Shown here piece after piece: positions 1 to 64,000 of a stretch of 64,000 nt of DNA. Both the position numbers and the translations under genes were made by a program. Each line of letters begins with the position of its first letter. Positions within the stretch are counted from its first letter, which is position 1. Origin of the DNA: Thiomicrorhabdus chilensis DSM 12352 (GTDB lineage: Bacteria > Pseudomonadota > Gammaproteobacteria > Thiomicrospirales > Thiomicrospiraceae). Location of the stretch: the NCBI RefSeq assembly GCF_000483485.1, contig NZ_KI519609.1, forward strand, positions 1,765,460 through 1,829,459, given 5' to 3'. The notes beneath the pieces are model-generated. The model did not search any database and was not told the DNA's origin. It saw only the letters and a list, made by a program, of their open reading frames with translations.

Positions 1-360
1 CAATAATAAAGCAAACCCAATCCAGCGATTTTTCAGCCAAACCGGCAACGGTTTTTTAGGACCGACGCGGTTCAGGTACTTACCCACAAAACTATGCGGA
101 CAAATCCCACAAAACACGGTTCCCAAGGTCGCCATGGTTAGAATTAAAAAGAAAGGCCAAAACAGCGACCAGAACAGGGCTCCGGTATAGGGATTCACCT
201 CTTCGGTTGGATACACCAATCCAAAATAGATAGCTGAAACCAACAAACCTAACACAAACAGTCGTAAGGCCATCATCCACTTAGAGTTGGTGAAAAGTAG
301 GCCGATCAACGGCCAACCCAATATGTCCAACTTACTGCGCGTTTTCTCTAGCATATTCAT
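1..360 (-). CDS. Membrane 4Fe-4S binding protein, N-terminal part (cut by window edge)
   Basis: Only the first 120 codons are in the window and the frame is open to the left edge. Residues about 29-50 and 62-82 are hydrophobic membrane segments, followed by a CGICPH motif (Cys84, Cys87) and a basic linker, and another hydrophobic stretch begins near residue 112. This layout resembles polytopic polyferredoxin-like membrane proteins of the NapH/CcoG/YccM kind, in which cysteine motifs near membrane helices hold or handle Fe-S clusters. The ferredoxin-type cysteine repeats expected further on are outside the window. It starts 12 bp after the stop of the TonB receptor on the same strand, so the two are probably co-transcribed; a role in reducing or handling an imported metal is an inference from that pairing. 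Confidence 0.6.
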   Translation of the reverse strand, partial: MNMLEKTRSKLDILGWPLIGLLFTNSKWMMALRLFVLGLLVSAIYFGLVYPTEEVNPYTGALFWSLFWPFFLILTMATLGTVFCGICPHSFVGKYLNRVGPKKPLPVWLKNRWIGFALLL

Positions 361-372
361 CACAGGAAACCC

Positions 373-2484
373 TTAGTACTTGTATTGATAGCTCAGCATA
401 ATGTTACGCGGTGCGCTTGGCGTATATTCATAACTGTCTGGATTGCCCCATGCGCCAGCGGTTTTGGAAACCTCTGCCGCGTAACGCGCATCGGCAATAT
501 TATGCACACTCAACGCAACTTTATGGGCTTTTCGGGCATAACCCATAGTCAGATGAGACACCCCGCTGTAACCACTGTACTTCTCGGTATTGGCGTCATC
601 CATATAGTATTCGCCGACACCGTTAGTTTCCAGACGGGCGATGTAAGGCCCCCTCTTCCAATCCACAAACACACTGTACTGATACTCCGGCGAGAAACGT
701 AGCAGATTCCCAGAATAATCGTTACCACTGCTCACATAATCAACATAACGATACTCAGTCTTCGAACCACTGGCTCCCACCGCCCATTGCGAAGTCAACT
801 GATAGGTCGCTGTCAACTCAACGCCCTTTTTATCGGTCTCCCCGGCATTTTCGTAATAATCAGGAGCAAAACCACCGTCTACCTTAACGATCTCATCATT
901 GAGCTTATTGAAATACACCGCAAAATCCGCCGACCAGGTCTTACTTCGATGCTTCAATCCGATTTCATAATTGGTTGATGTGGAAGCTTTCAAATCAACA
1001 TTCGGCGCATTGTCACGTGTCGCCTGCATTTCACTTTCAGTCGGAGCCTGATTGGCTGAAGCCACAATGCCATAGATGTTCAACTCATCCGTTAGCGCAT
1101 AGGTCAAACCAATTTTAGGTGAGAACAGGTCATAGGTTTCATCATAAGAATATGCGCCAGACCCAGCGCCATAAGACCCACTGCCCCAGTTATAAGCCAG
1201 TAACTCATTACCGTCGATAGAAAGATTAACCTGATCGTAACGAAGCCCCACATCGACCATCAACTTATCCATTGGAGAGAAGCTGTCCTGGATATAAGCG
1301 CCCAAAATGGTGTTTTGACTGTCCTCAATCTGAGCCAAATCTGCCTTTTCATCGGACAAAATCACTCCCGTACCCGCCTCCACGTCACGATAGGTGTATT
1401 TTTTCCCGTTTTCTCGAATATCCGTGCGAGCTGTCAGCCCAAATAAGAACTCGGCCGAACGTCCAAACAGTTCATGACTTCTATTCCAGGCCAAATCAGT
1501 ACCCAAAACCTTATTGTCCTGTGCATCATTGATCATACCGGTGACAGGGTGATAATGCCCCCACTGAGTAAAATACACCTGAGGTTTAAAGGTATAGGCC
1601 CCCATCGTAGTTTCATAGCGACTGTTGACAAACAACATGGTTGAATAACGCCCGTTCTTTTGCCAAACATCTTTAGTATTAGTGGTTTCCCCCGAATCTT
1701 TATAATCCGAAAACTCTTCGGCACTCAAAGATTGAGGCAACTGCAGATTGGCTTCGGTGTAAGCGACCTCGGTCTCCAACACCGAATCATCTTCAAAGAA
1801 ATGGCCATGTTTGACACTGAACTGAGTCGTATCGAACTGATTCCAGTCGCGCCAGTCATTGTCCGACTGGCGGCGAGAAATATTAAAAGCCATACTGTCA
1901 TTCTCGCCCAACACCAAAGATTTCTTGGCATTAAGGTTGACACTATTGAAAGACCCCACCCCAACTTTCAGGCGATCCTGCTGATCATCGAAAACTGATT
2001 TAGACTTGATAAACACCACTCCACCACTGGCATTGCTGGCAAAAATGGAACCCGGCCCCTTATAGATTTCCACACCTTCCATATCATCGATGTCGATCAA
2101 ATCAAAACGCGTGAAACTGTCCGGATCGGTCATCGGTACACCATCTCGAATGACCATAATCTCCCGCACACCATAAGGCGCTTTCAACCCGGCACCGCGG
2201 ATAATCAAACGGGAATCGTAACCATTATTCTTGGAAACAGCCTGAACACCTGGAATATTATCGATGACATGATTGATATTCATGGCATTTTCCCGCTCAA
2301 TGTCATTTTCATCCACCACCGCGATGCTTTGTGGAACGGTTTTGGTATGACGCTCTATCTTGGTTGCCGTGATGCTGATTTTATCTAGCTCAGAATAGGA
2401 AGTTTCGATTTGATCGGCAGCAAAAACCGAAGCTGAAGAAGACATCGCCGCCATGACGGCGATTGAAAGTTTGGATGGTTTCAT
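373..2484 (-). CDS. TonB-dependent outer-membrane receptor
   Basis: 703 residues. A signal peptide (about residues 1-22, ending in an Ala-rich SVFA site) is followed by a TonB-box-like segment, a plug domain (about 45-160, with the typical RGAG, DGVPM and EIYKGPGS signatures) and a C-terminal 22-strand-type barrel ending in an aromatic-rich strand (YQYKY). Such receptors import siderophores, vitamins or metal chelates across the outer membrane using TonB energy. Nothing in the sequence fixes the ligand. The partial membrane Fe-S protein directly downstream suggests a metal-linked substrate, which is inference. The start has a good Shine-Dalgarno sequence (AGGGAA). No TonB/ExbBD genes are in the window. 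Confidence 0.88.
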   Translation of the reverse strand: MKPSKLSIAVMAAMSSSASVFAADQIETSYSELDKISITATKIERHTKTVPQSIAVVDENDIERENAMNINHVIDNIPGVQAVSKNNGYDSRLIIRGAGLKAPYGVREIMVIRDGVPMTDPDSFTRFDLIDIDDMEGVEIYKGPGSIFASNASGGVVFIKSKSVFDDQQDRLKVGVGSFNSVNLNAKKSLVLGENDSMAFNISRRQSDNDWRDWNQFDTTQFSVKHGHFFEDDSVLETEVAYTEANLQLPQSLSAEEFSDYKDSGETTNTKDVWQKNGRYSTMLFVNSRYETTMGAYTFKPQVYFTQWGHYHPVTGMINDAQDNKVLGTDLAWNRSHELFGRSAEFLFGLTARTDIRENGKKYTYRDVEAGTGVILSDEKADLAQIEDSQNTILGAYIQDSFSPMDKLMVDVGLRYDQVNLSIDGNELLAYNWGSGSYGAGSGAYSYDETYDLFSPKIGLTYALTDELNIYGIVASANQAPTESEMQATRDNAPNVDLKASTSTNYEIGLKHRSKTWSADFAVYFNKLNDEIVKVDGGFAPDYYENAGETDKKGVELTATYQLTSQWAVGASGSKTEYRYVDYVSSGNDYSGNLLRFSPEYQYSVFVDWKRGPYIARLETNGVGEYYMDDANTEKYSGYSGVSHLTMGYARKAHKVALSVHNIADARYAAEVSKTAGAWGNPDSYEYTPSAPRNIMLSYQYKY

Positions 2485-2559
2485 TTTATATTCCCTTTAT
2501 AATTCTGCGTGAATTATAGGGAAACGCCTAAAAAAAAGGCTTGAGTATCACTTAATGAA

Positions 2560-2580
2560 GTCTTAACAAAACCTTAAGAC
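2560..2580. promoter_or_regulatory. Perfect 7-bp inverted repeat upstream of the TonB receptor
   Basis: GTCTTAA and TTAAGAC are separated by 7 nt in the short gap between the diguanylate cyclase stop and the receptor start, about 75 bp upstream of the receptor ATG on the minus strand. The place fits an operator for the receptor. It does not look like a classical Fur box. Function is inferred from position only. Confidence 0.35.
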
Positions 2581-2592
2581 CTAAAGCCCTCT

Positions 2593-4338
2593 CTAAGAGA
2601 ACACAGTAATTCGATTGCGACCTTGATCTTTGGACGAATAGAGCGCCACATCCACTCGTTTCAAAACTTCTCCAACCGATTCACCCGAACGATATTCGAT
2701 CACCCCTAAGCTCAAGGTGACCTGGTTGACGGGGTTGAAATCAAAGTTTTCAACTTTTAAACGAATGCGTTCTGCAATCGCCTCTGCCTCTTGAAGTCCC
2801 GTCTGGGGAAGCACCACGACAAACTCCTCTCCACCAAACCTTCCAAGCTTATCAACTTCACGCAAACAACTTTGAATCAGTCCAGTCAAGGTCACCAAAA
2901 CTTGATCGCCCACATCATGGCCGTAACGATCATTGACCTCTTTAAAAAAGTCCACATCCAGCATGATGACCGAAAAAGTCTCATGATAACGTTCATTACG
3001 ACGCACCTCGTCTTCAAGCTCGTTCATGCAGGCATAACGGTTTTGCACACCGGTCAAAGAATCGGTCAAGGCCAATTGTTCGAGTTGACGGTTGGCCACC
3101 CGTAATTCAGCGGTACGCTTGGTTACTTTGGCTTCCAGAGAAGCATTCAAATCCCTAAGTTCGGCGTTCTTAACTTTTATTTCAAGCTGATAACGTTTAA
3201 GAATCTTGCGCACGGTCACGGTCAGATAAAGTGAAACCAACACCGCGACGACGGTACTGACCGCACCGAGAACAAGGAGGTCTTGCAATCTTTGCTGATG
3301 CTGGGTACTCAGCGTTTTTTGCATTGATGCAACTTCCGCATCCACCTCCTGCTTATAAAAACCACTGCCTACCACCCAGTCCGTGCCGGGAACCTGCCTG
3401 ACATAAGTGCGTTTAACATCAATTTTCGCTGTTAGCGGGTTAACCCATCGGTACTCAATCAACCCCTTACCATCATCTTGAATGGCCGCATAAATCTTAT
3501 CTGAAAGCTCCTCAAGCAGCGGGTTATTGAATGCCGAAAAGTTTTTGCCTTCCAATTCAGGCCGAGAAGAATTCAACAGAATGTCACCCTGTGTGTTCAC
3601 AATAAACACGTAATCACTGCCATCCTTATCCACTTTTGAAATCGACTCCAAAAGCTCTCTATCGGTTTTATAGGTGGCCGTATCCAGATATTCCGCCGAG
3701 CCAAGATACCAGCCATAATGGTCAAACCCTTTTACAAACGCCAATTGTTTGAAATGTTTCTCCATAGACTCTCCGGGCTTGGTAAAACAATCCCAAAGAA
3801 AACCTTCCCCCTCATTGCGCACAATCGAAATCTCTTCTTTTATCACCTCGAGACCGTTTGCATCCTTGAAATCTAGAATGGAGCTGCCCTCCAGATGCTT
3901 CAAGTATTCCGGAGCCAGATAGAAAACCCCCTCATCATCCAATATCCAGATGAAGCTTTCTCCGTTATTCCACACTAAAGGCCTAAGGGCTTCTATGATG
4001 AGTTTTTTGAGCTCCGCTTCCGGGTAGATAAAAGCAAACTGCTGGTACAGGGCTTCTGCAATTTTGTAGGCATGTTCAACGCGAAGCTTAATACGGTCAT
4101 GCAGCTCCGCTTCGATAATCGATTTCCGGTAGGAAGCCAAGTCAACAATGCTGTCAACCTTGGCGCGAACGGAGGATTCACGAGACTCGATGCGCTCGCG
4201 TTCAAGTTGCTGATTAGTTTTATCAAAAGCGGACTGCTCGGACAATATGACCACAACTGCAATCGAAATCACAATGGCAGGGATGAGCAATAATGGTCCA
4301 AGCCCCAACAAGGTAATGAGCGATTTGCTTTTGATCAT
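2593..4338 (-). CDS. Cache-domain membrane diguanylate cyclase (GGDEF)
   Basis: 581 residues. An N-terminal membrane helix (about 8-30) and a second one (about 352-375) bracket a large periplasmic region with two Cache-type repeats (FIWILDDEG and YVFIVNTQG strands, each followed by a GWYLGS or WVVGSG strand), as in dCache sensors of small ligands. A coiled-coil linker (about 380-420) leads to a C-terminal GGDEF domain with GGEEF at 502-506, which should make c-di-GMP from two GTP. An RxxD inhibitory site (REVD, 493-496) sits at the canonical five-residue spacing, so product feedback is likely. There is no EAL domain. The ligand is unknown. It stands alone between the TonB receptor and the SulP transporter. 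Confidence 0.88.
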   Translation of the reverse strand: MIKSKSLITLLGLGPLLLIPAIVISIAVVVILSEQSAFDKTNQQLERERIESRESSVRAKVDSIVDLASYRKSIIEAELHDRIKLRVEHAYKIAEALYQQFAFIYPEAELKKLIIEALRPLVWNNGESFIWILDDEGVFYLAPEYLKHLEGSSILDFKDANGLEVIKEEISIVRNEGEGFLWDCFTKPGESMEKHFKQLAFVKGFDHYGWYLGSAEYLDTATYKTDRELLESISKVDKDGSDYVFIVNTQGDILLNSSRPELEGKNFSAFNNPLLEELSDKIYAAIQDDGKGLIEYRWVNPLTAKIDVKRTYVRQVPGTDWVVGSGFYKQEVDAEVASMQKTLSTQHQQRLQDLLVLGAVSTVVAVLVSLYLTVTVRKILKRYQLEIKVKNAELRDLNASLEAKVTKRTAELRVANRQLEQLALTDSLTGVQNRYACMNELEDEVRRNERYHETFSVIMLDVDFFKEVNDRYGHDVGDQVLVTLTGLIQSCLREVDKLGRFGGEEFVVVLPQTGLQEAEAIAERIRLKVENFDFNPVNQVTLSLGVIEYRSGESVGEVLKRVDVALYSSKDQGRNRITVFS

Positions 4339-4471
4339 GAATCAACACCTCTTTAGGCCCTCTGATCGGGTCTGTAAGATTCATTATGATACACAACCCA
4401 TAATGAATCCAAACGTAACAGGAAATCCTTATTTTATTTAATTCATCACCAAAAGTAGGGGTTTCAAAACG

Positions 4472-4494
4472 AAAAAAGCCCCAAAAGGGGCCTT
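4472..4494 (-). terminator. Rho-independent terminator after the SulP transporter gene
   Basis: Read on the minus strand, a GC-rich hairpin (GCCCC / GGGGC, loop TTTT) is followed by a run of six T. It lies about 70 bp past the SulP stop and upstream of the diguanylate cyclase. Confidence 0.8.
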
Positions 4495-4517
4495 ATATTC
4501 ACTCAAGCTGTTTTGAC

Positions 4518-4539
4518 TGACTGCATTGAAATGCAGTCA
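4518..4539. repeat. Perfect 10-bp inverted repeat with 2-nt loop
   Basis: TGACTGCATT and AATGCAGTCA flank a GA dinucleotide, between the SulP stop and its terminator. With no T-run of its own it may act as an RNA 3' processing or stabilising hairpin, or as a protein site. Function unknown. Confidence 0.5.
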
Positions 4540-4564
4540 CGCTTCCAACCAAAGACTCTGGGAC

Positions 4565-6148
4565 TTACTCTTTTTTACCGCTGATGGAAACATGATAATG
4601 TGGATCTTCCGACACATTCACTTCAATCAGCTGCTTGGCATCACTCAACAACACCTGGCATTCCGGACTCAAATGTTTCAGCACCAGTTTTTTACCGGCC
4701 GCTTGGTATTTCTGAGTCAGGTTATTGATGGCTTCGATCCCGGTATGATCGTATACACGTGAGTGCATGAAATCAATCTGCACACAATCCGGGTCATCTT
4801 TAGGATCAAACAAATCAATAAAATTCTTAGCCGAAGCAAAAAACAACGGGCCATTCACCTTATAGGTCTTGACGGTTTTACCATCGCGTTCTTCAAGGGA
4901 TTCTTCCAGAATAATCCGTTGCGCATGTTGCCAGGCAAACACCAATGCCGAGACAATGACACCGGCAATGACCGCCACGGCCAAATCGAATATCACCGTC
5001 AACAAGGTGACCAACACCATGATAAAAGCATCGGCCTTGGTCATGCCGCGCATGATATTCCAACTCGACCAGTTAAAGGTGGCAATCACCACAAAAAACA
5101 TCAAACCGACCAAAGCCCCAATCGGTACCATTTCAATCCAGGATGAGGCAATCAACACAATCACCAGCAAACCCAAGGCTGCCGTCACACCCGACAAACG
5201 TCCGGTTCCCCCAGAATTGACATTGATCATGGACTGTCCAATCAAGGCACAGCCACCCATGGTTCCAAAGGTACCGGCGGTACAGTTGGCCGCCCCCAAG
5301 GCGATACATTCTTTATTGCCTTTACCGCGCGTATTGGTGATATCGTCGATCAAAGTCATGGTCAACAGGGATTCAACCGAACCGATAATGGTCAGAATCA
5401 CCGCATAAGGCAGAACAATCCACAAGGTTTGCAGGCTCCAAAAACCTTCAGGCAAGGTGGTGAACCAGCTCAAGCCCTGAAAACCACCCTCAACGCCATC
5501 ACCGAACACCAGTGATTCCAAGGTTCCCGAAACCGAAGCACGATCCCCTACCGTGACCGCATTGACATCGAATAGAATCACCGCAATGGACACCAGCACA
5601 ATCGCTGCCAGTGCCGATGGAACCGCCTTGGTAATTCTCGGCAACAAGTAGATAATCGCCAAGGTCGCGACGATAATCATCAACATGATATTCATACTCG
5701 CACCGGTCAGCCATTCGCCATTAACATCCTTAAACTGACCAAACTGGGCAAACAGGATGATCAACGCCAAGCCATTTACAAAGCCGAGCATCACCGGAGA
5801 CGGCACCATGCGAATGAATCGTCCCCACTTCATCACCCCGATGAATATCTGAAAGACCCCCATCATAATAACGGCCAGGAACAGATAGGAGGCGCCATGT
5901 TCCATGACCAGATGCATCATCACCACCGCCAAAGACCCGGCGGCAGCGGTAATCATCCCGGGACGTCCACCGAAAATCGCGGTAATCAATCCGACGATAA
6001 TGGCCGCATACAAACCTACCAATGGGTGCACGCCGGCTACAAAAGCAAAAGCGACCGCCTCCGGCACCAAGGCCAATGAGACGGTAATACCCGAAAGCGT
6101 ATCATTTTTATAAGTTTGCCACTTTAATGACGGATTGCTTTGATTCAT
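4565..6148 (-). CDS. SulP family anion transporter with STAS domain
   Basis: 527 residues. The N-terminal three quarters is a polytopic membrane domain with the SulP signatures near the start (LVPEAVAFAFVAGVHPLVGLYAA, given here in part) and GGCALIGQSMINVNSGG around residue 290. A cytoplasmic STAS domain occupies about 420-520. Members carry sulfate, bicarbonate or other anions, usually coupled to Na+ or H+. In autotrophs of this group SulP proteins have been linked to bicarbonate uptake, and the nearby RuBisCO cluster and beta-carbonic anhydrase make inorganic carbon the leading guess, but substrate cannot be read from the sequence. The start has the Shine-Dalgarno sequence GGAGC. It is a single-gene unit with its own terminator. 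Confidence 0.85.
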   Translation of the reverse strand: MNQSNPSLKWQTYKNDTLSGITVSLALVPEAVAFAFVAGVHPLVGLYAAIIVGLITAIFGGRPGMITAAAGSLAVVMMHLVMEHGASYLFLAVIMMGVFQIFIGVMKWGRFIRMVPSPVMLGFVNGLALIILFAQFGQFKDVNGEWLTGASMNIMLMIIVATLAIIYLLPRITKAVPSALAAIVLVSIAVILFDVNAVTVGDRASVSGTLESLVFGDGVEGGFQGLSWFTTLPEGFWSLQTLWIVLPYAVILTIIGSVESLLTMTLIDDITNTRGKGNKECIALGAANCTAGTFGTMGGCALIGQSMINVNSGGTGRLSGVTAALGLLVIVLIASSWIEMVPIGALVGLMFFVVIATFNWSSWNIMRGMTKADAFIMVLVTLLTVIFDLAVAVIAGVIVSALVFAWQHAQRIILEESLEERDGKTVKTYKVNGPLFFASAKNFIDLFDPKDDPDCVQIDFMHSRVYDHTGIEAINNLTQKYQAAGKKLVLKHLSPECQVLLSDAKQLIEVNVSEDPHYHVSISGKKE

Positions 6149-6233
6149 GAGAGCTCCTAAATTTCAGATGCTGCAAATTCTAACAAAAACCCAGTACAAT
6201 TGCCTGTTAATCAATTATTTATAGGAAAGCCCC

Positions 6234-6380
6234 ATGTGGATTCATTACATCGGCGAAATCGCCATCGGTTTTTTTGTTCTCCTGTTGATCCTGCATTTCG
6301 CATTGCACTTTCTTTTTAAAGCGCAACGTGTTAAAAAGAAACAGAAAAAACAACAAGCGAGTCAAGACGATGTTCGGTAA
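6234..6380 (+). CDS. Small single-pass membrane protein (48 aa)
   Basis: A short frame opening with MWIHYIGE, then one hydrophobic helix (about residues 8-28) and a very basic, Lys/Gln-rich tail ending in SQDDVR. A good ribosome site (AGGAAAG) lies 5 nt upstream of the ATG. It overlaps the start of the next gene by 11 nt, which suggests translational coupling. No family recognised; the gene is supported by its ribosome site, clear membrane segment and coupling. Confidence 0.5.
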   Translation: MWIHYIGEIAIGFFVLLLILHFALHFLFKAQRVKKKQKKQQASQDDVR

Positions 6381-6663
6381 ATTCCTTGGTTTTTTAATTG
6401 GTACGGCTTATCTGGTTTTCTTCTGGGTGGGTGGACCTTTTTCTTTATACATTCTGTTTTTTGCGTCGGCGGAAACCATTCGCGACTGGTTTTTCATTAT
6501 GGCCTTCGGGGCCGCTCTGGTGAGCTTGCTCACTTGGTTTTATGAGCAGGTTACCCGCCGTTCCAATCCTTTAAGCACCAAAAAATTCATCATGTTCCCT
6601 TTGGCGGTGACCTCCATCGTATTGAACCTGCTGATCAGCAGCGTGGCCTCTTTCTGGATTTAA
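6370..6663 (+). CDS. Hypothetical three-helix membrane protein (97 aa)
   Basis: Start chosen at MFGKF (6370), overlapping the end of the preceding small gene; a longer frame upstream is mostly the shadow of that gene's basic tail. The protein has hydrophobic segments at about 3-25, 33-53 and 70-95, joined by short charged loops (YEQVTRRSNP). No family recognised. It is paired with the 48-aa membrane protein and ends at a strong bidirectional terminator. It may form a small membrane complex with its partner; that is inference. Confidence 0.6.
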   Translation: MFGKFLGFLIGTAYLVFFWVGGPFSLYILFFASAETIRDWFFIMAFGAALVSLLTWFYEQVTRRSNPLSTKKFIMFPLAVTSIVLNLLISSVASFWI

Positions 6664-6701
6664 ACACAAGCAACGCTCTATTCTTAAGCACACTGAAACC
6701 A

Positions 6702-6743
6702 AAAAAGCCCAGAATGGACAGGCCTGTCCATTCTGGGCTTTTT
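6702..6743. terminator. Perfect 42-bp palindrome, bidirectional terminator
   Basis: Two perfect 21-nt arms meet at a central CAGGCCTG and are flanked by A5 on the left and T5 on the right, so the hairpin plus T-run works in both directions. It lies between convergent genes (the membrane pair and ppnP) and can stop transcription from both. It is a member of the CAGGCCTG palindrome family seen across this window. Confidence 0.9.
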
Positions 6744-6788
6744 AATATGTCCTACCGAAGATGGGTTACATCCACGATTTATCTCAAA

Positions 6789-7106
6789 TTATTCCGCAAT
6801 ATAAGAACAGCAGTAATCCGCAATTGCGTTTACTTTGATGCCAAACTTTGAATTCGCCGGCACCTCAAAACTGCTTCCGTTTGGAATCGATCGCCATTTG
6901 GTTTCACCTGGCAACAAGACCTCAACATCTCCCGACATCATCTCCATGATCTCGGCCACCTCGGTTCCAAACTCATACTCACCCGGCATCATAATGCCCA
7001 GCGTTTTCTTAGAACCGTCCGCAAATAAAACGGTTCGGCTGGTCACTTTACCGTCAAAGTAAACCGACGCTTCTTTTAAAACAGTGACATTTTCGAATTT
7101 TGACAT
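6789..7106 (-). CDS. ppnP: Pyrimidine/purine nucleoside phosphorylase PpnP
   Basis: 105 residues, matching the YaiE/DUF1255 family: a single cupin-type beta barrel with [22 protein letters not shown] and [10 protein letters not shown] segments. The family phosphorolyses several nucleosides to the base and (deoxy)ribose-1-phosphate, supporting nucleoside salvage. Two adjacent ATG codons are possible; the second (MSKFEN) is chosen because it is better spaced from the AAGGAA ribosome site. Single gene, convergent with the upstream membrane-protein pair. Confidence 0.85.
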
Positions 7107-7246
7107 CATTATTCCTTATTTAAAGAGTTTTGAAACGCCAGCAATTATAACGGTAAAGTCCATCGGTTTCACACACTATTCATCCCATTTTGCGGGTGCG
7201 CTATAATGCACCTTTAGGAACCTACCCAACCAAAACGGAAGCAAAC

Positions 7247-7654
7247 GTGAAAAACAGCATTATTGTCAAAATTCCCTTTCACTTCAAAGGCGAATTCCTG
7301 GAACCTTCCATAGCGTTGGACTTGGATGACTGGGCACAACGTCATGAAGAAGAACTGCCAGACTTTCCTTCAGCCATCGCCAAGGCGAATCAAATTGGAA
7401 CTTACTCTTATGAGTTGGAAGTCATGGAAATGTCGGAAATTGTATTTGAAAAGCCCACCGGATTGGCCGTTCAGTTTTATTCTGAGAAGGATTCGAGCTT
7501 CGATTTCGAAGGATTTAAGCAGGCCTGGTTGGCAGAGCAGTCTCTGGATAAACTGAAACAAATTGCGCAACACTATCTGGGAGAGGAACTTGAAGCCCAC
7601 TCCCCGCTTCATCAAGCTTTGATGGCGGCGTTTATCGCCGGTAAGAACGGTTAA
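7247..7654 (+). CDS. Conserved-looking hypothetical protein (135 aa)
   Basis: Start set at GTG 7247 (MKNSIIVKIPFHFKGE) with CGGAAG six nt upstream. A longer frame back to TTG 7190 is unlikely because a TATAAT element lies inside it at 7202-7207. The protein is acidic and soluble-looking, with a beta-rich first half and a helical second half rich in Leu, Ala and Gln. No domain recognised. Its stop overlaps the stop of the convergent beta-carbonic anhydrase gene by 4 nt. Confidence 0.6.
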   Translation: MKNSIIVKIPFHFKGEFLEPSIALDLDDWAQRHEEELPDFPSAIAKANQIGTYSYELEVMEMSEIVFEKPTGLAVQFYSEKDSSFDFEGFKQAWLAEQSLDKLKQIAQHYLGEELEAHSPLHQALMAAFIAGKNG

Positions 7655-8313
7655 TCGTTGGCTCTCAATACGGCTTCTTCAGCGGCGCGAATGTCGCTGA
7701 CGGAAATCCCCATATCATGTAAACAGCCATCTTTGATGTCGTAAATGAAACCATGAACATGAAGTTCTTGCCCCTGTTTCCAGGCTTTACGCACCGCAGG
7801 AACATGACAGATATTGCGCACCTGCTCCACCACATTAATTTCGCACAACCGATTAATGCGAGCCTCTTCCGGCATGGCATCCAACTCTTTTTGAACCCGT
7901 TGATAATATTTACGAATCGGTCGAACCCAGTGATCGATAAGATCGGGATTGCCTTCATTCATGGCAGCAATCACCCCGCCACAGCCATAATGGCCATTGA
8001 CGATAATATGCTTGACCTTAAGCACTTCGACCGCATACTGAATGACCGAAAGCGCATTCATATCACTGGAGTTGACCAAATTGGCGATGTTACGATGCAC
8101 AAAAATCGTTCCCGGATCCATCTTAACCAGTTCATTGGCCGGCACACGACTGTCAGAACAGCCTATCCATAGATATTCAGGCTTTTGCTGATGGGACAGG
8201 TTTTCAAAAAAACCGGGAGCTTCCTCATTGCGTTCTTTAACCCAAACGGCATTGTTGTCAAACAGTTGCTGAATGGATTGATTATGCACTTCGGCATTAC
8301 ATTTTTGACACAT
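7651..8313 (-). CDS. can: Beta-class carbonic anhydrase
   Basis: 220 residues. The zinc site and catalytic dyad are complete: Cys52-x-Asp54-x-Arg56 (GCSDSRVPA) and His108-x2-Cys111 (GHYGCGG). It interconverts CO2 and bicarbonate in the cytoplasm, feeding RuBisCO and bicarbonate-using enzymes. Cys2 and Cys5 form an extra CxxC near the N-terminus. It follows cbbO on the same strand but is separated from it by a terminator, so it likely has its own promoter or depends on read-through. The ribosome site is AAGGATA. The neighbourhood with cbbM strongly supports a role in autotrophic carbon supply. Confidence 0.92.
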   Translation of the reverse strand: MCQKCNAEVHNQSIQQLFDNNAVWVKERNEEAPGFFENLSHQQKPEYLWIGCSDSRVPANELVKMDPGTIFVHRNIANLVNSSDMNALSVIQYAVEVLKVKHIIVNGHYGCGGVIAAMNEGNPDLIDHWVRPIRKYYQRVQKELDAMPEEARINRLCEINVVEQVRNICHVPAVRKAWKQGQELHVHGFIYDIKDGCLHDMGISVSDIRAAEEAVLRAND

Positions 8314-8369
8314 CGTTTATCCTTGAACTAACCCAGTCTTTTGGACCTTTTTACATAGATTCTACTCAT

Positions 8370-8396
8370 AAAAAATGCCCTTTGTGAGGGCATTTA
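8370..8396 (-). terminator. Terminator after cbbO
   Basis: ATGCCCT / AGGGCAT stem with a 5-nt loop; on the minus strand the hairpin is followed by a run of T. It lies about 30 bp past the cbbO stop and just before the can promoter region. Confidence 0.8.
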
Positions 8397-8424
8397 TTTA
8401 TGGACTTGACGGATTATATATCAA

Positions 8425-10689
8425 TTAATGGGTTAATTTCATAAATACCTGCGGCAATTGTTCAGGTAATTTATCAACGTGATCAATGACGGTATATTGA
8501 TTGCCAAAAATATCTGCGACATATTCATCCGCCTTAGGATCCAGCGTAATACAGTATGAATAGATGCCTTTACCCTGCAACTCTTCCACCGCCTTATGCG
8601 TGTCCTGAATCAACATCTGCGGATCTTTGGTGTCGATATCCGCCGGCTCGCCGTCCGTCAGCACCAACATGAGTTTTTTCTCTGCCTTCTGAGCTTCCAA
8701 ATAGTGCGCCGCATGACGCATAGCCGCCCCCATACGAGTGGAATAAGACGCTTCCATTGCGGCGATCCTTGCCTTAACTTCATCGCCATAATGCTCAGAA
8801 TAGCCTTTGATGTGTTGATAGCGCACTTCATGACGTGTATCCGAACAGAACCCGGCTATCGCAAACTTATCACCCAACTGCTCGACCGTCCACGCTGTGA
8901 TTGCCAATGCTTCTTCAGACAATTCCAACAGGGTTTGACCGGTTTGCTGATTGCGTTCATTCAGCGACTGCGAGGTGTCCACCAACAGCATCACGGCGAT
9001 ATTGCGGCTGTCGGTGGTGTGGCTGTAGTTGATGCGCGGATCGGGAGCCTGCCCACTCTTGAAGTCAATGATCGAACGCAGCGCCACATCCAGATCAAGC
9101 TCCTCACCTTCTTCCTGAAAACGGATGCGTTTCTTGTTCTGAGGTTTGAGCATCTCGATCATTTTCTTAAGGCGTTTTGCCAGACCGTCATGTTTCTCCA
9201 TCAGTCGATCGATCTTGCCGACATCTCCGGATGGGTGCAGACGTTCGTAGACCGTCGCCCAATCCGGACGATAACTTTCTGACAGATAATCCCACTCATC
9301 GTAATGACGCGGCGGCAAACTGTCGGCCGTATCGACAACCTTCTCATCCGACTCATATTCATTATTATGAAAGTCTTCCGCCTCGTCGTTCTCTTCATGA
9401 TGGAACCAAATATAACGGTTGTCGTCGCGATAAGAGATTTCGGTATCGTCAAAAAAGATATCCGGCAAACTGTCCGACGACTGTTTACGCGACTTCACAT
9501 AAAAACCGGTGCCCAGTTTGGCCATATCCTGCGTGGTGGATTTTTCGCCTTTTTCCTGCAAAATCGTATGGAACTGCTGGCGAAAATCCTCGATCAACGG
9601 ATTCTGAGAATCGAATGTCTCATCCAATAGCGCGCGTGACAAACGCGCCGCACGATAGCGCAAACAGGACTGCTTCTGATCGTCGCAGGCTCCTTTTTCG
9701 GGATACGGATGCAGTGCTAAAAACAGTTTTTTCAAACCGGGGTACTTCTGCATCGCCAGATACTCGACCCGACTGTCTTCAAACACCGAAATAAACAGCT
9801 GCATATGCGGTGCAAAATTGTCCGCCATCAATTTGGTCGACCACTTGCGGTGCGCCATCATATGCGCCAGCATCGCACGATAACGATCGATTCCCGGCAC
9901 CGTATTTTCAGTATCGTACACATCGGGAACCGCAATCAGACCTTCATCCAAATAGGGTACGGGCTTGCGTAACTGATCGAATGCGGTGGAGAAAACCGAG
10001 AACGGCAGGTCACAATCCCACATGCAATCTTTGAGCATCCCCAAATGTCTCTCCACATCCTTGAATACCGTTCCCTCACGCTCGCGCTGAATAATGCTTT
10101 TGGCATCATGCGAACTCAAGGAAAAATACTCGATCTGCTGGTCTGGCGAATCTTTATAGTTACGTGCACCGTAATCGACAAAGTTCCGGATTCCAGCCAA
10201 GGTTAACTTGGAAATCAACTGAGGCACATTTTCCATAAAGACGATCATGCCCGGGCTTTCATGGATTGAATGGTGACCGTGAATCACGGTCTGAGTCTGA
10301 TCCACATAAGACTCGATGATCTCAAAATAATGTTGCAGATCTTCAATCGTGTCGATTCGGCGACACACGCTGCCCAAAGAAGCCAGGAACGGGATCAAGG
10401 CTTTTTTATTTGGGCTACGCGCCAACTTATAGGAGAAGTCCGCAACCATTTTCATGGTGCCCTTGCCGATATGCGAGGCGATTTCCGGCATCACTTCCAG
10501 ATAAACCAGTACGGGCTCAACCCCCATACCGATCTTACATAGAAAATTGGCACCATCCAAATACGCCTGTACGCCTTCAGGGGAAAGGATCTGATGCGCC
10601 TCCTCGATGCACGCGGGAAAAACATCCTTGGCCTTCTCGAATCCACAGGTAAACTGGGTCTGGTATTCGGCTAAAAATTCTGCATCCAT
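8425..10689 (-). CDS. cbbO: RuBisCO activase subunit CbbO (VWA domain)
   Basis: 754 residues. The long N-terminal part is the CbbO/NorD-type helical region, the middle has an acidic stretch (NDEAEDFHNNEYESDEK), and the C-terminus is a von Willebrand A domain with the MIDAS motif DTSQS at 571-575 and a TDGEPAD strand at about 678. With the AAA+ ring CbbQ it removes inhibitory sugar phosphates from RuBisCO active sites; the VWA domain contacts the enzyme. Gene order cbbM-cbbQ-cbbO supports the assignment over NorD. No strong Shine-Dalgarno sequence is seen at this ATG. About 180 bp separates it from cbbQ, an unusually wide gap that contains a perfect palindrome. Confidence 0.9.
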   Translation of the reverse strand: MDAEFLAEYQTQFTCGFEKAKDVFPACIEEAHQILSPEGVQAYLDGANFLCKIGMGVEPVLVYLEVMPEIASHIGKGTMKMVADFSYKLARSPNKKALIPFLASLGSVCRRIDTIEDLQHYFEIIESYVDQTQTVIHGHHSIHESPGMIVFMENVPQLISKLTLAGIRNFVDYGARNYKDSPDQQIEYFSLSSHDAKSIIQREREGTVFKDVERHLGMLKDCMWDCDLPFSVFSTAFDQLRKPVPYLDEGLIAVPDVYDTENTVPGIDRYRAMLAHMMAHRKWSTKLMADNFAPHMQLFISVFEDSRVEYLAMQKYPGLKKLFLALHPYPEKGACDDQKQSCLRYRAARLSRALLDETFDSQNPLIEDFRQQFHTILQEKGEKSTTQDMAKLGTGFYVKSRKQSSDSLPDIFFDDTEISYRDDNRYIWFHHEENDEAEDFHNNEYESDEKVVDTADSLPPRHYDEWDYLSESYRPDWATVYERLHPSGDVGKIDRLMEKHDGLAKRLKKMIEMLKPQNKKRIRFQEEGEELDLDVALRSIIDFKSGQAPDPRINYSHTTDSRNIAVMLLVDTSQSLNERNQQTGQTLLELSEEALAITAWTVEQLGDKFAIAGFCSDTRHEVRYQHIKGYSEHYGDEVKARIAAMEASYSTRMGAAMRHAAHYLEAQKAEKKLMLVLTDGEPADIDTKDPQMLIQDTHKAVEELQGKGIYSYCITLDPKADEYVADIFGNQYTVIDHVDKLPEQLPQVFMKLTH

Positions 10690-10722
10690 AATGATTTCAA
10701 CTCGGTTTTAACGGATAAAAAT

Positions 10723-10740
10723 TTGAACGAATTCGTTCAA
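10723..10740. promoter_or_regulatory. Perfect 18-bp palindrome between cbbQ and cbbO
   Basis: TTGAACGAATTCGTTCAA reads identically on both strands. It lies 33 bp upstream of the cbbO ATG in a 184-bp gap that has no gene. It could be a dimeric regulator site or an mRNA hairpin near the cbbO ribosome site. Function is inferred from position. Confidence 0.45.
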
Positions 10741-10873
10741 TCACATCAATAAAATCATGAAGTTGATTCATCTGATTTTGGTGCTAATCAAGGCCGAAAT
10801 AAGGGAGTGTACAAATCGTACACGACCGTTTTCAACGAAGAGTAGCGCCTAAAGCGGGTGAATCAGCTCATGA

Positions 10874-11674
10874 TTAGTTGAAAATCATTTCGATTGCGTT
10901 GTCTAGAGTTTGACGAATGTCCGCATCATCCGTGATCGGACGAACCAACGCCATCTTACAGGCTTCGACTGGAGTGATTCCTTGATTGATCAGAGTCGCC
11001 GCATAGACCATCAAACGAGTTGAGATTCCTTCATCCAAACCATGACCTTTCAGGTTGCGCGCTGTCTCCCCGATTTGCACCAATTTCTTGGCGGTATCGG
11101 CATCAACGCCCCCTTCTTTTTGCAGGATATGCGCTTCGACATCCGGGGCGGCATAATCAAAATCGAGCGCACAGAAACGCTGTTTGGTTGACTGTTTTAA
11201 GTCTTTCATCAAAGACTGATAACCCGGGTTATAGGAAATAACCAACTGGAAATCAGGATGGGCTTTAATCAATTCACCCTTTTTATCCAACGACAGTTCA
11301 CGACGGTGGTCGGTCAAAGCGTGAATCACCACCATGGTGTCCTGGCGTGCTTCCACAATCTCATCCAGATAACAGATTGCGCCATAACGCGCCGCCATCG
11401 TCAGAGGCCCGTCCACCCAACGCGTGCCGTTGGCGTCCAACAGGTAACGTCCCACCAAGTCGGACGCAGTAATGTCTTCGTTACAGGAAACGGTAATGAT
11501 CGGCTTGCCCAATTTCCACGCCATATGCTCAACAAAACGCGATTTACCACATCCCGTCGGCCCTTTTACCATCACCGGTAAACGTGCGCCATAAGCCGCT
11601 TCGTAAAGCTCTATCTCATTGGACTGCGCATCGTAAAATGGTTCGTTGTCAATTTTGTATTGTGAAATATCCAT
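10874..11674 (-). CDS. cbbQ: RuBisCO activase AAA+ subunit CbbQ
   Basis: 266 residues, the usual length for CbbQ. It is a MoxR-type AAA+ ATPase: Walker A GPTGCGKS at 38-45, Walker B ICYLDE near residue 96, and the sensor region LVISYNPGYQ. It forms the hexameric motor that with CbbO remodels inhibited RuBisCO. Ribosome site GGGGAA. It lies downstream of cbbM behind a hairpin terminator, so its expression is likely a fraction of that of the large subunit. Confidence 0.93.
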   Translation of the reverse strand: MDISQYKIDNEPFYDAQSNEIELYEAAYGARLPVMVKGPTGCGKSRFVEHMAWKLGKPIITVSCNEDITASDLVGRYLLDANGTRWVDGPLTMAARYGAICYLDEIVEARQDTMVVIHALTDHRRELSLDKKGELIKAHPDFQLVISYNPGYQSLMKDLKQSTKQRFCALDFDYAAPDVEAHILQKEGGVDADTAKKLVQIGETARNLKGHGLDEGISTRLMVYAATLINQGITPVEACKMALVRPITDDADIRQTLDNAIEMIFN

Positions 11675-11816
11675 ATCAGTTCCCCGTAACGTTTATGGTT
11701 GATTAAATAATATATTAGAATTTTCTTAAGTCATTTAACGCCACATTCTTAAACAGCACAAGCTAAAAACAGAGTATTAAATAACCTATAAAAAAGGTAG
11801 GAATTTTATTTTGGTT

Positions 11817-11850
11817 TTAAAAAAACCCCTGCTCGAAAGCAGAGGTTTTT
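11817..11850 (-). terminator. Terminator/attenuator between cbbM and cbbQ
   Basis: A stem of AAAACC-CTGCT / AGCAG-GGTTTT type with the stable CGAAAG loop region; on the minus strand it ends in a run of seven T. Located about 40 bp after the cbbM stop. Partial read-through would give much RuBisCO and little activase. Confidence 0.85.
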
Positions 11851-11886
11851 CTTGGTTGCTCAAATAAACATTCGTTACCGAATTTC

Positions 11887-13266
11887 TTATTTGTGAACAC
11901 CCAATTTCTCTCTCCAACCTGGGTAGATTTTATCTGCATCACCAGGGAAAGATTCGAATGCGCGAGCAAATTCGTTGTGATCTTTAGCGTATTCGATTGG
12001 ATCTGCACCAGACTTCCAGCAGTCATAAGCTTGAGCCAAAGACTTAGCACCTGCCGCAGGAGAGTCGATGTGACCGTAAGAACCACCACCAGACGTGTTG
12101 ATGATGTTACCGTGTCCAAGGTTTTCAAAGAAACCAGGTAGACGCAGTGCGTTCATACCACCAGAGATGATCGGCGTAGTCGGCTTCATTCCGTTCCACT
12201 TCTGGAAGAATGCTGGGCCTTGTGCTTCATCACGTTCGATCATGTAAGCGATGTTACGGTCGTCCGCTCCACCTTCCATCTTACCGTAACCCATTGTACC
12301 CACGTGGATACCAGAAGCACCCTGTAGACGAGAGATCTTAGCCAATACAAAAGCGGTGTAACCACGCTTAGCAGACGGAGAAGTGATTGCTCCGTGACCG
12401 GCACGGTGATAGTGCAAGTATTGACCAGGGTAGTTACGACGTGCAGTCGTGATCATACCTGGACCACCTACATAACCATCAACTAGGAACGCAACTTGTG
12501 GTGCATCTGGACCAAACGTTTCTAGGATGTAATCTGCACGGTAGCACATTTCGTGGTGATCATCTGCAGTGATGTTTGCAGAGAACAATTTAGCTTCACC
12601 CGTCTCATCCTGGGCACGACGCATAGCGTCAACCACTTTAGGAATCACTTCTTTCATTGGACAGAATACTTGGTTACCTTGTGGTTCATCATTCTTGATG
12701 AAATCACCACCTAGCCAGAACTGGTATGCAGCGTCTGCAAACGGCTCAGGACGTAGACCAAGCTTAGGCTTGATGATCGTACCCGCGATGTAACCACCGT
12801 TGTCTTTATCACGACCAAGCATTTTCCACATGTTAGTGATGTCTACCGCAGGACCGTCAAACAGGTGCAGTTTGGTTTCTGGAACCCAGAAATCGAACAT
12901 CTGAAGGTTCTTAACATCACCCATACCTTGGTTGTTACCAATTGCAAGAGTTAAGAAAGAAACCAACATGGTCTTACCGTCGATTCCGTTACGGTCAAAC
13001 AAATCAAACGGATAAGCCACTTTCATGATGCCGTTTGCTTCGTCGATGTCATAAACAAGTGCATCAACACCTTTTGTGAAATCATCTGTCGTACAAACTT
13101 CAACGTTAGTACCGGTTGAAGATTCAGCAGCGATGTGAGCAGCTACTTCTAGGTAACCGTAACCAGCGGCTGGTTCCATAGTGTAAGCCACAAGAATGTG
13201 GTTCTGACCTGCAACTAGGTCTTCTTCTTTCAAAGACAAGTCAGCATAACGATTAGACTGATCCAT
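11887..13266 (-). CDS. cbbM: Ribulose bisphosphate carboxylase, form II
   Basis: 459 residues from the ATG at [10 protein letters not shown], the normal form II length; GAGGT lies upstream and a longer reading is not needed. The form II catalytic set is present at the standard numbering: Lys166 (TIIKPKLG), the carbamylated Lys191 with Asp193 and Glu194 (GGDFIKNDE), and the C-terminal phosphate-binding loops ([18 protein letters not shown]). It fixes CO2 onto ribulose-1,5-bisphosphate in the Calvin cycle as a large-subunit-only enzyme; no small subunit or carboxysome genes are nearby. Form II enzymes have low CO2/O2 specificity, so it suits CO2-rich or low-oxygen conditions. Confidence 0.98.
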
Positions 13267-13368
13267 TTTTCTTACCTCAAGTATAGGGATGCGCAATCCT
13301 TGGGATTTGGCGATCCTTAATTTTTAGTCAAATCAAAGCACATTGATTTAACCCCGAAAACAGAGGCT

Positions 13369-13420
13369 ATTATAGAGAACGGATAGATAAACTCAAATCA
13401 ATAATTTTGATTAAATTGAT
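13369..13420 (-). promoter_or_regulatory. Likely cbbM promoter with CbbR operator
   Basis: On the minus strand a perfect TATAAT (13374-13369) has a TTTGAG -35-like hexamer (13397-13392) at 17-bp spacing. Immediately upstream, ATCAAT and ATTGAT (13397-13402 and 13415-13420) form an inverted repeat with 12-nt spacing, containing the T-N11-A pattern of LysR-type regulators. cbbR lies next door, so CbbR is the likely binder (inference). Confidence 0.6.
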
Positions 13421-13448
13421 AGATAAAGGTCTATACTCTATAGGAGAG

Positions 13449-14393
13449 CTAACTCAGCTTATCGAAGGCCTGGTCACTGAGCGACTTACCTTCTATTTTC
13501 AATAGCTTAATTAGTTCTTCGGCGGCAATGGACAGCACTTTTCCATTTGGATAGGCCAAATACCAGTATCGATGGATGGGAAAACCCTTCACTTTCAAAA
13601 TCGCAATCTCACCACGATTAATCTCATTCATCATGGTCGGTACCGAGGCCACGGTAATGCCCAAGTTTTGCAACAATCCCAACCGAATGGCTTCATTACC
13701 GCCAAGTACCATCTTCACTCTTGGCTGATAATTGAAATCATGGAACACCTTTTCTACCTGAGCGCGAATCCCCGAGCCAGTTTCACGCATTAAAAACGGC
13801 TCATCTTTCAAATCCTCGACAGAAAGGCTTTTACCCACCAAGGGGTGATTGGCATTGGCCAAAAAAGCCAACGGATTAATCGCCAAAGGATCGGAATTGA
13901 CATTCAACCCTTCCGGCGGCTGGCCTAAGAGATAAAAATCGTCTTTATTTTTTGCGATGCGATCCAGCAACGTCTCTTTATTGCCGACACGCATCAACAC
14001 GGTCACATCCGGATAGGCTTGGGTAAACTCCTGAATCACTTTGGGAACAAAGTATTGCGCAGTCGAAATGACCGACAGCTTAACGCTTCCGCCGGAAAAC
14101 CCCTTGAGATGATCAATTTTCTGTTCGGCCATCGACAGCTTAATCAAAATCGCCTCAGCGGCCTCATACAGCGCTTGACCTGCCGGCGTTAAATAAACCT
14201 TGCGGCCAATCTGTTCAAACAAAGGAGCATCAAGAACTTCTGAGAGTTTTTTAACCTGCATCGAGACTGTGGGCTGGGTAAGGTGCAACTCCTTGGCCGC
14301 TTTGGTGAAACTTTGATTGCGTGCAATGCTCTCAAATACCTGTAACTGCCGCAAAGTGGCATTTCTGGCTAAAATCGACTCTTTTTCAGGCAT
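13449..14393 (-). CDS. cbbR: LysR-type regulator CbbR
   Basis: 314 residues: a winged HTH at the N-terminus (about 12-65, ending TQPTVSMQVKKLSEVL) and a periplasmic-binding-protein-like effector domain from about 95. CbbR proteins sense Calvin-cycle metabolites and activate cbb genes. Adjacency to cbbM supports the name. Unlike the common divergent arrangement, this cbbR points in the same direction as cbbM and ends about 180 bp upstream of it. Ribosome site GAGGACA. Confidence 0.88.
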   Translation of the reverse strand: MPEKESILARNATLRQLQVFESIARNQSFTKAAKELHLTQPTVSMQVKKLSEVLDAPLFEQIGRKVYLTPAGQALYEAAEAILIKLSMAEQKIDHLKGFSGGSVKLSVISTAQYFVPKVIQEFTQAYPDVTVLMRVGNKETLLDRIAKNKDDFYLLGQPPEGLNVNSDPLAINPLAFLANANHPLVGKSLSVEDLKDEPFLMRETGSGIRAQVEKVFHDFNYQPRVKMVLGGNEAIRLGLLQNLGITVASVPTMMNEINRGEIAILKVKGFPIHRYWYLAYPNGKVLSIAAEELIKLLKIEGKSLSDQAFDKLS

Positions 14394-14436
14394 TGTGTGT
14401 CCTCTTTCTTACCAGACTGATAATGCCATCTTACCC

Positions 14437-14444
14437 CAGGCCTG
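14437..14444. repeat. CAGGCCTG repeat copy
   Basis: A copy of the CAGGCCTG core in the gap between the DUF2798 gene and cbbR, followed by a short pyrimidine/T-rich tail (CCGGTTTTC). The flanking arms are not complementary here, so no full terminator is formed. Confidence 0.5.
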
Positions 14445-14458
14445 CCGGTTTTCAAAAA

Positions 14459-14692
14459 TCACGTTTCCACCTGATAAACCAACTTACCGACAATCTTGCG
14501 CACCAAAGGCCCAACAAACATCACAATCGGAAACGCGACCACAAACGCCGACAACCAGGCATGCATCCAAACCTTGATAAAATTTTCCGGCAATCCTAGA
14601 TTAAGTGCGGTGATCACCGCCGACATTAAAAAAGACATAAACAAAGCCATAAAAAAGGCCATCAAAACAGGTTGGTATTTGGGGTGAAACAT
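14459..14692 (-). CDS. DUF2798 membrane protein (77 aa)
   Basis: Two membrane helices (about 8-30 and 45-68) and the family pattern of MSAVITA, a WLSAFVVAFP second helix and a C-terminal VGPLVRKIV. Start placed at MFHPKYQP (14692), with AGGATC upstream, which gives the typical family length; a GTG further up would add 12 residues without a ribosome site. Function of DUF2798 proteins is unknown. Confidence 0.75.
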   Translation of the reverse strand: MFHPKYQPVLMAFFMALFMSFLMSAVITALNLGLPENFIKVWMHAWLSAFVVAFPIVMFVGPLVRKIVGKLVYQVET

Positions 14693-14758
14693 CAAAGATC
14701 CTAAACGAATAAAAAGGCCTCTGCTCACTTCAAAACGTTTGCAAAGACCCCAGAAAAC

Positions 14759-14796
14759 AAAAAAGCCGAGCCGATCTAATGTAATCCGGCTCGACT
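14759..14796 (-). terminator. Terminator after the YceI gene
   Basis: Stem GAGCCG / CGGCTC with extended pairing around an A/T-rich loop; on the minus strand it is followed by T6. It lies about 35 bp past the YceI stop. Confidence 0.8.
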
Positions 14797-14829
14797 CAAA
14801 ATATTGTAACGCTTAACGGTTTGAAAAAG

Positions 14830-15420
14830 TTATTTTCTAACCCCTTCAATGTGCAGCTCCAAAAACACCTCCGCTGAAGCCGGCCCAAGGTCTTTGCTGA
14901 TTTTATAATCCGCCAATTTAAATGAGGTTGTACCGCTAAAACCACTTCTGTACCCACCCCAAGGATCTTTACCTTCTCCAATCTTATGAGCCTCAATCAC
15001 CATATTGCGGGTCACCCCGTTTAAAGTAAACTGGCCTTTGACCTGCATCGAGTCATCGCCTCCGGTAATGGTGGTACTCACAAACTTCGCTTCGGGAAAC
15101 TTCTTCACATTCAAAAAATCCGCACTGCGCAGATGCTTGTCGCGCTCCGCATGATTGGTACTGACACTGGCAGTGTCGATTTTCACACTGATACGACTGT
15201 TGCTAAGGGTGTCGGCATCATAGACATAATCACCCGAAAACTTCTCAAAACGCCCGGTTAACCAACTGTAACCCAAGTGCTGGATCTTAAAATTAACCGA
15301 AGCATGCATGCCAGGGGTATCAATAGAGTACTCCACTGGTGCAGCCATAACCGTTGGTGAAACCGCCAGCATTGAGGCGCTCAGACCGAGCGATAATCCA
15401 AAACTTTGTAACTTGTTCAT
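14830..15420 (-). CDS. YceI family periplasmic protein
   Basis: 196 residues from ATG 15420 (MNKLQSFG), preceded by GGAGAC. A signal peptide (about 1-26, ending VMA) leads to the YceI lipocalin-like barrel, with the family segments YSIDTPGMHASVNFKIQHLG and FTLNGVTRNM. The family binds long isoprenoid-type lipids, probably quinone-like, in the periplasm. It directly follows a cytochrome b561 gene on the same strand, the usual pairing. Confidence 0.87.
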   Translation of the reverse strand: MNKLQSFGLSLGLSASMLAVSPTVMAAPVEYSIDTPGMHASVNFKIQHLGYSWLTGRFEKFSGDYVYDADTLSNSRISVKIDTASVSTNHAERDKHLRSADFLNVKKFPEAKFVSTTITGGDDSMQVKGQFTLNGVTRNMVIEAHKIGEGKDPWGGYRSGFSGTTSFKLADYKISKDLGPASAEVFLELHIEGVRK

Positions 15421-15462
15421 TGTTGTCTCCACATGATTGTCATTAAAATTAAAATCCATAAA

Positions 15463-16020
15463 CTATTGAGAATCCGAACCGGGACGCAACATACGCATCA
15501 AAGTCTTATCCCGGTCGATAAAGTGATGTTTCAAAGCACCCAAGGCATGCAAGCCCACTAAGGTCATCAAGCCATACGCCAGCCACTCATGAACCTCTCC
15601 GGCCACATCCGCTTGGCCTTCAAAGGCTTGCAACCAAGCGGGGACATTAAACCAGTCAAACACACTGACTCCCTGACCTTCGGCGGTTGAAATAAGATAA
15701 CCACTGATCCCTAAAGCGAAGACCAGCACGTACAAGACTCCGTGCACCATCCCTGCCACAAAATTCAACTTTGCATTTTTGGATAGCGGTTTGGGCTTAG
15801 GATTGAGTCGTACCCAGATAAAACGCAACACCATCATCATCACCAACAGCACCCCAATCGATTTATGAATAAAGGGGGCATCGTGATACCAGTTGGAATA
15901 GTAATCCAATTCCACCATCCATACCCCCAATGCAAACAGCGAAAATAGGGCTGCGGCAAGCATCCAATGCAAACTAATTGAGATCCAACCGTAACGGTCT
16001 GGGGTATTTTTAAAAAGCAT
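15463..16020 (-). CDS. Cytochrome b561 family protein
   Basis: 185 residues from ATG 16020 (MLFKNTPDRYG). Four membrane helices carry the His pairs expected for two b hemes (SLHWML, IHKSIG, GMVHGVLY and LHALGALKHH). Bacterial members oxidise or reduce the quinone pool or handle superoxide. It lies 42 bp upstream of the YceI gene as a two-gene operon. A longer frame upstream of this ATG lacks a ribosome site and family similarity. Confidence 0.85.
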   Translation of the reverse strand: MLFKNTPDRYGWISISLHWMLAAALFSLFALGVWMVELDYYSNWYHDAPFIHKSIGVLLVMMMVLRFIWVRLNPKPKPLSKNAKLNFVAGMVHGVLYVLVFALGISGYLISTAEGQGVSVFDWFNVPAWLQAFEGQADVAGEVHEWLAYGLMTLVGLHALGALKHHFIDRDKTLMRMLRPGSDSQ

Positions 16021-16142
16021 ATCAAAACTGACTTTATTGAATTCTTGAGGTGATCTTACAAACGCTAGGCTCTTAGAAAAACAGACTAAAGTTGAAAACA
16101 CTGTTGCTAAAGAAAGAACAATATAGAAAACCGATTAGACAT

Positions 16143-16172
16143 AAAAAAACCAGCAGGCCTGCTGGTTTTTTT
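16143..16172. terminator. Perfect 30-bp palindromic bidirectional terminator (CAGGCCTG core)
   Basis: A7-CCAGCAGG meets CCTGCTGG-T7, a perfect palindrome with runs of A and T at its ends. It sits just downstream of gloA on the minus strand and upstream of the b561 operon, and should end gloA transcription. Confidence 0.9.
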
Positions 16173-16194
16173 AAAGATGAAAACGGAAGTTTGA

Positions 16195-16590
16195 TTAACC
16201 GCGATCGTGGCCTTCGCCAATGAATTCTATCTGGTAACCGTCCGGATCCTCGGCAAACGCGATAATGGTCGTTCCGGCATTCATTGGCCCCGCTTCACGG
16301 ATGATCTTACCGCCCGCCTGCTTAATCGCTTCTGCGGTCTCGTACACGTCGGGCACTTCGATTGCGATATGCCCGTAACCGCTTCCCAAGTCGTAAGAGT
16401 CCTCCCCCCAGTTATAGGTGAGTTCCAAAACGGTATTCTCCTCTTCGTTGCCATAACCCAAAAAAGCCAGAGTAAACTCACCGGCTGGATAATCCTTTTG
16501 GCGCAATAATTTCATACCCAACACCTGAGTATAAAAATCGATTGATTTCTGTAAATTTCCGACGCGCAACATAGTATGTAAAATTCGCAT
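16195..16590 (-). CDS. gloA: Lactoylglutathione lyase (glyoxalase I)
   Basis: 131 residues, typical of bacterial Ni-type glyoxalase I. The four metal ligands are present: His5, Glu56, His74 and Glu122. It converts the methylglyoxal-glutathione hemithioacetal to S-lactoylglutathione. Follows metY on the same strand with a hairpin between them. Confidence 0.93.
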
Positions 16591-16613
16591 TTTCTCTCCT
16601 TTAAACTGTTTGG

Positions 16614-16644
16614 CATTGACGCCCAGACCTGTCGGGCGTCAATG
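16614..16644. repeat. Strong hairpin between gloA and metY
   Basis: CATTGACGCCC and GGGCGTCAATG (11 bp, perfect) around a 9-nt loop, just after the metY stop. There is no T-run, so it may be a Rho-dependent end, an RNA-stabilising stem or a weak terminator. Confidence 0.6.
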
Positions 16645-16652
16645 AATGACTC

Positions 16653-17930
16653 TTAAACCTTGACCGCATCCAACGCTTGCTCGATGTCGGCAATGATATC
16701 GTCGATGTGTTCAATCCCGATCGACAAGCGCACCAAGTCTTCAGAAACTCCGGCCTGCTGAAGTTCCGCCGGGCTTAACTGACGGTGAGTGGTGGTCGCC
16801 GGATGGCACGCCAGCGACTTGGCATCGCCGATGTTCACCAAACGTAAAATCATCTTCAAGGCATCAATGAATTGACCACCCGCTTCACGCCCACCTTTAA
16901 TGCCAAAGCTCAAAATGCCCGATGCCTGTCCTTTGGTGATCTTCTGGCAGATGGCATGGTACTTGTCGTTCGGTAAAGCGGCATAGTTTACCCACGAAAC
17001 TTTAGGGTGGTTCTGCAAATACTCAGCGGCTTTCAGAGCATTTTCGCAGTGGCGCTCCATGCGTAATCCAAGCGTTTCCAATCCCTGCATAATCAAAAAG
17101 GCACTGTGCGGTGCCAGAGCGGCACCGGTATTACGCAAAGGCACCACACGACAACGTGCAATAAACGCCGCAGCCCCGATATCACGGGTATAGATCACAC
17201 CGTGGTAAGAAGGATCCGGTTCATTAAGCATCGGGAAGCGCTTGGCATTGGCCACCCAGTCAAACTTTCCGGAATCGACAATCGCCCCTCCCAGGGTGGT
17301 TCCATGACCGCCAATGAACTTGGTCAGAGAATGAATGACGATATCCGCACCGAACTCAAAAGGTTTACAAAGGTATGGCGTCGCAACGGTATTGTCGACC
17401 ATCAAAGGAACACCATGTTTGTTGGCGATTTCGGCAAGTTTGGCGATGTCCACCACATTACCGGCCGGATTGCCGATTGATTCACAAAAAATCGCCCGTG
17501 TATTTTCATCAATCGCTTTTTCAAAGCCCTCAAAATCATCCGCCTGGATCATGCGCACCTCAATCCCCTGTCTGGGGAAAGTATGCGCAAACAAATTATA
17601 GGTACCACCATAAAGCTGACTGGTGCTGACAATGTTATCGCCCGCCTGTGCAATCGCCTGAATCGCATAGGTAATCGCCGACATACCGGATGCCACTGCC
17701 AAAGCCGCCACTCCGCCTTCCATTTCAGCCACACGACTTTCCAGTACCGCCGTAGTCGGATTCATGATGCGCGTATAGATGTTTCCAGGCACTTTCAAAT
17801 CGAATAGGTCGGCACCGTGCTGAGTGTCATCAAATGTATAAGATGTGGTCTGGTAAATTGGCACTGCGGCGGATTTGGTGGTCGGCTCCGATTCATAACC
17901 ATGATGGAGAGCGATTGATTCAAGCTTCAT
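16653..17930 (-). CDS. metY: O-acetylhomoserine sulfhydrylase (MetY)
   Basis: 425 residues, the length of MetY enzymes of the Cys/Met-metabolism PLP family. The PLP lysine is Lys204 (HSLTKFIGGHG) and the DNTVATPY aspartate precedes it. It makes homocysteine from O-acetylhomoserine and sulfide, which suits a sulfide-rich lifestyle. GAGGATA precedes the ATG. A related cystathionine gamma-synthase is possible, but the length and N-terminus favour MetY. Confidence 0.88.
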   Translation of the reverse strand: MKLESIALHHGYESEPTTKSAAVPIYQTTSYTFDDTQHGADLFDLKVPGNIYTRIMNPTTAVLESRVAEMEGGVAALAVASGMSAITYAIQAIAQAGDNIVSTSQLYGGTYNLFAHTFPRQGIEVRMIQADDFEGFEKAIDENTRAIFCESIGNPAGNVVDIAKLAEIANKHGVPLMVDNTVATPYLCKPFEFGADIVIHSLTKFIGGHGTTLGGAIVDSGKFDWVANAKRFPMLNEPDPSYHGVIYTRDIGAAAFIARCRVVPLRNTGAALAPHSAFLIMQGLETLGLRMERHCENALKAAEYLQNHPKVSWVNYAALPNDKYHAICQKITKGQASGILSFGIKGGREAGGQFIDALKMILRLVNIGDAKSLACHPATTTHRQLSPAELQQAGVSEDLVRLSIGIEHIDDIIADIEQALDAVKV

Positions 17931-18081
17931 TGCTTATCCTCTTAATTTTCAATATTATTTTATGGCTTATTATCTTGCTTTTTAAGCACTTCAAAAACGT
18001 ACCTTCGACCATGCTAGTTTGATTCAAAAAATCTGTCAAACTTAAATATCATCACAATAGGTTCAACGCCAAAACATTATG

Positions 18082-19254
18082 TTAACGCACACCTCGATAG
18101 GCCAGAACAAACGCTATCGCCACAAAAAACGCGCTGAGCCCATAGGCCAGTTGCGCATGCCCGTAGCTCCAGGCATAACCCGCCATCAGCATGCCTATTG
18201 CGCCACCCAAACCATGACTGCTGGCCGCGAAAATCGCTTGGCCTTTGCCGTGATGACGGCCACGAAAATAATCATCGATCAGATGAATCGCGGCGGCATG
18301 AAACAGGCCAAAACTAGCGGCATGCAATAACTGTGCAACCAACATCCATTCCAGACTGCTCGCCAAATGTGCATTCATCAACCAGCGAATGAAGGTTAAA
18401 GCGACACTGATTAAAATCAGAAGCCGCACCGCATAGGCTTTAAACAAACGCGCCATATAAAAAAACACGCCAATCTCGGCGATGACACCCAAGGCCCACA
18501 ACCAGGCGATGGTGGTCTTGTCGTAGCCCAACTCACTTAAATGAATGGTAAAAAATGCATAATAAACGCCGTGGGAAAGCTGAACCAAAAAGGCCACCAC
18601 CAACAGGTGCCAAACCTTTGTCTGTTTCAGAATGTCGCCAAATCCGGAATTCTGTTCCAGATGAAATTTTGGCTGGCCATCACTGACCAGGTAAGCGGTC
18701 AACCAGACAGCCAACATCAAGCCCAACAAATCCCAAGGCAACCAAGCCACCGAGAAATGTTCAATTTGCCAGCCGATGGCAAGCACCGCAAAAATAAAAC
18801 CGACCGACCCCCAAAGACGAATTTCACCATAACGGTGTTTTTCATCTCCCAGACAACCAAACGTATAGGATTCAAATTGCGGCAAGGAAGCGTGCCAAAA
18901 GAAGCTGAAAAACAGAATCGTCAGCAGCAATGGCCAAAAGCTCTCAAACACCAACAGTCCAAGGCCGCTGATCAGGGTCAAGCCGGTGGCCAAACGCACC
19001 CATTTAATGGACAATCCGGAGCGGTCGGCCAGCCAACCCCAGAGGTTAGGGGCAATCACTTTGGTCGCCAACAACACCCCCATCAACTGACCGATTTCAA
19101 CCGGGGTAAAGGCAAGCGATTGGAAATACAGTCCCAGGTAAGGCAACAACGCACCCAAAACCGCAAAATAGAAAAAATAATGCATGGACAGTCTGGAATA
19201 GACTGTCTTATAGGAGTGATGAGAGGGAGAGTCTGCCCCTTTATTCGCCGGCAT
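18082..19254 (-). CDS. MFS transporter, HcaT-like
   Basis: About 390 residues with 12 predicted membrane helices in two halves. Its start ([20 protein letters not shown]) and [20 protein letters not shown] loop resemble the HcaT/MFS_1-like family (nucleoside or aromatic acid permeases); the substrate is unknown. Start taken at ATG 19254, which overlaps the end of aroC by 14 nt, giving coupled translation; an ATG at 19185 is the alternative. A longer frame lies wholly inside aroC and is rejected. Confidence 0.75.
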
Positions 19255-20341
19255 GCGCCAGATCAACAATCGGTGCCACCACGTCGCCGTTCTGGGCACG
19301 GTTGCGCATAAAATGATCCAGTAGCACGATTGCTATCTGTGCTTCGGCGATTGGCGTGGCGCGGATGCCCACACATGGATCGTGACGGCCTTTGGTGACC
19401 ATTTCGATGGCTTCGCCGTCGGTATTGATGCTCTTGCCTGGCGTCATAATACTTGACGTCGGTTTCAAGGCGATGTGCGCGACAATCTCCTGACCGGTCG
19501 AGATACCGCCTAAAATCCCGCCGGAATGATTTGATGCAAACCCTTGCGGTGTCATTTCATCACGGTGTTCGGTTCCCAACTGCCCCGCCACCGCAAAACC
19601 GTCGCCGATTTCCACGCCTTTGACTGCGTTAATACTCATTAAGGCGTGTGCCAAATCGGCATCTAAACGATCAAACACCGGCTCGCCCAATCCAACCGGA
19701 ACGTTTTTGGCAACGATGCTGATCTTGGCACCGACCGAATCCTTCTGCTTCAAGAGGTTATCCATGTAAACCCGAATCTCTTCGCGTTTGCTTTCATCCG
19801 GACAAAAATACTCGTTGTCGTTATCAAACGGCCAGCTCACGTTTTCAACAGTGATCGGTCCGAGCTGTGAAAGAAAGCCTTTTACTTCGATTCCCAGGCG
19901 CTCTTTCAGATACTTCTTGGCAATCGCACCCGCCGCAACGCGCATCGCCGTTTCACGCGCCGAAGAACGTCCGCCGCCACGGTAATCGCGCAGGCCGTAT
20001 TTCTGAGTGTAAGTGTAGTCGGCGTGAGACGGACGAAAGGTTTGCGCCACTTTCGAATAATCCTTGGAACGCTGGTCTTTGTTATGAATGATCATTCCGA
20101 TCGGCGTCCCGGTGGTCTTGCCCTCAAACACGCCCGAAAGAATCTGCACTTCGTCGTCTTCGCGGCGCGCCGTGGCATGTTTTGAGGTACCCGGCTTGCG
20201 GCGATCCAATTCAACCTGAATGTCCGCCTCGCTCAATTCCAAGCCTGGAGGACAGCCGTCCACAATACAGCCCAGCGCGATACCATGGCTTTCTCCAAAG
20301 GTAGTGACGCGAAAATTTTGTCCAATCGTATTGCCCGACAT
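19241..20341 (-). CDS. aroC: Chorismate synthase
   Basis: 366 residues, with the family signatures [18 protein letters not shown] at 16-33, [13 protein letters not shown] and [11 protein letters not shown] near the end. It converts 5-enolpyruvylshikimate-3-phosphate to chorismate using reduced FMN. AGAGAAG precedes the ATG. Overlaps the MFS gene downstream. Confidence 0.97.
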
Positions 20342-20364
20342 AAGTGTACTTCTCTAAGATTCGT

Positions 20365-20370
20365 TATAAT
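20365..20370 (+). promoter_or_regulatory. Minus-10 element for the thioesterase gene
   Basis: A perfect TATAAT in the 60-bp gap after the aroC start. It lies upstream of ATG 20404 but downstream of the longest frame's first codon, so it supports the shorter thioesterase start. No good -35 hexamer is visible. Confidence 0.5.
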
Positions 20371-20403
20371 CGGTGTATTCTACCTAAAAACCCCTTAAAA
20401 GTA

Positions 20404-20880
20404 ATGACCCAAAACGACGATTCCAACGCCTTTTCAACAACTTCATCCGACTGGCAGGACTTCGATTGGCAAGCCTCCTGCCCTTTTATCTGGCAACATA
20501 AGGTGAAAGCCGACGAGTTGGATTTTCTCAATCATGTCAACAACAAGAGTTATCTGGCGTGGATGGAACAGGTGGCGTGGAAACACAGCCAATCGGTCGG
20601 CATCAATCATGACACCCAAAAACGACTCAACCGTATTATGGCGGTATACGAAAACTGCATGCAGTACAAAGCAAGTTGCTATCTGGGGGATGAATTGTTG
20701 ATCGGCACCTGGGTGGGAGAACAAAAAGGCTGTTGTTTGAGAACCCGGAATTTCCAGATCATTCGCAAACGCGACGGCAAAACCGTGTTTACCGCACAGG
20801 CCACCTACGTCTGCATAGACCTGAAAAAGCACAAACCCAAACCGATTCCCAAAGCGTTTATCGAACCATATCAAAACTGA
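20404..20880 (+). CDS. Hotdog-fold acyl-CoA thioesterase
   Basis: 158 residues from ATG 20404 (MTQNDDSN). The hotdog helix region DELDFLNHVNNKSYLAWME matches the 4-hydroxybenzoyl-CoA/YbgC-type thioesterase family (N in the HVNN segment). Substrate unknown. It ends at a palindromic CAGGCCTG hairpin. Confidence 0.78.
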   Translation: MTQNDDSNAFSTTSSDWQDFDWQASCPFIWQHKVKADELDFLNHVNNKSYLAWMEQVAWKHSQSVGINHDTQKRLNRIMAVYENCMQYKASCYLGDELLIGTWVGEQKGCCLRTRNFQIIRKRDGKTVFTAQATYVCIDLKKHKPKPIPKAFIEPYQN

Positions 20881-20884
20881 TCGA

Positions 20885-20904
20885 TTTCGACAGGCCTGTC
20901 GAAA
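20885..20904. terminator. 20-bp palindrome with CAGGCCTG core
   Basis: TTTCGACAGG and its exact complement form a perfect palindrome between the convergent thioesterase and membrane-anchored protein genes. T/A flanks are short, so termination may be modest in either direction. Confidence 0.65.
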
Positions 20905-20925
20905 ATGAAAACAGCAGAAAAGGAC

Positions 20926-21606
20926 TTATTCCTTAAGCTTGATGCTCAATTCGCCCTCTTTGACCGAAACATTCTCCACCCCTTCGGAAAAATTCTTCCA
21001 GAAACCGGGGTCGGCACCGAATTCATTGACCAGATCGACATTCTTGAGGTTGCCCAACCAGGCATTCGGAATCGGCACGCCCATCAGACTGACGCCTTTG
21101 AGCTTAACAATCGGCTTTCCATTCCGGTAAGCCAATTCCGCACCGGCGTGAAAGCGCAAGGTCTTGCCGCCCAAAATAGGAAAATCCTCTTCCATCGGCA
21201 TCAACACCTTGACACTGAGCAAGTCATCGGACAAATCCACCGCGACCTTTTTCGCCAAATCGGTGTTTTTGGCCAGCATCGCATTCAATTCACGCTCACT
21301 GAACAACACCTCACGTTTGGCCCCTACCTCTGTGTAGGCTTCGGGCTTCAGATTGCCCTGCTCGTCATACTCACTGACCTCAAATCCGACGGCTTTCAAT
21401 TTGGCATTAAGCAACTGTTCTTCTTGAGGTTTCAGCTCAACCGGAGTGAACGATTTCAGGAAAATCGTCTGGCTCAGAATCCAATAGGTCAAACCGGTGG
21501 TGAGCAGAATAGACCCCAGTACGATCCACACCACTTTAAGGGGGCTGATACCTGAACTCAGATTTTCACGGCTTTCTTCTGGCTTATCCTTGGCTTCAAG
21601 ATTCAT
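20926..21606 (-). CDS. Membrane-anchored exported protein of unknown function (226 aa)
   Basis: Start at ATG 21606 with AGGAAAT upstream; a GTG five codons earlier touches the stop of the upstream gene. One membrane helix (about 26-48) is followed by a periplasmic domain of alternating strands with FSERELNAMLAKN and VSLMGVPIPNAWLG segments, ending in a strand-rich KEGELSIKLKE tail. No family recognised with confidence. It directly follows an HDOD gene (14-bp gap), so the two are probably co-expressed. Confidence 0.65.
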   Translation of the reverse strand: MNLEAKDKPEESRENLSSGISPLKVVWIVLGSILLTTGLTYWILSQTIFLKSFTPVELKPQEEQLLNAKLKAVGFEVSEYDEQGNLKPEAYTEVGAKREVLFSERELNAMLAKNTDLAKKVAVDLSDDLLSVKVLMPMEEDFPILGGKTLRFHAGAELAYRNGKPIVKLKGVSLMGVPIPNAWLGNLKNVDLVNEFGADPGFWKNFSEGVENVSVKEGELSIKLKE

Positions 21607-21620
21607 GCGATTTCCTGTCA

Positions 21621-22523
21621 CTACCTGATTAAATGAATAGATTGGTTGACTTTGCCAGATTCGCTTTCTTCGGATTGGGTATTTTTAGGGAAGGAATTCA
21701 GGTCTTTGGTATATTGAATGACCCGCTTTTGAGCGCGGATATAATCCCGATTGCTGATTTCTAAACTCTGCATGGACAGAAGCGCTCGCTGGCGCACTTC
21801 GTCGGTCAGATAAAGGTTGTCTTCCGCTTCGGCCACGACCATGCGTGCAACGTTCAACATATTAATTAATTCGTAAGCCAGATTCCGGCCATCAGGACAT
21901 TTGGCCGGTTCGCCCTGCTGAAAAAGAATCCCCGAATAAACGTAATTCTTGACGTGCCATTTTTTAGCGACATAAACGCCAATGCAACTACTGGTGGTGC
22001 CAAATAGTTCCATTTCCTTTTGAGTCGAAAGGGAAGGCGTCATCAAACTGACCAGATAACACTCTTTGCAAGCCGTAGGATTATATTGATTGAGTGCGAT
22101 GTAACCCGCATTGTAAAGCAACCCATAAAGGTAAGCGTCTCCCGACTTGACCCCTTCCACCCCACTGGCGAGATCCGACATGGCAGTGGCAATCTTAATG
22201 GCATGGTTGATGATGGTTTCGTTCTCTTTATTGGATTGAAAACTGAACTCAATGGCACTGGAAAAGAAAACGGTGAACACCCCTTTAGTTCCCAAGATAT
22301 CGACGGCCTGACGGGCGGATTGAATTTCTTTTTTGGAGATGAAACTGGCGACGGCAATGAATTTGGTAAATAGCCGAGGATTACGGTTAATGCACTTGGC
22401 TATCACATTGACATCGGGATCCGGCCTCATGGATTCCTCTTGAAGTTGAGCGACTTCATTGGAAATTTTGGGCAGTTTGACCTTATTCAAAATAGAGGCG
22501 GCGATTGCGAGCTTGTCTTTCAC
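21621..22523 (-). CDS. HDOD domain signalling protein (copy 1)
   Basis: 300 residues with an HDOD domain over most of the length (LPKISNEVAQLQEE start, then AVDILGTKGVF and YLYGLLYNAGYIAL). HDOD proteins are related to HD phosphohydrolases but usually lack the metal His-Asp pair; here the typical HN-x-G position reads YNAG, so catalysis is unlikely. They commonly act in motility, c-di-GMP or stress signalling. Unusually rich in Cys and with a polar tail after residue 275. Two further HDOD genes lie in this window. Confidence 0.8.
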   Translation of the reverse strand: MKDKLAIAASILNKVKLPKISNEVAQLQEESMRPDPDVNVIAKCINRNPRLFTKFIAVASFISKKEIQSARQAVDILGTKGVFTVFFSSAIEFSFQSNKENETIINHAIKIATAMSDLASGVEGVKSGDAYLYGLLYNAGYIALNQYNPTACKECYLVSLMTPSLSTQKEMELFGTTSSCIGVYVAKKWHVKNYVYSGILFQQGEPAKCPDGRNLAYELINMLNVARMVVAEAEDNLYLTDEVRQRALLSMQSLEISNRDYIRAQKRVIQYTKDLNSFPKNTQSEESESGKVNQSIHLIR

Positions 22524-22778
22524 AACTGTGTTTTCATAATTTAAAAGCGGGAATTATCTGTTTGAATTTAAAACAAGTATATAGAATTTTATGACATTTT
22601 GATGACAGTTAAATCATTTTCCCTAAAGGTCACTCAAGATGCTCTTATTTAAGTAATTAATACTACTTATCAAACTATATCTCATTACATAAACCGGGTT
22701 CAGGCAGGTGATTTTAGTAACCCCACCCATTCTTAAAATGGGCAGGCCTGTCTAAAACACAGAGGAAGGGGGGTCAGA
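22524..22778. other. Non-coding gap with degenerate CAGGCCTG element
   Basis: No gene seen. It is AT-rich near the HDOD start, where the promoter should lie. At 22736-22755 there is a half-degenerate copy of the palindrome family (AAAATGGGCAGGCCTGTCT), close to the end of the alpha-carbonic anhydrase gene, and may serve as its weak terminator. Confidence 0.5.
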
Positions 22779-23768
22779 TCAATAGAACTCGTATAGCTGG
22801 CGATCGTTATCCGGCTCCATCCACGACTTGAGGAGATGACGCGCAAACTCCGGCTGAATCGGGCGGGCATTGTCCCCCATCAATTCATTCAGTTGCTGGA
22901 TTTGGCGTGCGGAGGCTTCAATGGGATGTTTGAAGACAACCCAATAAACCCCTTCCGAACACGGTGGTGTAGTCAAAGAGCCGCTGTACTTGTAAAACTC
23001 GGTATTGGCGGGCAGAAAATTAACCGGATTGAGCTTTAGGTCTTCATAAATCTCTTGCTTGCCTACCTCTTTAGGCAGACGCTTCAAAATGCCGTTCAGG
23101 TATGGATTGGTTTCACCTTCCTGAAACAGCACCCCCAGCACCGCCAGGTTACCGTCGCCGTCCTTATGCACAAAATGCATCTCCATCGGATATGCAAAAC
23201 CTTCCTTATGGTGCTCACTTGGCGTATGGAAATGGTACTGCAACAGTTCATAACGATGGTTGCCAAGTTTGATGTAACTGCCCAACGGATAGTTGACCTG
23301 AACACTGTGGCCGTTGTTGACAATCTTCAACGGCACGTCACGATAGACGATGTCCAGCCCGGGCAAGCCTTGAGTCCCGATAGCAGCGGCATCACGCAAA
23401 TCAATCGGAGATTGGTTACGGCCGGTTTTACAGGTTTGATTTTCAGGCGTAAGCTCTCCCCAAAAACGCGGCCCGGTCTCGCCCGAATAACTCCAGTGAA
23501 CCGCATGAGAGGATTCATTTTTTGCCGCTTTCTCATCGATTTTCGCCTCATCACTGGCGGAAGTTTCTTTGTTTTCAACCGGCTTTTTGTCATCATCTTC
23601 TGGCTGTTCGGTCTTTTTGATTTTAGCCAGTTCGGCACCCAAATCCACCAAAGGTTTATCGGCTTTCTCAGCCGCCCAGGCACTGTTAACGGCGGGGAAA
23701 AACATCAACAGGCCCAACAAAACGATAGAAAAACTGAATGAAAAAGGTAAAACGAGATCACGTCTCAT
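22779..23768 (-). CDS. Alpha-class carbonic anhydrase, exported
   Basis: 329 residues from ATG 23768 (MRRDLVLP), with TTGGAGC upstream. A signal peptide (about 1-34) leads to a roughly 60-residue Lys/Glu-rich linker (KKTEQPEDDDKKPVENKE) and then the alpha-CA domain. The zinc histidines are visible in QYHFHTPSEHH and EMHFVH, with GSLTTPPCSEGVYW completing the active site. It hydrates CO2 in the periplasm or at the cell surface. The long charged linker ahead of the domain is unusual. Together with the cytoplasmic beta enzyme it would help manage inorganic carbon. Confidence 0.93.
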   Translation of the reverse strand: MRRDLVLPFSFSFSIVLLGLLMFFPAVNSAWAAEKADKPLVDLGAELAKIKKTEQPEDDDKKPVENKETSASDEAKIDEKAAKNESSHAVHWSYSGETGPRFWGELTPENQTCKTGRNQSPIDLRDAAAIGTQGLPGLDIVYRDVPLKIVNNGHSVQVNYPLGSYIKLGNHRYELLQYHFHTPSEHHKEGFAYPMEMHFVHKDGDGNLAVLGVLFQEGETNPYLNGILKRLPKEVGKQEIYEDLKLNPVNFLPANTEFYKYSGSLTTPPCSEGVYWVVFKHPIEASARQIQQLNELMGDNARPIQPEFARHLLKSWMEPDNDRQLYEFY

Positions 23769-23904
23769 GCAAAGCTCCAACTAATATTTAACGCGGCGAC
23801 CGCAATCAATAAACAATCATTACCCGGGCTTAAGCAAATAACCGGCCAGTATTGAAATGACGGAAACCCGTCACCATCAGATCAAGCCTAAAGACACCGA
23901 TTTT

Positions 23905-24837
23905 TCAAGGTTGAACACGTGCCTCGAGAATTTCCTGAAAAACATCCAACTCGCTTTTATGGATAGCAAAGACGCCCTCCCCACCCTGTTCAAACTCAAA
24001 CCAGTAAAACGGCAATTCCGGATAGGCCTGTTCCAGATAAAACTGCGATACGCCCACTTCCACGATCAGCACACCCTCTTCGGTCAGATGTTCGGCCGCC
24101 TCAGCCAAAATCCGCCGCACCAGATCCAGCCCATCTTCTCCAGCCGCCAGACCCAATTGAGGTTCCTGCTGGAATTCATCCGGCAAAGCATTCATCTCGA
24201 TCTCATCTACATAGGGCGGATTGGAGAGAATCAAATCGTATTTCTGGCCTTGAAGATTGCTGAACAGATCGGATTCAACCGCACGCACCGTTTCGTTCAG
24301 GTCATAAAGATCGATATTCTGCTGGGCAACCGCCAAAGCCTGCGGAGAAATATCCGCCAGATCCACCTGCGCATAAGGCAAAGCCTGAAGCGATGCAATG
24401 CCGATGCAACCACTGCCGGTGCATAAATCCAACACTCGGTGTACCTGTTCGACCTCAATCCAGTTTTGAAACTCTGTGGCAATCAGTTCGGCGATGGGCG
24501 AACGCGGTACCAGCGTTGATTCATTAACGATAAAACGCATGCCCGCAAACCAAGCTTCACCGGTCAAATAAGCGGTCGGTTTGCGCGATTCAATGCGATG
24601 TTTGAACAGTTCGGTGACCTGACGTTTCTCTTCCGGCGACAGTCTCGCCTGCCAATAGGTTTCCGGAACCTGCTGCGGCAAATTAAGCGCATAAAACACC
24701 AGCACACGTGCATCGTCAAACGCATTGTCGGTACCGTGTCCAAAAAACAGCTTGGCGCGTTTGAACAACGAACCGCCCCAGCGCACAAAATCGATGACCG
24801 TTTCCAAGCCATCGTACTGATAATTGATATTCGTCAC
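23905..24837 (-). CDS. prmB: Ribosomal protein L3 glutamine methyltransferase
   Basis: 310 residues. SAM-binding motif DLCTGSG at 137-143 and the N5-glutamine methyltransferase motif NPPY at 206-209. The N-terminal helical domain and length fit PrmB rather than PrmC. It starts with GTG (AGGATAG upstream), 5 bp after mogA, so the two form an operon. Confidence 0.88.
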   Translation of the reverse strand: MTNINYQYDGLETVIDFVRWGGSLFKRAKLFFGHGTDNAFDDARVLVFYALNLPQQVPETYWQARLSPEEKRQVTELFKHRIESRKPTAYLTGEAWFAGMRFIVNESTLVPRSPIAELIATEFQNWIEVEQVHRVLDLCTGSGCIGIASLQALPYAQVDLADISPQALAVAQQNIDLYDLNETVRAVESDLFSNLQGQKYDLILSNPPYVDEIEMNALPDEFQQEPQLGLAAGEDGLDLVRRILAEAAEHLTEEGVLIVEVGVSQFYLEQAYPELPFYWFEFEQGGEGVFAIHKSELDVFQEILEARVQP

Positions 24838-24842
24838 TGGAT

Positions 24843-25394
24843 CTATCCTTTTTTGAGCGCGTGTTTGGGACGAAAGGCTTTCACAAAGGCTTCATCGGTT
24901 TGCAAATAAGGCCCTTCGATCAGATCCACACAATATGGAACCGCCGGAAAGACCGCTTCCAGACATTCGCCGATGGCAGACGGCTTACCGGGCAGATTGA
25001 TGATCAGGCACGCGCCGCGTGTTCCGGCGATCTGTCTGGAGAGAATGGCAGTCGGCACATATTGCAAGGAGACCGCGCGCATCTGTTCGGCAAAACCATC
25101 CAGGATTTTATCGCACACTGCGGCGGTCGCTTCCGGTGTCACATCGCGTTTGGCCGGGCCGGTTCCACCGGTGGTCAAGATCAAGCAACAGCCTTGCTCG
25201 TCCGCCATCTTTTTCAAGGTGGATTCAATCAGTTCCTGTTCGTCTTCAATGACTTGAGCGACAGGTGTCCAATCATTGGTTAGGGCCTGATCGATCCAAG
25301 CCTGCATCGCCGGCCCACCCAAATCTTCGTACTCTCCGCGACTGGCTCGATCGGAAACCGTGACAAACCCAATTTTTATTTCATCTTTTTGCAT
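24843..25394 (-). CDS. mogA: Molybdopterin adenylyltransferase
   Basis: 183 residues from ATG 25394 (MQKDEIKIGFVTVSDRAS), with AGGATTC upstream. MogA/MoaB family motifs: LTTGGTGPAKRDVTPEA and LPGKPSAIGECLEAVFPAVPYC. It adenylates molybdopterin before molybdenum insertion. The PGKPSAI segment and the length favour MogA over MoaB. Upstream in-frame codons overlap the lon promoter region and are rejected. Confidence 0.88.
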   Translation of the reverse strand: MQKDEIKIGFVTVSDRASRGEYEDLGGPAMQAWIDQALTNDWTPVAQVIEDEQELIESTLKKMADEQGCCLILTTGGTGPAKRDVTPEATAAVCDKILDGFAEQMRAVSLQYVPTAILSRQIAGTRGACLIINLPGKPSAIGECLEAVFPAVPYCVDLIEGPYLQTDEAFVKAFRPKHALKKG

Positions 25395-25403
25395 TTTGAA
25401 TCC

Positions 25404-25434
25404 TTGAATCTGAGAAGCATTGTCCGCATATAAT
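25404..25434 (+). promoter_or_regulatory. Likely lon promoter
   Basis: TTGAAT (25404-25409) and TATAAT (25429-25434) with 19-bp spacing, about 40 bp upstream of the lon ATG and divergent from mogA. No clear heat-shock sigma promoter is visible. Confidence 0.5.
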
Positions 25435-25471
25435 ACTCTAAATTCTCCTACAATTACGAATAAGAAGCCTG

Positions 25472-28084
25472 ATGACAGATAGTAGCCAAACGCCAGAAAA
25501 CGCCATAGAAACAGACAGCGAAAACTCAGAATCTCAGGTGCAAACAGAGCCTTCTTCAGAATCCACTTCAACCACATCGGCAACACCGCAAGACGGCGAC
25601 GGTGAAATGGACATTTTGGACGGCGAACACATTGCCAAGGATTCCGAACCTAAAGCCCAGTTGCCGGCCAAACCCAATCTGACCCTGCCCAGTGAAATTT
25701 ATCTGTTGCCGGTCAAAGAACGCCCGTTCTTTCCGGGACAGCAACTTCCGGTTCTGCTCAACAAAGAGGCCTGGCAGGAAACCTTTGAAGCCATCCAGGA
25801 TCGTGGTTACAAGTACATCGGCATGATTTACGTCAACCACGAAGACCATGAAAAAGCGCCTCCGGAGAGCTTCTCGGCCGTGGGAACACTGGTGCGTATC
25901 CACGAGCCCAAAATGCGCGAAGATTTCATTCAGCTGATTGCCGAAGGGGTTCAGCGTTTTAAAATCGAACACTGGCTATCCGATTCCGCGCCTTATAAAG
26001 CGCAGGTCAGCTATCCGGCGGACATCAAAACCGGCACGCAAAAAGAGTTCAAAGCCTACGGTCTGGCAATCATGAACGCCTTCCGCGAACTGTTACCGCT
26101 TAATCCGTTATACAGTGAAGAACTGAAATATTTCCTCAACCGTTACAGTCCCAGTGAACCCGCGCATTTGGCCGACTTTGCCGCCAGTCTGACCACCGCG
26201 GATAATCATAAGTTGCAAGATGTCCTGGAGACCTTCGACCTGGTGGAACGCCTTGAAAAAGTGCTGACCCTGTTCAAGCAGGAAATTGAAGTCACCAAAC
26301 TGCAGTTCAATATCCGCGAACGCGTTGAAGAAAACCTCAGCGAACAGCAGCGTGATTTCTTCTTACGCCAACAACTTGATGAAATTCAAAAAGAGCTGGG
26401 CATCGTCAAAGACGACCAGACACTCGATACCGACCGCTTTCGGGAACGCATGCAAACTCTCGAACTCAGCGAGGAAGCCCTTAAAAAAGCCAACGAAGAG
26501 CTCGACAAGCTCTCCATGCTCGATCCGCAGTCCCCGGAATACAATGTGGCGCGCAACTGGCTTGACTGGTTGACCTTATTGCCTTGGGGCAAACACAGCA
26601 AGGACATCCTTGACCTGAAACGTGCCAGAAAGATTCTCGACAAGGGGCATGACGGTCTGGAAGACGTCAAAGACCGTATCAGTGAGTTTTTGGCGGTCGG
26701 TGCGTTGAAAGGAGAGATTTCCGGCTCGATCATCTGTCTGGTGGGGCCGCCCGGCGTAGGGAAAACCTCCATCGGCCGTTCTATCGCCGACGCCTTAGGA
26801 CGGAATTTCTATCGTTTCTCGGTTGGAGGCATGCGCGACGAGGCCGAAATCAAAGGCCATCGACGTACTTACGTGGGTGCAATGCCTGGGAAATTCATTC
26901 AGGCACTCAAAGATTGTGAAACCTCCAATCCGGTGATCATGCTCGATGAAATCGATAAGATCGGCGCGTCCTATCACGGCGATCCGGCTTCGGCTTTGCT
27001 TGAAGTGCTGGATCCGGAACAGAACCATGAATTCATGGATCATTTCATGGATGTGCGCTTTGACCTATCCAAAGCAGTCTTTATCTGTACCGCCAATACG
27101 CTGGACACTATCCCAAGCCCTTTGCTGGATCGCATGGAAGTGATTCGCCTGTCGGGTTACATCACCGAAGAGAAGATTCAAATCGCTAAGCACCACCTGT
27201 GGCCACACCTGTTGAAAGAGGCCGGTCTCAGCAAAGAGCAGGTGCAAATCACCGCGCCTGCGATCCGCCATGTGATTGAAGGTTATGCGCGTGAAGCCGG
27301 GGTGCGTAACCTCAAAAAACAACTGGCCAAACTGGTGCGCAAACTCGCACTGAAATTTGTCACCGGGGAGATCGAATCGGCCCGCATTCACGTCAGCGAA
27401 CTCGAAGAGATGCTGGGGCAACCGCGCTTTACACCGGAAAAAATGAACCAGCAATTGGGCACCGTGACTGGTTTGGCCTGGACCTCCATGGGAGGTGCGA
27501 CCCTGACCATTGAAGCAAGTCGTGTGCACACCCTGAATCGCGGCTTCAAACTCTCCGGACAACTCGGTGATGTGATGCAGGAATCGGCGGGCATCGCTTA
27601 CAGCTTTATCTCCTCCAATCTGGATAAATACAAAGCCGATCCGGAGTTTTTCGACAAGGCGTTTGTGCATCTGCACGTGCCCGACGGCGCCACACCCAAA
27701 GACGGCCCAAGCGCCGGGGTGACCATGGCGACCGCCCTGCTCTCGTTGGCACGTGACGAAGCCATCAAAACGCCGTTGGCGATGACCGGTGAGCTCAGTC
27801 TGACCGGCCAGGTCTTGCCGGTGGGTGGCATTCGCGAAAAGGTCATTGCCGCCAAACGCATCGGCATCAAGGAACTGATTCTGCCTTTTGAAAACAAAAA
27901 GGATTTTGAAGAGCTGCCGGACTATCTGCAGGAAGGCATGAAAGTGCATTTTGCCAAGCATTTTGACGATGTGGCCAAACTGACCTTTAACATTCGTGCC
28001 AAATCCTTGGCATTAAAAGTCTATAAAGCCAAACAAAAAGAGAATGAAGAAACTTCGACAGAGGACTCACACGCCCATCATTAG
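25472..28084 (+). CDS. lon: ATP-dependent protease Lon
   Basis: 870 residues. The N-terminus has a Ser/Glu/Thr-rich extension of about 70 residues not usual in short Lon forms, then the LON substrate domain (LPSEIYLLPVKERPFFPG), the AAA+ module (Walker A GPPGVGKT near 425) and the protease domain with catalytic Ser747 (DGPSAGV) and Lys790 (GGIREKV). It degrades misfolded and regulatory proteins. The extension and the divergent N-terminal domain suggest a LonA subtype seen alongside a second Lon in some proteobacteria, but no other copy is in the window. Confidence 0.95.
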   Translation: MTDSSQTPENAIETDSENSESQVQTEPSSESTSTTSATPQDGDGEMDILDGEHIAKDSEPKAQLPAKPNLTLPSEIYLLPVKERPFFPGQQLPVLLNKEAWQETFEAIQDRGYKYIGMIYVNHEDHEKAPPESFSAVGTLVRIHEPKMREDFIQLIAEGVQRFKIEHWLSDSAPYKAQVSYPADIKTGTQKEFKAYGLAIMNAFRELLPLNPLYSEELKYFLNRYSPSEPAHLADFAASLTTADNHKLQDVLETFDLVERLEKVLTLFKQEIEVTKLQFNIRERVEENLSEQQRDFFLRQQLDEIQKELGIVKDDQTLDTDRFRERMQTLELSEEALKKANEELDKLSMLDPQSPEYNVARNWLDWLTLLPWGKHSKDILDLKRARKILDKGHDGLEDVKDRISEFLAVGALKGEISGSIICLVGPPGVGKTSIGRSIADALGRNFYRFSVGGMRDEAEIKGHRRTYVGAMPGKFIQALKDCETSNPVIMLDEIDKIGASYHGDPASALLEVLDPEQNHEFMDHFMDVRFDLSKAVFICTANTLDTIPSPLLDRMEVIRLSGYITEEKIQIAKHHLWPHLLKEAGLSKEQVQITAPAIRHVIEGYAREAGVRNLKKQLAKLVRKLALKFVTGEIESARIHVSELEEMLGQPRFTPEKMNQQLGTVTGLAWTSMGGATLTIEASRVHTLNRGFKLSGQLGDVMQESAGIAYSFISSNLDKYKADPEFFDKAFVHLHVPDGATPKDGPSAGVTMATALLSLARDEAIKTPLAMTGELSLTGQVLPVGGIREKVIAAKRIGIKELILPFENKKDFEELPDYLQEGMKVHFAKHFDDVAKLTFNIRAKSLALKVYKAKQKENEETSTEDSHAHH

Positions 28085-28115
28085 GCATTGTTTGAATGCT
28101 TGAACTGCATCACTC

Positions 28116-28165
28116 AAAATGAACAGGCCTGGTTGTTTTAAGATTCAACCAGGCCTGTTCATTTT
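28116..28165. terminator. Long inverted repeat terminator containing two CAGGCCTG copies
   Basis: Two perfect 20-nt arms separated by a 10-nt loop, each arm containing a complete CAGGCCTG and an AATGAA/TTCATT flank ending in A4 or T4. It lies about 30 bp after the lon stop, between convergent lon and HDOD genes, and can terminate both. Confidence 0.85.
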
Positions 28166-28233
28166 CAAATGTTAAAAAAGTGTTCTCTGGATGATGCTAT
28201 CCGCAACAAAGAAGTGTCCGAAGAGCCTGATTT

Positions 28234-29067
28234 TCAATCCTTGAACGTATAGGACATCAAAGCGGTACGGATCTCCGTCACCACCTCGGTAGGAATCATC
28301 AACTCCTCAATGCCGTCCATCTCATAACGACGCATTTCATCGCCTCGATACGCCCCCAAAGAGATTTCAGACACGATGGCATTGGCGATTTTGATCATGG
28401 CCACCATGGATCGCACCTTATCGTTTTGAATGCGTGAACAGCTGGCATTGTGATGCAGCATGATGGCGTTGATGATGTCGATCGGCAAATGCCATTTTTT
28501 ACCGATCAACACGCCCAACATGGCGTGATTGGTGTCGTACTCTTTCTCTTCTTTGGCAATGATCGAAATCGGCAAAGAGATGGAGTTTCTGAACAGCGGC
28601 TCATAACGTCGCTCGTTTTTAGTGGCCAACAACAAGGCGCCGGAATTGTGGAAAAGCCCCAACATGTAGGCCTCGTCGCGTGTCACCCCTTCCACCCACT
28701 CGGCAATATCGGCCATGCAGAAAGCCACATCGACACTGTGATCCATGATGTCTTTAAACAGGCCTTTTTTACCGAACATATTTTTCAAGGCCGAGGAGAC
28801 CAGCAGATTATAGATATTATCCAATCCCAATACATTGACGGCGTCGCGGATCGAATGACAAGGCTCCCGAAGTTTCATCACCGGCGAATTGACTATACGC
28901 ATCAACTCACCCGACAAAGTGGTGTTTTTCTCGATGATTTCTGCCACCGTGCTGATGTTGACAAACTTACTTTTGATCTCCTGTTCCAGCTGCAATACTT
29001 CATCCGGCAATTCCGGAATTTTAATTCCACGAATCGCCAACATCGCCTTTTGTAGTTTTTCTTGCAT
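28234..29067 (-). CDS. HDOD domain signalling protein (copy 2)
   Basis: 277 residues, HDOD domain (IPELPDEVLQLEQEI start, INVLG-type helix AVNVLGLDNIYNLLV, YMLGLFHNSGALLL). The HD-like pair is replaced by FHNSG, so a non-enzymatic signalling role is likely. It is divergent from the chemoreceptor gene at 29295, and the shared gap hints at joint control in taxis or motility (inference). Confidence 0.8.
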   Translation of the reverse strand: MQEKLQKAMLAIRGIKIPELPDEVLQLEQEIKSKFVNISTVAEIIEKNTTLSGELMRIVNSPVMKLREPCHSIRDAVNVLGLDNIYNLLVSSALKNMFGKKGLFKDIMDHSVDVAFCMADIAEWVEGVTRDEAYMLGLFHNSGALLLATKNERRYEPLFRNSISLPISIIAKEEKEYDTNHAMLGVLIGKKWHLPIDIINAIMLHHNASCSRIQNDKVRSMVAMIKIANAIVSEISLGAYRGDEMRRYEMDGIEELMIPTEVVTEIRTALMSYTFKD

Positions 29068-29294
29068 AGGTCAGATCATGTATTCAAAAGTTAATGGGGA
29101 GAATTATAAAGCAAACTCATTGTAAAGCACGATAATACGCTCTGCAGGCGCTTTGATAAAGACTTAATTATGCTGGCGTCAATTAAAAAGGATGATGGCC
29201 GCATAAATACATAACGGATTTAATCTGATTGTCACAAAAATTACCTACACTAAAATGCGTTTTTTCATCGACAAACCACAAGGTAATGCACAAT

Positions 29295-31916
29295 ATGCGC
29301 TTATTAGAGAATATTTCCATCCAGAAAAGGTTATGGATCAACTTATTTATCGGTCTAATATTTCTCACAGCCGTATTTCTCTCGGCACGCCTGGCTTTCA
29401 TTGAAGTCAATCAAAGCGCTAACAAATTATCTGACATCCAGAAAAGCCAAACCGTCAAAATCGCCCAATTCCAGACGAAGTTCTCCACAACCTCACTTCA
29501 AATGAACAAATATATCCGCAGTATGAGTCAGGAGGACAATGAAAGCTTCAACCGTCAGATCGATGAATTGAAAGAACTCAACCTCTCCTTAAAATCTTTG
29601 GGGGAAGAACAACAGCCAATCCAACAAGCCGACAGTGAAGAAGGGGCTCTCTCCCCAACAAACACAGACGAAACACAACAGCAAACAGCGCAGGAACAAG
29701 CTGCCGAGTCAACTGCCGAGCCCGCAGAAGAATCAACCGGTCAAGTTGCCGAGAAACAAGACACCCTGCTTGACGTCGATGAAATGGATGTTCTATTGAT
29801 GAACATGAAAAAATCGGCCAACTCTTCGGTATTCCTGAAACAACAGATTGACGAAACCTTGGAATACGGCATCGAACCAAGCGTCGAAAAAATTCAAACA
29901 AACATCAAACAACTCATGGCCATTGAAGACCTTGAAGAAGAAACCAAAGAACAATTCAGTGAAATCTTGCGTCGCCTGGATTCGTCTCAAACGACCTTGT
30001 TCAAAATGCTCTCTTCAGGCGACCTCACCCTGAAAGAAGCCTTCCACAATAAAGGGTTAGGAGATTCCAGCAATGAGCTTTTCGAAGGCTTGAACGAGCG
30101 CTTTTCTGCCGATTTCATCAATCAGGATACCTTTTCGGAAGTCTATTCCGGCTGGGAAGGATATTACGAGTCTTTCAGTGACATGAGAGATTACCTGCGC
30201 ACGGTTTCAATGAACAACCAAAGCATCAACAAGCTTTCGACCCGTGCCAACGAGCTGTTGCACTTGGCCACCCAGAAAATCGACCAGCAGACCAGCGGCC
30301 AGATTGAGGCATTAAACGGACTCAGCGAGTCTAAAACCGCGCAGATCACCATCGGAAGCGCCGTGGCGTTGTTATTCATGCTGCTGTTGAATTTCTTTCT
30401 GGTCAAATCCATTACCACTCCGCTTTCACGAATGAAAAAGCAAGTCATGGACATTGCGGAAAACGGCACTTTCCAGGCTTGGAAAATCCCCTACGGCCGT
30501 AACGAATTGACCGAGATGGGCGCCAGCATCCAGACTTTACTGGACTCGGTCTCCACCGCGACCAGCGAAATCACACAAGTCAGTCAAGCATTAGCCGACG
30601 GTCAATTCTCGGCAAGAATGGTCGGCGAATACAAAGGCGACTTGAACAGTCTTGAAAAATCGTTCAACGGCAGTTTGCAGGGCATAGTCTCGACTTTCCA
30701 GGCTATCAACCAAGCCAGTACGGATTTGGCTCAAGGAAAACTGGATGCCGACATCCAATTAGAAGCCTTCCACGGTGATTACCATCATTTGATGACGAAT
30801 CTGCAACAGGCTATTCAGGTGCAGAAAGAGTCGATCAGTTCCGTTATTCAAGTCATGCAGGGAATGACGCAAGGTGACTTCAGTCAACGTATCGAAATTG
30901 AACTGCCTGGCGAATACACCCGTTTGAAACAATACTTGAACGACTCTCTGGACAGCCTTGAACACTCCATCGACACTAAAAACAACATCCTCGACAATTA
31001 CAAACAGGGTGACTTCTCCTACCAGACCGAAGTGGTCTTCAACGGCAAGCTCAATGAACTCAAAAGCAATATGGATCGCATGGCGTTCAGCATCAGCGAC
31101 ATGCTACATACCGTTAAACAAGCATCATCCGATGCGGTAAACGGCGTAGAAGAAATCAGCACCGGCAATCAAGACTTGAATCGTCGCGTTCAGAATCAGG
31201 CGGCGTCCATCCAGAAAACCAGCCAACACATGGATCAAATGGCGCAAAGTGTCACTCAGTCGCTGCAGCAGGCCAGCGATGTCAACGGCGTCAGCCATGC
31301 GGTCAAACAGACCATTGAACAAGGCAACCGTGTGGTTGCAGAAATGGATCAAGCAATGCAAGGGATTTTCAGTGCCAGCCAGGAAATCGGCGAAATCACC
31401 CAAATCATCGACAGCATCGCTTTCCAGACGAACTTGCTGGCTTTGAATGCGGCCGTAGAGGCGGCGCGTGCCGGTGAAGCCGGGCGCGGCTTTGCGGTAG
31501 TGGCCGGCGAAGTGCGCTCTTTGGCCCAGAAATCGGCGGATGCCGCCAAACAGATCCGCACGGTTTCAGAAAGCAGCATGGAAAAAGTGGAAAGCGGCAT
31601 CAAACTGAGCCGCATGACTACCGAGACGTTTGAAGAGAACAGTAAAGCGATTGAACAGGTTTCATCAATGGTCGCCGAAATGCATGAAAGCCTGCAATTG
31701 CAAACGCACGGCATCCAGGAAGTCAGTCATGCGCTTAATGAAATTGACGATGCCACGCAGCAAAACGCGGCACTGGTCGAAGAGATCGCCACCACCTCGG
31801 CCAATATCATCGATCAGGTTCGCAATCTGGAGGAGTCGGTGAAAACCTTCACAATCCTTGAAGCCAAGAACGACTTTCTGCCGGCCCCATCCGACAGTTC
31901 GGTTTCCGTAGCCTGA
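29295..31916 (+). CDS. Methyl-accepting chemotaxis protein with multiple HAMP units
   Basis: 873 residues from ATG 29295 ([14 protein letters not shown]), about 9 nt after AAGGT; earlier starts lack a ribosome site. An N-terminal membrane helix (about 15-35), a large helical periplasmic domain, a second helix (about 350-375), a run of HAMP-like repeats ([15 protein letters not shown] and [18 protein letters not shown]) and the MCP signalling coiled coil with the canonical hairpin tip ([20 protein letters not shown]). The periplasmic domain contains an acidic, Gln/Thr/Ala-rich low-complexity insertion (about 105-165). There is no C-terminal CheR-binding pentapeptide. Ligand unknown. Confidence 0.9.
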
Positions 31917-31938
31917 TTGGGTCACTTTGCTAACTGGG

Positions 31939-32649
31939 CTAAGCGCCTGAATCAGCCGTTTTATTCATTTGAGAGGCCGCGCTTGACGGCAAGGCCTTCT
32001 CGATCAATGGCCAAACCCGTTGCAAAATCAAAGGCTGGGCATCCGCATTAGGATGTAAACCATCAAACTGCATCAAGTCCGGGTCCAAAGCCACCGTTTC
32101 AATGAAAAACGGATCAAAAACAAGCTGATTGCGTTGCGCCAAACTCTGATACATCAGTTGCAACTGGCGATCATAGGCCGGACCGTAATTGGTTGGCAAA
32201 CGGATTCCCAGCAACACCACCCTGCATTGGGGCTTGGCCGTTTGGCATAAATCAATCATGACCTGCAGGTTCTGTTGGCTGACCTGCAAATTCTGCCCTC
32301 GCAAAGCATCATTGGCGCCCAATTCCAAAATCAGCACGTTTGGTTGATGCGTTTTCAGCAATGCCGGCAGACGCTGTTTGCCACCCGAGGTGGTCTCCCC
32401 GCTGATGCTGGCATTGATGACATTAAGCTGAGGCCGTTTGCTTTGCATTAATGCGACCCAACCCAAATCCTGATCCATGCCATAAGCGGCACTGAGACTG
32501 TCACCAAACACCAGTAAAACCGGCTTTTCAGATAGCACAGATGCGTCTTGCGAATTCGCCACGCTTAGACTAGGATAAAGGTTGATTCCCATCCCTAAAA
32601 ACAGCCAGAGAATATGACCTCTCCAAGCCCAAAAATTTCGACCTTTCAC
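31939..32649 (-). CDS. tesA: Periplasmic SGNH/GDSL esterase, TesA-like
   Basis: 236 residues. A GTG start, signal-peptide-like N-terminus (core [11 protein letters not shown]) and then the SGNH blocks: GDSLSAAYG (catalytic Ser), GETTSGG, ELGANDALRG and DGLHPNADAQ (Asp/His). TesA acts as thioesterase/lysophospholipase/arylesterase in the periplasm. It is divergent from the ybbA-like gene, and the two starts overlap by 36 bp if both are right; the same three-gene arrangement exists in E. coli (tesA, ybbA, ybbP). Confidence 0.85.
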   Translation of the reverse strand: MKGRNFWAWRGHILWLFLGMGINLYPSLSVANSQDASVLSEKPVLLVFGDSLSAAYGMDQDLGWVALMQSKRPQLNVINASISGETTSGGKQRLPALLKTHQPNVLILELGANDALRGQNLQVSQQNLQVMIDLCQTAKPQCRVVLLGIRLPTNYGPAYDRQLQLMYQSLAQRNQLVFDPFFIETVALDPDLMQFDGLHPNADAQPLILQRVWPLIEKALPSSAASQMNKTADSGA

Positions 32650-33357
32650 TCAGCCAACGCTCCTGTTATTGAACTGCAAAATGTGCATTATCAGATTCCA
32701 TCCGATCAAACCCTATTGGATATCATAAAAGCCTGCAACCTGAGTGTCCAGTCTGAAGAAACCGTGGCCATAGTCGGTCGTTCCGGCTCCGGAAAATCAA
32801 CTCTACTGGCTTTGATGGCCGGGCTTGAAAAACCGACAAATGGCCAAATTCGTTTGCTGGGCCAATCTCTGGAAACCTGTTCGGAAGATGAGCGAGCCCA
32901 GATTCGCGCGCAACAGGTAGGCTTTATTTTCCAGAACTTTCAATTAATGCCGAGCATGACCGCACTTGAAAACATTCTGATGCCACTCGAGTTGTTTGAT
33001 CTGCCCGATGCCAAACAAAAAGCGAAGCAAGCGCTTGAGCAGGTCGGCCTTAGCCACCGCGCAAACCACAGGCCTGCCGAACTTTCCGGAGGTGAACAAC
33101 AACGCGTGGCGATTGCCCGAGCCTTCGTCACCGAACCCAAGGTTTTGTTTGCCGACGAACCGACCGGCAACCTGGATGAGGAGACCGCTTTGCAGATTCA
33201 AGGCCTGTTGTTCGACCTCAACCGCAACCTCAACACCACCTTGATTCTGGTGACGCATGACTCGCAATTCGCCAACCGGTGCGACCGGGTTTTACATTTA
33301 ACCCAGGGTCACCTCAGTGAATCGGCTTCTTCCGGGACGGAAATCGACCATGCGTGA
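32614..33357 (+). CDS. ybbA: ABC transporter ATP-binding protein, YbbA-like
   Basis: 247 residues: Walker [10 protein letters not shown] near 54-62, signature LSGGEQQR, Walker [13 protein letters not shown] and the His switch LVTHDS. It belongs to the LolD/MacB class that powers FtsX-like permeases. It overlaps the ybbP-like permease gene by 8 nt and is divergent from tesA. Role probably in extracting or moving envelope lipids or hydrophobic compounds, by analogy only. Confidence 0.9.
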
Positions 33358-35899
33358 ATTCTTTGAAGACAGCCGGACCGCTTCCAAATGGTTTTTCCGC
33401 AGTCTCAAAAAAGGCGATTGGGTCTGGTTGATTCTGGCGGTCATCATCGCCAGCACCACCGTGACTCTGGTCAAGCAATTGGGCGAAACCGTGCAACAGA
33501 GCATGTTACGCAAAGCGGCCGAATCTCTGGGCGCGGATTTGGTGATCCGCAGCAGCCGTCCCATAGAAGCTCAATGGCAAGAGCATGCCCATGAGTTGGG
33601 TTTGAAGAGTGCGCAGACCACTTCGGTGGTGACCATGGCGCTGGCCAATAACAATTTCCAGCTGGTGCAGCTTAAGGCCATTTCCGCCGATTACCCGCTT
33701 AGAGGACAGATCGAATCGGCATCCGAACAACCGCTTCAACCTTTGATCCCATCTACGTCTAAACCGCTAACCCCCAATCGCATCTGGGTAGAGCCCAAGC
33801 TTTTGAGCCTGATGCAAATCAGTCAGAAGGACACAGTCACCCTCGGTAATCTGGATTTTCAAATCGCCGGCAGTGTGCTTAACAAACAGGGCATCGGCCC
33901 GATGGGCGGATTTGCCCCACAGGTCCTGATGTCCGAACAACGTTTGGCGCAAACCGGGTTAATTGGCCCCGGAAGCCGAGTAACCTACGAACTGCAGGTG
34001 GCAGGATCGGCCAATCAAATCAAGCAGTTTTCAGAACAGCTGAGCAAACAGAACAACCCGCACTGGCAGATTTTGTCAGCCCAGGCCCCGACCGAAGACT
34101 TAGCGCAATCACTGGATACCGCTTGGCTGTTCCTTGATCTTTCCGCCCTGTCTGCGGTGTTGGTCGCGGGCATGTCGATATTGATCGCCAGCCGCTTCTA
34201 TCTGAATCGATGGCAAAGCAGCATGGCCCTGTTAAGGGCGCTCGGTGCCAGCAATGCCAAAATGCAACGTCTGTTTGCGATGCAATTGAGCTGGATTGCC
34301 CTGTTCAGCAGCAGTATCGGCATTCTCATTGGCTACGGGCTTTTCTGGTTGTTACTGCCCGTCATTGGCCATTACTTTCAACCCTTAGTGGTGCCCAGCG
34401 CGATGCCCGCCATGGTGACCGGTTTTATCAGCGGCTTGTTGGTCTTATGGAGCTTTGCCTGGCAGGCGTTCCAAACCGCCGTAAAAACCTCCCCCATGCA
34501 AGTGCTGAAGTCGGTGCCCAGAACCCCCAACGGCATCCACTGGTTCATCAGCTTTGCACTGCTACTGGGATTGATCAGTCTCATGTTAGGACTGGATTCC
34601 CTGAGCTGGATTTTGGCAGGCTTGGTTGTCATCAGTCTAGCCCTGCTAGGGAGTGCAATCGGCCTGCTCAAACTGATGGCCATTTGGCAGGTAAACAGTC
34701 GCGGCTGGTTGCGCATCGCCCTATCCAACCTGCTCAAAGAATCCGGACTGGTCAAGATTCAATTGGTGTCGGTAGGCATGGTGCTGTTTGTGCTGATGTT
34801 GATGACCTTTGTGCGTCAGGATCTGCTGCAAAACTGGCAGGCCTCCCTTCCTGCCAACACCCCTAATACCTTTGTGATGAACATACAGCCGGAGCAGAAA
34901 GACGCGGTGCAGTCGATTCTGGCCGAAAAACAGCTCTCTCCCCAACTGGTGCCGATGGTGCGCGGTCGGCTCACCGCCATCAACCAAACCGCCCTATTAG
35001 CCAACCAACAGAGCGAAGACCGAGCACGCCGCATGCTGGAGCGCGAAGCCAATGTGGCCATCTTGAAAGAAATACCGTCTCACAACGAGGTGTTGGCAAA
35101 CTGGGATAAGCCACTTGACTATCCCAGGGTATCGGTTGAGGAAGGCATGGCCGAACTTTTCAATATTCAGCTTGGCGATGTGCTGACCTTCAATTTTGCC
35201 GGACAAGCTTGGCAATACCAGGTGAACTCTCTGCGCAAAGTCGAATGGCAAAGTTTTCAGCTAAACTTTTTCTTCATTTTGGAACCGGTAGAGGACCGGG
35301 CCTTGCCAATTTCATACATCGGAAACTTTTATTTGGCCGATGAAGCGGCCGCTTCCGACAAGCCCGCTGCCAGAGAAGATGCCAGCGCCCTCACCTCAAA
35401 CCCCGCTGCGCAATTGACCAGACAACTGGCGCAGGCCACACCCGGCGTATTGTTGATTGATGTGCGCCAGATCATGCAGCAGATTCAGGAGATCATGAGA
35501 CAAGCCAGCTGGGCGGTTTCGGGGCTTTATGGTTTTACCCTGCTGGCCAGTATCGGCGTGCTCTTTACCGCCACGCTCGCCAGTCAGCAGGCGCGCATTC
35601 AGAGTTGGCTGTTGCTTAGAACGCTGGGCGCGAGAACCCGTGAAATCGTCAAGATCGGCTTGACCGAATTTGTATTATTAGGCGGTTTGGCAGGTTTATT
35701 AGCAGCCAGTTTTGCGCAATTGGCGAGTCTGTTGATCAGTCACTTCCTGCTCAAAACCGAACCGAGTCTCGACCTGAACTTGTGGCTGTTGAGTATTGTC
35801 AGTGGTAGCGGATTGCTGCTTTTGATTGGATTGGCCACTCAATACAGTTTTTTAAGAAAAAGCCCGCAACAGCTCAAACTGTACTTGAATACGCACTGA
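33350..35899 (+). CDS. ybbP: ABC transporter permease, YbbP-like (FtsX type)
   Basis: 849 residues from ATG 33350 (MREFFEDS), overlapping ybbA by 8 nt. It has an N-terminal helix (about 25-45), a periplasmic MacB-like domain, FtsX domains with helices near 275-460 and a second periplasmic domain before the last four helices (about 720-845). This duplicated FtsX layout fits YbbP. Ends before a palindromic terminator. Confidence 0.88.
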   Translation: MREFFEDSRTASKWFFRSLKKGDWVWLILAVIIASTTVTLVKQLGETVQQSMLRKAAESLGADLVIRSSRPIEAQWQEHAHELGLKSAQTTSVVTMALANNNFQLVQLKAISADYPLRGQIESASEQPLQPLIPSTSKPLTPNRIWVEPKLLSLMQISQKDTVTLGNLDFQIAGSVLNKQGIGPMGGFAPQVLMSEQRLAQTGLIGPGSRVTYELQVAGSANQIKQFSEQLSKQNNPHWQILSAQAPTEDLAQSLDTAWLFLDLSALSAVLVAGMSILIASRFYLNRWQSSMALLRALGASNAKMQRLFAMQLSWIALFSSSIGILIGYGLFWLLLPVIGHYFQPLVVPSAMPAMVTGFISGLLVLWSFAWQAFQTAVKTSPMQVLKSVPRTPNGIHWFISFALLLGLISLMLGLDSLSWILAGLVVISLALLGSAIGLLKLMAIWQVNSRGWLRIALSNLLKESGLVKIQLVSVGMVLFVLMLMTFVRQDLLQNWQASLPANTPNTFVMNIQPEQKDAVQSILAEKQLSPQLVPMVRGRLTAINQTALLANQQSEDRARRMLEREANVAILKEIPSHNEVLANWDKPLDYPRVSVEEGMAELFNIQLGDVLTFNFAGQAWQYQVNSLRKVEWQSFQLNFFFILEPVEDRALPISYIGNFYLADEAAASDKPAAREDASALTSNPAAQLTRQLAQATPGVLLIDVRQIMQQIQEIMRQASWAVSGLYGFTLLASIGVLFTATLASQQARIQSWLLLRTLGARTREIVKIGLTEFVLLGGLAGLLAASFAQLASLLISHFLLKTEPSLDLNLWLLSIVSGSGLLLLIGLATQYSFLRKSPQQLKLYLNTH

Positions 35900-35981
35900 C
35901 GTGGATAAACAGAAAAGATATGTTCGTGTTTGAAAATCTGGCAAAGACTCTCAAGACTTAATACTGCTTAAGAGCGCTTAC

Positions 35982-36007
35982 CAAAATGGGCAGGCCTGCC
36001 CATTTTG
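35982..36007. terminator. Perfect 26-bp palindrome (CAGGCCTG core)
   Basis: CAAAATGGGCAGG and its complement, between the convergent ybbP and DUF3087 genes. The A4 and T4 runs near its ends suit weak bidirectional termination. Same family as 6702-6743 and 28116-28165. Confidence 0.75.
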
Positions 36008-36018
36008 ACAGGATGCTT

Positions 36019-36549
36019 TCAATCGTTGTTTTGATTGGGATAGGGCTCAACCCATGACGGGTCAAAAGAAGTCTGTTGCAAATCCATCTCAAGGGCTTCC
36101 ATCTTCGACTCCAACGCGTGCTTTTCGGCCACCAGGTCGATCAAGGCGCTGCTGTTGTCTTCCAAACGGTGCATTTGCTCCAAACCCAGATGATAAAAGC
36201 GCAAAATCTTCATCGCCTGCTCATCGCCCTGCTCAACCGCTTCCTGAATCGGACGCAAGCGGTTGGTGATCTGCATCAAATTGCGCTTTAATCGCCACGC
36301 GTACATCGCCTCTTTCATCCACGGCTTATCTTTAAAGAAGCCTTTGACAATAAAGCCGGTGATCACCAGTCCGACAAACGCACCGATGAAGTTCAGTACA
36401 ATCAGATTATTGGAATATTCACCAAACCAATTCACAAACAGACGCGCGGTGACCAGCCCGATTACAATGAACATCGCCATTACAATCAGGGTCGATTTAC
36501 GGGTTTGGGCTCGATAAAATTTGGGATCAATGGATTCAAGTTCAAACAT
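36019..36549 (-). CDS. DUF3087 membrane protein
   Basis: 176 residues: two membrane helices (about 20-42 and 50-70), then a cytoplasmic helical tail with the YAWRLKRNL and ILRFYHLGLEQMHRLEDNS segments characteristic of DUF3087, and a coiled coil near 140-165. Function unknown. It borders the tRNA-Pro integrative element. Confidence 0.75.
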   Translation of the reverse strand: MFELESIDPKFYRAQTRKSTLIVMAMFIVIGLVTARLFVNWFGEYSNNLIVLNFIGAFVGLVITGFIVKGFFKDKPWMKEAMYAWRLKRNLMQITNRLRPIQEAVEQGDEQAMKILRFYHLGLEQMHRLEDNSSALIDLVAEKHALESKMEALEMDLQQTSFDPSWVEPYPNQNND

Positions 36550-36695
36550 TTCTGGCTCTCATTAACGTGAATTATCTACCCTGGATGGAAACCACGGCAC
36601 GGAGCAATATATTACCACTCAACCCAAGAACAACAAGTAAGAAAACAAAACCAAAAAGTAAGACTGAAACTGCGGAGTGTCATGGACACAAAAAG

Positions 36696-36721
36696 AAATG
36701 GTCGGAGTGACAGGATTTGAA
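36696..36721. repeat. Left attachment site copy
   Basis: Identical to 41402-41427, covering the CCA end through the T-arm of tRNA-Pro. After the 26 identical bases, four mismatches are followed by a further match (CGACC, to 36730), so the element's own site resembles the tRNA a little further. Confidence 0.88.
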
Positions 36722-36761
36722 AAAACGACCAAATAAGAGATAACCCCCTAACACACTTGAA

Positions 36762-36781
36762 ATAATGGTTTCTTCCATTAT
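36762..36781. promoter_or_regulatory. Inverted repeat upstream of the integrase
   Basis: ATAATGG and CCATTAT with a 6-nt spacer, just before the arm-type iterons and about 30 bp before the integrase start. It may be a regulator or excision-factor site. Confidence 0.4.
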
Positions 36782-36784
36782 GAT

Positions 36785-36806
36785 ACCTAGTTACAACCTA
36801 GTTACA
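36785..36806 (+). repeat. Two 11-bp iterons, left end (likely integrase arm sites)
   Basis: Two tandem perfect copies of ACCTAGTTACA directly before the integrase gene. Three copies in the same orientation occur at the other end of the element (41316-41348). Same-orientation short repeats inside both ends are typical of arm-type sites bound by the N-terminal domain of tyrosine recombinases. Confidence 0.65.
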
Positions 36807-36810
36807 TTAG

Positions 36811-38112
36811 ATGATAATCATGTCTAAAAACCCCAGACACTTAACTAAACAATTCAATACTTGGACATACCAAAGAAGAGTACCTAAGGAACTCAAAGAA
36901 CACCCCCTATTCATTGGTATGACGACTATACGTAAATCTTTAAAAACTGACTCACTTCAAGTAGCTCTTAAGTTAAGAGATGAAGAAGATGCAAAACTTG
37001 AAGCCTTAATTAATGGCGACCTAATAGTAACGACAGAGCAAATATACCAAGAGCTAGTTGACCAGATGGGTCCTCCTTTAGCTCCAAAATCAGAAGAAGA
37101 CAAATCTAACTTAAGACATATCGTTGACACAATGAGAGATAAGTATCGCATTGGTAATACGTTGCATGAAGACTATAAAAAAGATGCCGAGCTTATGGCT
37201 TTTTCAAACTATATTAATCGAATGGAAGGCGACAATAAACACCCTATCGATGCGACATTAAAACAGGCGTTACAGCTCACAAAAACCAAAGCTACCAAAG
37301 ATGGCCGCGCTCCAAGGTATATCAATAGCTATGACAATGTTGTCTCAAAGTTTTTAAACTTTCTCCAATTGCCTGACATAGGATTAAATTGGATAGATAC
37401 TACTATGGTCGATGAATACATTGAACACAGGTTGGAAGCGGTCTCTAGTAAAACGACTAAGAATGACATAACCACTCTTTCAGCGATATTTAAGACTGCT
37501 AAAAGAAAACGAATGGTTGATACAGACAATCCATTCACTCATACAGGAATATCTACAAAAAACAAGAAAATCAGGCAGGCATTCAGTGTATCAGAAGCCA
37601 GAAAGATTCTTGAAGGGCTACCTGAAAGATTCAAGTTGGCTTGGACTATTACCTATTACACGGGGGTGCGCAGAGACGAGCTGTTCAAACTAAACTCTTC
37701 AAGTATAGTCAACATGGAATCTCAAAACGGGAATATCAAATGCTTTTCAATAGCACCCGATGGAGACGGGAAAACTGAAAGTGCAACTAGGTTTATACCT
37801 ATCCACCCCGACCTAGAACCCCTTTTGGATAATTTCTCAGGTTTTGACTTCAAGCCTAATACTTTCAGCACTCACAGGCTGACTGTAACTAAAGAAATAT
37901 TCGGTGAAGAGTTTGCTGAGTCCCATACACTGCACAGCTTAAGGCATACTTTTAGCACAACTCTACATAACCATTTTCCAGAACAGCCACAAGTAGTAGA
38001 TTGGCTCACAGGACATAACCGCACCTTAACGACTGAAAGCTATCAGACGTACTTCCATGGGTATGGTCTAGACAAACTTTATGATGCAATTAAAGTCCTA
38101 CCTAAGCTATAA
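36811..38112 (+). CDS. int: Tyrosine recombinase / integrase
   Basis: 433 residues. The N-terminal segment (NTWTYQRRVPKEL and RKSLKTDSLQVAL) is the short arm-binding type found before many phage-like integrases, followed by a core-binding domain (about 145-240) and the catalytic domain. The catalytic set is present: Arg287 (TGVRRDEL), His375-x2-Arg378 (HSLRHTF), His402 (TGH) and Tyr411. It should integrate and excise the element at the tRNA-Pro 3' end. ATG 36820 is an alternative start; neither has a clear ribosome site. Confidence 0.92.
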   Translation: MIIMSKNPRHLTKQFNTWTYQRRVPKELKEHPLFIGMTTIRKSLKTDSLQVALKLRDEEDAKLEALINGDLIVTTEQIYQELVDQMGPPLAPKSEEDKSNLRHIVDTMRDKYRIGNTLHEDYKKDAELMAFSNYINRMEGDNKHPIDATLKQALQLTKTKATKDGRAPRYINSYDNVVSKFLNFLQLPDIGLNWIDTTMVDEYIEHRLEAVSSKTTKNDITTLSAIFKTAKRKRMVDTDNPFTHTGISTKNKKIRQAFSVSEARKILEGLPERFKLAWTITYYTGVRRDELFKLNSSSIVNMESQNGNIKCFSIAPDGDGKTESATRFIPIHPDLEPLLDNFSGFDFKPNTFSTHRLTVTKEIFGEEFAESHTLHSLRHTFSTTLHNHFPEQPQVVDWLTGHNRTLTTESYQTYFHGYGLDKLYDAIKVLPKL

Positions 38113-38139
38113 AAACTTGTTACTTTAGCTCAACAATTA

Positions 38140-38370
38140 TCATTTTCGGGCAAGACTATTACACTCATACGATTCAGGGTTGAGACCACGTCTTCTAAGT
38201 TCAATGCGTGCTTCTTCTCTGCTCTTGTACTCTCCCGTTAATATTTCATAGGGAGCTAAGGGGCCATTTGCATGACTGCATAAATTACTTACAGATTGCT
38301 TCTCAGGGCTGTATGCGCAAGCGCTAAGGAAAAGGGTTGTTAATGAAAGAATACTTAATCGAATAATCAT
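38140..38370 (-). CDS. Small predicted lipoprotein (76 aa)
   Basis: A signal peptide with lipobox LSAC (Cys18) and a mature part ending in GEYKSREEARIELRRRGL, containing three further cysteines in the mature chain. It lies convergent with the integrase inside the element. No family recognised; the short helix-rich tail resembles small exclusion or cell-surface proteins only in size. The ribosome site is weak. Confidence 0.5.
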   Translation of the reverse strand: MIIRLSILSLTTLFLSACAYSPEKQSVSNLCSHANGPLAPYEILTGEYKSREEARIELRRRGLNPESYECNSLARK

Positions 38371-38594
38371 TTTTTTATGAATAATATAGTGGATGTAATT
38401 AATTTTAAAATCAAAATACTACAACAACAACGACCACGACTGCAACCCTTTAACCTTTTTTTGAAACAGTCTTATAGCTAACCCCATGGGGGTCAATTTA
38501 AACCTAGGAGTCCCATAATTAAGCCCTTTATAACATTCACAACGTACATAGTCTTATGTTATATTAATTTTAAGCTGAAGAAGGAGACCTAGTT
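38371..38594. other. Non-coding region with divergent promoters
   Basis: 224 bp between the lipoprotein and the serine recombinase. It holds a CCCCATGGGG palindrome (38482-38491), and a candidate promoter for the recombinase: TTCACA (38536-38541) and TATATT (38560-38565), spacing 18. The ribosome site GGAG at 38583 precedes the recombinase ATG, and ACCTAGTTA at 38587-38595 matches 9 of 11 bases of the element's end iterons. Confidence 0.5.
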
Positions 38595-39272
38595 ATGGCA
38601 CCAATAGACACTCTTAACAATGAGCGTTACGTTATCTATTATCGAGTATCGACAAAGAAGCAAGGAGACTCAGGACTTGGCTTAGATGCTCAAAAGAGAG
38701 ATGTAGAAATATATCTTAATAACTTCTGTAGTAAGTGTGAGGTCGTTACTGAGTTCACAGATATAGAGTCTGGCAAGGTGGATGCTAGACCAGAGCTAAT
38801 GAAGGCTATAGAAGTTGCCAAGAATCTAAAAGCGACACTCTTGGTCTCTAAGCTAGACCGATTGAGCCGTAAGGTCTCCTTTATTGCTTCACTGTTAGAA
38901 GACAAATCGCTCAACTTTAAGGTAGCTGTTATGCCTAATGCTGACAAGTTCCAACTGCATATCTATGCGGCTTTGGCTGAGCAAGAGAGAGACTTTATTA
39001 GTGCAAGAACGAAAGCGGCTTTAGCAGAGGCAAAAACTAGAGGCGTTAAGCTTGGAGGTCTACGAGATAAGACCAACGAAAGGAATAAAGCACGAGAGCG
39101 AAAAGCCATTGAAAACGCTCAGCAGTACAGAAGCATTATTGAGCCTTTAAGAGCCAAAGGAGCGAGCTTACAGGCAATCTCAGAAGCTTTAAATAAGGCT
39201 GGACTAACAACATCTAGGGGGAGTCAATTCAAGCCCATGACAGTTAAAAGAATCATTGAGAGACTAGCCTAA
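38595..39272 (+). CDS. Small serine recombinase (resolvase/invertase family)
   Basis: 225 residues. The resolvase catalytic domain has the YYRVST motif (nucleophile Ser19), KLDRLSR near residue 91 and a long helix with EQERDFISARTKAAL. A short HTH-type DNA-binding domain follows (SLQAISEALNKAGL, then KPMTVKRIIERLA). Resolvases of this size recombine directly repeated sites, invert segments or resolve dimers. Good ribosome site GGAG. Having it together with a tyrosine integrase in one 4.7-kb element is unusual. Confidence 0.85.
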   Translation: MAPIDTLNNERYVIYYRVSTKKQGDSGLGLDAQKRDVEIYLNNFCSKCEVVTEFTDIESGKVDARPELMKAIEVAKNLKATLLVSKLDRLSRKVSFIASLLEDKSLNFKVAVMPNADKFQLHIYAALAEQERDFISARTKAALAEAKTRGVKLGGLRDKTNERNKARERKAIENAQQYRSIIEPLRAKGASLQAISEALNKAGLTTSRGSQFKPMTVKRIIERLA

Positions 39273-39483
39273 ACACCCACAGACTGTTAGCTCTATGATT
39301 AGCACATGATAGCTGTTCTTGGTTAGGTTTTACGCACCAAGTCAACAAGTTAGAAATAGATAACATAGTCTGCTGTAAAACTCCTGAGTTTGAATTTATA
39401 GTAAACTCCTGTTTTTTTAAAGCATTATTAAGCCCTTCAGGCCACTTTTCCCTGCTACCCTTATCACCCCTATATGTTTTCAT
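39253..39483 (-). CDS. Doubtful small ORF inside the element (76 aa)
   Basis: An open frame starting MKTYRGDKGSREKWPEG, on the strand opposite to and overlapping the end of the serine recombinase by 20 bp. A Lys/Arg/Asn-rich composition and no recognisable domain. It is the only frame of size in the 412-bp gap from 39273 to 39684. Could be spurious. Confidence 0.25.
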   Translation of the reverse strand: MKTYRGDKGSREKWPEGLNNALKKQEFTINSNSGVLQQTMLSISNLLTWCVKPNQEQLSCANHRANSLWVFRLVSQ

Positions 39484-39684
39484 AAAAATCTCTTAGATAG
39501 TGTTCTAGCAGCCTGCCTGTTTTGGAAAATTATCCATATAAATCAACGTCTTAGAATTACCCCCCACTATAGGGGAGAAAGGTCTGGTTTTTATAGGACT
39601 CAATAAGAGAATTTAGAGACCAGTATTTCTATCCCTGCTATCAATTCAAAACCACTTAAGTAATAAATTGAAAAGGGAGAATTA
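39484..39684. other. Non-coding region upstream of the HTH gene
   Basis: No gene supported on either strand. It holds a short C4/G4 inverted repeat near 39561-39576, and the ribosome site AGGGAG (about 39674) of the HTH gene. Confidence 0.4.
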
Positions 39685-40026
39685 ATGATACTCAAAGATA
39701 TTGATATATATAGAAGGACGCCAACGCCTAAAGGGTGGAAAAGTAGAAAGCTAACCATTAGTGAGGAGGTGCTGAAGAAGATAATTGAAAGGCCAAGCAA
39801 ACAGGCTCAGACACAATTAGTTTTCATTTATAACAATGAGGCTTACTCACTAGCTGAAATTAAAGAAATACTAGCAATAGAAGATAAGCCCAGTAAATAC
39901 AGGAAGCACTCCAAAGAGAGCAAGCAACAAGCAATAAAGCTTAAAGAAAAGGGTTTTAGTTACTCGGAGATAGCAGATAGGACAGGCATTCCTAGAGGTA
40001 GTCTTAATTATCTATTTAAAAAGTAG
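39685..40026 (+). CDS. Helix-turn-helix protein of the element (113 aa)
   Basis: Basic protein with a C-terminal HTH (about 75-112: KQQAIKLKEKGFSYSEIADR, then a recognition-type helix RGSLNYLF), and a possible second helix pair (SLAEIKEILAIE) in the middle. It probably binds DNA as the element's regulator. GGGAG precedes the ATG. Candidate operators are the palindrome at 40111-40124 and the region before the integrase. Confidence 0.65.
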   Translation: MILKDIDIYRRTPTPKGWKSRKLTISEEVLKKIIERPSKQAQTQLVFIYNNEAYSLAEIKEILAIEDKPSKYRKHSKESKQQAIKLKEKGFSYSEIADRTGIPRGSLNYLFKK

Positions 40027-40110
40027 ACAGTCACTAATACTATCACCTGAGGAGGTGTCTAAAAAAAACCTACAGCCCTCTAAATATAAGGGTTTAAAAG
40101 TCCTTATTTC

Positions 40111-40124
40111 AGTCATTCATGACT
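40111..40124. promoter_or_regulatory. Short palindrome, operator candidate
   Basis: AGTCAT-TC-ATGACT in the gap between the HTH and ParB-like genes, about 90 bp upstream of the latter. The HTH protein encoded just upstream is a possible binder (inference). Confidence 0.4.
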
Positions 40125-40143
40125 AACTAATAACTAACAAGCG

Positions 40144-40195
40144 CACAGTAAGAATCCTAAAGATACAAGCCATATCTAATGGAGGATTTACTGTG
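40144..40195 (+). other. Long nested hairpin upstream of the ParB-like gene
   Basis: The outer arms CACAGTAAGAATCCT and AGGATTTACTGTG pair with one 2-nt bulge, and an inner stem AGATA/TATCT closes a 7-nt loop (CAAGCCA). The structure ends 16 nt before the ParB-like ATG, beside its ribosome site (AAGGAGAA). It has no T-run, so it is not a simple terminator. It may be a structured leader, an operator or a replication/partition site. Confidence 0.55.
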
Positions 40196-40211
40196 TGTGA
40201 AGGAGAATTAA

Positions 40212-41144
40212 ATGCAGAGTTTCAAACCAAAGTACAAGCACCGAGAGATTTCATTTGACCGTCTAATTGGAGACCTAAGAGAAGGAGCTAACCAAGTCAG
40301 AGATATAAGAGCCGACGGCTATAGAGCGTCAGCAATGAAGAGTCAAAGCCAAGAGCAAATAGAGGAACTCGTAAAGGCTCTTAAGAACGGAGCGGACAGC
40401 CTAGACGCCATCATTGTACACCTCCATGGAGACGAGTACGCTGAACTAAACTACTTGACCAAGAATACCAATAAACCGTACTTTCATGTCGTTGATGGTC
40501 ATCATAGATTAGCGGCTTATAGACAGGCTTATCAAAAAGGCATCCTAGTATCTAAGAGAGTCAAAGTGAAAGTACTCCAAGGCGCTTCAAGGACTCAAGC
40601 AAGGGAGCTAGCTAGAAGTATTAACCAAAAGTCACACATAAACATGTCGCAACCTCAAAAGATTCAGGAAGCTTGGTTAAGCTTTTGGAGGAACTGGGGG
40701 CGATTCTCAGAGATGAGCTGTAGAGAGATTGCTACTGAGATGGGTGGCATGATTGGTCACCAGACAGCGTGTAACATGAAGAACACAATTAAAGAAGCTC
40801 TCAATTCATCTGAAAAAGAGGACTTCATTGAGCAGTTAAATAGCAACAACCCTCAAGTTGAACCTTGGAGTATTTTCTCTAGGAAGTATAGCCCTGAAGC
40901 GAGTGAGCTAGACAGAGAAGAGCAGAAGATGAAAGCAGAAGTGAAGGTCGGGGAAAAGTTAAACAGGGTCGCTTATGGTAAAGACTGGGCGCTACTTGAT
41001 GATGTGCAAAAAGAGAAACTTATTTGTATTCTTCTTGGGGAGTCTTATGTACTCATTCCCACTGAACAGTATGAAGAAGCTAGCAAGGGAGAGAAGACTA
41101 GAGTTATCCGTAGTCCTACTCCTGAAAGCCTAGACGAGTGGTAA
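40212..41144 (+). CDS. ParB-like (ParB/Srx fold) protein
   Basis: 310 residues. The N-terminal half has the ParB/sulfiredoxin-type signature DGHHRLAAYRQAY at 95-107 and the QKSHINMSQPQKIQ segment that follows in ParB-like proteins; the middle carries a possible HTH (MSCREIATEMGGMIGHQTACN). The C-terminal third is charged. It could be a DNA-binding partition-like factor, a nuclease-like or nucleotide-binding switch of the element; no ParA is present. Good ribosome site. Codon use is AT-rich like the rest of the element. Confidence 0.7.
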   Translation: MQSFKPKYKHREISFDRLIGDLREGANQVRDIRADGYRASAMKSQSQEQIEELVKALKNGADSLDAIIVHLHGDEYAELNYLTKNTNKPYFHVVDGHHRLAAYRQAYQKGILVSKRVKVKVLQGASRTQARELARSINQKSHINMSQPQKIQEAWLSFWRNWGRFSEMSCREIATEMGGMIGHQTACNMKNTIKEALNSSEKEDFIEQLNSNNPQVEPWSIFSRKYSPEASELDREEQKMKAEVKVGEKLNRVAYGKDWALLDDVQKEKLICILLGESYVLIPTEQYEEASKGEKTRVIRSPTPESLDEW

Positions 41145-41404
41145 GGAGTCATGGAGGTCTAAAAGTGACAAAAAGGTTTGACTTATAGTTTACTTGTATT
41201 TACTTGTATATCATATAGTTATAGCCTTTTTGTCTATCCTTTAGGTGTCCATGATGGACATTACAGGTAGACGCATGCTGTAGGTGCATATCAATTAATA
41301 AATTAGCCTAGCAACACCTAGTTACAACCTAGTTACAACCTAGTTACAATGAAAAACAAAGGGAGAGGTAAGTATATGTTTTTAAAGCAATTTAGAAAAG
41401 AAAA
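41145..41404. other. Repeat-rich non-coding right end of the element
   Basis: 260 bp without a supported gene. GACAAAAAGG (41167-41176) and CCTTTTTGTC (41225-41234) form an inverted repeat around two tandem TTACTTGTAT copies (41190-41199, 41200-41209). A palindrome TGTCCAT-G-ATGGACA follows at 41246-41260, then three integrase-type iterons (41316-41348) and the attachment site. The density of repeats suggests a recombination or replication control region. Confidence 0.6.
41316..41348 (+). repeat. Three 11-bp iterons, right end (likely integrase arm sites)
   Basis: Three perfect tandem ACCTAGTTACA copies, the same sequence and orientation as the two at 36785-36806, located 54 bp inside the right attachment site. 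Confidence 0.65.
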
Positions 41405-41427
41405 TGGTCGGAGTGACAGGATTTGAA
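41402..41427. repeat. Right attachment site copy within tRNA-Pro
   Basis: The 26-bp copy covering the 3' end of tRNA-Pro and three bases beyond CCA. Identical to 36696-36721. Confidence 0.88.
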
Positions 41428-41481
41428 CCTGCGACCACTTGTCCCCCAGACAAGTGCGCTACCAAGCTGCGCTACACCCCG
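41405..41481 (-). tRNA. tRNA-Pro (anticodon GGG)
   Basis: 77 nt including an encoded CCA. Acceptor stem CGGGGTG/CACTCCG (one G-U pair), D-arm GTAGCGCAGC, anticodon stem CTTGT/ACAAG with loop CTGGGGG (anticodon GGG), T-arm with GGTTCAAATCC. It decodes CCC/CCU. Its 3' end is the attachment site of the integrative element; the gene stays intact after insertion. Confidence 0.97.
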
Positions 41482-41525
41482 ATTTGTAGAAGGTGAATTA
41501 TAGGGCCTTTGACGAACAAATCAAC

Positions 41526-41542
41526 CAGGCCTGCTCATTTTC
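41526..41542. repeat. CAGGCCTG repeat copy with CATTTTC tail
   Basis: CAGGCCTGCTCATTTTC in the gap between tRNA-Pro and the efflux lipoprotein gene. It matches the half-motif CAGGCCTGYYCATTTT of the palindrome family, without a complementary left arm. It lies about 60 bp past the efflux lipoprotein stop. Confidence 0.6.
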
Positions 41543-41605
41543 ATAAGAAATTTTTAAGCAACCTGATTGATTATCCCCTCTCAAGAGGCCGTCAAAGCCT
41601 TGAGT

Positions 41606-43069
41606 TTATTCGGCCTTTGCTTGCCAGTCTCCGCCCAAGGCTTTATAGAGGTTCACCAAAGCCGTGGCGTGATTGAGTTTCATATTGACCTGCGCCAATT
41701 CGGCATTGAAGAGGTTACGTTGTGCGTCCAGAACCTCCAGATAACTGGAGTAACCGGCATCGAAACGATCCTGGGCCAAATTCAACGTCTGGTAGAGTGC
41801 CGATACCTGACGCTGCTGCGCTTCCAGCTGCTTTTGGCTGCTTTCAAACTGAGTGGTGGCATCCAACACTTCTTGGAAGGCGACGCGCACTGTTTGCCGA
41901 TAATCAATCAACATCGCCTGCTGTTCAGCCTCGGTGATTTTAACCTCAGAACGACGGCGATCGTAATCGAAAACCGGTGCATTGATATTGGCCGCGGCGT
42001 TCCAGCCGATAGCATCTTCTTCAAAAAGACGACTCAACGACTCACTCTGAAAACCGAGCAGGCCTGTCAGACTGATCTTTGGAAACAAGGCGGCCTTGGC
42101 CAACCCGATATTGGCATTGGCGGCAATCAATCTCTGCTCGGCTGCCTGAATGTCAGGGCGACGATTCAGCAGATCTGACGGCAAGTTTTTGGGGATTGGC
42201 AGAGTATTCACATCTGTTAGCGCTGACACCGACAAAGGTGCCTGGCTCGCCAATGCCAGCAGCGCCTTCGGTGAACGGCCAATCAGTACGGCCAGTGCAT
42301 TTTGCTGCAGAGCTCTTTGCTCTTCAAGTTGATGCAAGGCGATTTGCACGGAGGCCAATTCGGACTCGGCTTGATAGACTGTCAATGGCGTGACACTGCC
42401 GTATTCCAGCTGGGTTTGACGCAATTCCAAGGTTTCTTGACGCGACTTCACCGTATTTTTGGCCAATGCCAAGTTCTGATTCAACGCCATCAAATTCAGG
42501 TAGGCGTTTGCAACGGCGGCCTTAATACTCAAGGCCAAACTTTGCTGGTCGGCTTGAGTGGCTTTAAAAGTCGCCTCTGACTGTTTAATGGATGCCTCGA
42601 CTCTACCCCAAAGATCAACTTCATAACTCAACAGGGCGCCCAATGAAAAGTCGCCAAAGGTATCACCTTGCCCGGCTGGATAAGCTTCGTCACTGCTTTG
42701 CGTTCTGGCCAAACCACCCGTCAGATTCAATTCAGGAAACCGTCCGGCCTGGCTCTGGCGCAACAATGCGCGGGCTTGAGTCAGACGAACCTGAGCCAAA
42801 GCCATATCACGGTTGTATTGCAAAGCTTCGTTTATCAGCTGATTGAGCGTTTCATCGCCGGAAAGCCGCTGCCACCAAAGTGATTCTTCAAGCGGCACAG
42901 TTTCAACTTTTTGCAGGTTTTGAACTTGCCAGGTTTCCGGCAAGTCGGTCTGTGGTTTCTCATAGACCGGAACCTGACTGCATCCCAGCAACAGCACAGC
43001 GGGAATCAAAGTGGCCAAAGGTTTCAACCGACCTAACCTACTGAGTTTATTGACAAATTGAACGGTCAT
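41606..43069 (-). CDS. Outer-membrane efflux lipoprotein (TolC/OprM-NodT family)
   Basis: 487 residues. Signal peptide with lipobox LLLGC (about Cys30), then two OEP repeats of long alpha-helices and beta strands, with the signature ELNLTGGLARTQ and the repeat SKISLTGLLGFQS-like KISLTGLLGF. It is the outer-membrane channel of the RND pump; its ATG overlaps the pump gene's stop by 4 nt. Confidence 0.92.
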   Translation of the reverse strand: MTVQFVNKLSRLGRLKPLATLIPAVLLLGCSQVPVYEKPQTDLPETWQVQNLQKVETVPLEESLWWQRLSGDETLNQLINEALQYNRDMALAQVRLTQARALLRQSQAGRFPELNLTGGLARTQSSDEAYPAGQGDTFGDFSLGALLSYEVDLWGRVEASIKQSEATFKATQADQQSLALSIKAAVANAYLNLMALNQNLALAKNTVKSRQETLELRQTQLEYGSVTPLTVYQAESELASVQIALHQLEEQRALQQNALAVLIGRSPKALLALASQAPLSVSALTDVNTLPIPKNLPSDLLNRRPDIQAAEQRLIAANANIGLAKAALFPKISLTGLLGFQSESLSRLFEEDAIGWNAAANINAPVFDYDRRRSEVKITEAEQQAMLIDYRQTVRVAFQEVLDATTQFESSQKQLEAQQRQVSALYQTLNLAQDRFDAGYSSYLEVLDAQRNLFNAELAQVNMKLNHATALVNLYKALGGDWQAKAE

Positions 43070-46000
43070 TTCCCCACCTCCTGAGTGTTAGACGGTGTTT
43101 TACGGTGGCCACTTAACCTTTCCGAAAACTCCGCGATCCAGCGGAAAAACATCGGCACAAATAACGGTGCCAACAAGGTCGCAGCGAGCATGCCGCCCAC
43201 CAATCCGGTTCCCACCGAAACACGCGCCGCGGCCCCCGCGCCGGTGCTTAACATCAATGGCACCGCCGCGATGGTAAAGGCCAAAGAGGTCATGACAATC
43301 GGACGGAAACGTAATCGTGCGGCATATTCGGCCGCCTCGGCCAAAGGCACACCTTGCTTACGCTGCTGCATGGCCACCTCCACAATCAAAATGGCATTCT
43401 TGGCCGACAGACCAATCAGCGTCAGCAGCCCGAGTTCAAAGTAGATATCATTGCTTAAACCGCCGAGCCAGACGGCGACCGAGGCACCCAATACCGCAAA
43501 CGGCACGGCGGTGATGACCGCCAGAGGAATCGACCAGCGTTCATACTGCGCCGCCAAAATCAAAAACACGAACAGCAAGCCAAACAGGAAAGCCTGATTT
43601 CCGGCACTGGCCGATTGCTTCTGTTGATAGGCTTCACCGACCCAGCCCAAAGAGTAACCTTCCGGCAACACTTCGGCGGCCACTTCTTCAAACGCGGCCA
43701 AGGCTTGCCCCGAACTGTAACCCGGAGCCGGCTCACCCATCAGCTTGGCTGCCGGGAACAGATTGAATCGGTCGACCACATCGGCTCCGGTCAAACGTTT
43801 AAAAGTCACCAGACTGCTTAAGGCGATCATCTCGCCGGTCTGTGAACGCACAAACACCTGGGACAGGTCTTCGGGTTTTTCACGATAATCGGCTTCGGAC
43901 TGCAAGTTGACCTTATAGGTACGCCCATACAGATTGAAATCGTTTACATATAAGCTCCCAAAGGTGGCCTGCATGGCCGCAAAAACCTCTTTGGCCGAGA
44001 CTTGCATGCTTTGCGCCTTTTCTCGATCCAGCAACACCTCGTATTGCGGCACCTTGGTGGAGAAGGTGGTGCGTACCTGATTCAGTTCCGGGCGCGCCAC
44101 CGCTTTGGCGATCAACTCATCGGTGACTTTACTCAAGGCCAACGAACCTTGCCCGGTGCGGTTTTGCAGATAGGCTTCAAATCCACCGGTCATGCTCATG
44201 CCCATAATGGTCGGCATGCCGATCGGAATACTGAAGGCATCCGGCACCGCCATTAACTGCCCGAACAACTGCCCGACGATGGCATCGGAAGAAAGTTCTG
44301 CCGACTCACGCTCATCCCAATGTTTCAATTTGACGAAGGCAACCGCCGAATCGGTTTTTTCGGTAAAGGTCTGCAAATCAAAACCGGCAAAACTGATGGA
44401 GTGCTCCACGCCAGGATGTGCCAATAAAGTATCGCTGACTTGGTCACGCACCACCTCCATTCTCGACAAAGAAGAAGCAGGTGGCAGATAACTCAATACA
44501 AACAGCGTACCTTTATCTTCCTGCGGCAACAGACTTTTGGGCAAGTGGTTCAAGGATTGATAAGTCAGCGCCAACAATCCGCCAAACAGCAACACACTTA
44601 ACAGGCTGTAACGCATTAACGTTCTGACACCACGACTGAAGCCCGAGGTCAACCATTCAAAGAAACGGTTGAATAAACGGAAAAATGCCCCCTGTTGACC
44701 ATGCTCGGGTTTGAGCATATTGGCACATAAAGCCGGCGTCAGCGTCAAGGCAACGATACCGGAGATGGTCACCGAAATGACGATGGTGATTGCAAACTGC
44801 TTGTACATCTGCCCGGTTAGGCCGCCAATAAAGGCCACCGGCAGGAACACGGCCGCCAACACCAAGACGATGGCAATGATCGGGCCGGTGATTTCGTTCA
44901 TGGCTTTGATGGTCGCTTCGCGTGCGGAAAGTTGGTAGGTGCGCATGATGCGCTCCACATTCTCGACCACGATGATCGCATCGTCGACTACGATACCGAT
45001 GGCGAGAATCATCCCGAACAGGGTCAGCTGGTTGATCGAGAAACCAAGCAGATACATGCCCACAAACGTCCCGATGATGGAAACCGGAATCGCCAATACA
45101 GGAATCAAAGTCGCTCGCAAGTTTTGAAGGAATAGAAACACTACCAGCACCACCAGCACCAAGGCTTCCAACAAAGTGTAAATGACTTTGTTGATGGATA
45201 GCTCAACAAACTCGGTGGTGTCGTAAGGCACGGCATAAGCCAACCCTTTGGGGAACTTGGCGGCCAACTCTTCGAGTTTGGCATCAATCAGCTTAGACGT
45301 TTCCAGGGCATTGGCGCCAGGCTGTAAAAACACACCCATCGGCACCGTGGGCTGGCCGTCATAGGTGGCGTTGAAATTATAGGCTTGTGCACCCAGTTCG
45401 ACCCTAGCGACATCCTTCAGACGCAACATGGCGCCATCGGATTCGGCTCTGAGAATAATGTCCTCAAATTGACTGGCATCGGACAAACGCCCTTCTGTCG
45501 TGACCGTATAGGTAAAGGCCTGAGGCTGTGCCATCGGTTCCTGGCCGAAACGCCCGGCGGCAAATTGCGAGTTTTGTGCTTTGATGGCATTGGAAATATC
45601 ATTTGGAGTCAACTGATATTTGGCCAGCTTATTCGGATCCAGCCAGATGCGCATCGAATAATCTTTAGCACCAAATTGCCTCACTTCACCGACACCGGGA
45701 ATTCGTGTCAGGTCGTCCAAGACATTGATCAAACCGTAGTTGGCGATAAACACCGTATCCAAACTGGCATCATCGGAATAAAGAGAGATGACCTTAAGAA
45801 TGCTCGACGACTTCTTGTTAACATTGACACCCAACTGCTGCACTTCGGCGGGCAATCGGCTCAGCGCCCCCTGAACCTTGTTGTTGACGTTGATATTCGC
45901 CTGGTCGATGTCCGTGCCAATGTCAAACGTCACCGTCAGGGTCAAGGTACCGGACGAAGAGGTGACACTGTTGATATAGAGCATGTCGTCAATCCCATTG

Positions 46001-46209
46001 ATTGCCTGCTCAAGCGGGGCCGCCACTGTATCGGCGATCGTCTCGGCACTGGCACCGGGATAGGTTGCCACCACCGCGACTTGCGGCGGAACGATTTCAG
46101 GGTATTCTGAAACCGGCAGAGACTTCATGCCCAGATAACCGGCAATCACGATAATCAATGAAAACACCGTGGCCAATACCGGTCGGTCTATAAAAAATCT
46201 CGAAAACAT
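43066..46209 (-). CDS. RND multidrug efflux pump, HAE1 (AcrB) family
   Basis: 1047 residues, typical of AcrB/MexB. N-terminal MFSRFFIDRPVLATVFSLII, the GAGATIADTV-type porter region (YPGASAETIADTV), GIVVDDAIIVVENVERIM with the proton-relay Asp pair, and the C-terminal SAKNAILIVEVA block. It exports drugs, detergents or metabolites using the proton gradient. Middle gene of a three-gene operon. Confidence 0.96.
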   Translation of the reverse strand: MFSRFFIDRPVLATVFSLIIVIAGYLGMKSLPVSEYPEIVPPQVAVVATYPGASAETIADTVAAPLEQAINGIDDMLYINSVTSSSGTLTLTVTFDIGTDIDQANINVNNKVQGALSRLPAEVQQLGVNVNKKSSSILKVISLYSDDASLDTVFIANYGLINVLDDLTRIPGVGEVRQFGAKDYSMRIWLDPNKLAKYQLTPNDISNAIKAQNSQFAAGRFGQEPMAQPQAFTYTVTTEGRLSDASQFEDIILRAESDGAMLRLKDVARVELGAQAYNFNATYDGQPTVPMGVFLQPGANALETSKLIDAKLEELAAKFPKGLAYAVPYDTTEFVELSINKVIYTLLEALVLVVLVVFLFLQNLRATLIPVLAIPVSIIGTFVGMYLLGFSINQLTLFGMILAIGIVVDDAIIVVENVERIMRTYQLSAREATIKAMNEITGPIIAIVLVLAAVFLPVAFIGGLTGQMYKQFAITIVISVTISGIVALTLTPALCANMLKPEHGQQGAFFRLFNRFFEWLTSGFSRGVRTLMRYSLLSVLLFGGLLALTYQSLNHLPKSLLPQEDKGTLFVLSYLPPASSLSRMEVVRDQVSDTLLAHPGVEHSISFAGFDLQTFTEKTDSAVAFVKLKHWDERESAELSSDAIVGQLFGQLMAVPDAFSIPIGMPTIMGMSMTGGFEAYLQNRTGQGSLALSKVTDELIAKAVARPELNQVRTTFSTKVPQYEVLLDREKAQSMQVSAKEVFAAMQATFGSLYVNDFNLYGRTYKVNLQSEADYREKPEDLSQVFVRSQTGEMIALSSLVTFKRLTGADVVDRFNLFPAAKLMGEPAPGYSSGQALAAFEEVAAEVLPEGYSLGWVGEAYQQKQSASAGNQAFLFGLLFVFLILAAQYERWSIPLAVITAVPFAVLGASVAVWLGGLSNDIYFELGLLTLIGLSAKNAILIVEVAMQQRKQGVPLAEAAEYAARLRFRPIVMTSLAFTIAAVPLMLSTGAGAAARVSVGTGLVGGMLAATLLAPLFVPMFFRWIAEFSERLSGHRKTPSNTQEVGK

Positions 46210-46232
46210 AAATGATCCTTTTCAGTTGGGCG

Positions 46233-47408
46233 CTACTGGGCTTCGGAGTCAGATTGACCGGAAGTGTTGGCTGTTATGGCTTTAACCGGAGTTTTGGGTC
46301 TGAGCTTAATCAGATTATTGACCACCACCTGGTCCCCCTCTTGCAGACCCGATTCCACCAACCAGCTTTCACCCTGCTGGGCAGCCAGGCCAACCGGCAT
46401 TAATTCTGCCACCCCCTGCTTGACCACATAAACAAAGGCCTGTTGCCCCATTTGCAATACCGCTTTCTGTGGAATTTCAAACACATTTTTTCGTGTCGCC
46501 GAAAGCACTCTCAAACGTACAAATTCACCCGGCAAAAACTGGCCTTGCTGATTGGCAAACACCGCACGCGCCTGCACACTGCCGGTCGTTTCATCAATTC
46601 GGCTGTCGGTAAAATCCACCTCACCTTCGGCAAGAACCTGTTGTTGCTCGTCGATAATCTGAGCAATCAATCTGTTTTCCTTGGCTTTGACCAGTTTTCC
46701 TTGGCGCATCAAACTGCGTAAGGCTTGTCTCTGACTGTCCGGCATCGCATAAATCACATAAACTGAACTCAGATCGGTAATGGTGGTCAGCAGACTATTC
46801 TGTGAATCCGTCCCCACCAAGCTACCGACATCCTGCTGTTTAATGCCGGTCACACCTGAAATTTCAGCCTTAACGTGGCTATAATCCAAATCGATCTGGG
46901 CATCATTCAACGCAGCTTTGGCGCCCTGCACTGCGGCCTTTGCCAACTCCAGGCTGGAAATGGCGGTGTCGCGTTCCTGCTCACTGACCGCTTTCTTGAA
47001 GTAGAGTCCTTTCACCCGGTTGTATTCTCTTTTCGCTTGACTCAGATTGGCCTGCTCCACCTGCAACTGGGCCTTGGCTTTGTCGACAACCGCCTGATAA
47101 CGGCGTGCATCGATTTGATATAAAGGCTGACCGGCTTTGACAACTTGCCCGTCTTCATAGAATTTTTCCTGTAACACCCCGGCTACTCTGGCAAAAACGC
47201 CAACCGTCTGTACTGCTTGGATTCTTCCAGGATATTCATAAAAGACCGGGCTATCGCCACGTTTGGCGATCATCACCTTGACAGGCATAGCCTGTTTAGC
47301 CGCCGAGTTTTGCTCTCCATCGGCATAAACCTGCACGGGAAAAACCGAAGCCGCCGCAATCAGCAACAGCGCACTCAACTTAACCAAGGATTGTGAAACA
47401 GGGAACAT
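46233..47408 (-). CDS. RND periplasmic adaptor (membrane fusion protein)
   Basis: 391 residues. A cleavable signal peptide (about 1-28, no lipobox), barrel-sandwich hybrid domain (YEYPGRIQAVQTVGVFARV, then LYQIDARRY), a coiled-coil hairpin (about 100-165) and beta-barrel domains. First gene of the efflux operon, transcribed away from the broken TetR gene; it links pump and channel. Confidence 0.93.
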   Translation of the reverse strand: MFPVSQSLVKLSALLLIAAASVFPVQVYADGEQNSAAKQAMPVKVMIAKRGDSPVFYEYPGRIQAVQTVGVFARVAGVLQEKFYEDGQVVKAGQPLYQIDARRYQAVVDKAKAQLQVEQANLSQAKREYNRVKGLYFKKAVSEQERDTAISSLELAKAAVQGAKAALNDAQIDLDYSHVKAEISGVTGIKQQDVGSLVGTDSQNSLLTTITDLSSVYVIYAMPDSQRQALRSLMRQGKLVKAKENRLIAQIIDEQQQVLAEGEVDFTDSRIDETTGSVQARAVFANQQGQFLPGEFVRLRVLSATRKNVFEIPQKAVLQMGQQAFVYVVKQGVAELMPVGLAAQQGESWLVESGLQEGDQVVVNNLIKLRPKTPVKAITANTSGQSDSEAQ

Positions 47409-47441
47409 GATTTTTTCCTCAAAAGTAATCTGAAACCATTA

Positions 47442-47463
47442 AAGTGTAACACACATTACACTT
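47442..47463. promoter_or_regulatory. Palindromic operator between efflux operon and TetR gene
   Basis: AAGTGTAA and TTACACTT, perfect 8-bp arms with a 6-nt spacer (CACACA), 34 bp upstream of the adaptor start and in the divergent gap. The size suits a TetR dimer. A TATAAT at 47496-47501 in the same gap may serve the TetR gene. Binding by the TetR product is inferred. Confidence 0.65.
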
Positions 47464-47551
47464 AACTCACAATCTGTCTTAATCAAGTTTTAATGTATAA
47501 TATTTCCTCATAAAATATCATGAAGTTATTGAACCATTCGAGAGACCACAC

Positions 47552-48246
47552 ATGCCCCAAACCTCTGAACAACAGCCCAGCCTTAATCAACAAACCACCA
47601 CCAAACGAGGCTTGGCTCGCCAAAAAAAGTTTTTAGACGTGGCTGAAGAGGTTTTTTTATCAAAAGGCTATGCCGGCACCAGCGTTAATGAAATCGTCTG
47701 TCGGGCGGTTCACTGGGAACCCTCTATCGGCTTTTTGGAAACAAGCTCGGGTTATTTGAGGCGGTCTTTAAAAAGAAATCCAAAGAGTTGTTTGGGCATT
47801 TTGAAGAAGAGACCCACTGGAGCGATGACATTGAAAACAGCCTGTTCAATTTTGGCCAGACCCTGCAGCGCATCGCCTTGTCACCTGATGGAACTGCGAT
47901 TTATCGCCTGGTGATTACCGAAAACAACCTGGATCAGGGAGAGATCCAAAAGATCTTTTACCGTTATGGCCCGCAAACGGCGATCGACATGCTGAAAAAT
48001 TATTTGCAGAAACAGATTGATGCAGGCCGACTGGAGCTGGAAAATCCACAATTGGCGGCCACCCAGTTTTTGGAAATGATCAAGGGACCCTTTGTGTTGC
48101 GTGCTTTGTTTGGTGAAACCATTACGGTGGATGAGATGGACGCCGCACTGAATCAAGCGCTTCGCATCTTTTTACAGGGATGTAAAACGTCCCAAGGACA
48201 AGAAAACCAACCAAAATCGTTGTTTTTTAAAGAAAATTCAATCTAA
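47552..48246 (+). pseudogene. TetR family repressor, frameshifted
   Basis: The reading begins normally (FLDVAEEVFLSKGYAGTSVNEIVCRA) and the expected continuation SLGTLYRLFGNKLGLFEAVF is present but in another frame. The break is at about 47703-47709, where CGGGCGGTTCA occurs in place of an expected CGGGCGGGCGGTTCA-type sequence, consistent with loss of four bases from a GGCG tandem. The first frame runs on to a stop at 47914 with unrelated residues; the C-terminal ligand domain is open to 48246. The rest is intact, so the loss looks recent, or it is a sequencing error. It should have repressed the divergent efflux operon. Confidence 0.82.
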
Positions 48247-48252
48247 TTCAGA

Positions 48253-48269
48253 CAGGCCTGCTCATTTCC
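48253..48269. repeat. CAGGCCTG repeat copy
   Basis: CAGGCCTGCTCATTTCC just after the TetR pseudogene's stop, between convergent genes. Half-motif of the palindrome family. Confidence 0.55.
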
Positions 48270-48308
48270 AGCAGACTTTTCAGGCTTTGAAACAGGCGCT
48301 AAAACAAC

Positions 48309-48692
48309 TTAGAAACGTGTTTGGACATAATTGCGGAACTCTTTTAGTTCCGACTTCATCAGTTGCAGGTGCTCAAGCGCACCTTGCTTTTCTTCCGGCA
48401 GATCCATACTCGCGGGGTTGATGCGGCTTTTGGCAAGACGAGCCTTAGCGCCTGGAATGGTGAAGCCCTGCTCATGCAACAGCGTCCTGATTTCCAGAAT
48501 CAGCTCAACGTCATTACGTTGATAGTAACGACGTCCACTACGCTTGTTCGGTTCCAATTGAGGAAAAACCTGCTCCCAATAGCGCAAAACGTGCGACTTC
48601 AAGTCACACAGTTCCGCGACTTCACCGATGGTGAAATATTTTTTATCGGGTAACTCAATCTCTAATTGAGTCTGTTGCTTAGTTTTCGCCAT
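48309..48692 (-). CDS. MerR family regulator of the ihfA-linked type
   Basis: 127 residues. MerR HTH ([28 protein letters not shown]) and a short helical tail; no metal-binding cysteines. This small MerR-like gene follows ihfA in many gammaproteobacteria. It overlaps ihfA by 14 nt. Target unknown. Confidence 0.82.
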
Positions 48693-48975
48693 AGTGATTA
48701 TCGATTTGCGCTCTTAATTTCTGTCCAGGTTTAAATGTTACCACCCTTCTGGCTGAAATGGGAACGTCTTCACCGGTTCTGGGATTACGTCCGGGACGAG
48801 AAGACTTGTCTCGCAATTCAAAGTTACCAAAACCCGAAAGTTTGATCTGCTCTCCTGAAACCAGGATTTCGCTGATTTGATCGTAAAACTGCTCAACCAA
48901 CTCTTTGGATTCACGCTTGTTAAATCCAAACGTGTCCGATAGAGTTTGGGCAATATCCGCTTTTGTCAGAGTCAT
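48679..48975 (-). CDS. ihfA: Integration host factor alpha subunit
   Basis: 98 residues, HU/IHF fold, with [20 protein letters not shown], the DNA-intercalating beta-arm proline region. Heterodimerises with IhfB to bend DNA; also helps integrases. Placed after pheT, the classic order pheS-pheT-ihfA. Confidence 0.95.
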
Positions 48976-49001
48976 TTGAATTATCCTTATTATTTTTAAC
49001 T

Positions 49002-51392
49002 TTATCTTAAAACGGCATTTACAGCGCGTTTGGCGGAATCTAATACACGTTCGATCAGCGAATCCACCTCTTCGTCTTGCAAGGTCCGCTCATGATGCTG
49101 AATCTTCAGTGTTAAAGCGACACTTTTCTGATCTTCATCAACCCCTTGTCCACGATAGATGTCAAACAAATCAACCGCTTGCAGAATTTCCGATTCAACC
49201 GCCATCACCGCATCCAACAGGGCCTGAACCGGAACACTGTCGGCCACAACAAAGGCTAAATCTCGTTGAACTTCCGGGAACTTGGAAATCATCTGCGCGG
49301 CGGGCACCTGCATGGTCATCAAGGCATCCTGACGAATCTGGAACAAGAACACGTCTTCACTCACACCCATGCCCTTAACCAGCTTAGGGTGCAGTTTGCC
49401 GATGATTCCGACTTCTTTACCGTCTTTGATCATGGCGGCGGACTGGCCAGGATGCAAGGCCGGATGTTCACAGGATTCAAAACGAATGGTCCCCAACTGG
49501 TGACTCATGCGCAACAAGGTTTCAACATCCCCTTTGATGTCAAAGAAATCGACTTTGCGTGATACTTCATCCCAACCGGAATCGGCAACCGAACCGACCA
49601 CCGCACCACCGACCATCGGTACTTGTGTGGCGCCAGTCGGGTCGGACTCGTTTTTGTAGAAAACCAGACCTGTTTCAAATATACGCACACGAGGTTGCTG
49701 ACGGTTTTGGTTGTAGGAGATTGTTTGCAATAATCCCGGGAAAAGCGTGGTACGCATCGCCTTCATATCATCCGAAATCGGATTTTTAAGCAAGACATAA
49801 GGCAGATCCGGGCTCAACTGCTGCTGTTTACCTTCTTCGACAAAGCTGTAAGTGATGACTTCACTGTAACCTCGTTGCACCAACGCCGTTTTCAACGCGT
49901 GCAACTCCTGCTCGGATTCAGGCAGTTCGTTCAAAGTCATCGGTGCCATTACCGGCGTATCCGGCAGATTATTGTAGCCATAGATGCGACCGACTTCCTC
50001 AACAAGATCCATCTCGATCGCCATATCGAATCGATAAGTCGGAGCGGTTACTCGCCAGCCGTCTTCGCTCGATTCGACCGCAAAACCCAATCCTTTGAAA
50101 ATAGATTCAACACGCTTGTCTTCCACTTCGGCTCCCAAGCGTTTGGCCAAAGGCTGACGTCTAAGTTCGATTGTGACCGGCTGAGCCAGATCATCTTGCG
50201 AAATGACAGACTCGACCTCACTGACTTGGCCGCCGGCGATTTCGGTAAACAGCTGCAATGCTCGGTTCAGTGCACGCTCGGGCAAAGCCGGATCGACACC
50301 ACGTTCGAAACGATGCGACGAATCGGTATGCAAACCATATTCACGCGCCTTGCCGACAATGGCCAAGGGAGTGAAATGTGCACATTCGAAAAACAGCCTC
50401 GTGGTTTCATCCGTCACCGACGTAGGCAAGCCCCCCATGATTCCGGCCAAAGCGATGGCACCTGAATCATCGGCAATTACCAAAGTACCGTCATTCAGAG
50501 TCAACTCCTTGTCATCCAGGGTCACCAGTTTCTCACCGGTTTTGGCTTTGCGAACTTGAATGCCGCCTTGCAATTTATCCAGATCAAAAGCATGCATCGG
50601 CTGGCCTAACTCAAGCAACACATAATTGGTAATGTCCACCACCAAGCCCAGTGTACGAATGCCACCGCGCTGCAATTTCTGCATCATCCACAATGGAGTT
50701 TTTGCTTGGGCATCATAGTCGGTGACCACGCAGCCCAAATATTTTGGACAGGCCTGTGATTCTGCAACCGTGACTTTTTGCGGACAAGTTCCTGCATACT
50801 CAATGTCGGCAGATTCAAACGGGCTTTTGATTTCAACTTCACTAATGGCTGCAACATCGCGAGCAATCCCTTCTATGCTTAAACAATCGGCACGGTTGGG
50901 CGTCAGGTCAACGTCAATCATGCTGTCGTTCAAATCGAGATAATCGCGTACATCCATGCCAATCGGTGCGTCGTCCGGCAAGACCAGTAATCCATCGACA
51001 CCATCATCTTCCAGACCGATTTCAGTCGCACCACACAGCATGCCGTTAGAGGGTACGCCTCGCAACTTAGCCTTTTTGATTTTGAAATCACCGGGCAATA
51101 CGGCACCCACTTTTGCGCAACACGCCTTCATGCCGCTTACCACGTTTTTAGCGCCACATACGATCTGTAAAAGATCCTGCTCGCCCACATCTACTTGTGT
51201 GACATTCAGCTTATCCGCATCCGGGTGTTTTTCAACCGAAACCACCTGCCCAACAACCACGTTGCTGAACTCACCGGCAACCGGCTCAACATTGTCCACT
51301 TCCAGACCCGCCAAACTTAGCGCTTCTGCTAATTCATTGGTAGACCAATCAGGATTAGCCCACTCTCTTAACCAATTTTCACTCAATTTCAT
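49002..51392 (-). CDS. pheT: Phenylalanyl-tRNA synthetase beta chain
   Basis: 796 residues: N-terminal tRNA-binding EMAP/OB domain (about 38-150), B3/B4 editing domain, B5 domain, catalytic-like core and C-terminal FDX-ACB anticodon domain (about 700-795). Normal length. It lies 23 bp after pheS. Confidence 0.97.
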
Positions 51393-51405
51393 AATATTTT
51401 CTCAA

Positions 51406-51413
51406 CAGGCCTG
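51406..51413. repeat. CAGGCCTG copy in the pheS-pheT gap
   Basis: A core copy in the 23-bp gap between pheS and pheT. No flanking complementarity, so termination is not expected. Confidence 0.45.
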
Positions 51414-51415
51414 GT

Positions 51416-52441
<1,026 letters not shown>

Positions 52442-52464
52442 TTAAAAAGAATCTTTATCACAGA

Positions 52465-52545
52465 TTTTATCTATAAAACAGTCTACTTGTGTCGACTCAT
52501 AAAAACCTTTAATCAAACGACAAATAGAATCTTTTATAGATAAAA
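52465..52545. promoter_or_regulatory. Long inverted repeat in the pheS leader
   Basis: TTTTATCTATAAAA (52465-52478) and TTTTATAGATAAAA (52532-52545) are exact complements 53 nt apart. The gap between rplT and pheS has no phenylalanine-rich leader peptide. The repeat may form an RNA stem in the pheS leader or the promoter control site. Low certainty. Confidence 0.4.
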
Positions 52546-52553
52546 AAATCAAA

Positions 52554-52599
52554 AAAATAGGGGACAAAAGTTAAATTTCTAACTCATGCCCCCTATTTT
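52554..52599 (-). terminator. Terminator after rplT
   Basis: AAAATAGGGG / CCCCTATTTT stem closing a loop that can itself pair (GTTA/TAAC); on the minus strand it is followed by T7. It ends the thrS-infC-rpmI-rplT unit about 50 bp past rplT. Confidence 0.75.
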
Positions 52600-52647
52600 G
52601 GGATATTGCAGGCTGAAAAATCAGCCCAGCATACACAGCCTCAGCGA

Positions 52648-53004
52648 TTAAGCGATGGCTGCTTTTGCTTTCTCAGCAATGGCGGTAAACGCAGCCGCAT
52701 CATGGATAGCGATATCAGAAAGCACTTTACGGTCAACCGCAATGCCTGCCTTATTCATACCATCGATTAAACGGCTATAAGTCATTCCGTTCATGCGAGC
52801 CGCAGCATTGATACGTGCAATCCACAAACGACGGAATTGACGCTTACGCTGACGACGGTCACGATAGGCGTATTGACCTGCTTTGATTACAGCTTGCTTA
52901 GCAACGCGAAAAACCTTGCTACGTGCACCGTAATAACCTTTTGCTGCTTTTAATACTTTATTGTGTCTACGACGGGCGATGACACCTCTTTTAACTCTTG
53001 CCAT
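52648..53004 (-). CDS. rplT: 50S ribosomal protein L20
   Basis: 118 residues, basic, with the family start [19 protein letters not shown]. Binds 23S rRNA early in assembly and can repress the rpmI-rplT mRNA in enterobacteria. Follows rpmI by 14 bp. Confidence 0.98.
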
Positions 53005-53018
53005 TTTTCAATCTCTCC

Positions 53019-53216
53019 TTAAGCGTACGGTAACATACGGCGAACCATCGCCACATCGTGATCGTGAATCATACTAGCGGCACGTAACTGACGTTTACGC
53101 TTAGTCGATTTTTTAGTCAAAATGTGACGTAGGTGAGATTGTTTGCACTTAAAACGGCCAGAACCCGTCTTCTTGAAGCGCTTTGAAGCACTACTGTTTG
53201 TTTTCATTTTTGGCAT
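53019..53216 (-). CDS. rpmI: 50S ribosomal protein L35
   Basis: 65 residues, basic, with [19 protein letters not shown] at the start and the [12 protein letters not shown] stretch of L35. Between infC and rplT as usual. A gap of 187 bp separates it from infC (53217-53403); a frame there (to 53391) has no family and is not supported. Confidence 0.97.
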
Positions 53217-53403
53217 TAGCCCAAACTCCGCATTTAAGTGATCTCTTAAACATTAAGAACCACTTCATTTTTAACAATAATAGCCAATGACTATCTTTCG
53301 GAACAACGAACAGCACTGAGGGAGCTGCACCGGTAACGCATTCGGCCACAATAAAGCGTCCAAAAACGTCCCAGTTGTTGTGTGGCAGCAATTACTAAAT
53401 GAA

Positions 53404-53961
53404 TTACTTACCTTTTTTTGAAGGAGCAACCATCATTTGCATCTGACGGCCTTCCATTTTCGGCATTTGTTCAACGGTCGCAACCTCTTGAATATCATCC
53501 CGAATACGCTCCAACATTTTCAATCCCAGTTCCTTATGGGTAATTTCACGGCCTCGGAACCAGATGGTTACCTTGACGCGATCTCCCTTATCTAGGAATT
53601 TCATCAGGTTGCGTAGTTTGACCTGATAATCTCCCTCCTCAGTTCCTGGGCGAAACTTCACTTCTTTTACTTGCACTTGCTTTTGCTTTTTCTTAGCTTC
53701 GTGCTGTTTTTTCTGTTGCTGGTAAAGATATTTACCGTAATCCATAATCCTACAAACAGGCGGTACGGTTTTTCCAGAAATTTCGACTAGGTCTAATTCT
53801 GCGTCCCTCGCAGCTTCAAGCGCCTCTTTTAGGGGAACAACACCAGCCTGTTCTCCATCTGCATCAATTAAACGAACTTCAGGAGCGGTAATGGCCCCGT
53901 TAATATTATCCTTAGGTGCTTCAGGTTGCTGTGGTCTTCCACGGCCTCTACGAATTGCGAT
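53404..53961 (-). CDS. infC: Translation initiation factor IF-3 with non-AUG start
   Basis: An ATG inside the gene at 53745 would lose the conserved N-terminal domain; the frame stays open upstream and encodes [23 protein letters not shown]. The true start is a non-AUG codon, as is usual for infC and needed for its autoregulation. GGAGG at 53971-53975 is 8 nt before ATC 53961 and only 2 nt before ATT 53967, so ATC is chosen here (185 residues); ATT is the alternative (187). The C-domain IF3 motif [10 protein letters not shown] is present. It lies 48 bp after thrS. Confidence 0.88.
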
Positions 53962-54009
53962 AGCAATATCCTCCAGTTTTGTAATTTCTTAAATGCAGTC
54001 GGTCAAATC

Positions 54010-55938
54010 TCAACTTTCCACGATTCGTCCCAGATTGGCAATATCGGTTGTTAACAGCTCCACTAACTCTTCAAAGGCGAAGCTGCCCATATTTTTCCCA
54101 CCTCTGGCACGAACATTGACAGTACCGTTTTCCATCTCTTGGTCACCTACGACCAAAATATACGGTACTCGCTGCATAGTGTGTTCGCGAATTTTAAACC
54201 CAACCTTCTCATTTCTCAAGTCTGTTTCGACTCTAAACCCATGTTTTTTCAATTTTTTAGCAAAATCGCCTACATATTCATTATGAACCTCGGAAATCGA
54301 CGCGATTACTAATTGAACTGGAGACAACCAAGTTGGGAACTTGCCTTCATAGTGTTCGACCAGAATTCCTACGAATCGTTCGAGCGATCCGAGAATCGCA
54401 CGGTGAATCATCACCGGATGATGTTTTTCATTATCCGCACCCACATAGACCGCATTAAGACGTTCAGACTGGGTCATTGAGAAGTCCAACTGAATGGTTC
54501 CGCACTGCCACACACGACCGATGCAATCTTTCAACTGAAACTCAATTTTAGGCCCGTAAAACGCACCCTCTCCTGGCTGCAAAGCATAATCCAAACCGGC
54601 GTTCTTTAAAGTTGCTTCAAGGGCCGTTTCCGCCAAATCCCACACTTCGTCTGCCCCTACACGTTGCTCGGGTCGGGTTGAAAACTTAACGGCGATATTA
54701 TCAAAACCGAAATCAGCATAGGTTTCAAAGACCAAATCAATACAGGCCTGCACTTCTTGCTGGATCTGATCTTCGGTACAGAAAATATGGGCATCATCCT
54801 GTGTGAACGAGCGCACACGCATTAAACCATGCAGTGTTCCAGAGGGCTCGTTACGATGCACCAGACCAAACTCCGCAATACGGATTGGCAAATCACGATA
54901 ACTGTGCAAGTGACGATTATAAACCTGAATATGCCCCGGACAGTTCATGGGTTTCACTGCATAATCACGGTTTTCGGTTTCCGTGGTGAACATATTGTCT
55001 TGGAATTTATCCCAATGCCCGGACTTTTCCCATAAAGAACGATCCATAATCAAGGGCGTGCGAATCTCTTCATAGTCATTCATGACCAATTGTTCACGCA
55101 TATACTCTTCAACAACTCGGTATAAAGTCGTTCCTTTAGGATGCCAAAAAGCCATCCCCGGCGCCAGATCTTCCAGATGGAACAGATCCAATGTTTTACC
55201 TAATTTACGATGGTCGCGCTTTTCAGCCTCTTCCATCATATGCAAGTATTCTTTAAGTTCGTCCTTACTGGCAAAGGCCACGCCGTAAATACGCTGAAGC
55301 ATCTTGTTGTCAGAATCTCCGCGCCAATAGGCACCGGCCACATGAGTCAGCTTAAACGCCTTGATGAATCCCATGTGTGGAACATGGGGCCCTACACACA
55401 TATCGATGTATTCTTCATGGTGATAAAAACCGAACTCGGTCTCGTCCGGCAGGTCTTTGATCAACTCAAGTTTGTAATCCTCACCACGCTCTTCAAACAT
55501 CTGAATTGCATCGGCCCGAGGCGTCATTTTCTTAATGACTGCATACTTGGTTTTAGCCAAAGCTTGCATGCGTTTCTCGATCACTTTTAAATCATCCGGA
55601 CCGATCTTGGTCTCCATGTCGATGTCATAGTAAAACCCATTATCGATAACCGGACCAATCGCCATTTTCACATCCGGGTACAGCTGCTTAAGCGCATGCC
55701 CCAAAAGATGAGCGCAGGAGTGGCGCATAATATGCACACCATCATCGTCCTTTAAGGTCACGATTTCCAGAGAAGCATCATCCGTAATCACATCACTCGC
55801 ATCTTTCAACTGACCATTAACACGACCAGCCACCGTGGCTTTTGCCAAACCGGTTCCAATACTCTCAGCCACTTGCATGACTGAAACTGCTTCATCAAAT
55901 GTTTTGGTAGATCCGTCGGGTAACGTAATGATTGGCAT
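54010..55938 (-). CDS. thrS: Threonyl-tRNA synthetase
   Basis: 642 residues from ATG 55938 ([10 protein letters not shown]), exactly the E. coli length. TGS domain, editing domain with [17 protein letters not shown], class II core ([13 protein letters not shown] and [20 protein letters not shown]) and anticodon domain. An upstream extension to 55992 lacks a ribosome site. The leader could carry a ThrS operator, but none is recognised. Confidence 0.97.
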
Positions 55939-56114
55939 CGATTTATTCTCTGTTGATATACAAATTAAAAAATAAGCCATATATTTTAGCATTTTCTAAT
56001 TTGTTCTTGTAAAGATTGATGACTTTAAATTTAAAACTCACAAAGAGATGACGGCTAAATCAACAAACTGTTTTTGTGACTGGCCATCCATGCATAAATT
56101 AAGGGCACAGCTGT

Positions 56115-56999
56115 TCAAATCATCCCTGCATCTTGTGCCGTATCAAAAGCCTGACGAATAATTTCATCGAAATTCTCGTAGGCCAATCCGAAAAACTCAA
56201 GGGCGGCCAACAAACTCTCGGAAGGCTCTTCACGATGGGCTTCTGAAAGATCCGCCACACCATTATCGACATCTAAAAGGAAAGCGGCCTGTTCGGCCAG
56301 ATACGTCAGGTAAGCATGAGCCTGAAAAGGTTCCGTCGCCTTGTGTGGCGAATGATGGTTGGCCACCCCCATCACCACTTCTTGTGGGAATTTCCATTGC
56401 TGAAGCAGGCGGGCACTCATCATCGCATGATGCGTTCCGAACACCTCCACCTCCGAAGGCGCTAAACGATCAATGTCATACTCGGTTAATTTCATGACCT
56501 GAAGATACTTATCCCGATCCTCCACAGCCAACAGATAGATACCAATATCATGCATCAGACCGCATAAAAAAGCCTCTCCCGTATTGACATGTAAAGCCTT
56601 CGCCAACTCCTGGGCGACAAAAGCGGACAAGATCGCATGTCGCAAAAAGTGCTTTTCACTGAATGGTGGCTTACTCTTAAAGGTGGATTTGTAGTTAATT
56701 GCATGCGCCATCAGACGCACATCCTGTGTCCCGATTCTGGTGACGGCCTCAGACAGATCTGTGACTTTGGTTCCCATCGAGTACTTGGCCGTGTTGACCA
56801 CGCCAATCAGGCCTGCGGCCAACCTGGGATCCTGTGCGATCAATTTCACCAGATCATTGATATGGATATCTTCACCACTTGCCAACAGACGCTCCAGTTT
56901 CATCAGAGCATCGGGAAAGTGGGGCAAATCATCCAGCGCCTGTAGACGCTCGATAATGACCTTGCTCACATTTGGTTTTTTAACTTCTGTCGCTGACAT
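56115..56999 (-). CDS. HDOD domain signalling protein (copy 3)
   Basis: 294 residues. HDOD domain (LDDLPHFPDALMKLERLL start; LCGLMHDIGIYLL). Here the HD-like element is MHDIG, so a metal-type His-Asp pair is kept at least in part, unlike the two other HDOD genes in this window. A signalling role, in motility or stress, is typical of the family. Divergent from the TPP riboswitch operon. Confidence 0.8.
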   Translation of the reverse strand: MSATEVKKPNVSKVIIERLQALDDLPHFPDALMKLERLLASGEDIHINDLVKLIAQDPRLAAGLIGVVNTAKYSMGTKVTDLSEAVTRIGTQDVRLMAHAINYKSTFKSKPPFSEKHFLRHAILSAFVAQELAKALHVNTGEAFLCGLMHDIGIYLLAVEDRDKYLQVMKLTEYDIDRLAPSEVEVFGTHHAMMSARLLQQWKFPQEVVMGVANHHSPHKATEPFQAHAYLTYLAEQAAFLLDVDNGVADLSEAHREEPSESLLAALEFFGLAYENFDEIIRQAFDTAQDAGMI

Positions 57000-57149
57000 C
57001 TCTCATCCTAAGTACGTTAAACGGCTTATCAAAAACACATTCAATTCAAAAACACACTCTAATTTTCACATAAAACGGAATAAAAATGAGATAAAATACT
57101 CCGTGTTTTAAAAACAGTGGCTGTCCATAACAGCAACAATCACTTTTAC

Positions 57150-57236
57150 GCCAAGGGGTGGCAAATCGCCTGAGATCTTCGTCTGCCGAAGGAACCCTAT
57201 GAACCTGATCCAGTTAATACTGGCGTAGGGACAGGC
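57150..57236 (+). promoter_or_regulatory. TPP riboswitch (THI element)
   Basis: Conserved parts are present in order: GGGGTGGC, GCCTGAGA, ACCCTATGAACCTGATC, then a short CAGT/ACTGG stem and GCGTAGGGA, matching the thi-box consensus. Thiamin pyrophosphate binding should turn off the downstream thiamin transport genes. The gap from 57000 to 57334 contains no gene; upstream of the aptamer there is a TAAAAT -10 candidate at 57092-57097. The distance to the first ATG is about 100 nt. Confidence 0.95.
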
Positions 57237-57306
57237 CGCAATACATTACCAGTTCAATGCAATTCTTTGCTCACCAGCAAAGGTTCATCACCAATGTTCG
57301 CCCTGT

Positions 57307-57327
57307 CCTTTTATTTACAATAAAAGG
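57307..57327 (+). promoter_or_regulatory. Hairpin covering the Shine-Dalgarno of the receptor gene
   Basis: CCTTTTATT and AATAAAAGG pair perfectly around a 3-nt loop. The right arm contains the AAAAGG of the ribosome site just ahead of ATG 57335. This looks like the expression platform of the riboswitch: translation control by hiding the ribosome site. Inferred from position and perfect pairing. Confidence 0.65.
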
Positions 57328-57334
57328 AATCTTA

Positions 57335-59386
57335 ATGAAGCTTAAACCCAGCATTATTGCCATTAGCACATTAATCGCAAGCACATCAGCCGTTGCCGAA
57401 GAACTCAACACTATCGTTGTAGAAGCTGACTTTAGACCAACCCAAGTTGATGAGAGCACTTCAAGCGTTTCGGTCATCTCAGGCACCGAAGCAGAACAAT
57501 TAGGTGCAACCCATATGGAGACCCTGATCAACCAAGTTCCCAATATGAATGCAGCGGCAGGCGCATCCCGCCAACAATTCTTCCAGATCAGAGGGATTGG
57601 AGAGCGTTCGCAGTATGAATACCCGGTCAACCCATCTGTCGGGTTAATGATTGACGGCATGAACTTTAGTCATACGGGAGCTGCAGCTACCCTATTTGAC
57701 ACGGAACAAGTAGAAGTATTAAGAGGTCCACAAGGGACACGTTTTGGTGCCAATGCATTGGCAGGCATCATAAACATCCAGAGCAAAGAAGCCACTGAAA
57801 CACCAGAGCACGAAATTGAAATGACATACGGCAACTTCAATTCCAGTCGTCTCGGCGCGGTTTTAAGCGGGCCGATCATTGACAACAAAGTTCTCGGTCG
57901 CATCGCCATCCAGCAAAGTCGCTCAGATGGTTACATGGAAAATGACTACCTGGATAAAACTGACACACAAAACCAAGATGAAATTACTGCAAAAGCACAT
58001 TTAAAAATCATGGCCAACGATAAGCATACTATCGATTTGCGAGCCACGCATCTTAACATCGACAATGGCTATGACGGCTTTAATATGGAAAATGATTTGA
58101 CCACTATTACCGATGAGCCAGGCAAAGATAAACTAAAAGCAGATGCAGTTGCGCTTAAAAGTGAGTACAAACTGAATCCGAAAGTGAATATGGTCACCAA
58201 ATTAAGTCACATGAGCTCTTCTTCTCTATATTCTTTCGACGCTGACTGGGCCTACCCTGACTACCAAGGTGGGTGGGATCAATACTTTGCTGAATATGAC
58301 CGTTCCCGAACTGAAAACACCTTGGAGTTTAACTGGCTATCCTCTCCAGAAGGAAAAATCTTCAACAATTCGACTGACTGGGTTTTTGGCCTTTATGCGT
58401 CAAACTATAGTGAGGATATGATTTATGAAAAAAGCTGGTCAAGCAGTAATGAAGAGTTTGAATTGGATACCCAAAACAGAGCTGCATTTGGCCAGTTCGA
58501 TATCGCTTTAAATGATAAAGCGACACTGACAACCGGTTTACGTGTTGAGCAATATACAGCAAACATCAGCACCAATACCGGCATTAAAGATAATCATAAT
58601 GAAACACTTTTTGGTGGCAAAATTGGTCTTACTTACCAAGCTAATGACAACCATCAGGTATTTGGTAGCTTTTCACGTGGCTACAAAGCAGGAGGCTTAA
58701 ATGTAGAACCAAACTTACTGGTAAGCCAACTACCTTACGATACCGAGTATATGTGGAGTTTAGAAGCAGGATTAAACTCCAAATTTGCTAATCGCTTATC
58801 AACTCGCCTGAATTTCTTTTATTCAAAACGAGTCGATCAACAAGTCAAAAGCTCGGTGCAAACCGACCCGAATGATCCGCAAACTTTTACTGATTATTTC
58901 ACCAATGCGGCATTAGGTGAAACCTATGGTTTGGAGTTCATGGGTAACTGGCAAGCCACAAATAATTTACGCTTGATGTCGTCTTTGGGTTTATTAAAAA
59001 ACAAATTCATTGATTACACTAATCCTGAAGCAGGAGAACTGGATGGTCGTGACCAAGCACACTCACCCAATTATCAGTTCAGCCTAACGGGAGAATATGA
59101 AATCAACAATAACTGGCTTTGGATGGCGAACATGCAACGTAAAGATGCTTTTTACTTTTCCAACAATCATGATTCACAATCTAAGTCCTATACTCTTTTC
59201 AACACCAGCTTAGAGTATAGTAACGACGATGTAAGCGTGAACTTCTGGATACGTAACCTCATGAACACTGAATATGATGTTAGAGGTTTTTTCTTTGCGG
59301 TTGATCAAAGCACTTGGGAACCAGCTGAGTATACACAGCTAGGCGAGCCTAGAACCTTTGGTGTGACAGCACGTTATTTCTTCTAA
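57335..59386 (+). CDS. TonB-dependent receptor for thiamin (Omr1-like)
   Basis: 683 residues from ATG 57335, with AAAAGGAA upstream; a longer frame runs through the riboswitch leader. Signal peptide (about 1-21), plug domain (TIVVEADFRPTQVDE, ETLINQVPNMN, QIRGIG, VLRGPQGTRFGANALAG), and a barrel ending in the typical terminal aromatic YFF. The TPP riboswitch directly upstream indicates it imports thiamin or a precursor across the outer membrane. First gene of the operon. Confidence 0.92.
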   Translation: MKLKPSIIAISTLIASTSAVAEELNTIVVEADFRPTQVDESTSSVSVISGTEAEQLGATHMETLINQVPNMNAAAGASRQQFFQIRGIGERSQYEYPVNPSVGLMIDGMNFSHTGAAATLFDTEQVEVLRGPQGTRFGANALAGIINIQSKEATETPEHEIEMTYGNFNSSRLGAVLSGPIIDNKVLGRIAIQQSRSDGYMENDYLDKTDTQNQDEITAKAHLKIMANDKHTIDLRATHLNIDNGYDGFNMENDLTTITDEPGKDKLKADAVALKSEYKLNPKVNMVTKLSHMSSSSLYSFDADWAYPDYQGGWDQYFAEYDRSRTENTLEFNWLSSPEGKIFNNSTDWVFGLYASNYSEDMIYEKSWSSSNEEFELDTQNRAAFGQFDIALNDKATLTTGLRVEQYTANISTNTGIKDNHNETLFGGKIGLTYQANDNHQVFGSFSRGYKAGGLNVEPNLLVSQLPYDTEYMWSLEAGLNSKFANRLSTRLNFFYSKRVDQQVKSSVQTDPNDPQTFTDYFTNAALGETYGLEFMGNWQATNNLRLMSSLGLLKNKFIDYTNPEAGELDGRDQAHSPNYQFSLTGEYEINNNWLWMANMQRKDAFYFSNNHDSQSKSYTLFNTSLEYSNDDVSVNFWIRNLMNTEYDVRGFFFAVDQSTWEPAEYTQLGEPRTFGVTARYFF

Positions 59387-59392
59387 ATCCAT

Positions 59393-59412
59393 CAGGGCTC
59401 TTTGGAGCCCTG
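59393..59412 (+). other. Strong hairpin between receptor and next gene
   Basis: CAGGGCTC and GAGCCCTG with a 4-nt loop directly after the receptor stop, without a T-run. It may stabilise the receptor mRNA or reduce read-through to the smaller genes, giving more receptor than inner-membrane components. Confidence 0.55.
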
Positions 59413-59429
59413 CCTAATAGGAATTAGAC

Positions 59430-59672
59430 ATGCAAATTTCTGTTGAAGTCAGCCTATACCCACTACAAGAATCGTATATAAAGCCCATCACACAGTTTAT
59501 TGAACGCCTCGAAACACATTCTGACCTCATCGTGTCTCATGGCATCATGAGCTCAACCATTCTGGGAGATTATCAACAGATAATGGCGATATTAACGACA
59601 GAAATGGAACAGAGCCTAAAAGCGATTCCTGAAAGTGTTTTCATCATCAAACTTTCCGGTGGTTGCCGCTAA
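59430..59672 (+). CDS. Single-domain thiamin-binding protein (YkoF/MTH1187-like), copy 1
   Basis: 80 residues: MQISVEVSLYPLQESYIKPI, then a helix and a GDYQQIMAILTTEME strand-helix, matching a single ferredoxin-like domain of the thiamin-binding family. YkoF proteins bind thiamin or its pyrimidine part in the cytoplasm. Paralogous to the gene at 60339. No signal peptide. Confidence 0.8.
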   Translation: MQISVEVSLYPLQESYIKPITQFIERLETHSDLIVSHGIMSSTILGDYQQIMAILTTEMEQSLKAIPESVFIIKLSGGCR

Positions 59673-59700
59673 GAATGAACTTGCTCTAAAGGAACTTAAC

Positions 59701-60327
59701 ATGCCTAAAACAAAAGGATATGAAGCTCACGCCCAACACTATGATGCCTGGTTTGACAAGAATCCGGACATCTATCAAGCCGAAATAGCCGCAATCAAAC
59801 AGCTTTTACCTTCAGGTAAAGGCATTGAAATCGGCGCTGGAAGTGGGCGCTTTACGCAACCCCTTGAAATTGATACCGGTGTTGAACCCGCTGAAAAAAT
59901 GCGTGAAATCGCTCAACAACGTGGTCTAAATGTGATGGCTGGCGTTGCGGAAGCCCTGCCGGTTGACAATGACAGCTACGATTTTGCGATTTTTGTGACA
60001 TCAACCTGCTTTTTGGACGACCCGCAACTGGCTTATGAAGAAGCGTTTCGTGTCGTCAAAAAGCAAGGGGCGATTGTGATCGCTTTTCTGGAAAAGAATT
60101 CAGAACTCGGCAAAGTTTACGAGGAACATAAACACAACGACCCTCTATTTTGTGATGCCACCTTCTACAGTTATGCCGAAATAGAATCCATGCTTAAAAA
60201 AGCCGGTTTCGACCATTTCAAATCGATGCAGACCATTCTGCCGGAATCCAAAGACCATAAACCCACCGACATTTTGGTGGGACACGATTCAGGCGCCTTT
60301 GTGGTGGTTCGAGCGGATAAAAAGTAA
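59701..60327 (+). CDS. Class I SAM-dependent methyltransferase in the thiamin operon
   Basis: 208 residues from ATG 59701 (MPKTKGYEAHAQHYDAWF), AAAGGAAC upstream. SAM-binding motif EIGAGSGRF at 43-51, then ALPVDNDSYDFAIFVT and an RVVKKQGAIVIAFLEK strand-helix as in Methyltransf_11 proteins. Substrate unknown. It lies between two paralogous thiamin-binding genes under the TPP riboswitch, so a thiamin-linked substrate is possible but unproven. Confidence 0.85.
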   Translation: MPKTKGYEAHAQHYDAWFDKNPDIYQAEIAAIKQLLPSGKGIEIGAGSGRFTQPLEIDTGVEPAEKMREIAQQRGLNVMAGVAEALPVDNDSYDFAIFVTSTCFLDDPQLAYEEAFRVVKKQGAIVIAFLEKNSELGKVYEEHKHNDPLFCDATFYSYAEIESMLKKAGFDHFKSMQTILPESKDHKPTDILVGHDSGAFVVVRADKK

Positions 60328-60338
60328 AAGGAAAAACA

Positions 60339-60608
60339 ATGAATGTATCTATTGATATCAGCATGTACCCTCTTAATGAGCAATACTGCCAACCGATTTT
60401 GGACTTTATTAACCAAATCGAACAAAACCCGAAACTGAAAATTGAACGCAATGCCATGAGCACCCAGGTATTTGGAGACTATCGCACGGTGATGGCCGAA
60501 ATCAGCGAAGAAATGTTGATTGCGCTGGAAAAACTGCCGACCACCGTCTTTGTTTTAAAACTGGTTGGTACCGACCGCTCCAACGCACGGATCCGTAGCT
60601 GTGAATGA
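60339..60608 (+). CDS. Single-domain thiamin-binding protein (YkoF/MTH1187-like), copy 2
   Basis: 89 residues, MNVSIDISMYPLNEQYCQPI start and GDYRTVMAEISEEM core, clearly related to copy 1 in length and pattern. Its last codons overlap the GTG of the transporter gene. Two different domain copies may form a heterodimer like the two-domain YkoF. Confidence 0.82.
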   Translation: MNVSIDISMYPLNEQYCQPILDFINQIEQNPKLKIERNAMSTQVFGDYRTVMAEISEEMLIALEKLPTTVFVLKLVGTDRSNARIRSCE

Positions 60609-61236
60609 TAGCGATAGCAGTCTTTACCTGACCATCTGGCAAAGTTTTCTCAGCTTGTCTGGTTGGGAGGTGCTCGCCACCCTACTGGGCATCGCTTATG
60701 TGGTGCTCGCCACTCGCGAATCCATCTGGTGTTGGCCGGCTGCGTTTATCAGCACACTCATCTATACCTTTCTGTTCTGGGAAGGCCAGTTGCCGATGCA
60801 GGCGCTACTTAACGCCTATTATTTGCTGATGGCCGTTTATGGATGGTCATTATGGCGAAAACACCCTAATCATAAAAACGACCTAACCATCACCACCAGG
60901 CCTGTTCATTTTCATCTAACATTTATTGCAGTCGGAAGCTTGCTGACCCTGCTGACCGCTTATTATCTGGAAAATGTTATCGAATCCCGACTCCCCTATC
61001 TGGATGCGGCCGTGACCGTATTTTCAGTGATGAACACGGTTCTTATGGCTCGTAAAATCCTGGAAAACTGGCTTTACTGGCTGGTCATCGATGCGGCGGC
61101 CATCGCACTCTATTGGCAAACCGGATACTACGTGACCATCACCATGTTTGCGGTCTATCTTGTATTGGCGGTCATTGGCTATCTGAACTGGAAACAACAC
61201 TACCTGGGTTTGCATGCGCCTATTAAGGCGAGCTGA
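60601..61236 (+). CDS. pnuT: PnuC-type thiamin transporter (PnuT)
   Basis: 211 residues from GTG 60601 (coupled to the previous stop, GTGAATGA). Seven membrane helices with the PnuC-family WCWPAAFISTLIYTFLFWEG and LLNAYYLLMAVYGW pattern. PnuT members import thiamin or a phosphate-free precursor by facilitated diffusion with trapping by phosphorylation. A CAGGCCTG copy lies inside this gene at 60897-60913. It meets the kinase-like gene tail to tail with a 14-bp overlap. Confidence 0.85.
   Translation: MNDSDSSLYLTIWQSFLSLSGWEVLATLLGIAYVVLATRESIWCWPAAFISTLIYTFLFWEGQLPMQALLNAYYLLMAVYGWSLWRKHPNHKNDLTITTRPVHFHLTFIAVGSLLTLLTAYYLENVIESRLPYLDAAVTVFSVMNTVLMARKILENWLYWLVIDAAAIALYWQTGYYVTITMFAVYLVLAVIGYLNWKQHYLGLHAPIKAS
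60897..60913. repeat. CAGGCCTG motif inside pnuT coding sequence
   Basis: CAGGCCTGTTCATTTTC lies in frame within pnuT and encodes part of a loop (RPVHFH). Identical in 17 of 17 bases to an arm of the lon terminator (28149-28165). Confidence 0.6.
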
Positions 61237-62188
61237 GGCTTTTTGTTTGCAACAAAGCAAAAGACTCGGGAACCGCCATCCATTTCTCAAGGGAGAACTC
61301 TCCCAGCACCCCCATCAAAAACAACAACAAACGGTAAACTGTTCTGACTTCAGAAAGATCCGGCAACTGAAGATAACGTTGGTAAGAGATGGCGAAGACC
61401 TCCACCCAATCCGTCTCCAAAAGATATTCCAACAATACCAATTCGAGTTCACGGCGCCCCCAGACCATTGCATCCAAATCGACTAAAGCGTGTAGCCGTC
61501 CTGATTTCGATAAAAACTGATCCCAACGTAAATCCGGCATAATCGGCACAAAGCCCTCTGTCGAGGCTCTATCAATTCGTTTGAATTGATCCAATTGCTT
61601 TTCATAAGGCTGTAACGAAACCGCTTGCTGTTGAGCCAGCTCCGTGATCACTGAATGCACTCTTTGCCCCCACCCTTGCGCATCCAAGCCAGCGGCAAAC
61701 AAAGAACCATAAGACTTGGAAGACTGCTGATGCAGACGCCCCAGATGACTCCCCAAATCCGCCGCCATGTCTGCGTTCACCTGACTCGATACCAAAGCAT
61801 CGCCTTCAAGCTTTTGAGTAAGCAAAACACTGGCGTACTCCGGACCACCCGATTGCGCCAAATGCAGCTTGGGGATACTCAAAACACTCCAAGACTCAAG
61901 CAGGCGATAGACTTCTGGGTAGGCCTCGATTTCCTGAGGGTAACGCAATTCAAACAGGCGCTGCATCCCCTGCCAAAAAGGGGAACGACTGACATTAGAC
62001 AGTGGACAAAGTTTCAATACCCCCTTTTCAAGCTTACCGGCATTCAACCAGCTGACTTGCCACAATTGATTGGTACTGTCCTCGAAAGCTTTCGGCAAAA
62101 ACTCTACGGACTCAAATGCTGGCAATTCGGCCAATTGTGAAGCATTCAAATAATGTGAAATAGTCGTTCCATTCATAGGAACCATCAT
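61223..62188 (-). CDS. APH-fold kinase-like protein beside the thiamin operon
   Basis: 321 residues with an aminoglycoside-phosphotransferase/choline-kinase-like layout: N-lobe with SVLLTQKLEGDAL, then MPDLRWDQFLSKSG and LHALVDLDAMVWGRRELEL. The catalytic loop Asp is kept (PDLRWDQF), but the usual HGD-x4-N residues are altered, as is the DFG-type site (VDLDA). Thiamin kinases (ThiK/TnK) belong to this fold, and PnuT-type transporters need such trapping, so thiamin phosphorylation is the best guess. It is on the opposite strand and not under the riboswitch. Start ATG 62188 or 62176. Confidence 0.6.
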   Translation of the reverse strand: MMVPMNGTTISHYLNASQLAELPAFESVEFLPKAFEDSTNQLWQVSWLNAGKLEKGVLKLCPLSNVSRSPFWQGMQRLFELRYPQEIEAYPEVYRLLESWSVLSIPKLHLAQSGGPEYASVLLTQKLEGDALVSSQVNADMAADLGSHLGRLHQQSSKSYGSLFAAGLDAQGWGQRVHSVITELAQQQAVSLQPYEKQLDQFKRIDRASTEGFVPIMPDLRWDQFLSKSGRLHALVDLDAMVWGRRELELVLLEYLLETDWVEVFAISYQRYLQLPDLSEVRTVYRLLLFLMGVLGEFSLEKWMAVPESFALLQTKSLSSP

Positions 62189-62189
62189 A

Positions 62190-62432
62190 ACATCGAAAAC
62201 TGGATGTCAATCGGCTGCGGACACCAAAATTAAACATAATCGTTACTCTTGGCGCCTCTCCTTCAATCGTAAACACCTTACTTTGAAATGTTCACCTAAA
62301 ATCCCCTATGTCTTAATAGGGCATTTTAGATATAATGGTCTGCTGAACTATTTAAATTCATCTTAAAATTAACAAGACTACGGCAAGCCCTGAATTACAG
62401 ATTGTCATAAAAATAGCTTAAAGGAACCCATT
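62190..62432. other. Divergent promoter gap
   Basis: No gene. It holds a TATAAT (62331-62336) oriented to the downstream Pcm-like gene, and an inverted repeat CCCTAT-N6-ATAGGG (62304-62321) overlapping its likely -35 region, a possible operator. Confidence 0.5.
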
Positions 62433-63080
62433 ATGAATTTTGATCAAGCTCGATTTTTCATGGTAGAACAACAAATTCGTCCGTGGGATGTACTTGACCA
62501 AAAGGTTCTAGACCCGTTTCTTAATATTCCAAGACACCAGTTTGTGGAAGAGTCCAAACAAAGCCTGGCCTACAGCGACGTCGAACTGCCGATCGGGCAC
62601 GACGAATTCATGATGGCACCCAAAATTGAAGCCAGACTCCTACAAGCTTTGGACATCGACGAAACCGATACGGTTTTAGAAATCGGAACTGGCAGTGGAT
62701 TCCTGACCGCCGTCATGGCCACACTGGGTAAATCGATCACCACAGTTGAAATCCATGCCGATCTGCAAGAAGTCGCCAAAAAACGTCTGGCTAGTTACAA
62801 CAACATCGAATTCAAACTTGGGGATGCCAGCCACGGATGGGAAGACGGTAAACAGTACGATGTCATTATCCTAACCGGTTCAGTTCCTGAGATTCCGCAG
62901 GCCTATAAAGAGCAATTAAACCTGGGTGGTCGCCTAGCAGTAATCGCTGGCCAGTCCCCGGCAATGACTGCGCAGATTTTAACCCGCATCAGTGAAGCCG
63001 AATGGGAAACAGAAACATTGTTTGAAACCGACCTCAAACCCCTGATGAATGCGCAATCATCTGAACCCTTTTCGCTATAA
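62433..63080 (+). CDS. Protein-L-isoaspartate O-methyltransferase-like protein
   Basis: 215 residues. MNFDQARFFMVEQQIRPWDV, then LEIGTGSGFLTAVMATLG (SAM-binding) and an ITTVEIHADL strand. The family usually repairs isoaspartyl damage; this subgroup, with the QQIRPWDV start, often sits beside tolC or rhodanese genes. Active-site differences from PcmL-type enzymes are possible. Own promoter and terminator. Confidence 0.82.
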   Translation: MNFDQARFFMVEQQIRPWDVLDQKVLDPFLNIPRHQFVEESKQSLAYSDVELPIGHDEFMMAPKIEARLLQALDIDETDTVLEIGTGSGFLTAVMATLGKSITTVEIHADLQEVAKKRLASYNNIEFKLGDASHGWEDGKQYDVIILTGSVPEIPQAYKEQLNLGGRLAVIAGQSPAMTAQILTRISEAEWETETLFETDLKPLMNAQSSEPFSL

Positions 63081-63104
63081 ATTACGAACCTAAGCGTAAA
63101 AATC

Positions 63105-63133
63105 AAAGCCAGACTCACCTGGCTTTTTTTATT
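63105..63133 (+). terminator. Terminator after the Pcm-like gene
   Basis: AAAGCCAG / CTGGCTTT stem with a 6-nt loop and a run of T directly after. Confidence 0.88.
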
Positions 63134-63409
63134 TTTGAGCCTTTCACCTGACCACACCGTAAACACAAACGCAGTCAACACACCAAACCCAATAAAACAG
63201 ACCGTTTAGCCTCAATAAAATATTTATATTACCCATTCACCAAATAAGACTTTATACTTAAATATGGACATCATATTTTTGTCATAAATATTTTCATCAA
63301 AATCTGATAAAACATTTTAAATTCCAAATTTTTGGAAACTTCCTACAATACCCATAACCATAAGCCATGCTTATACTCCATAAACTACACTAATCATAAG
63401 GAAATTCAT
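63134..63409. other. AT-rich promoter region of the terminal oxidase gene
   Basis: 276 bp without a gene. Markedly AT-rich, with stretches such as AAATATTTATATT and TTTTTGTCATAAATATTTTC. No clear Fnr or ArcA consensus was identified by eye. AAGGA at 63398-63402 is the ribosome site of the following gene. Confidence 0.5.
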
Positions 63410-64000
63410 ATGGACTTGATTAGCCTTTATCCCACCTGGTACGAACCCGCTGTTGGTTCCGGCTGGGTCGTTGCGCTGATTGCAACCTTCCATGTGTTGG
63501 CCTCCCACACCTCTGTGGGGGCTGCACTCTTGTTTGCCTACCTCTCCCATAAAGCCTACCGTGAAGATCGTGATGACCTGCTGGATTTCGTTAAGAAATA
63601 CGGTCTGTTCCTACTTGTCTTCACTTATGTGGCCGGGTCAATCACCGGGCCGGGCATCTGGTATTCCACAACCGTGGCAAGTCCAAATGGAATCGGGGCG
63701 CTGATCCACTCGTTTGTGTGGAAGTGGGCGACCGAATGGGTTTTCTTTGTGATTGAAGTGGTCGGGGTATACATGATTGTTTACCTAGTCGGACGCGTGG
63801 ACAAGAAAACCCACATGAAAATCTCAGTGATTTTCGGTATAGCCTCTTTGGCAACCATGGTCATCATTGTGGGAATCTTGTCCTTCATGATGGTGCCAGG
63901 TAAAGAAATTTGGTTTGAAGAAGGGGGTTACCTAAATGGTTTCTACGGAACCAACACCTTTATCCAAACCGGTATGCGCATGGCCTTCATGTTTACCATG
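63410..64000 (+). CDS. Cytochrome bd-type terminal oxidase subunit I, N-terminal part
   Basis: 197 codons are open to the right edge. The sequence begins MDLISLYPTWYEPAVGSG and contains hydrophobic helices with FHVLASHTSVGAALLFAYL (heme His region) and WKWATEWVFFVIEVVGVYM, where a Glu pair like that of CydA helix III is seen. The helices fit the cytochrome bd/CydA superfamily but differ from standard CydA; variants with fused c-type heme domains exist in sulfur and metal oxidisers. The Q-loop and the rest are outside the window. Confidence 0.72.
   Translation, partial: MDLISLYPTWYEPAVGSGWVVALIATFHVLASHTSVGAALLFAYLSHKAYREDRDDLLDFVKKYGLFLLVFTYVAGSITGPGIWYSTTVASPNGIGALIHSFVWKWATEWVFFVIEVVGVYMIVYLVGRVDKKTHMKISVIFGIASLATMVIIVGILSFMMVPGKEIWFEEGGYLNGFYGTNTFIQTGMRMAFMFTM

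Follow-up and report, generated by a model that had tools for sequence, protein, structure and literature searches.

The 64,000-nucleotide stretch of DNA analysed here (the window) carries a riboswitch-headed thiamin (vitamin B1) uptake operon into which a second YkoF-like gene (YkoFa) and the gene for a class I SAM-dependent methyltransferase (MT) appear to have been placed as an optional cassette. We give about an even chance to the reading that MT methylates a thiamin-related molecule, the likeliest being an analogue or a damage product. The uptake operon is the known part of this arrangement and the addition of YkoFa and MT to it is the new part, suggesting that some sulfur-oxidising bacteria subject vitamin B1 or a similar molecule to a reaction not yet described. 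More tentatively, a dedicated MT with its own YkoF-type protein may modify thiamin, a thiamin fragment or an antivitamin during riboswitch-controlled uptake, which would be a case of methylation outside antivitamin synthesis. The locus comprises:

57144–57249, + strand: TPP riboswitch (RF00059), heading the operon (Rfam 74.1 bits, E = 9.7e-13)
57335–59386, + strand: TonB-dependent outer-membrane receptor, presumed thiamin receptor (Pfam TonB_dep_Rec_b-barrel 4.2e-29, Plug 4.9e-17)
59430–59672, + strand: YkoFa, YkoF-like domain protein, 80 aa (Pfam Ykof 21.3 bits)
59701–60327, + strand: MT, class I SAM-dependent methyltransferase of the TM1293 family, 208 aa (Methyltransf_11 6.7e-14; 1VLM 9.1e-54)
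60339–60608, + strand: YkoFb, core YkoF-like protein, 89 aa (below Pfam cut-offs; profile matches to MJ1052 and YkoF)
60601–61236, + strand: PnuC/PnuT-type transporter, presumed thiamin transporter (PF04973 175 bits; TIGR01528 85.5 bits)
61223–62188, − strand: APH-fold kinase, candidate thiamin kinase, convergent with the operon (PF01636 25.1 bits)

All the components that a sequence-only reading of this DNA had assigned to an uptake operon (TPP riboswitch, TonB receptor, two YkoF-type proteins and a PnuC-type transporter) were found, and on one strand. The riboswitch passes the covariance-model cut-off (gathering score 54.3) and begins 6 bases upstream of position 57150, where that reading had set the start of the locus. 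In the receptor, both plug and barrel domains were matched; its longest open reading frame spans 57257–59386, and a signal-peptide-like N terminus makes a start at 57335 more likely than one at 57257. The intergenic gaps measure 43 (TonB–YkoFa), 28 (YkoFa–MT) and 11 (MT–YkoFb) bases, and the GTG start codon of the transporter at 60601 overlaps the YkoFb stop. From the riboswitch, the single strand, these short gaps and a conserved gene order, we infer a single transcript produced under TPP shortage. The genes flanking MT in the window encode HDOD, TonB, YkoF-like, PnuT, APH and PCMT proteins. The transporter belongs to the PnuC fold family (PF04973), and the NCBIfam equivalog that it passes is PnuC, for nicotinamide riboside; thiamin is its presumed substrate, to which the riboswitch context alone points. 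Elsewhere in the genome, one other TPP riboswitch precedes what appears, judging by sequence, to be thiC-thiO-thiS-thiG-thiDE; the host therefore probably makes its own thiamin too.

In Bacillus subtilis, YkoF is the thiamin/HMP-binding protein of the ykoC–F transporter. YkoFa and YkoFb show weak profile similarity to both halves of it (PDB 1S7H, 1S99, 1SBR), but they are single-domain proteins with no ABC/ECF transporter genes alongside. The proposal that two binding-protein genes flank MT holds for the position of the YkoF-like pair but less well for its family assignment: YkoFa passes the Pfam Ykof (PF07615) cut-off marginally (21.3 versus 21 bits), and YkoFb falls below those of both Ykof (15.2 versus 21) and Thiamine_BP (PF01910; 17.0 versus 24.9). 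We therefore call YkoFb YkoF-like only, on its homology to YkoFa and its profile matches. When compared with solved structures, a profile built from the YkoFa and YkoFb types matched MJ1052 (4e-4) and whole B. subtilis YkoF (8e-4), and gave no significant match to either half of B. subtilis YkoF alone.

The gene between the YkoF genes encodes a class I methyltransferase (Methyltransf_11 6.7e-14), as had been read from the sequence. It resembles TM1293 of Thermotoga maritima (PDB 1VLM; 9.1e-54, 42% identity over 204 residues), with which it shares the same conserved residues, and its AlphaFold model (pLDDT 90) aligns with 1VLM over 204 residues (Z 33.8, rmsd 1.6). The depositors titled 1VLM ‘possible histamine N-methyltransferase’, and an excerpt of a later paper (PMC2613160) uses it as a template labelled histamine N-MT; our search of the literature on TM1293 and 1VLM found no tested function. 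All 27 homologues compared from beyond the thiamin-linked clade described below keep the SAM-site glycines G45 and G47. At least 15 of the 16 clade members and at least 90% of the 27 others have 33 positions in common, a count that omits the MT rows L041, L042, L064 and L065; these include Y14, W17, F18, T100, C103, Y140, F155 and Q177. The conserved aromatic residues among them (Y14, W17, F18, Y140 and F155) point to an aromatic small-molecule pocket, and at F149, a further position of aromatic type, the MT of the window carries Leu. Because thiamin-linked and unlinked members share these 33 positions, the family may do one general job everywhere. The fold is common to many small-molecule methyltransferases.

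That fold bears on one alternative, in which uptake is adjusted through methylation by MT of a YkoF protein, the transporter or the receptor. The genes are adjacent, and the YkoF proteins carry a Cys near their C terminus that is almost invariant. Against this, the characterised enzymes nearest in fold include many that act on small molecules, though protein and tRNA methyltransferases figure among the fold matches too, and the MT family is widespread without YkoF. We consider protein methylation very improbable.

The link between MT and the operon is stronger than the sequence-only reading could have known. Within the order (62 genomes searched), 17 genomes have an MT homologue (< 1e-40), and 16 of these proteins (window, L018–L031 and L087) form one clade (100/99). 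All 16 sit in this operon, between the TonB gene and YkoFb/PnuT. In each of the 14 relatives checked for strand, all operon genes lie on the same one, and Rfam places a TPP riboswitch in 14 of 14 MT-bearing relatives; the sequence of L087 starts within the TonB gene and so does not reach the place where a riboswitch would lie. The absence of MT from all related thiamin operons, which would have marked it as a chance insertion, was not what the genome comparison returned (16/16), and this conservation rules out an insertion confined to one genome. MT is an accessory to the operon. The seventeenth homologue in the order, L088, is a 44% relative from within the genus that lies beside DsrE and phosphatase genes with no thiamin neighbour. 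In a phylum-wide search at 1e-40, only the genome of the window among 398 had MT, and a further contig scan gave 10 loci, 8 of them from close relatives.

MT is nevertheless optional. Among 58 genomes of the family, 15 have MT (E < 1e-20) and 50 have the transporter, and 35 of those 50 lack MT. Its presence changed at least four times on the tree of the flanking genes (23 rows), and eight times on the transporter tree (37 rows, among them that of L072), where at least five changes are forced. No other MT copy was found in the genomes of these gain or loss events at E 1e-20 (1e-40 for G425). This patchy, repeatedly gained and lost distribution favours an optional add-on to uptake over a core biosynthetic step.

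The operon also occurs without MT. In 20 of the 35 MT-less family loci, we found TonB and PnuT genes in 20/20, one YkoF gene in 19/20 (none was seen in L095), a kinase gene in 18/20 and an Rfam TPP riboswitch in 17/20; the loci with no Rfam riboswitch are L095, L097 and L102, the last of which ends inside the TonB gene. Across 369 genomes of the class, a similar transporter (< 1e-25) occurs in 21, of which 18 lie outside the family. Among 17 of these 18 loci we found TonB (17), YkoF (15), a TPP riboswitch (15, with L137 and L139 ending inside the TonB gene) and, beside the transporter, a match-supported kinase-like gene (10), and none has MT; the eighteenth, L072, does. The basic operon of riboswitch, TonB receptor, one YkoF and PnuT therefore recurs in other families of the class. 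Riboswitch counts throughout are those of Rfam; a regular-expression search missed the one at L075 and gave extra matches, including one at L042 that Rfam did not confirm. A kinase gene adjoins the transporter gene in 14/14 MT-bearing and 18/20 MT-less family loci. This placing of an APH-type kinase beside the transporter recalls the thiamin kinase ThiK of Escherichia coli; among 10 kinases compared with ThiK, 5 match weakly and that of the window shows no similarity. The convergent APH-fold kinase may be a diverged thiamin kinase, too distant to match ThiK directly.

YkoFa follows MT closely. Within the 62 genomes of the order, a second YkoF gene is present in 13 of the 16 with an operon MT and in none of the 46 without, 35 of which have one YkoF (Fisher p < 1e-8, a statistic that ignores relatedness). 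The 13 YkoFa proteins form one clade (96/89) separate from YkoFb, which is also present in MT-less operons; these are short proteins and the bootstrap is not settled. Since a second YkoF occurs solely with MT, the YkoFa proteins form one clade and MT presence has changed at least four times, YkoFa and MT behave as a cassette. In independent pairs, YkoFa either went with MT or did not differ, with too few pairs and events for significance. YkoFa is missing from three of the 16 MT-bearing operons (L027, L030 and L031) and from that of L072, and so is not required. Separately, two Hydrogenovibrio/Thiomicrospira operons have repeats in the gap between MT and YkoFb: direct and inverted repeats in L031 (5652–6607) and one inverted repeat pair in L030 (6446–6781).

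Class-wide, MT homologues (< 1e-40) occur in 25 of 369 genomes, of which 23 belong to other families; these 23 include three pairs from a shared genus, which do not count as independent. We examined the neighbourhoods of all 23, covering 2 to 3 kb only for L064, L065, L066 and L080. Ten thi-related proteins used as queries matched nothing in the DNA around 21 of the 23, where a TPP riboswitch was likewise not found, and no thiamin neighbour was seen around four of four plasmid homologues fetched or around the distant L041 and L042. As a clue to substrate, the neighbours of unlinked homologues gave no consistent partner, each type occurring once to a few times: aminotransferases of class I/II (L078, L083), of the DegT type (L067) or annotated as ‘histidinol-phosphate transaminase’ (L109), ZIP transporters (L073, L110), peroxiredoxins (L080, L109), DsrE (L088), MerR (L070) and malic enzyme (L071). 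Where loci are rich in G+C, genes were called only roughly, and some of the longest open reading frames there are probably antisense.

The two exceptions are both linked to thiamin genes. L072 has the order TPP riboswitch, TonB, MT, YkoF, PnuT, with a 42% identical MT. This MT groups with the unlinked L088 as its sister, and a tree that unites every thiamin-linked MT in one clade, as descent from a single origin would require, is disfavoured (AU p 0.022). The L072 operon thus apparently represents a separate recruitment of MT into an equivalent operon, a placement that comes from one tree (p 0.022) and a draft genome with 3% listed contamination; none of four other genomes of its order has MT. 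Among 11 positions specific to the thiamin clade, A128 is found in all 16 members and, among the 27 others, in L072 alone, a suggestive link that was found post hoc and on which we do not rely. In L075, MT is the divergent neighbour of TPP riboswitch-thiC-thiO-thiG; it is adjacent to the riboswitch but, being on the opposite strand, is not controlled by it. The chance of finding at least two thiamin-linked genes among the 23 is P 0.004 to 0.03, and that of at least one (L072 alone) is P 0.09 to 0.24; both are rough and use adjacency assumptions made after the result was seen. By this estimate two linked genes exceed chance, and one could be due to it. That MT belongs to the uptake operon, as first proposed for the window, is upheld by the 16 clade genomes and finds further support in L072 and L075.

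These loci are where MT as a passenger has to be weighed: it could be a general TM1293-family enzyme with an unrelated substrate, kept for useful expression or by recombination within the operon. Most homologues do adjoin unrelated genes and the 33 positions are shared family-wide. In L072, moreover, 141-bp direct repeats (3495–3635 and 4472–4612) flank the MT gene; the element has 41 matches in that genome, offering a route for chance insertion and a plausible one for the entry of MT into the operon. A passenger would not, however, be expected to have a second YkoF nested exactly within the MT-bearing genomes, to be recruited, apparently separately, to the same type of operon in L072 and to lie beside thiC in a third lineage (L075), or to be gained and lost repeatedly in genomes with no further MT copy. 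We regard a passenger as unlikely, while acknowledging what counts against a thiamin derivative as substrate, namely the 35 of 50 transporter-bearing genomes without MT, the 21 of 23 unlinked outside homologues and the family-wide conservation of residues.

On the reading that MT acts on a thiamin-related molecule, low TPP would turn the operon on. From what is known of the respective families, thiamin and molecules like it would cross the outer membrane through the TonB receptor and equilibrate over the inner membrane by way of the PnuT-type transporter, the kinase nearby would trap those imported, and YkoFb would bind the pyrimidine part; an excerpt of PMC5627462 describes YkoF as binding the HMP moiety. 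In the new steps, YkoFa, the duplicate, would bind a thiamin-related molecule or pass it on, and MT would methylate that molecule using SAM. The likeliest purpose would be to neutralise or condition an analogue or damage product that uptake cannot exclude, such as an antivitamin, a ring-opened thiol or an oxidised form. A freshwater cyanobacterium releases thiamin antivitamins, according to part of PMC12345177, which also describes effects of thiamin and toxic mimics on aquatic microbial communities.

The sequence-only reading had proposed that MT may modify or recycle a thiamin derivative. In the salvage form of this idea, a thiamin fragment or analogue that the cell imports but cannot use as it stands would be converted by MT into a usable compound. 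The same linkage evidence and the TPP control of the uptake operon fit salvage. Known salvage of degraded thiamin uses TenA, yet the TenA family is absent from 57 of the 58 family genomes, and the apparent thiC–thiDE operon means that salvage is probably not essential. Nor is any thiamin precursor known to need methylation by SAM at a late step. As the host seems to have a thiC operon, TenA is missing from 57/58 genomes and the cassette comes and goes, we prefer neutralising or conditioning to salvage, which we consider improbable. The sole TenA-family gene among the 58 genomes is in G053 (C61:8706–9308).

Among described systems, the OMthi and pnuT-tnr3 loci of Bacteroides thetaiotaomicron, in the extract of PMC5613172, are similar in having TPP riboswitches, an outer-membrane receptor, a PnuT-type transporter and a phosphorylating or kinase-type gene nearby. 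The genes described here, by contrast, form a single operon that also encodes YkoF-like proteins and, in some genomes, MT; that extract mentions no MT. The bacimethrin cluster with thiaminase I likewise has a SAM-dependent methyltransferase in a thiamin-related, perhaps TPP-controlled operon, but its thymidylate synthase, nucleoside deoxyribosyltransferase and thiaminase I, as given in the excerpt of PMC5627462, were not seen among the window genes; the two loci are set apart by gene content. Titles and the starts of abstracts, mainly from open-access literature, gave no description of an MT in such an operon.

For the TM1293 enzyme family, the operon supplies a substrate hypothesis that could be tested with few compounds. 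Should MT act on an antivitamin or damaged thiamin, the locus would show how vitamin B1 importers with permissive transporters handle co-imported molecules, perhaps as a layer of resistance or quality control on B1 scavenging.

The receptor gene may have a history of its own. The TonB receptor of the window shares 48–50% identity with its counterparts in L027, L090 and L096 but about 37% with the one in L089, the locus closest to the window by transporter, which may reflect exchange of the receptor gene between lineages.
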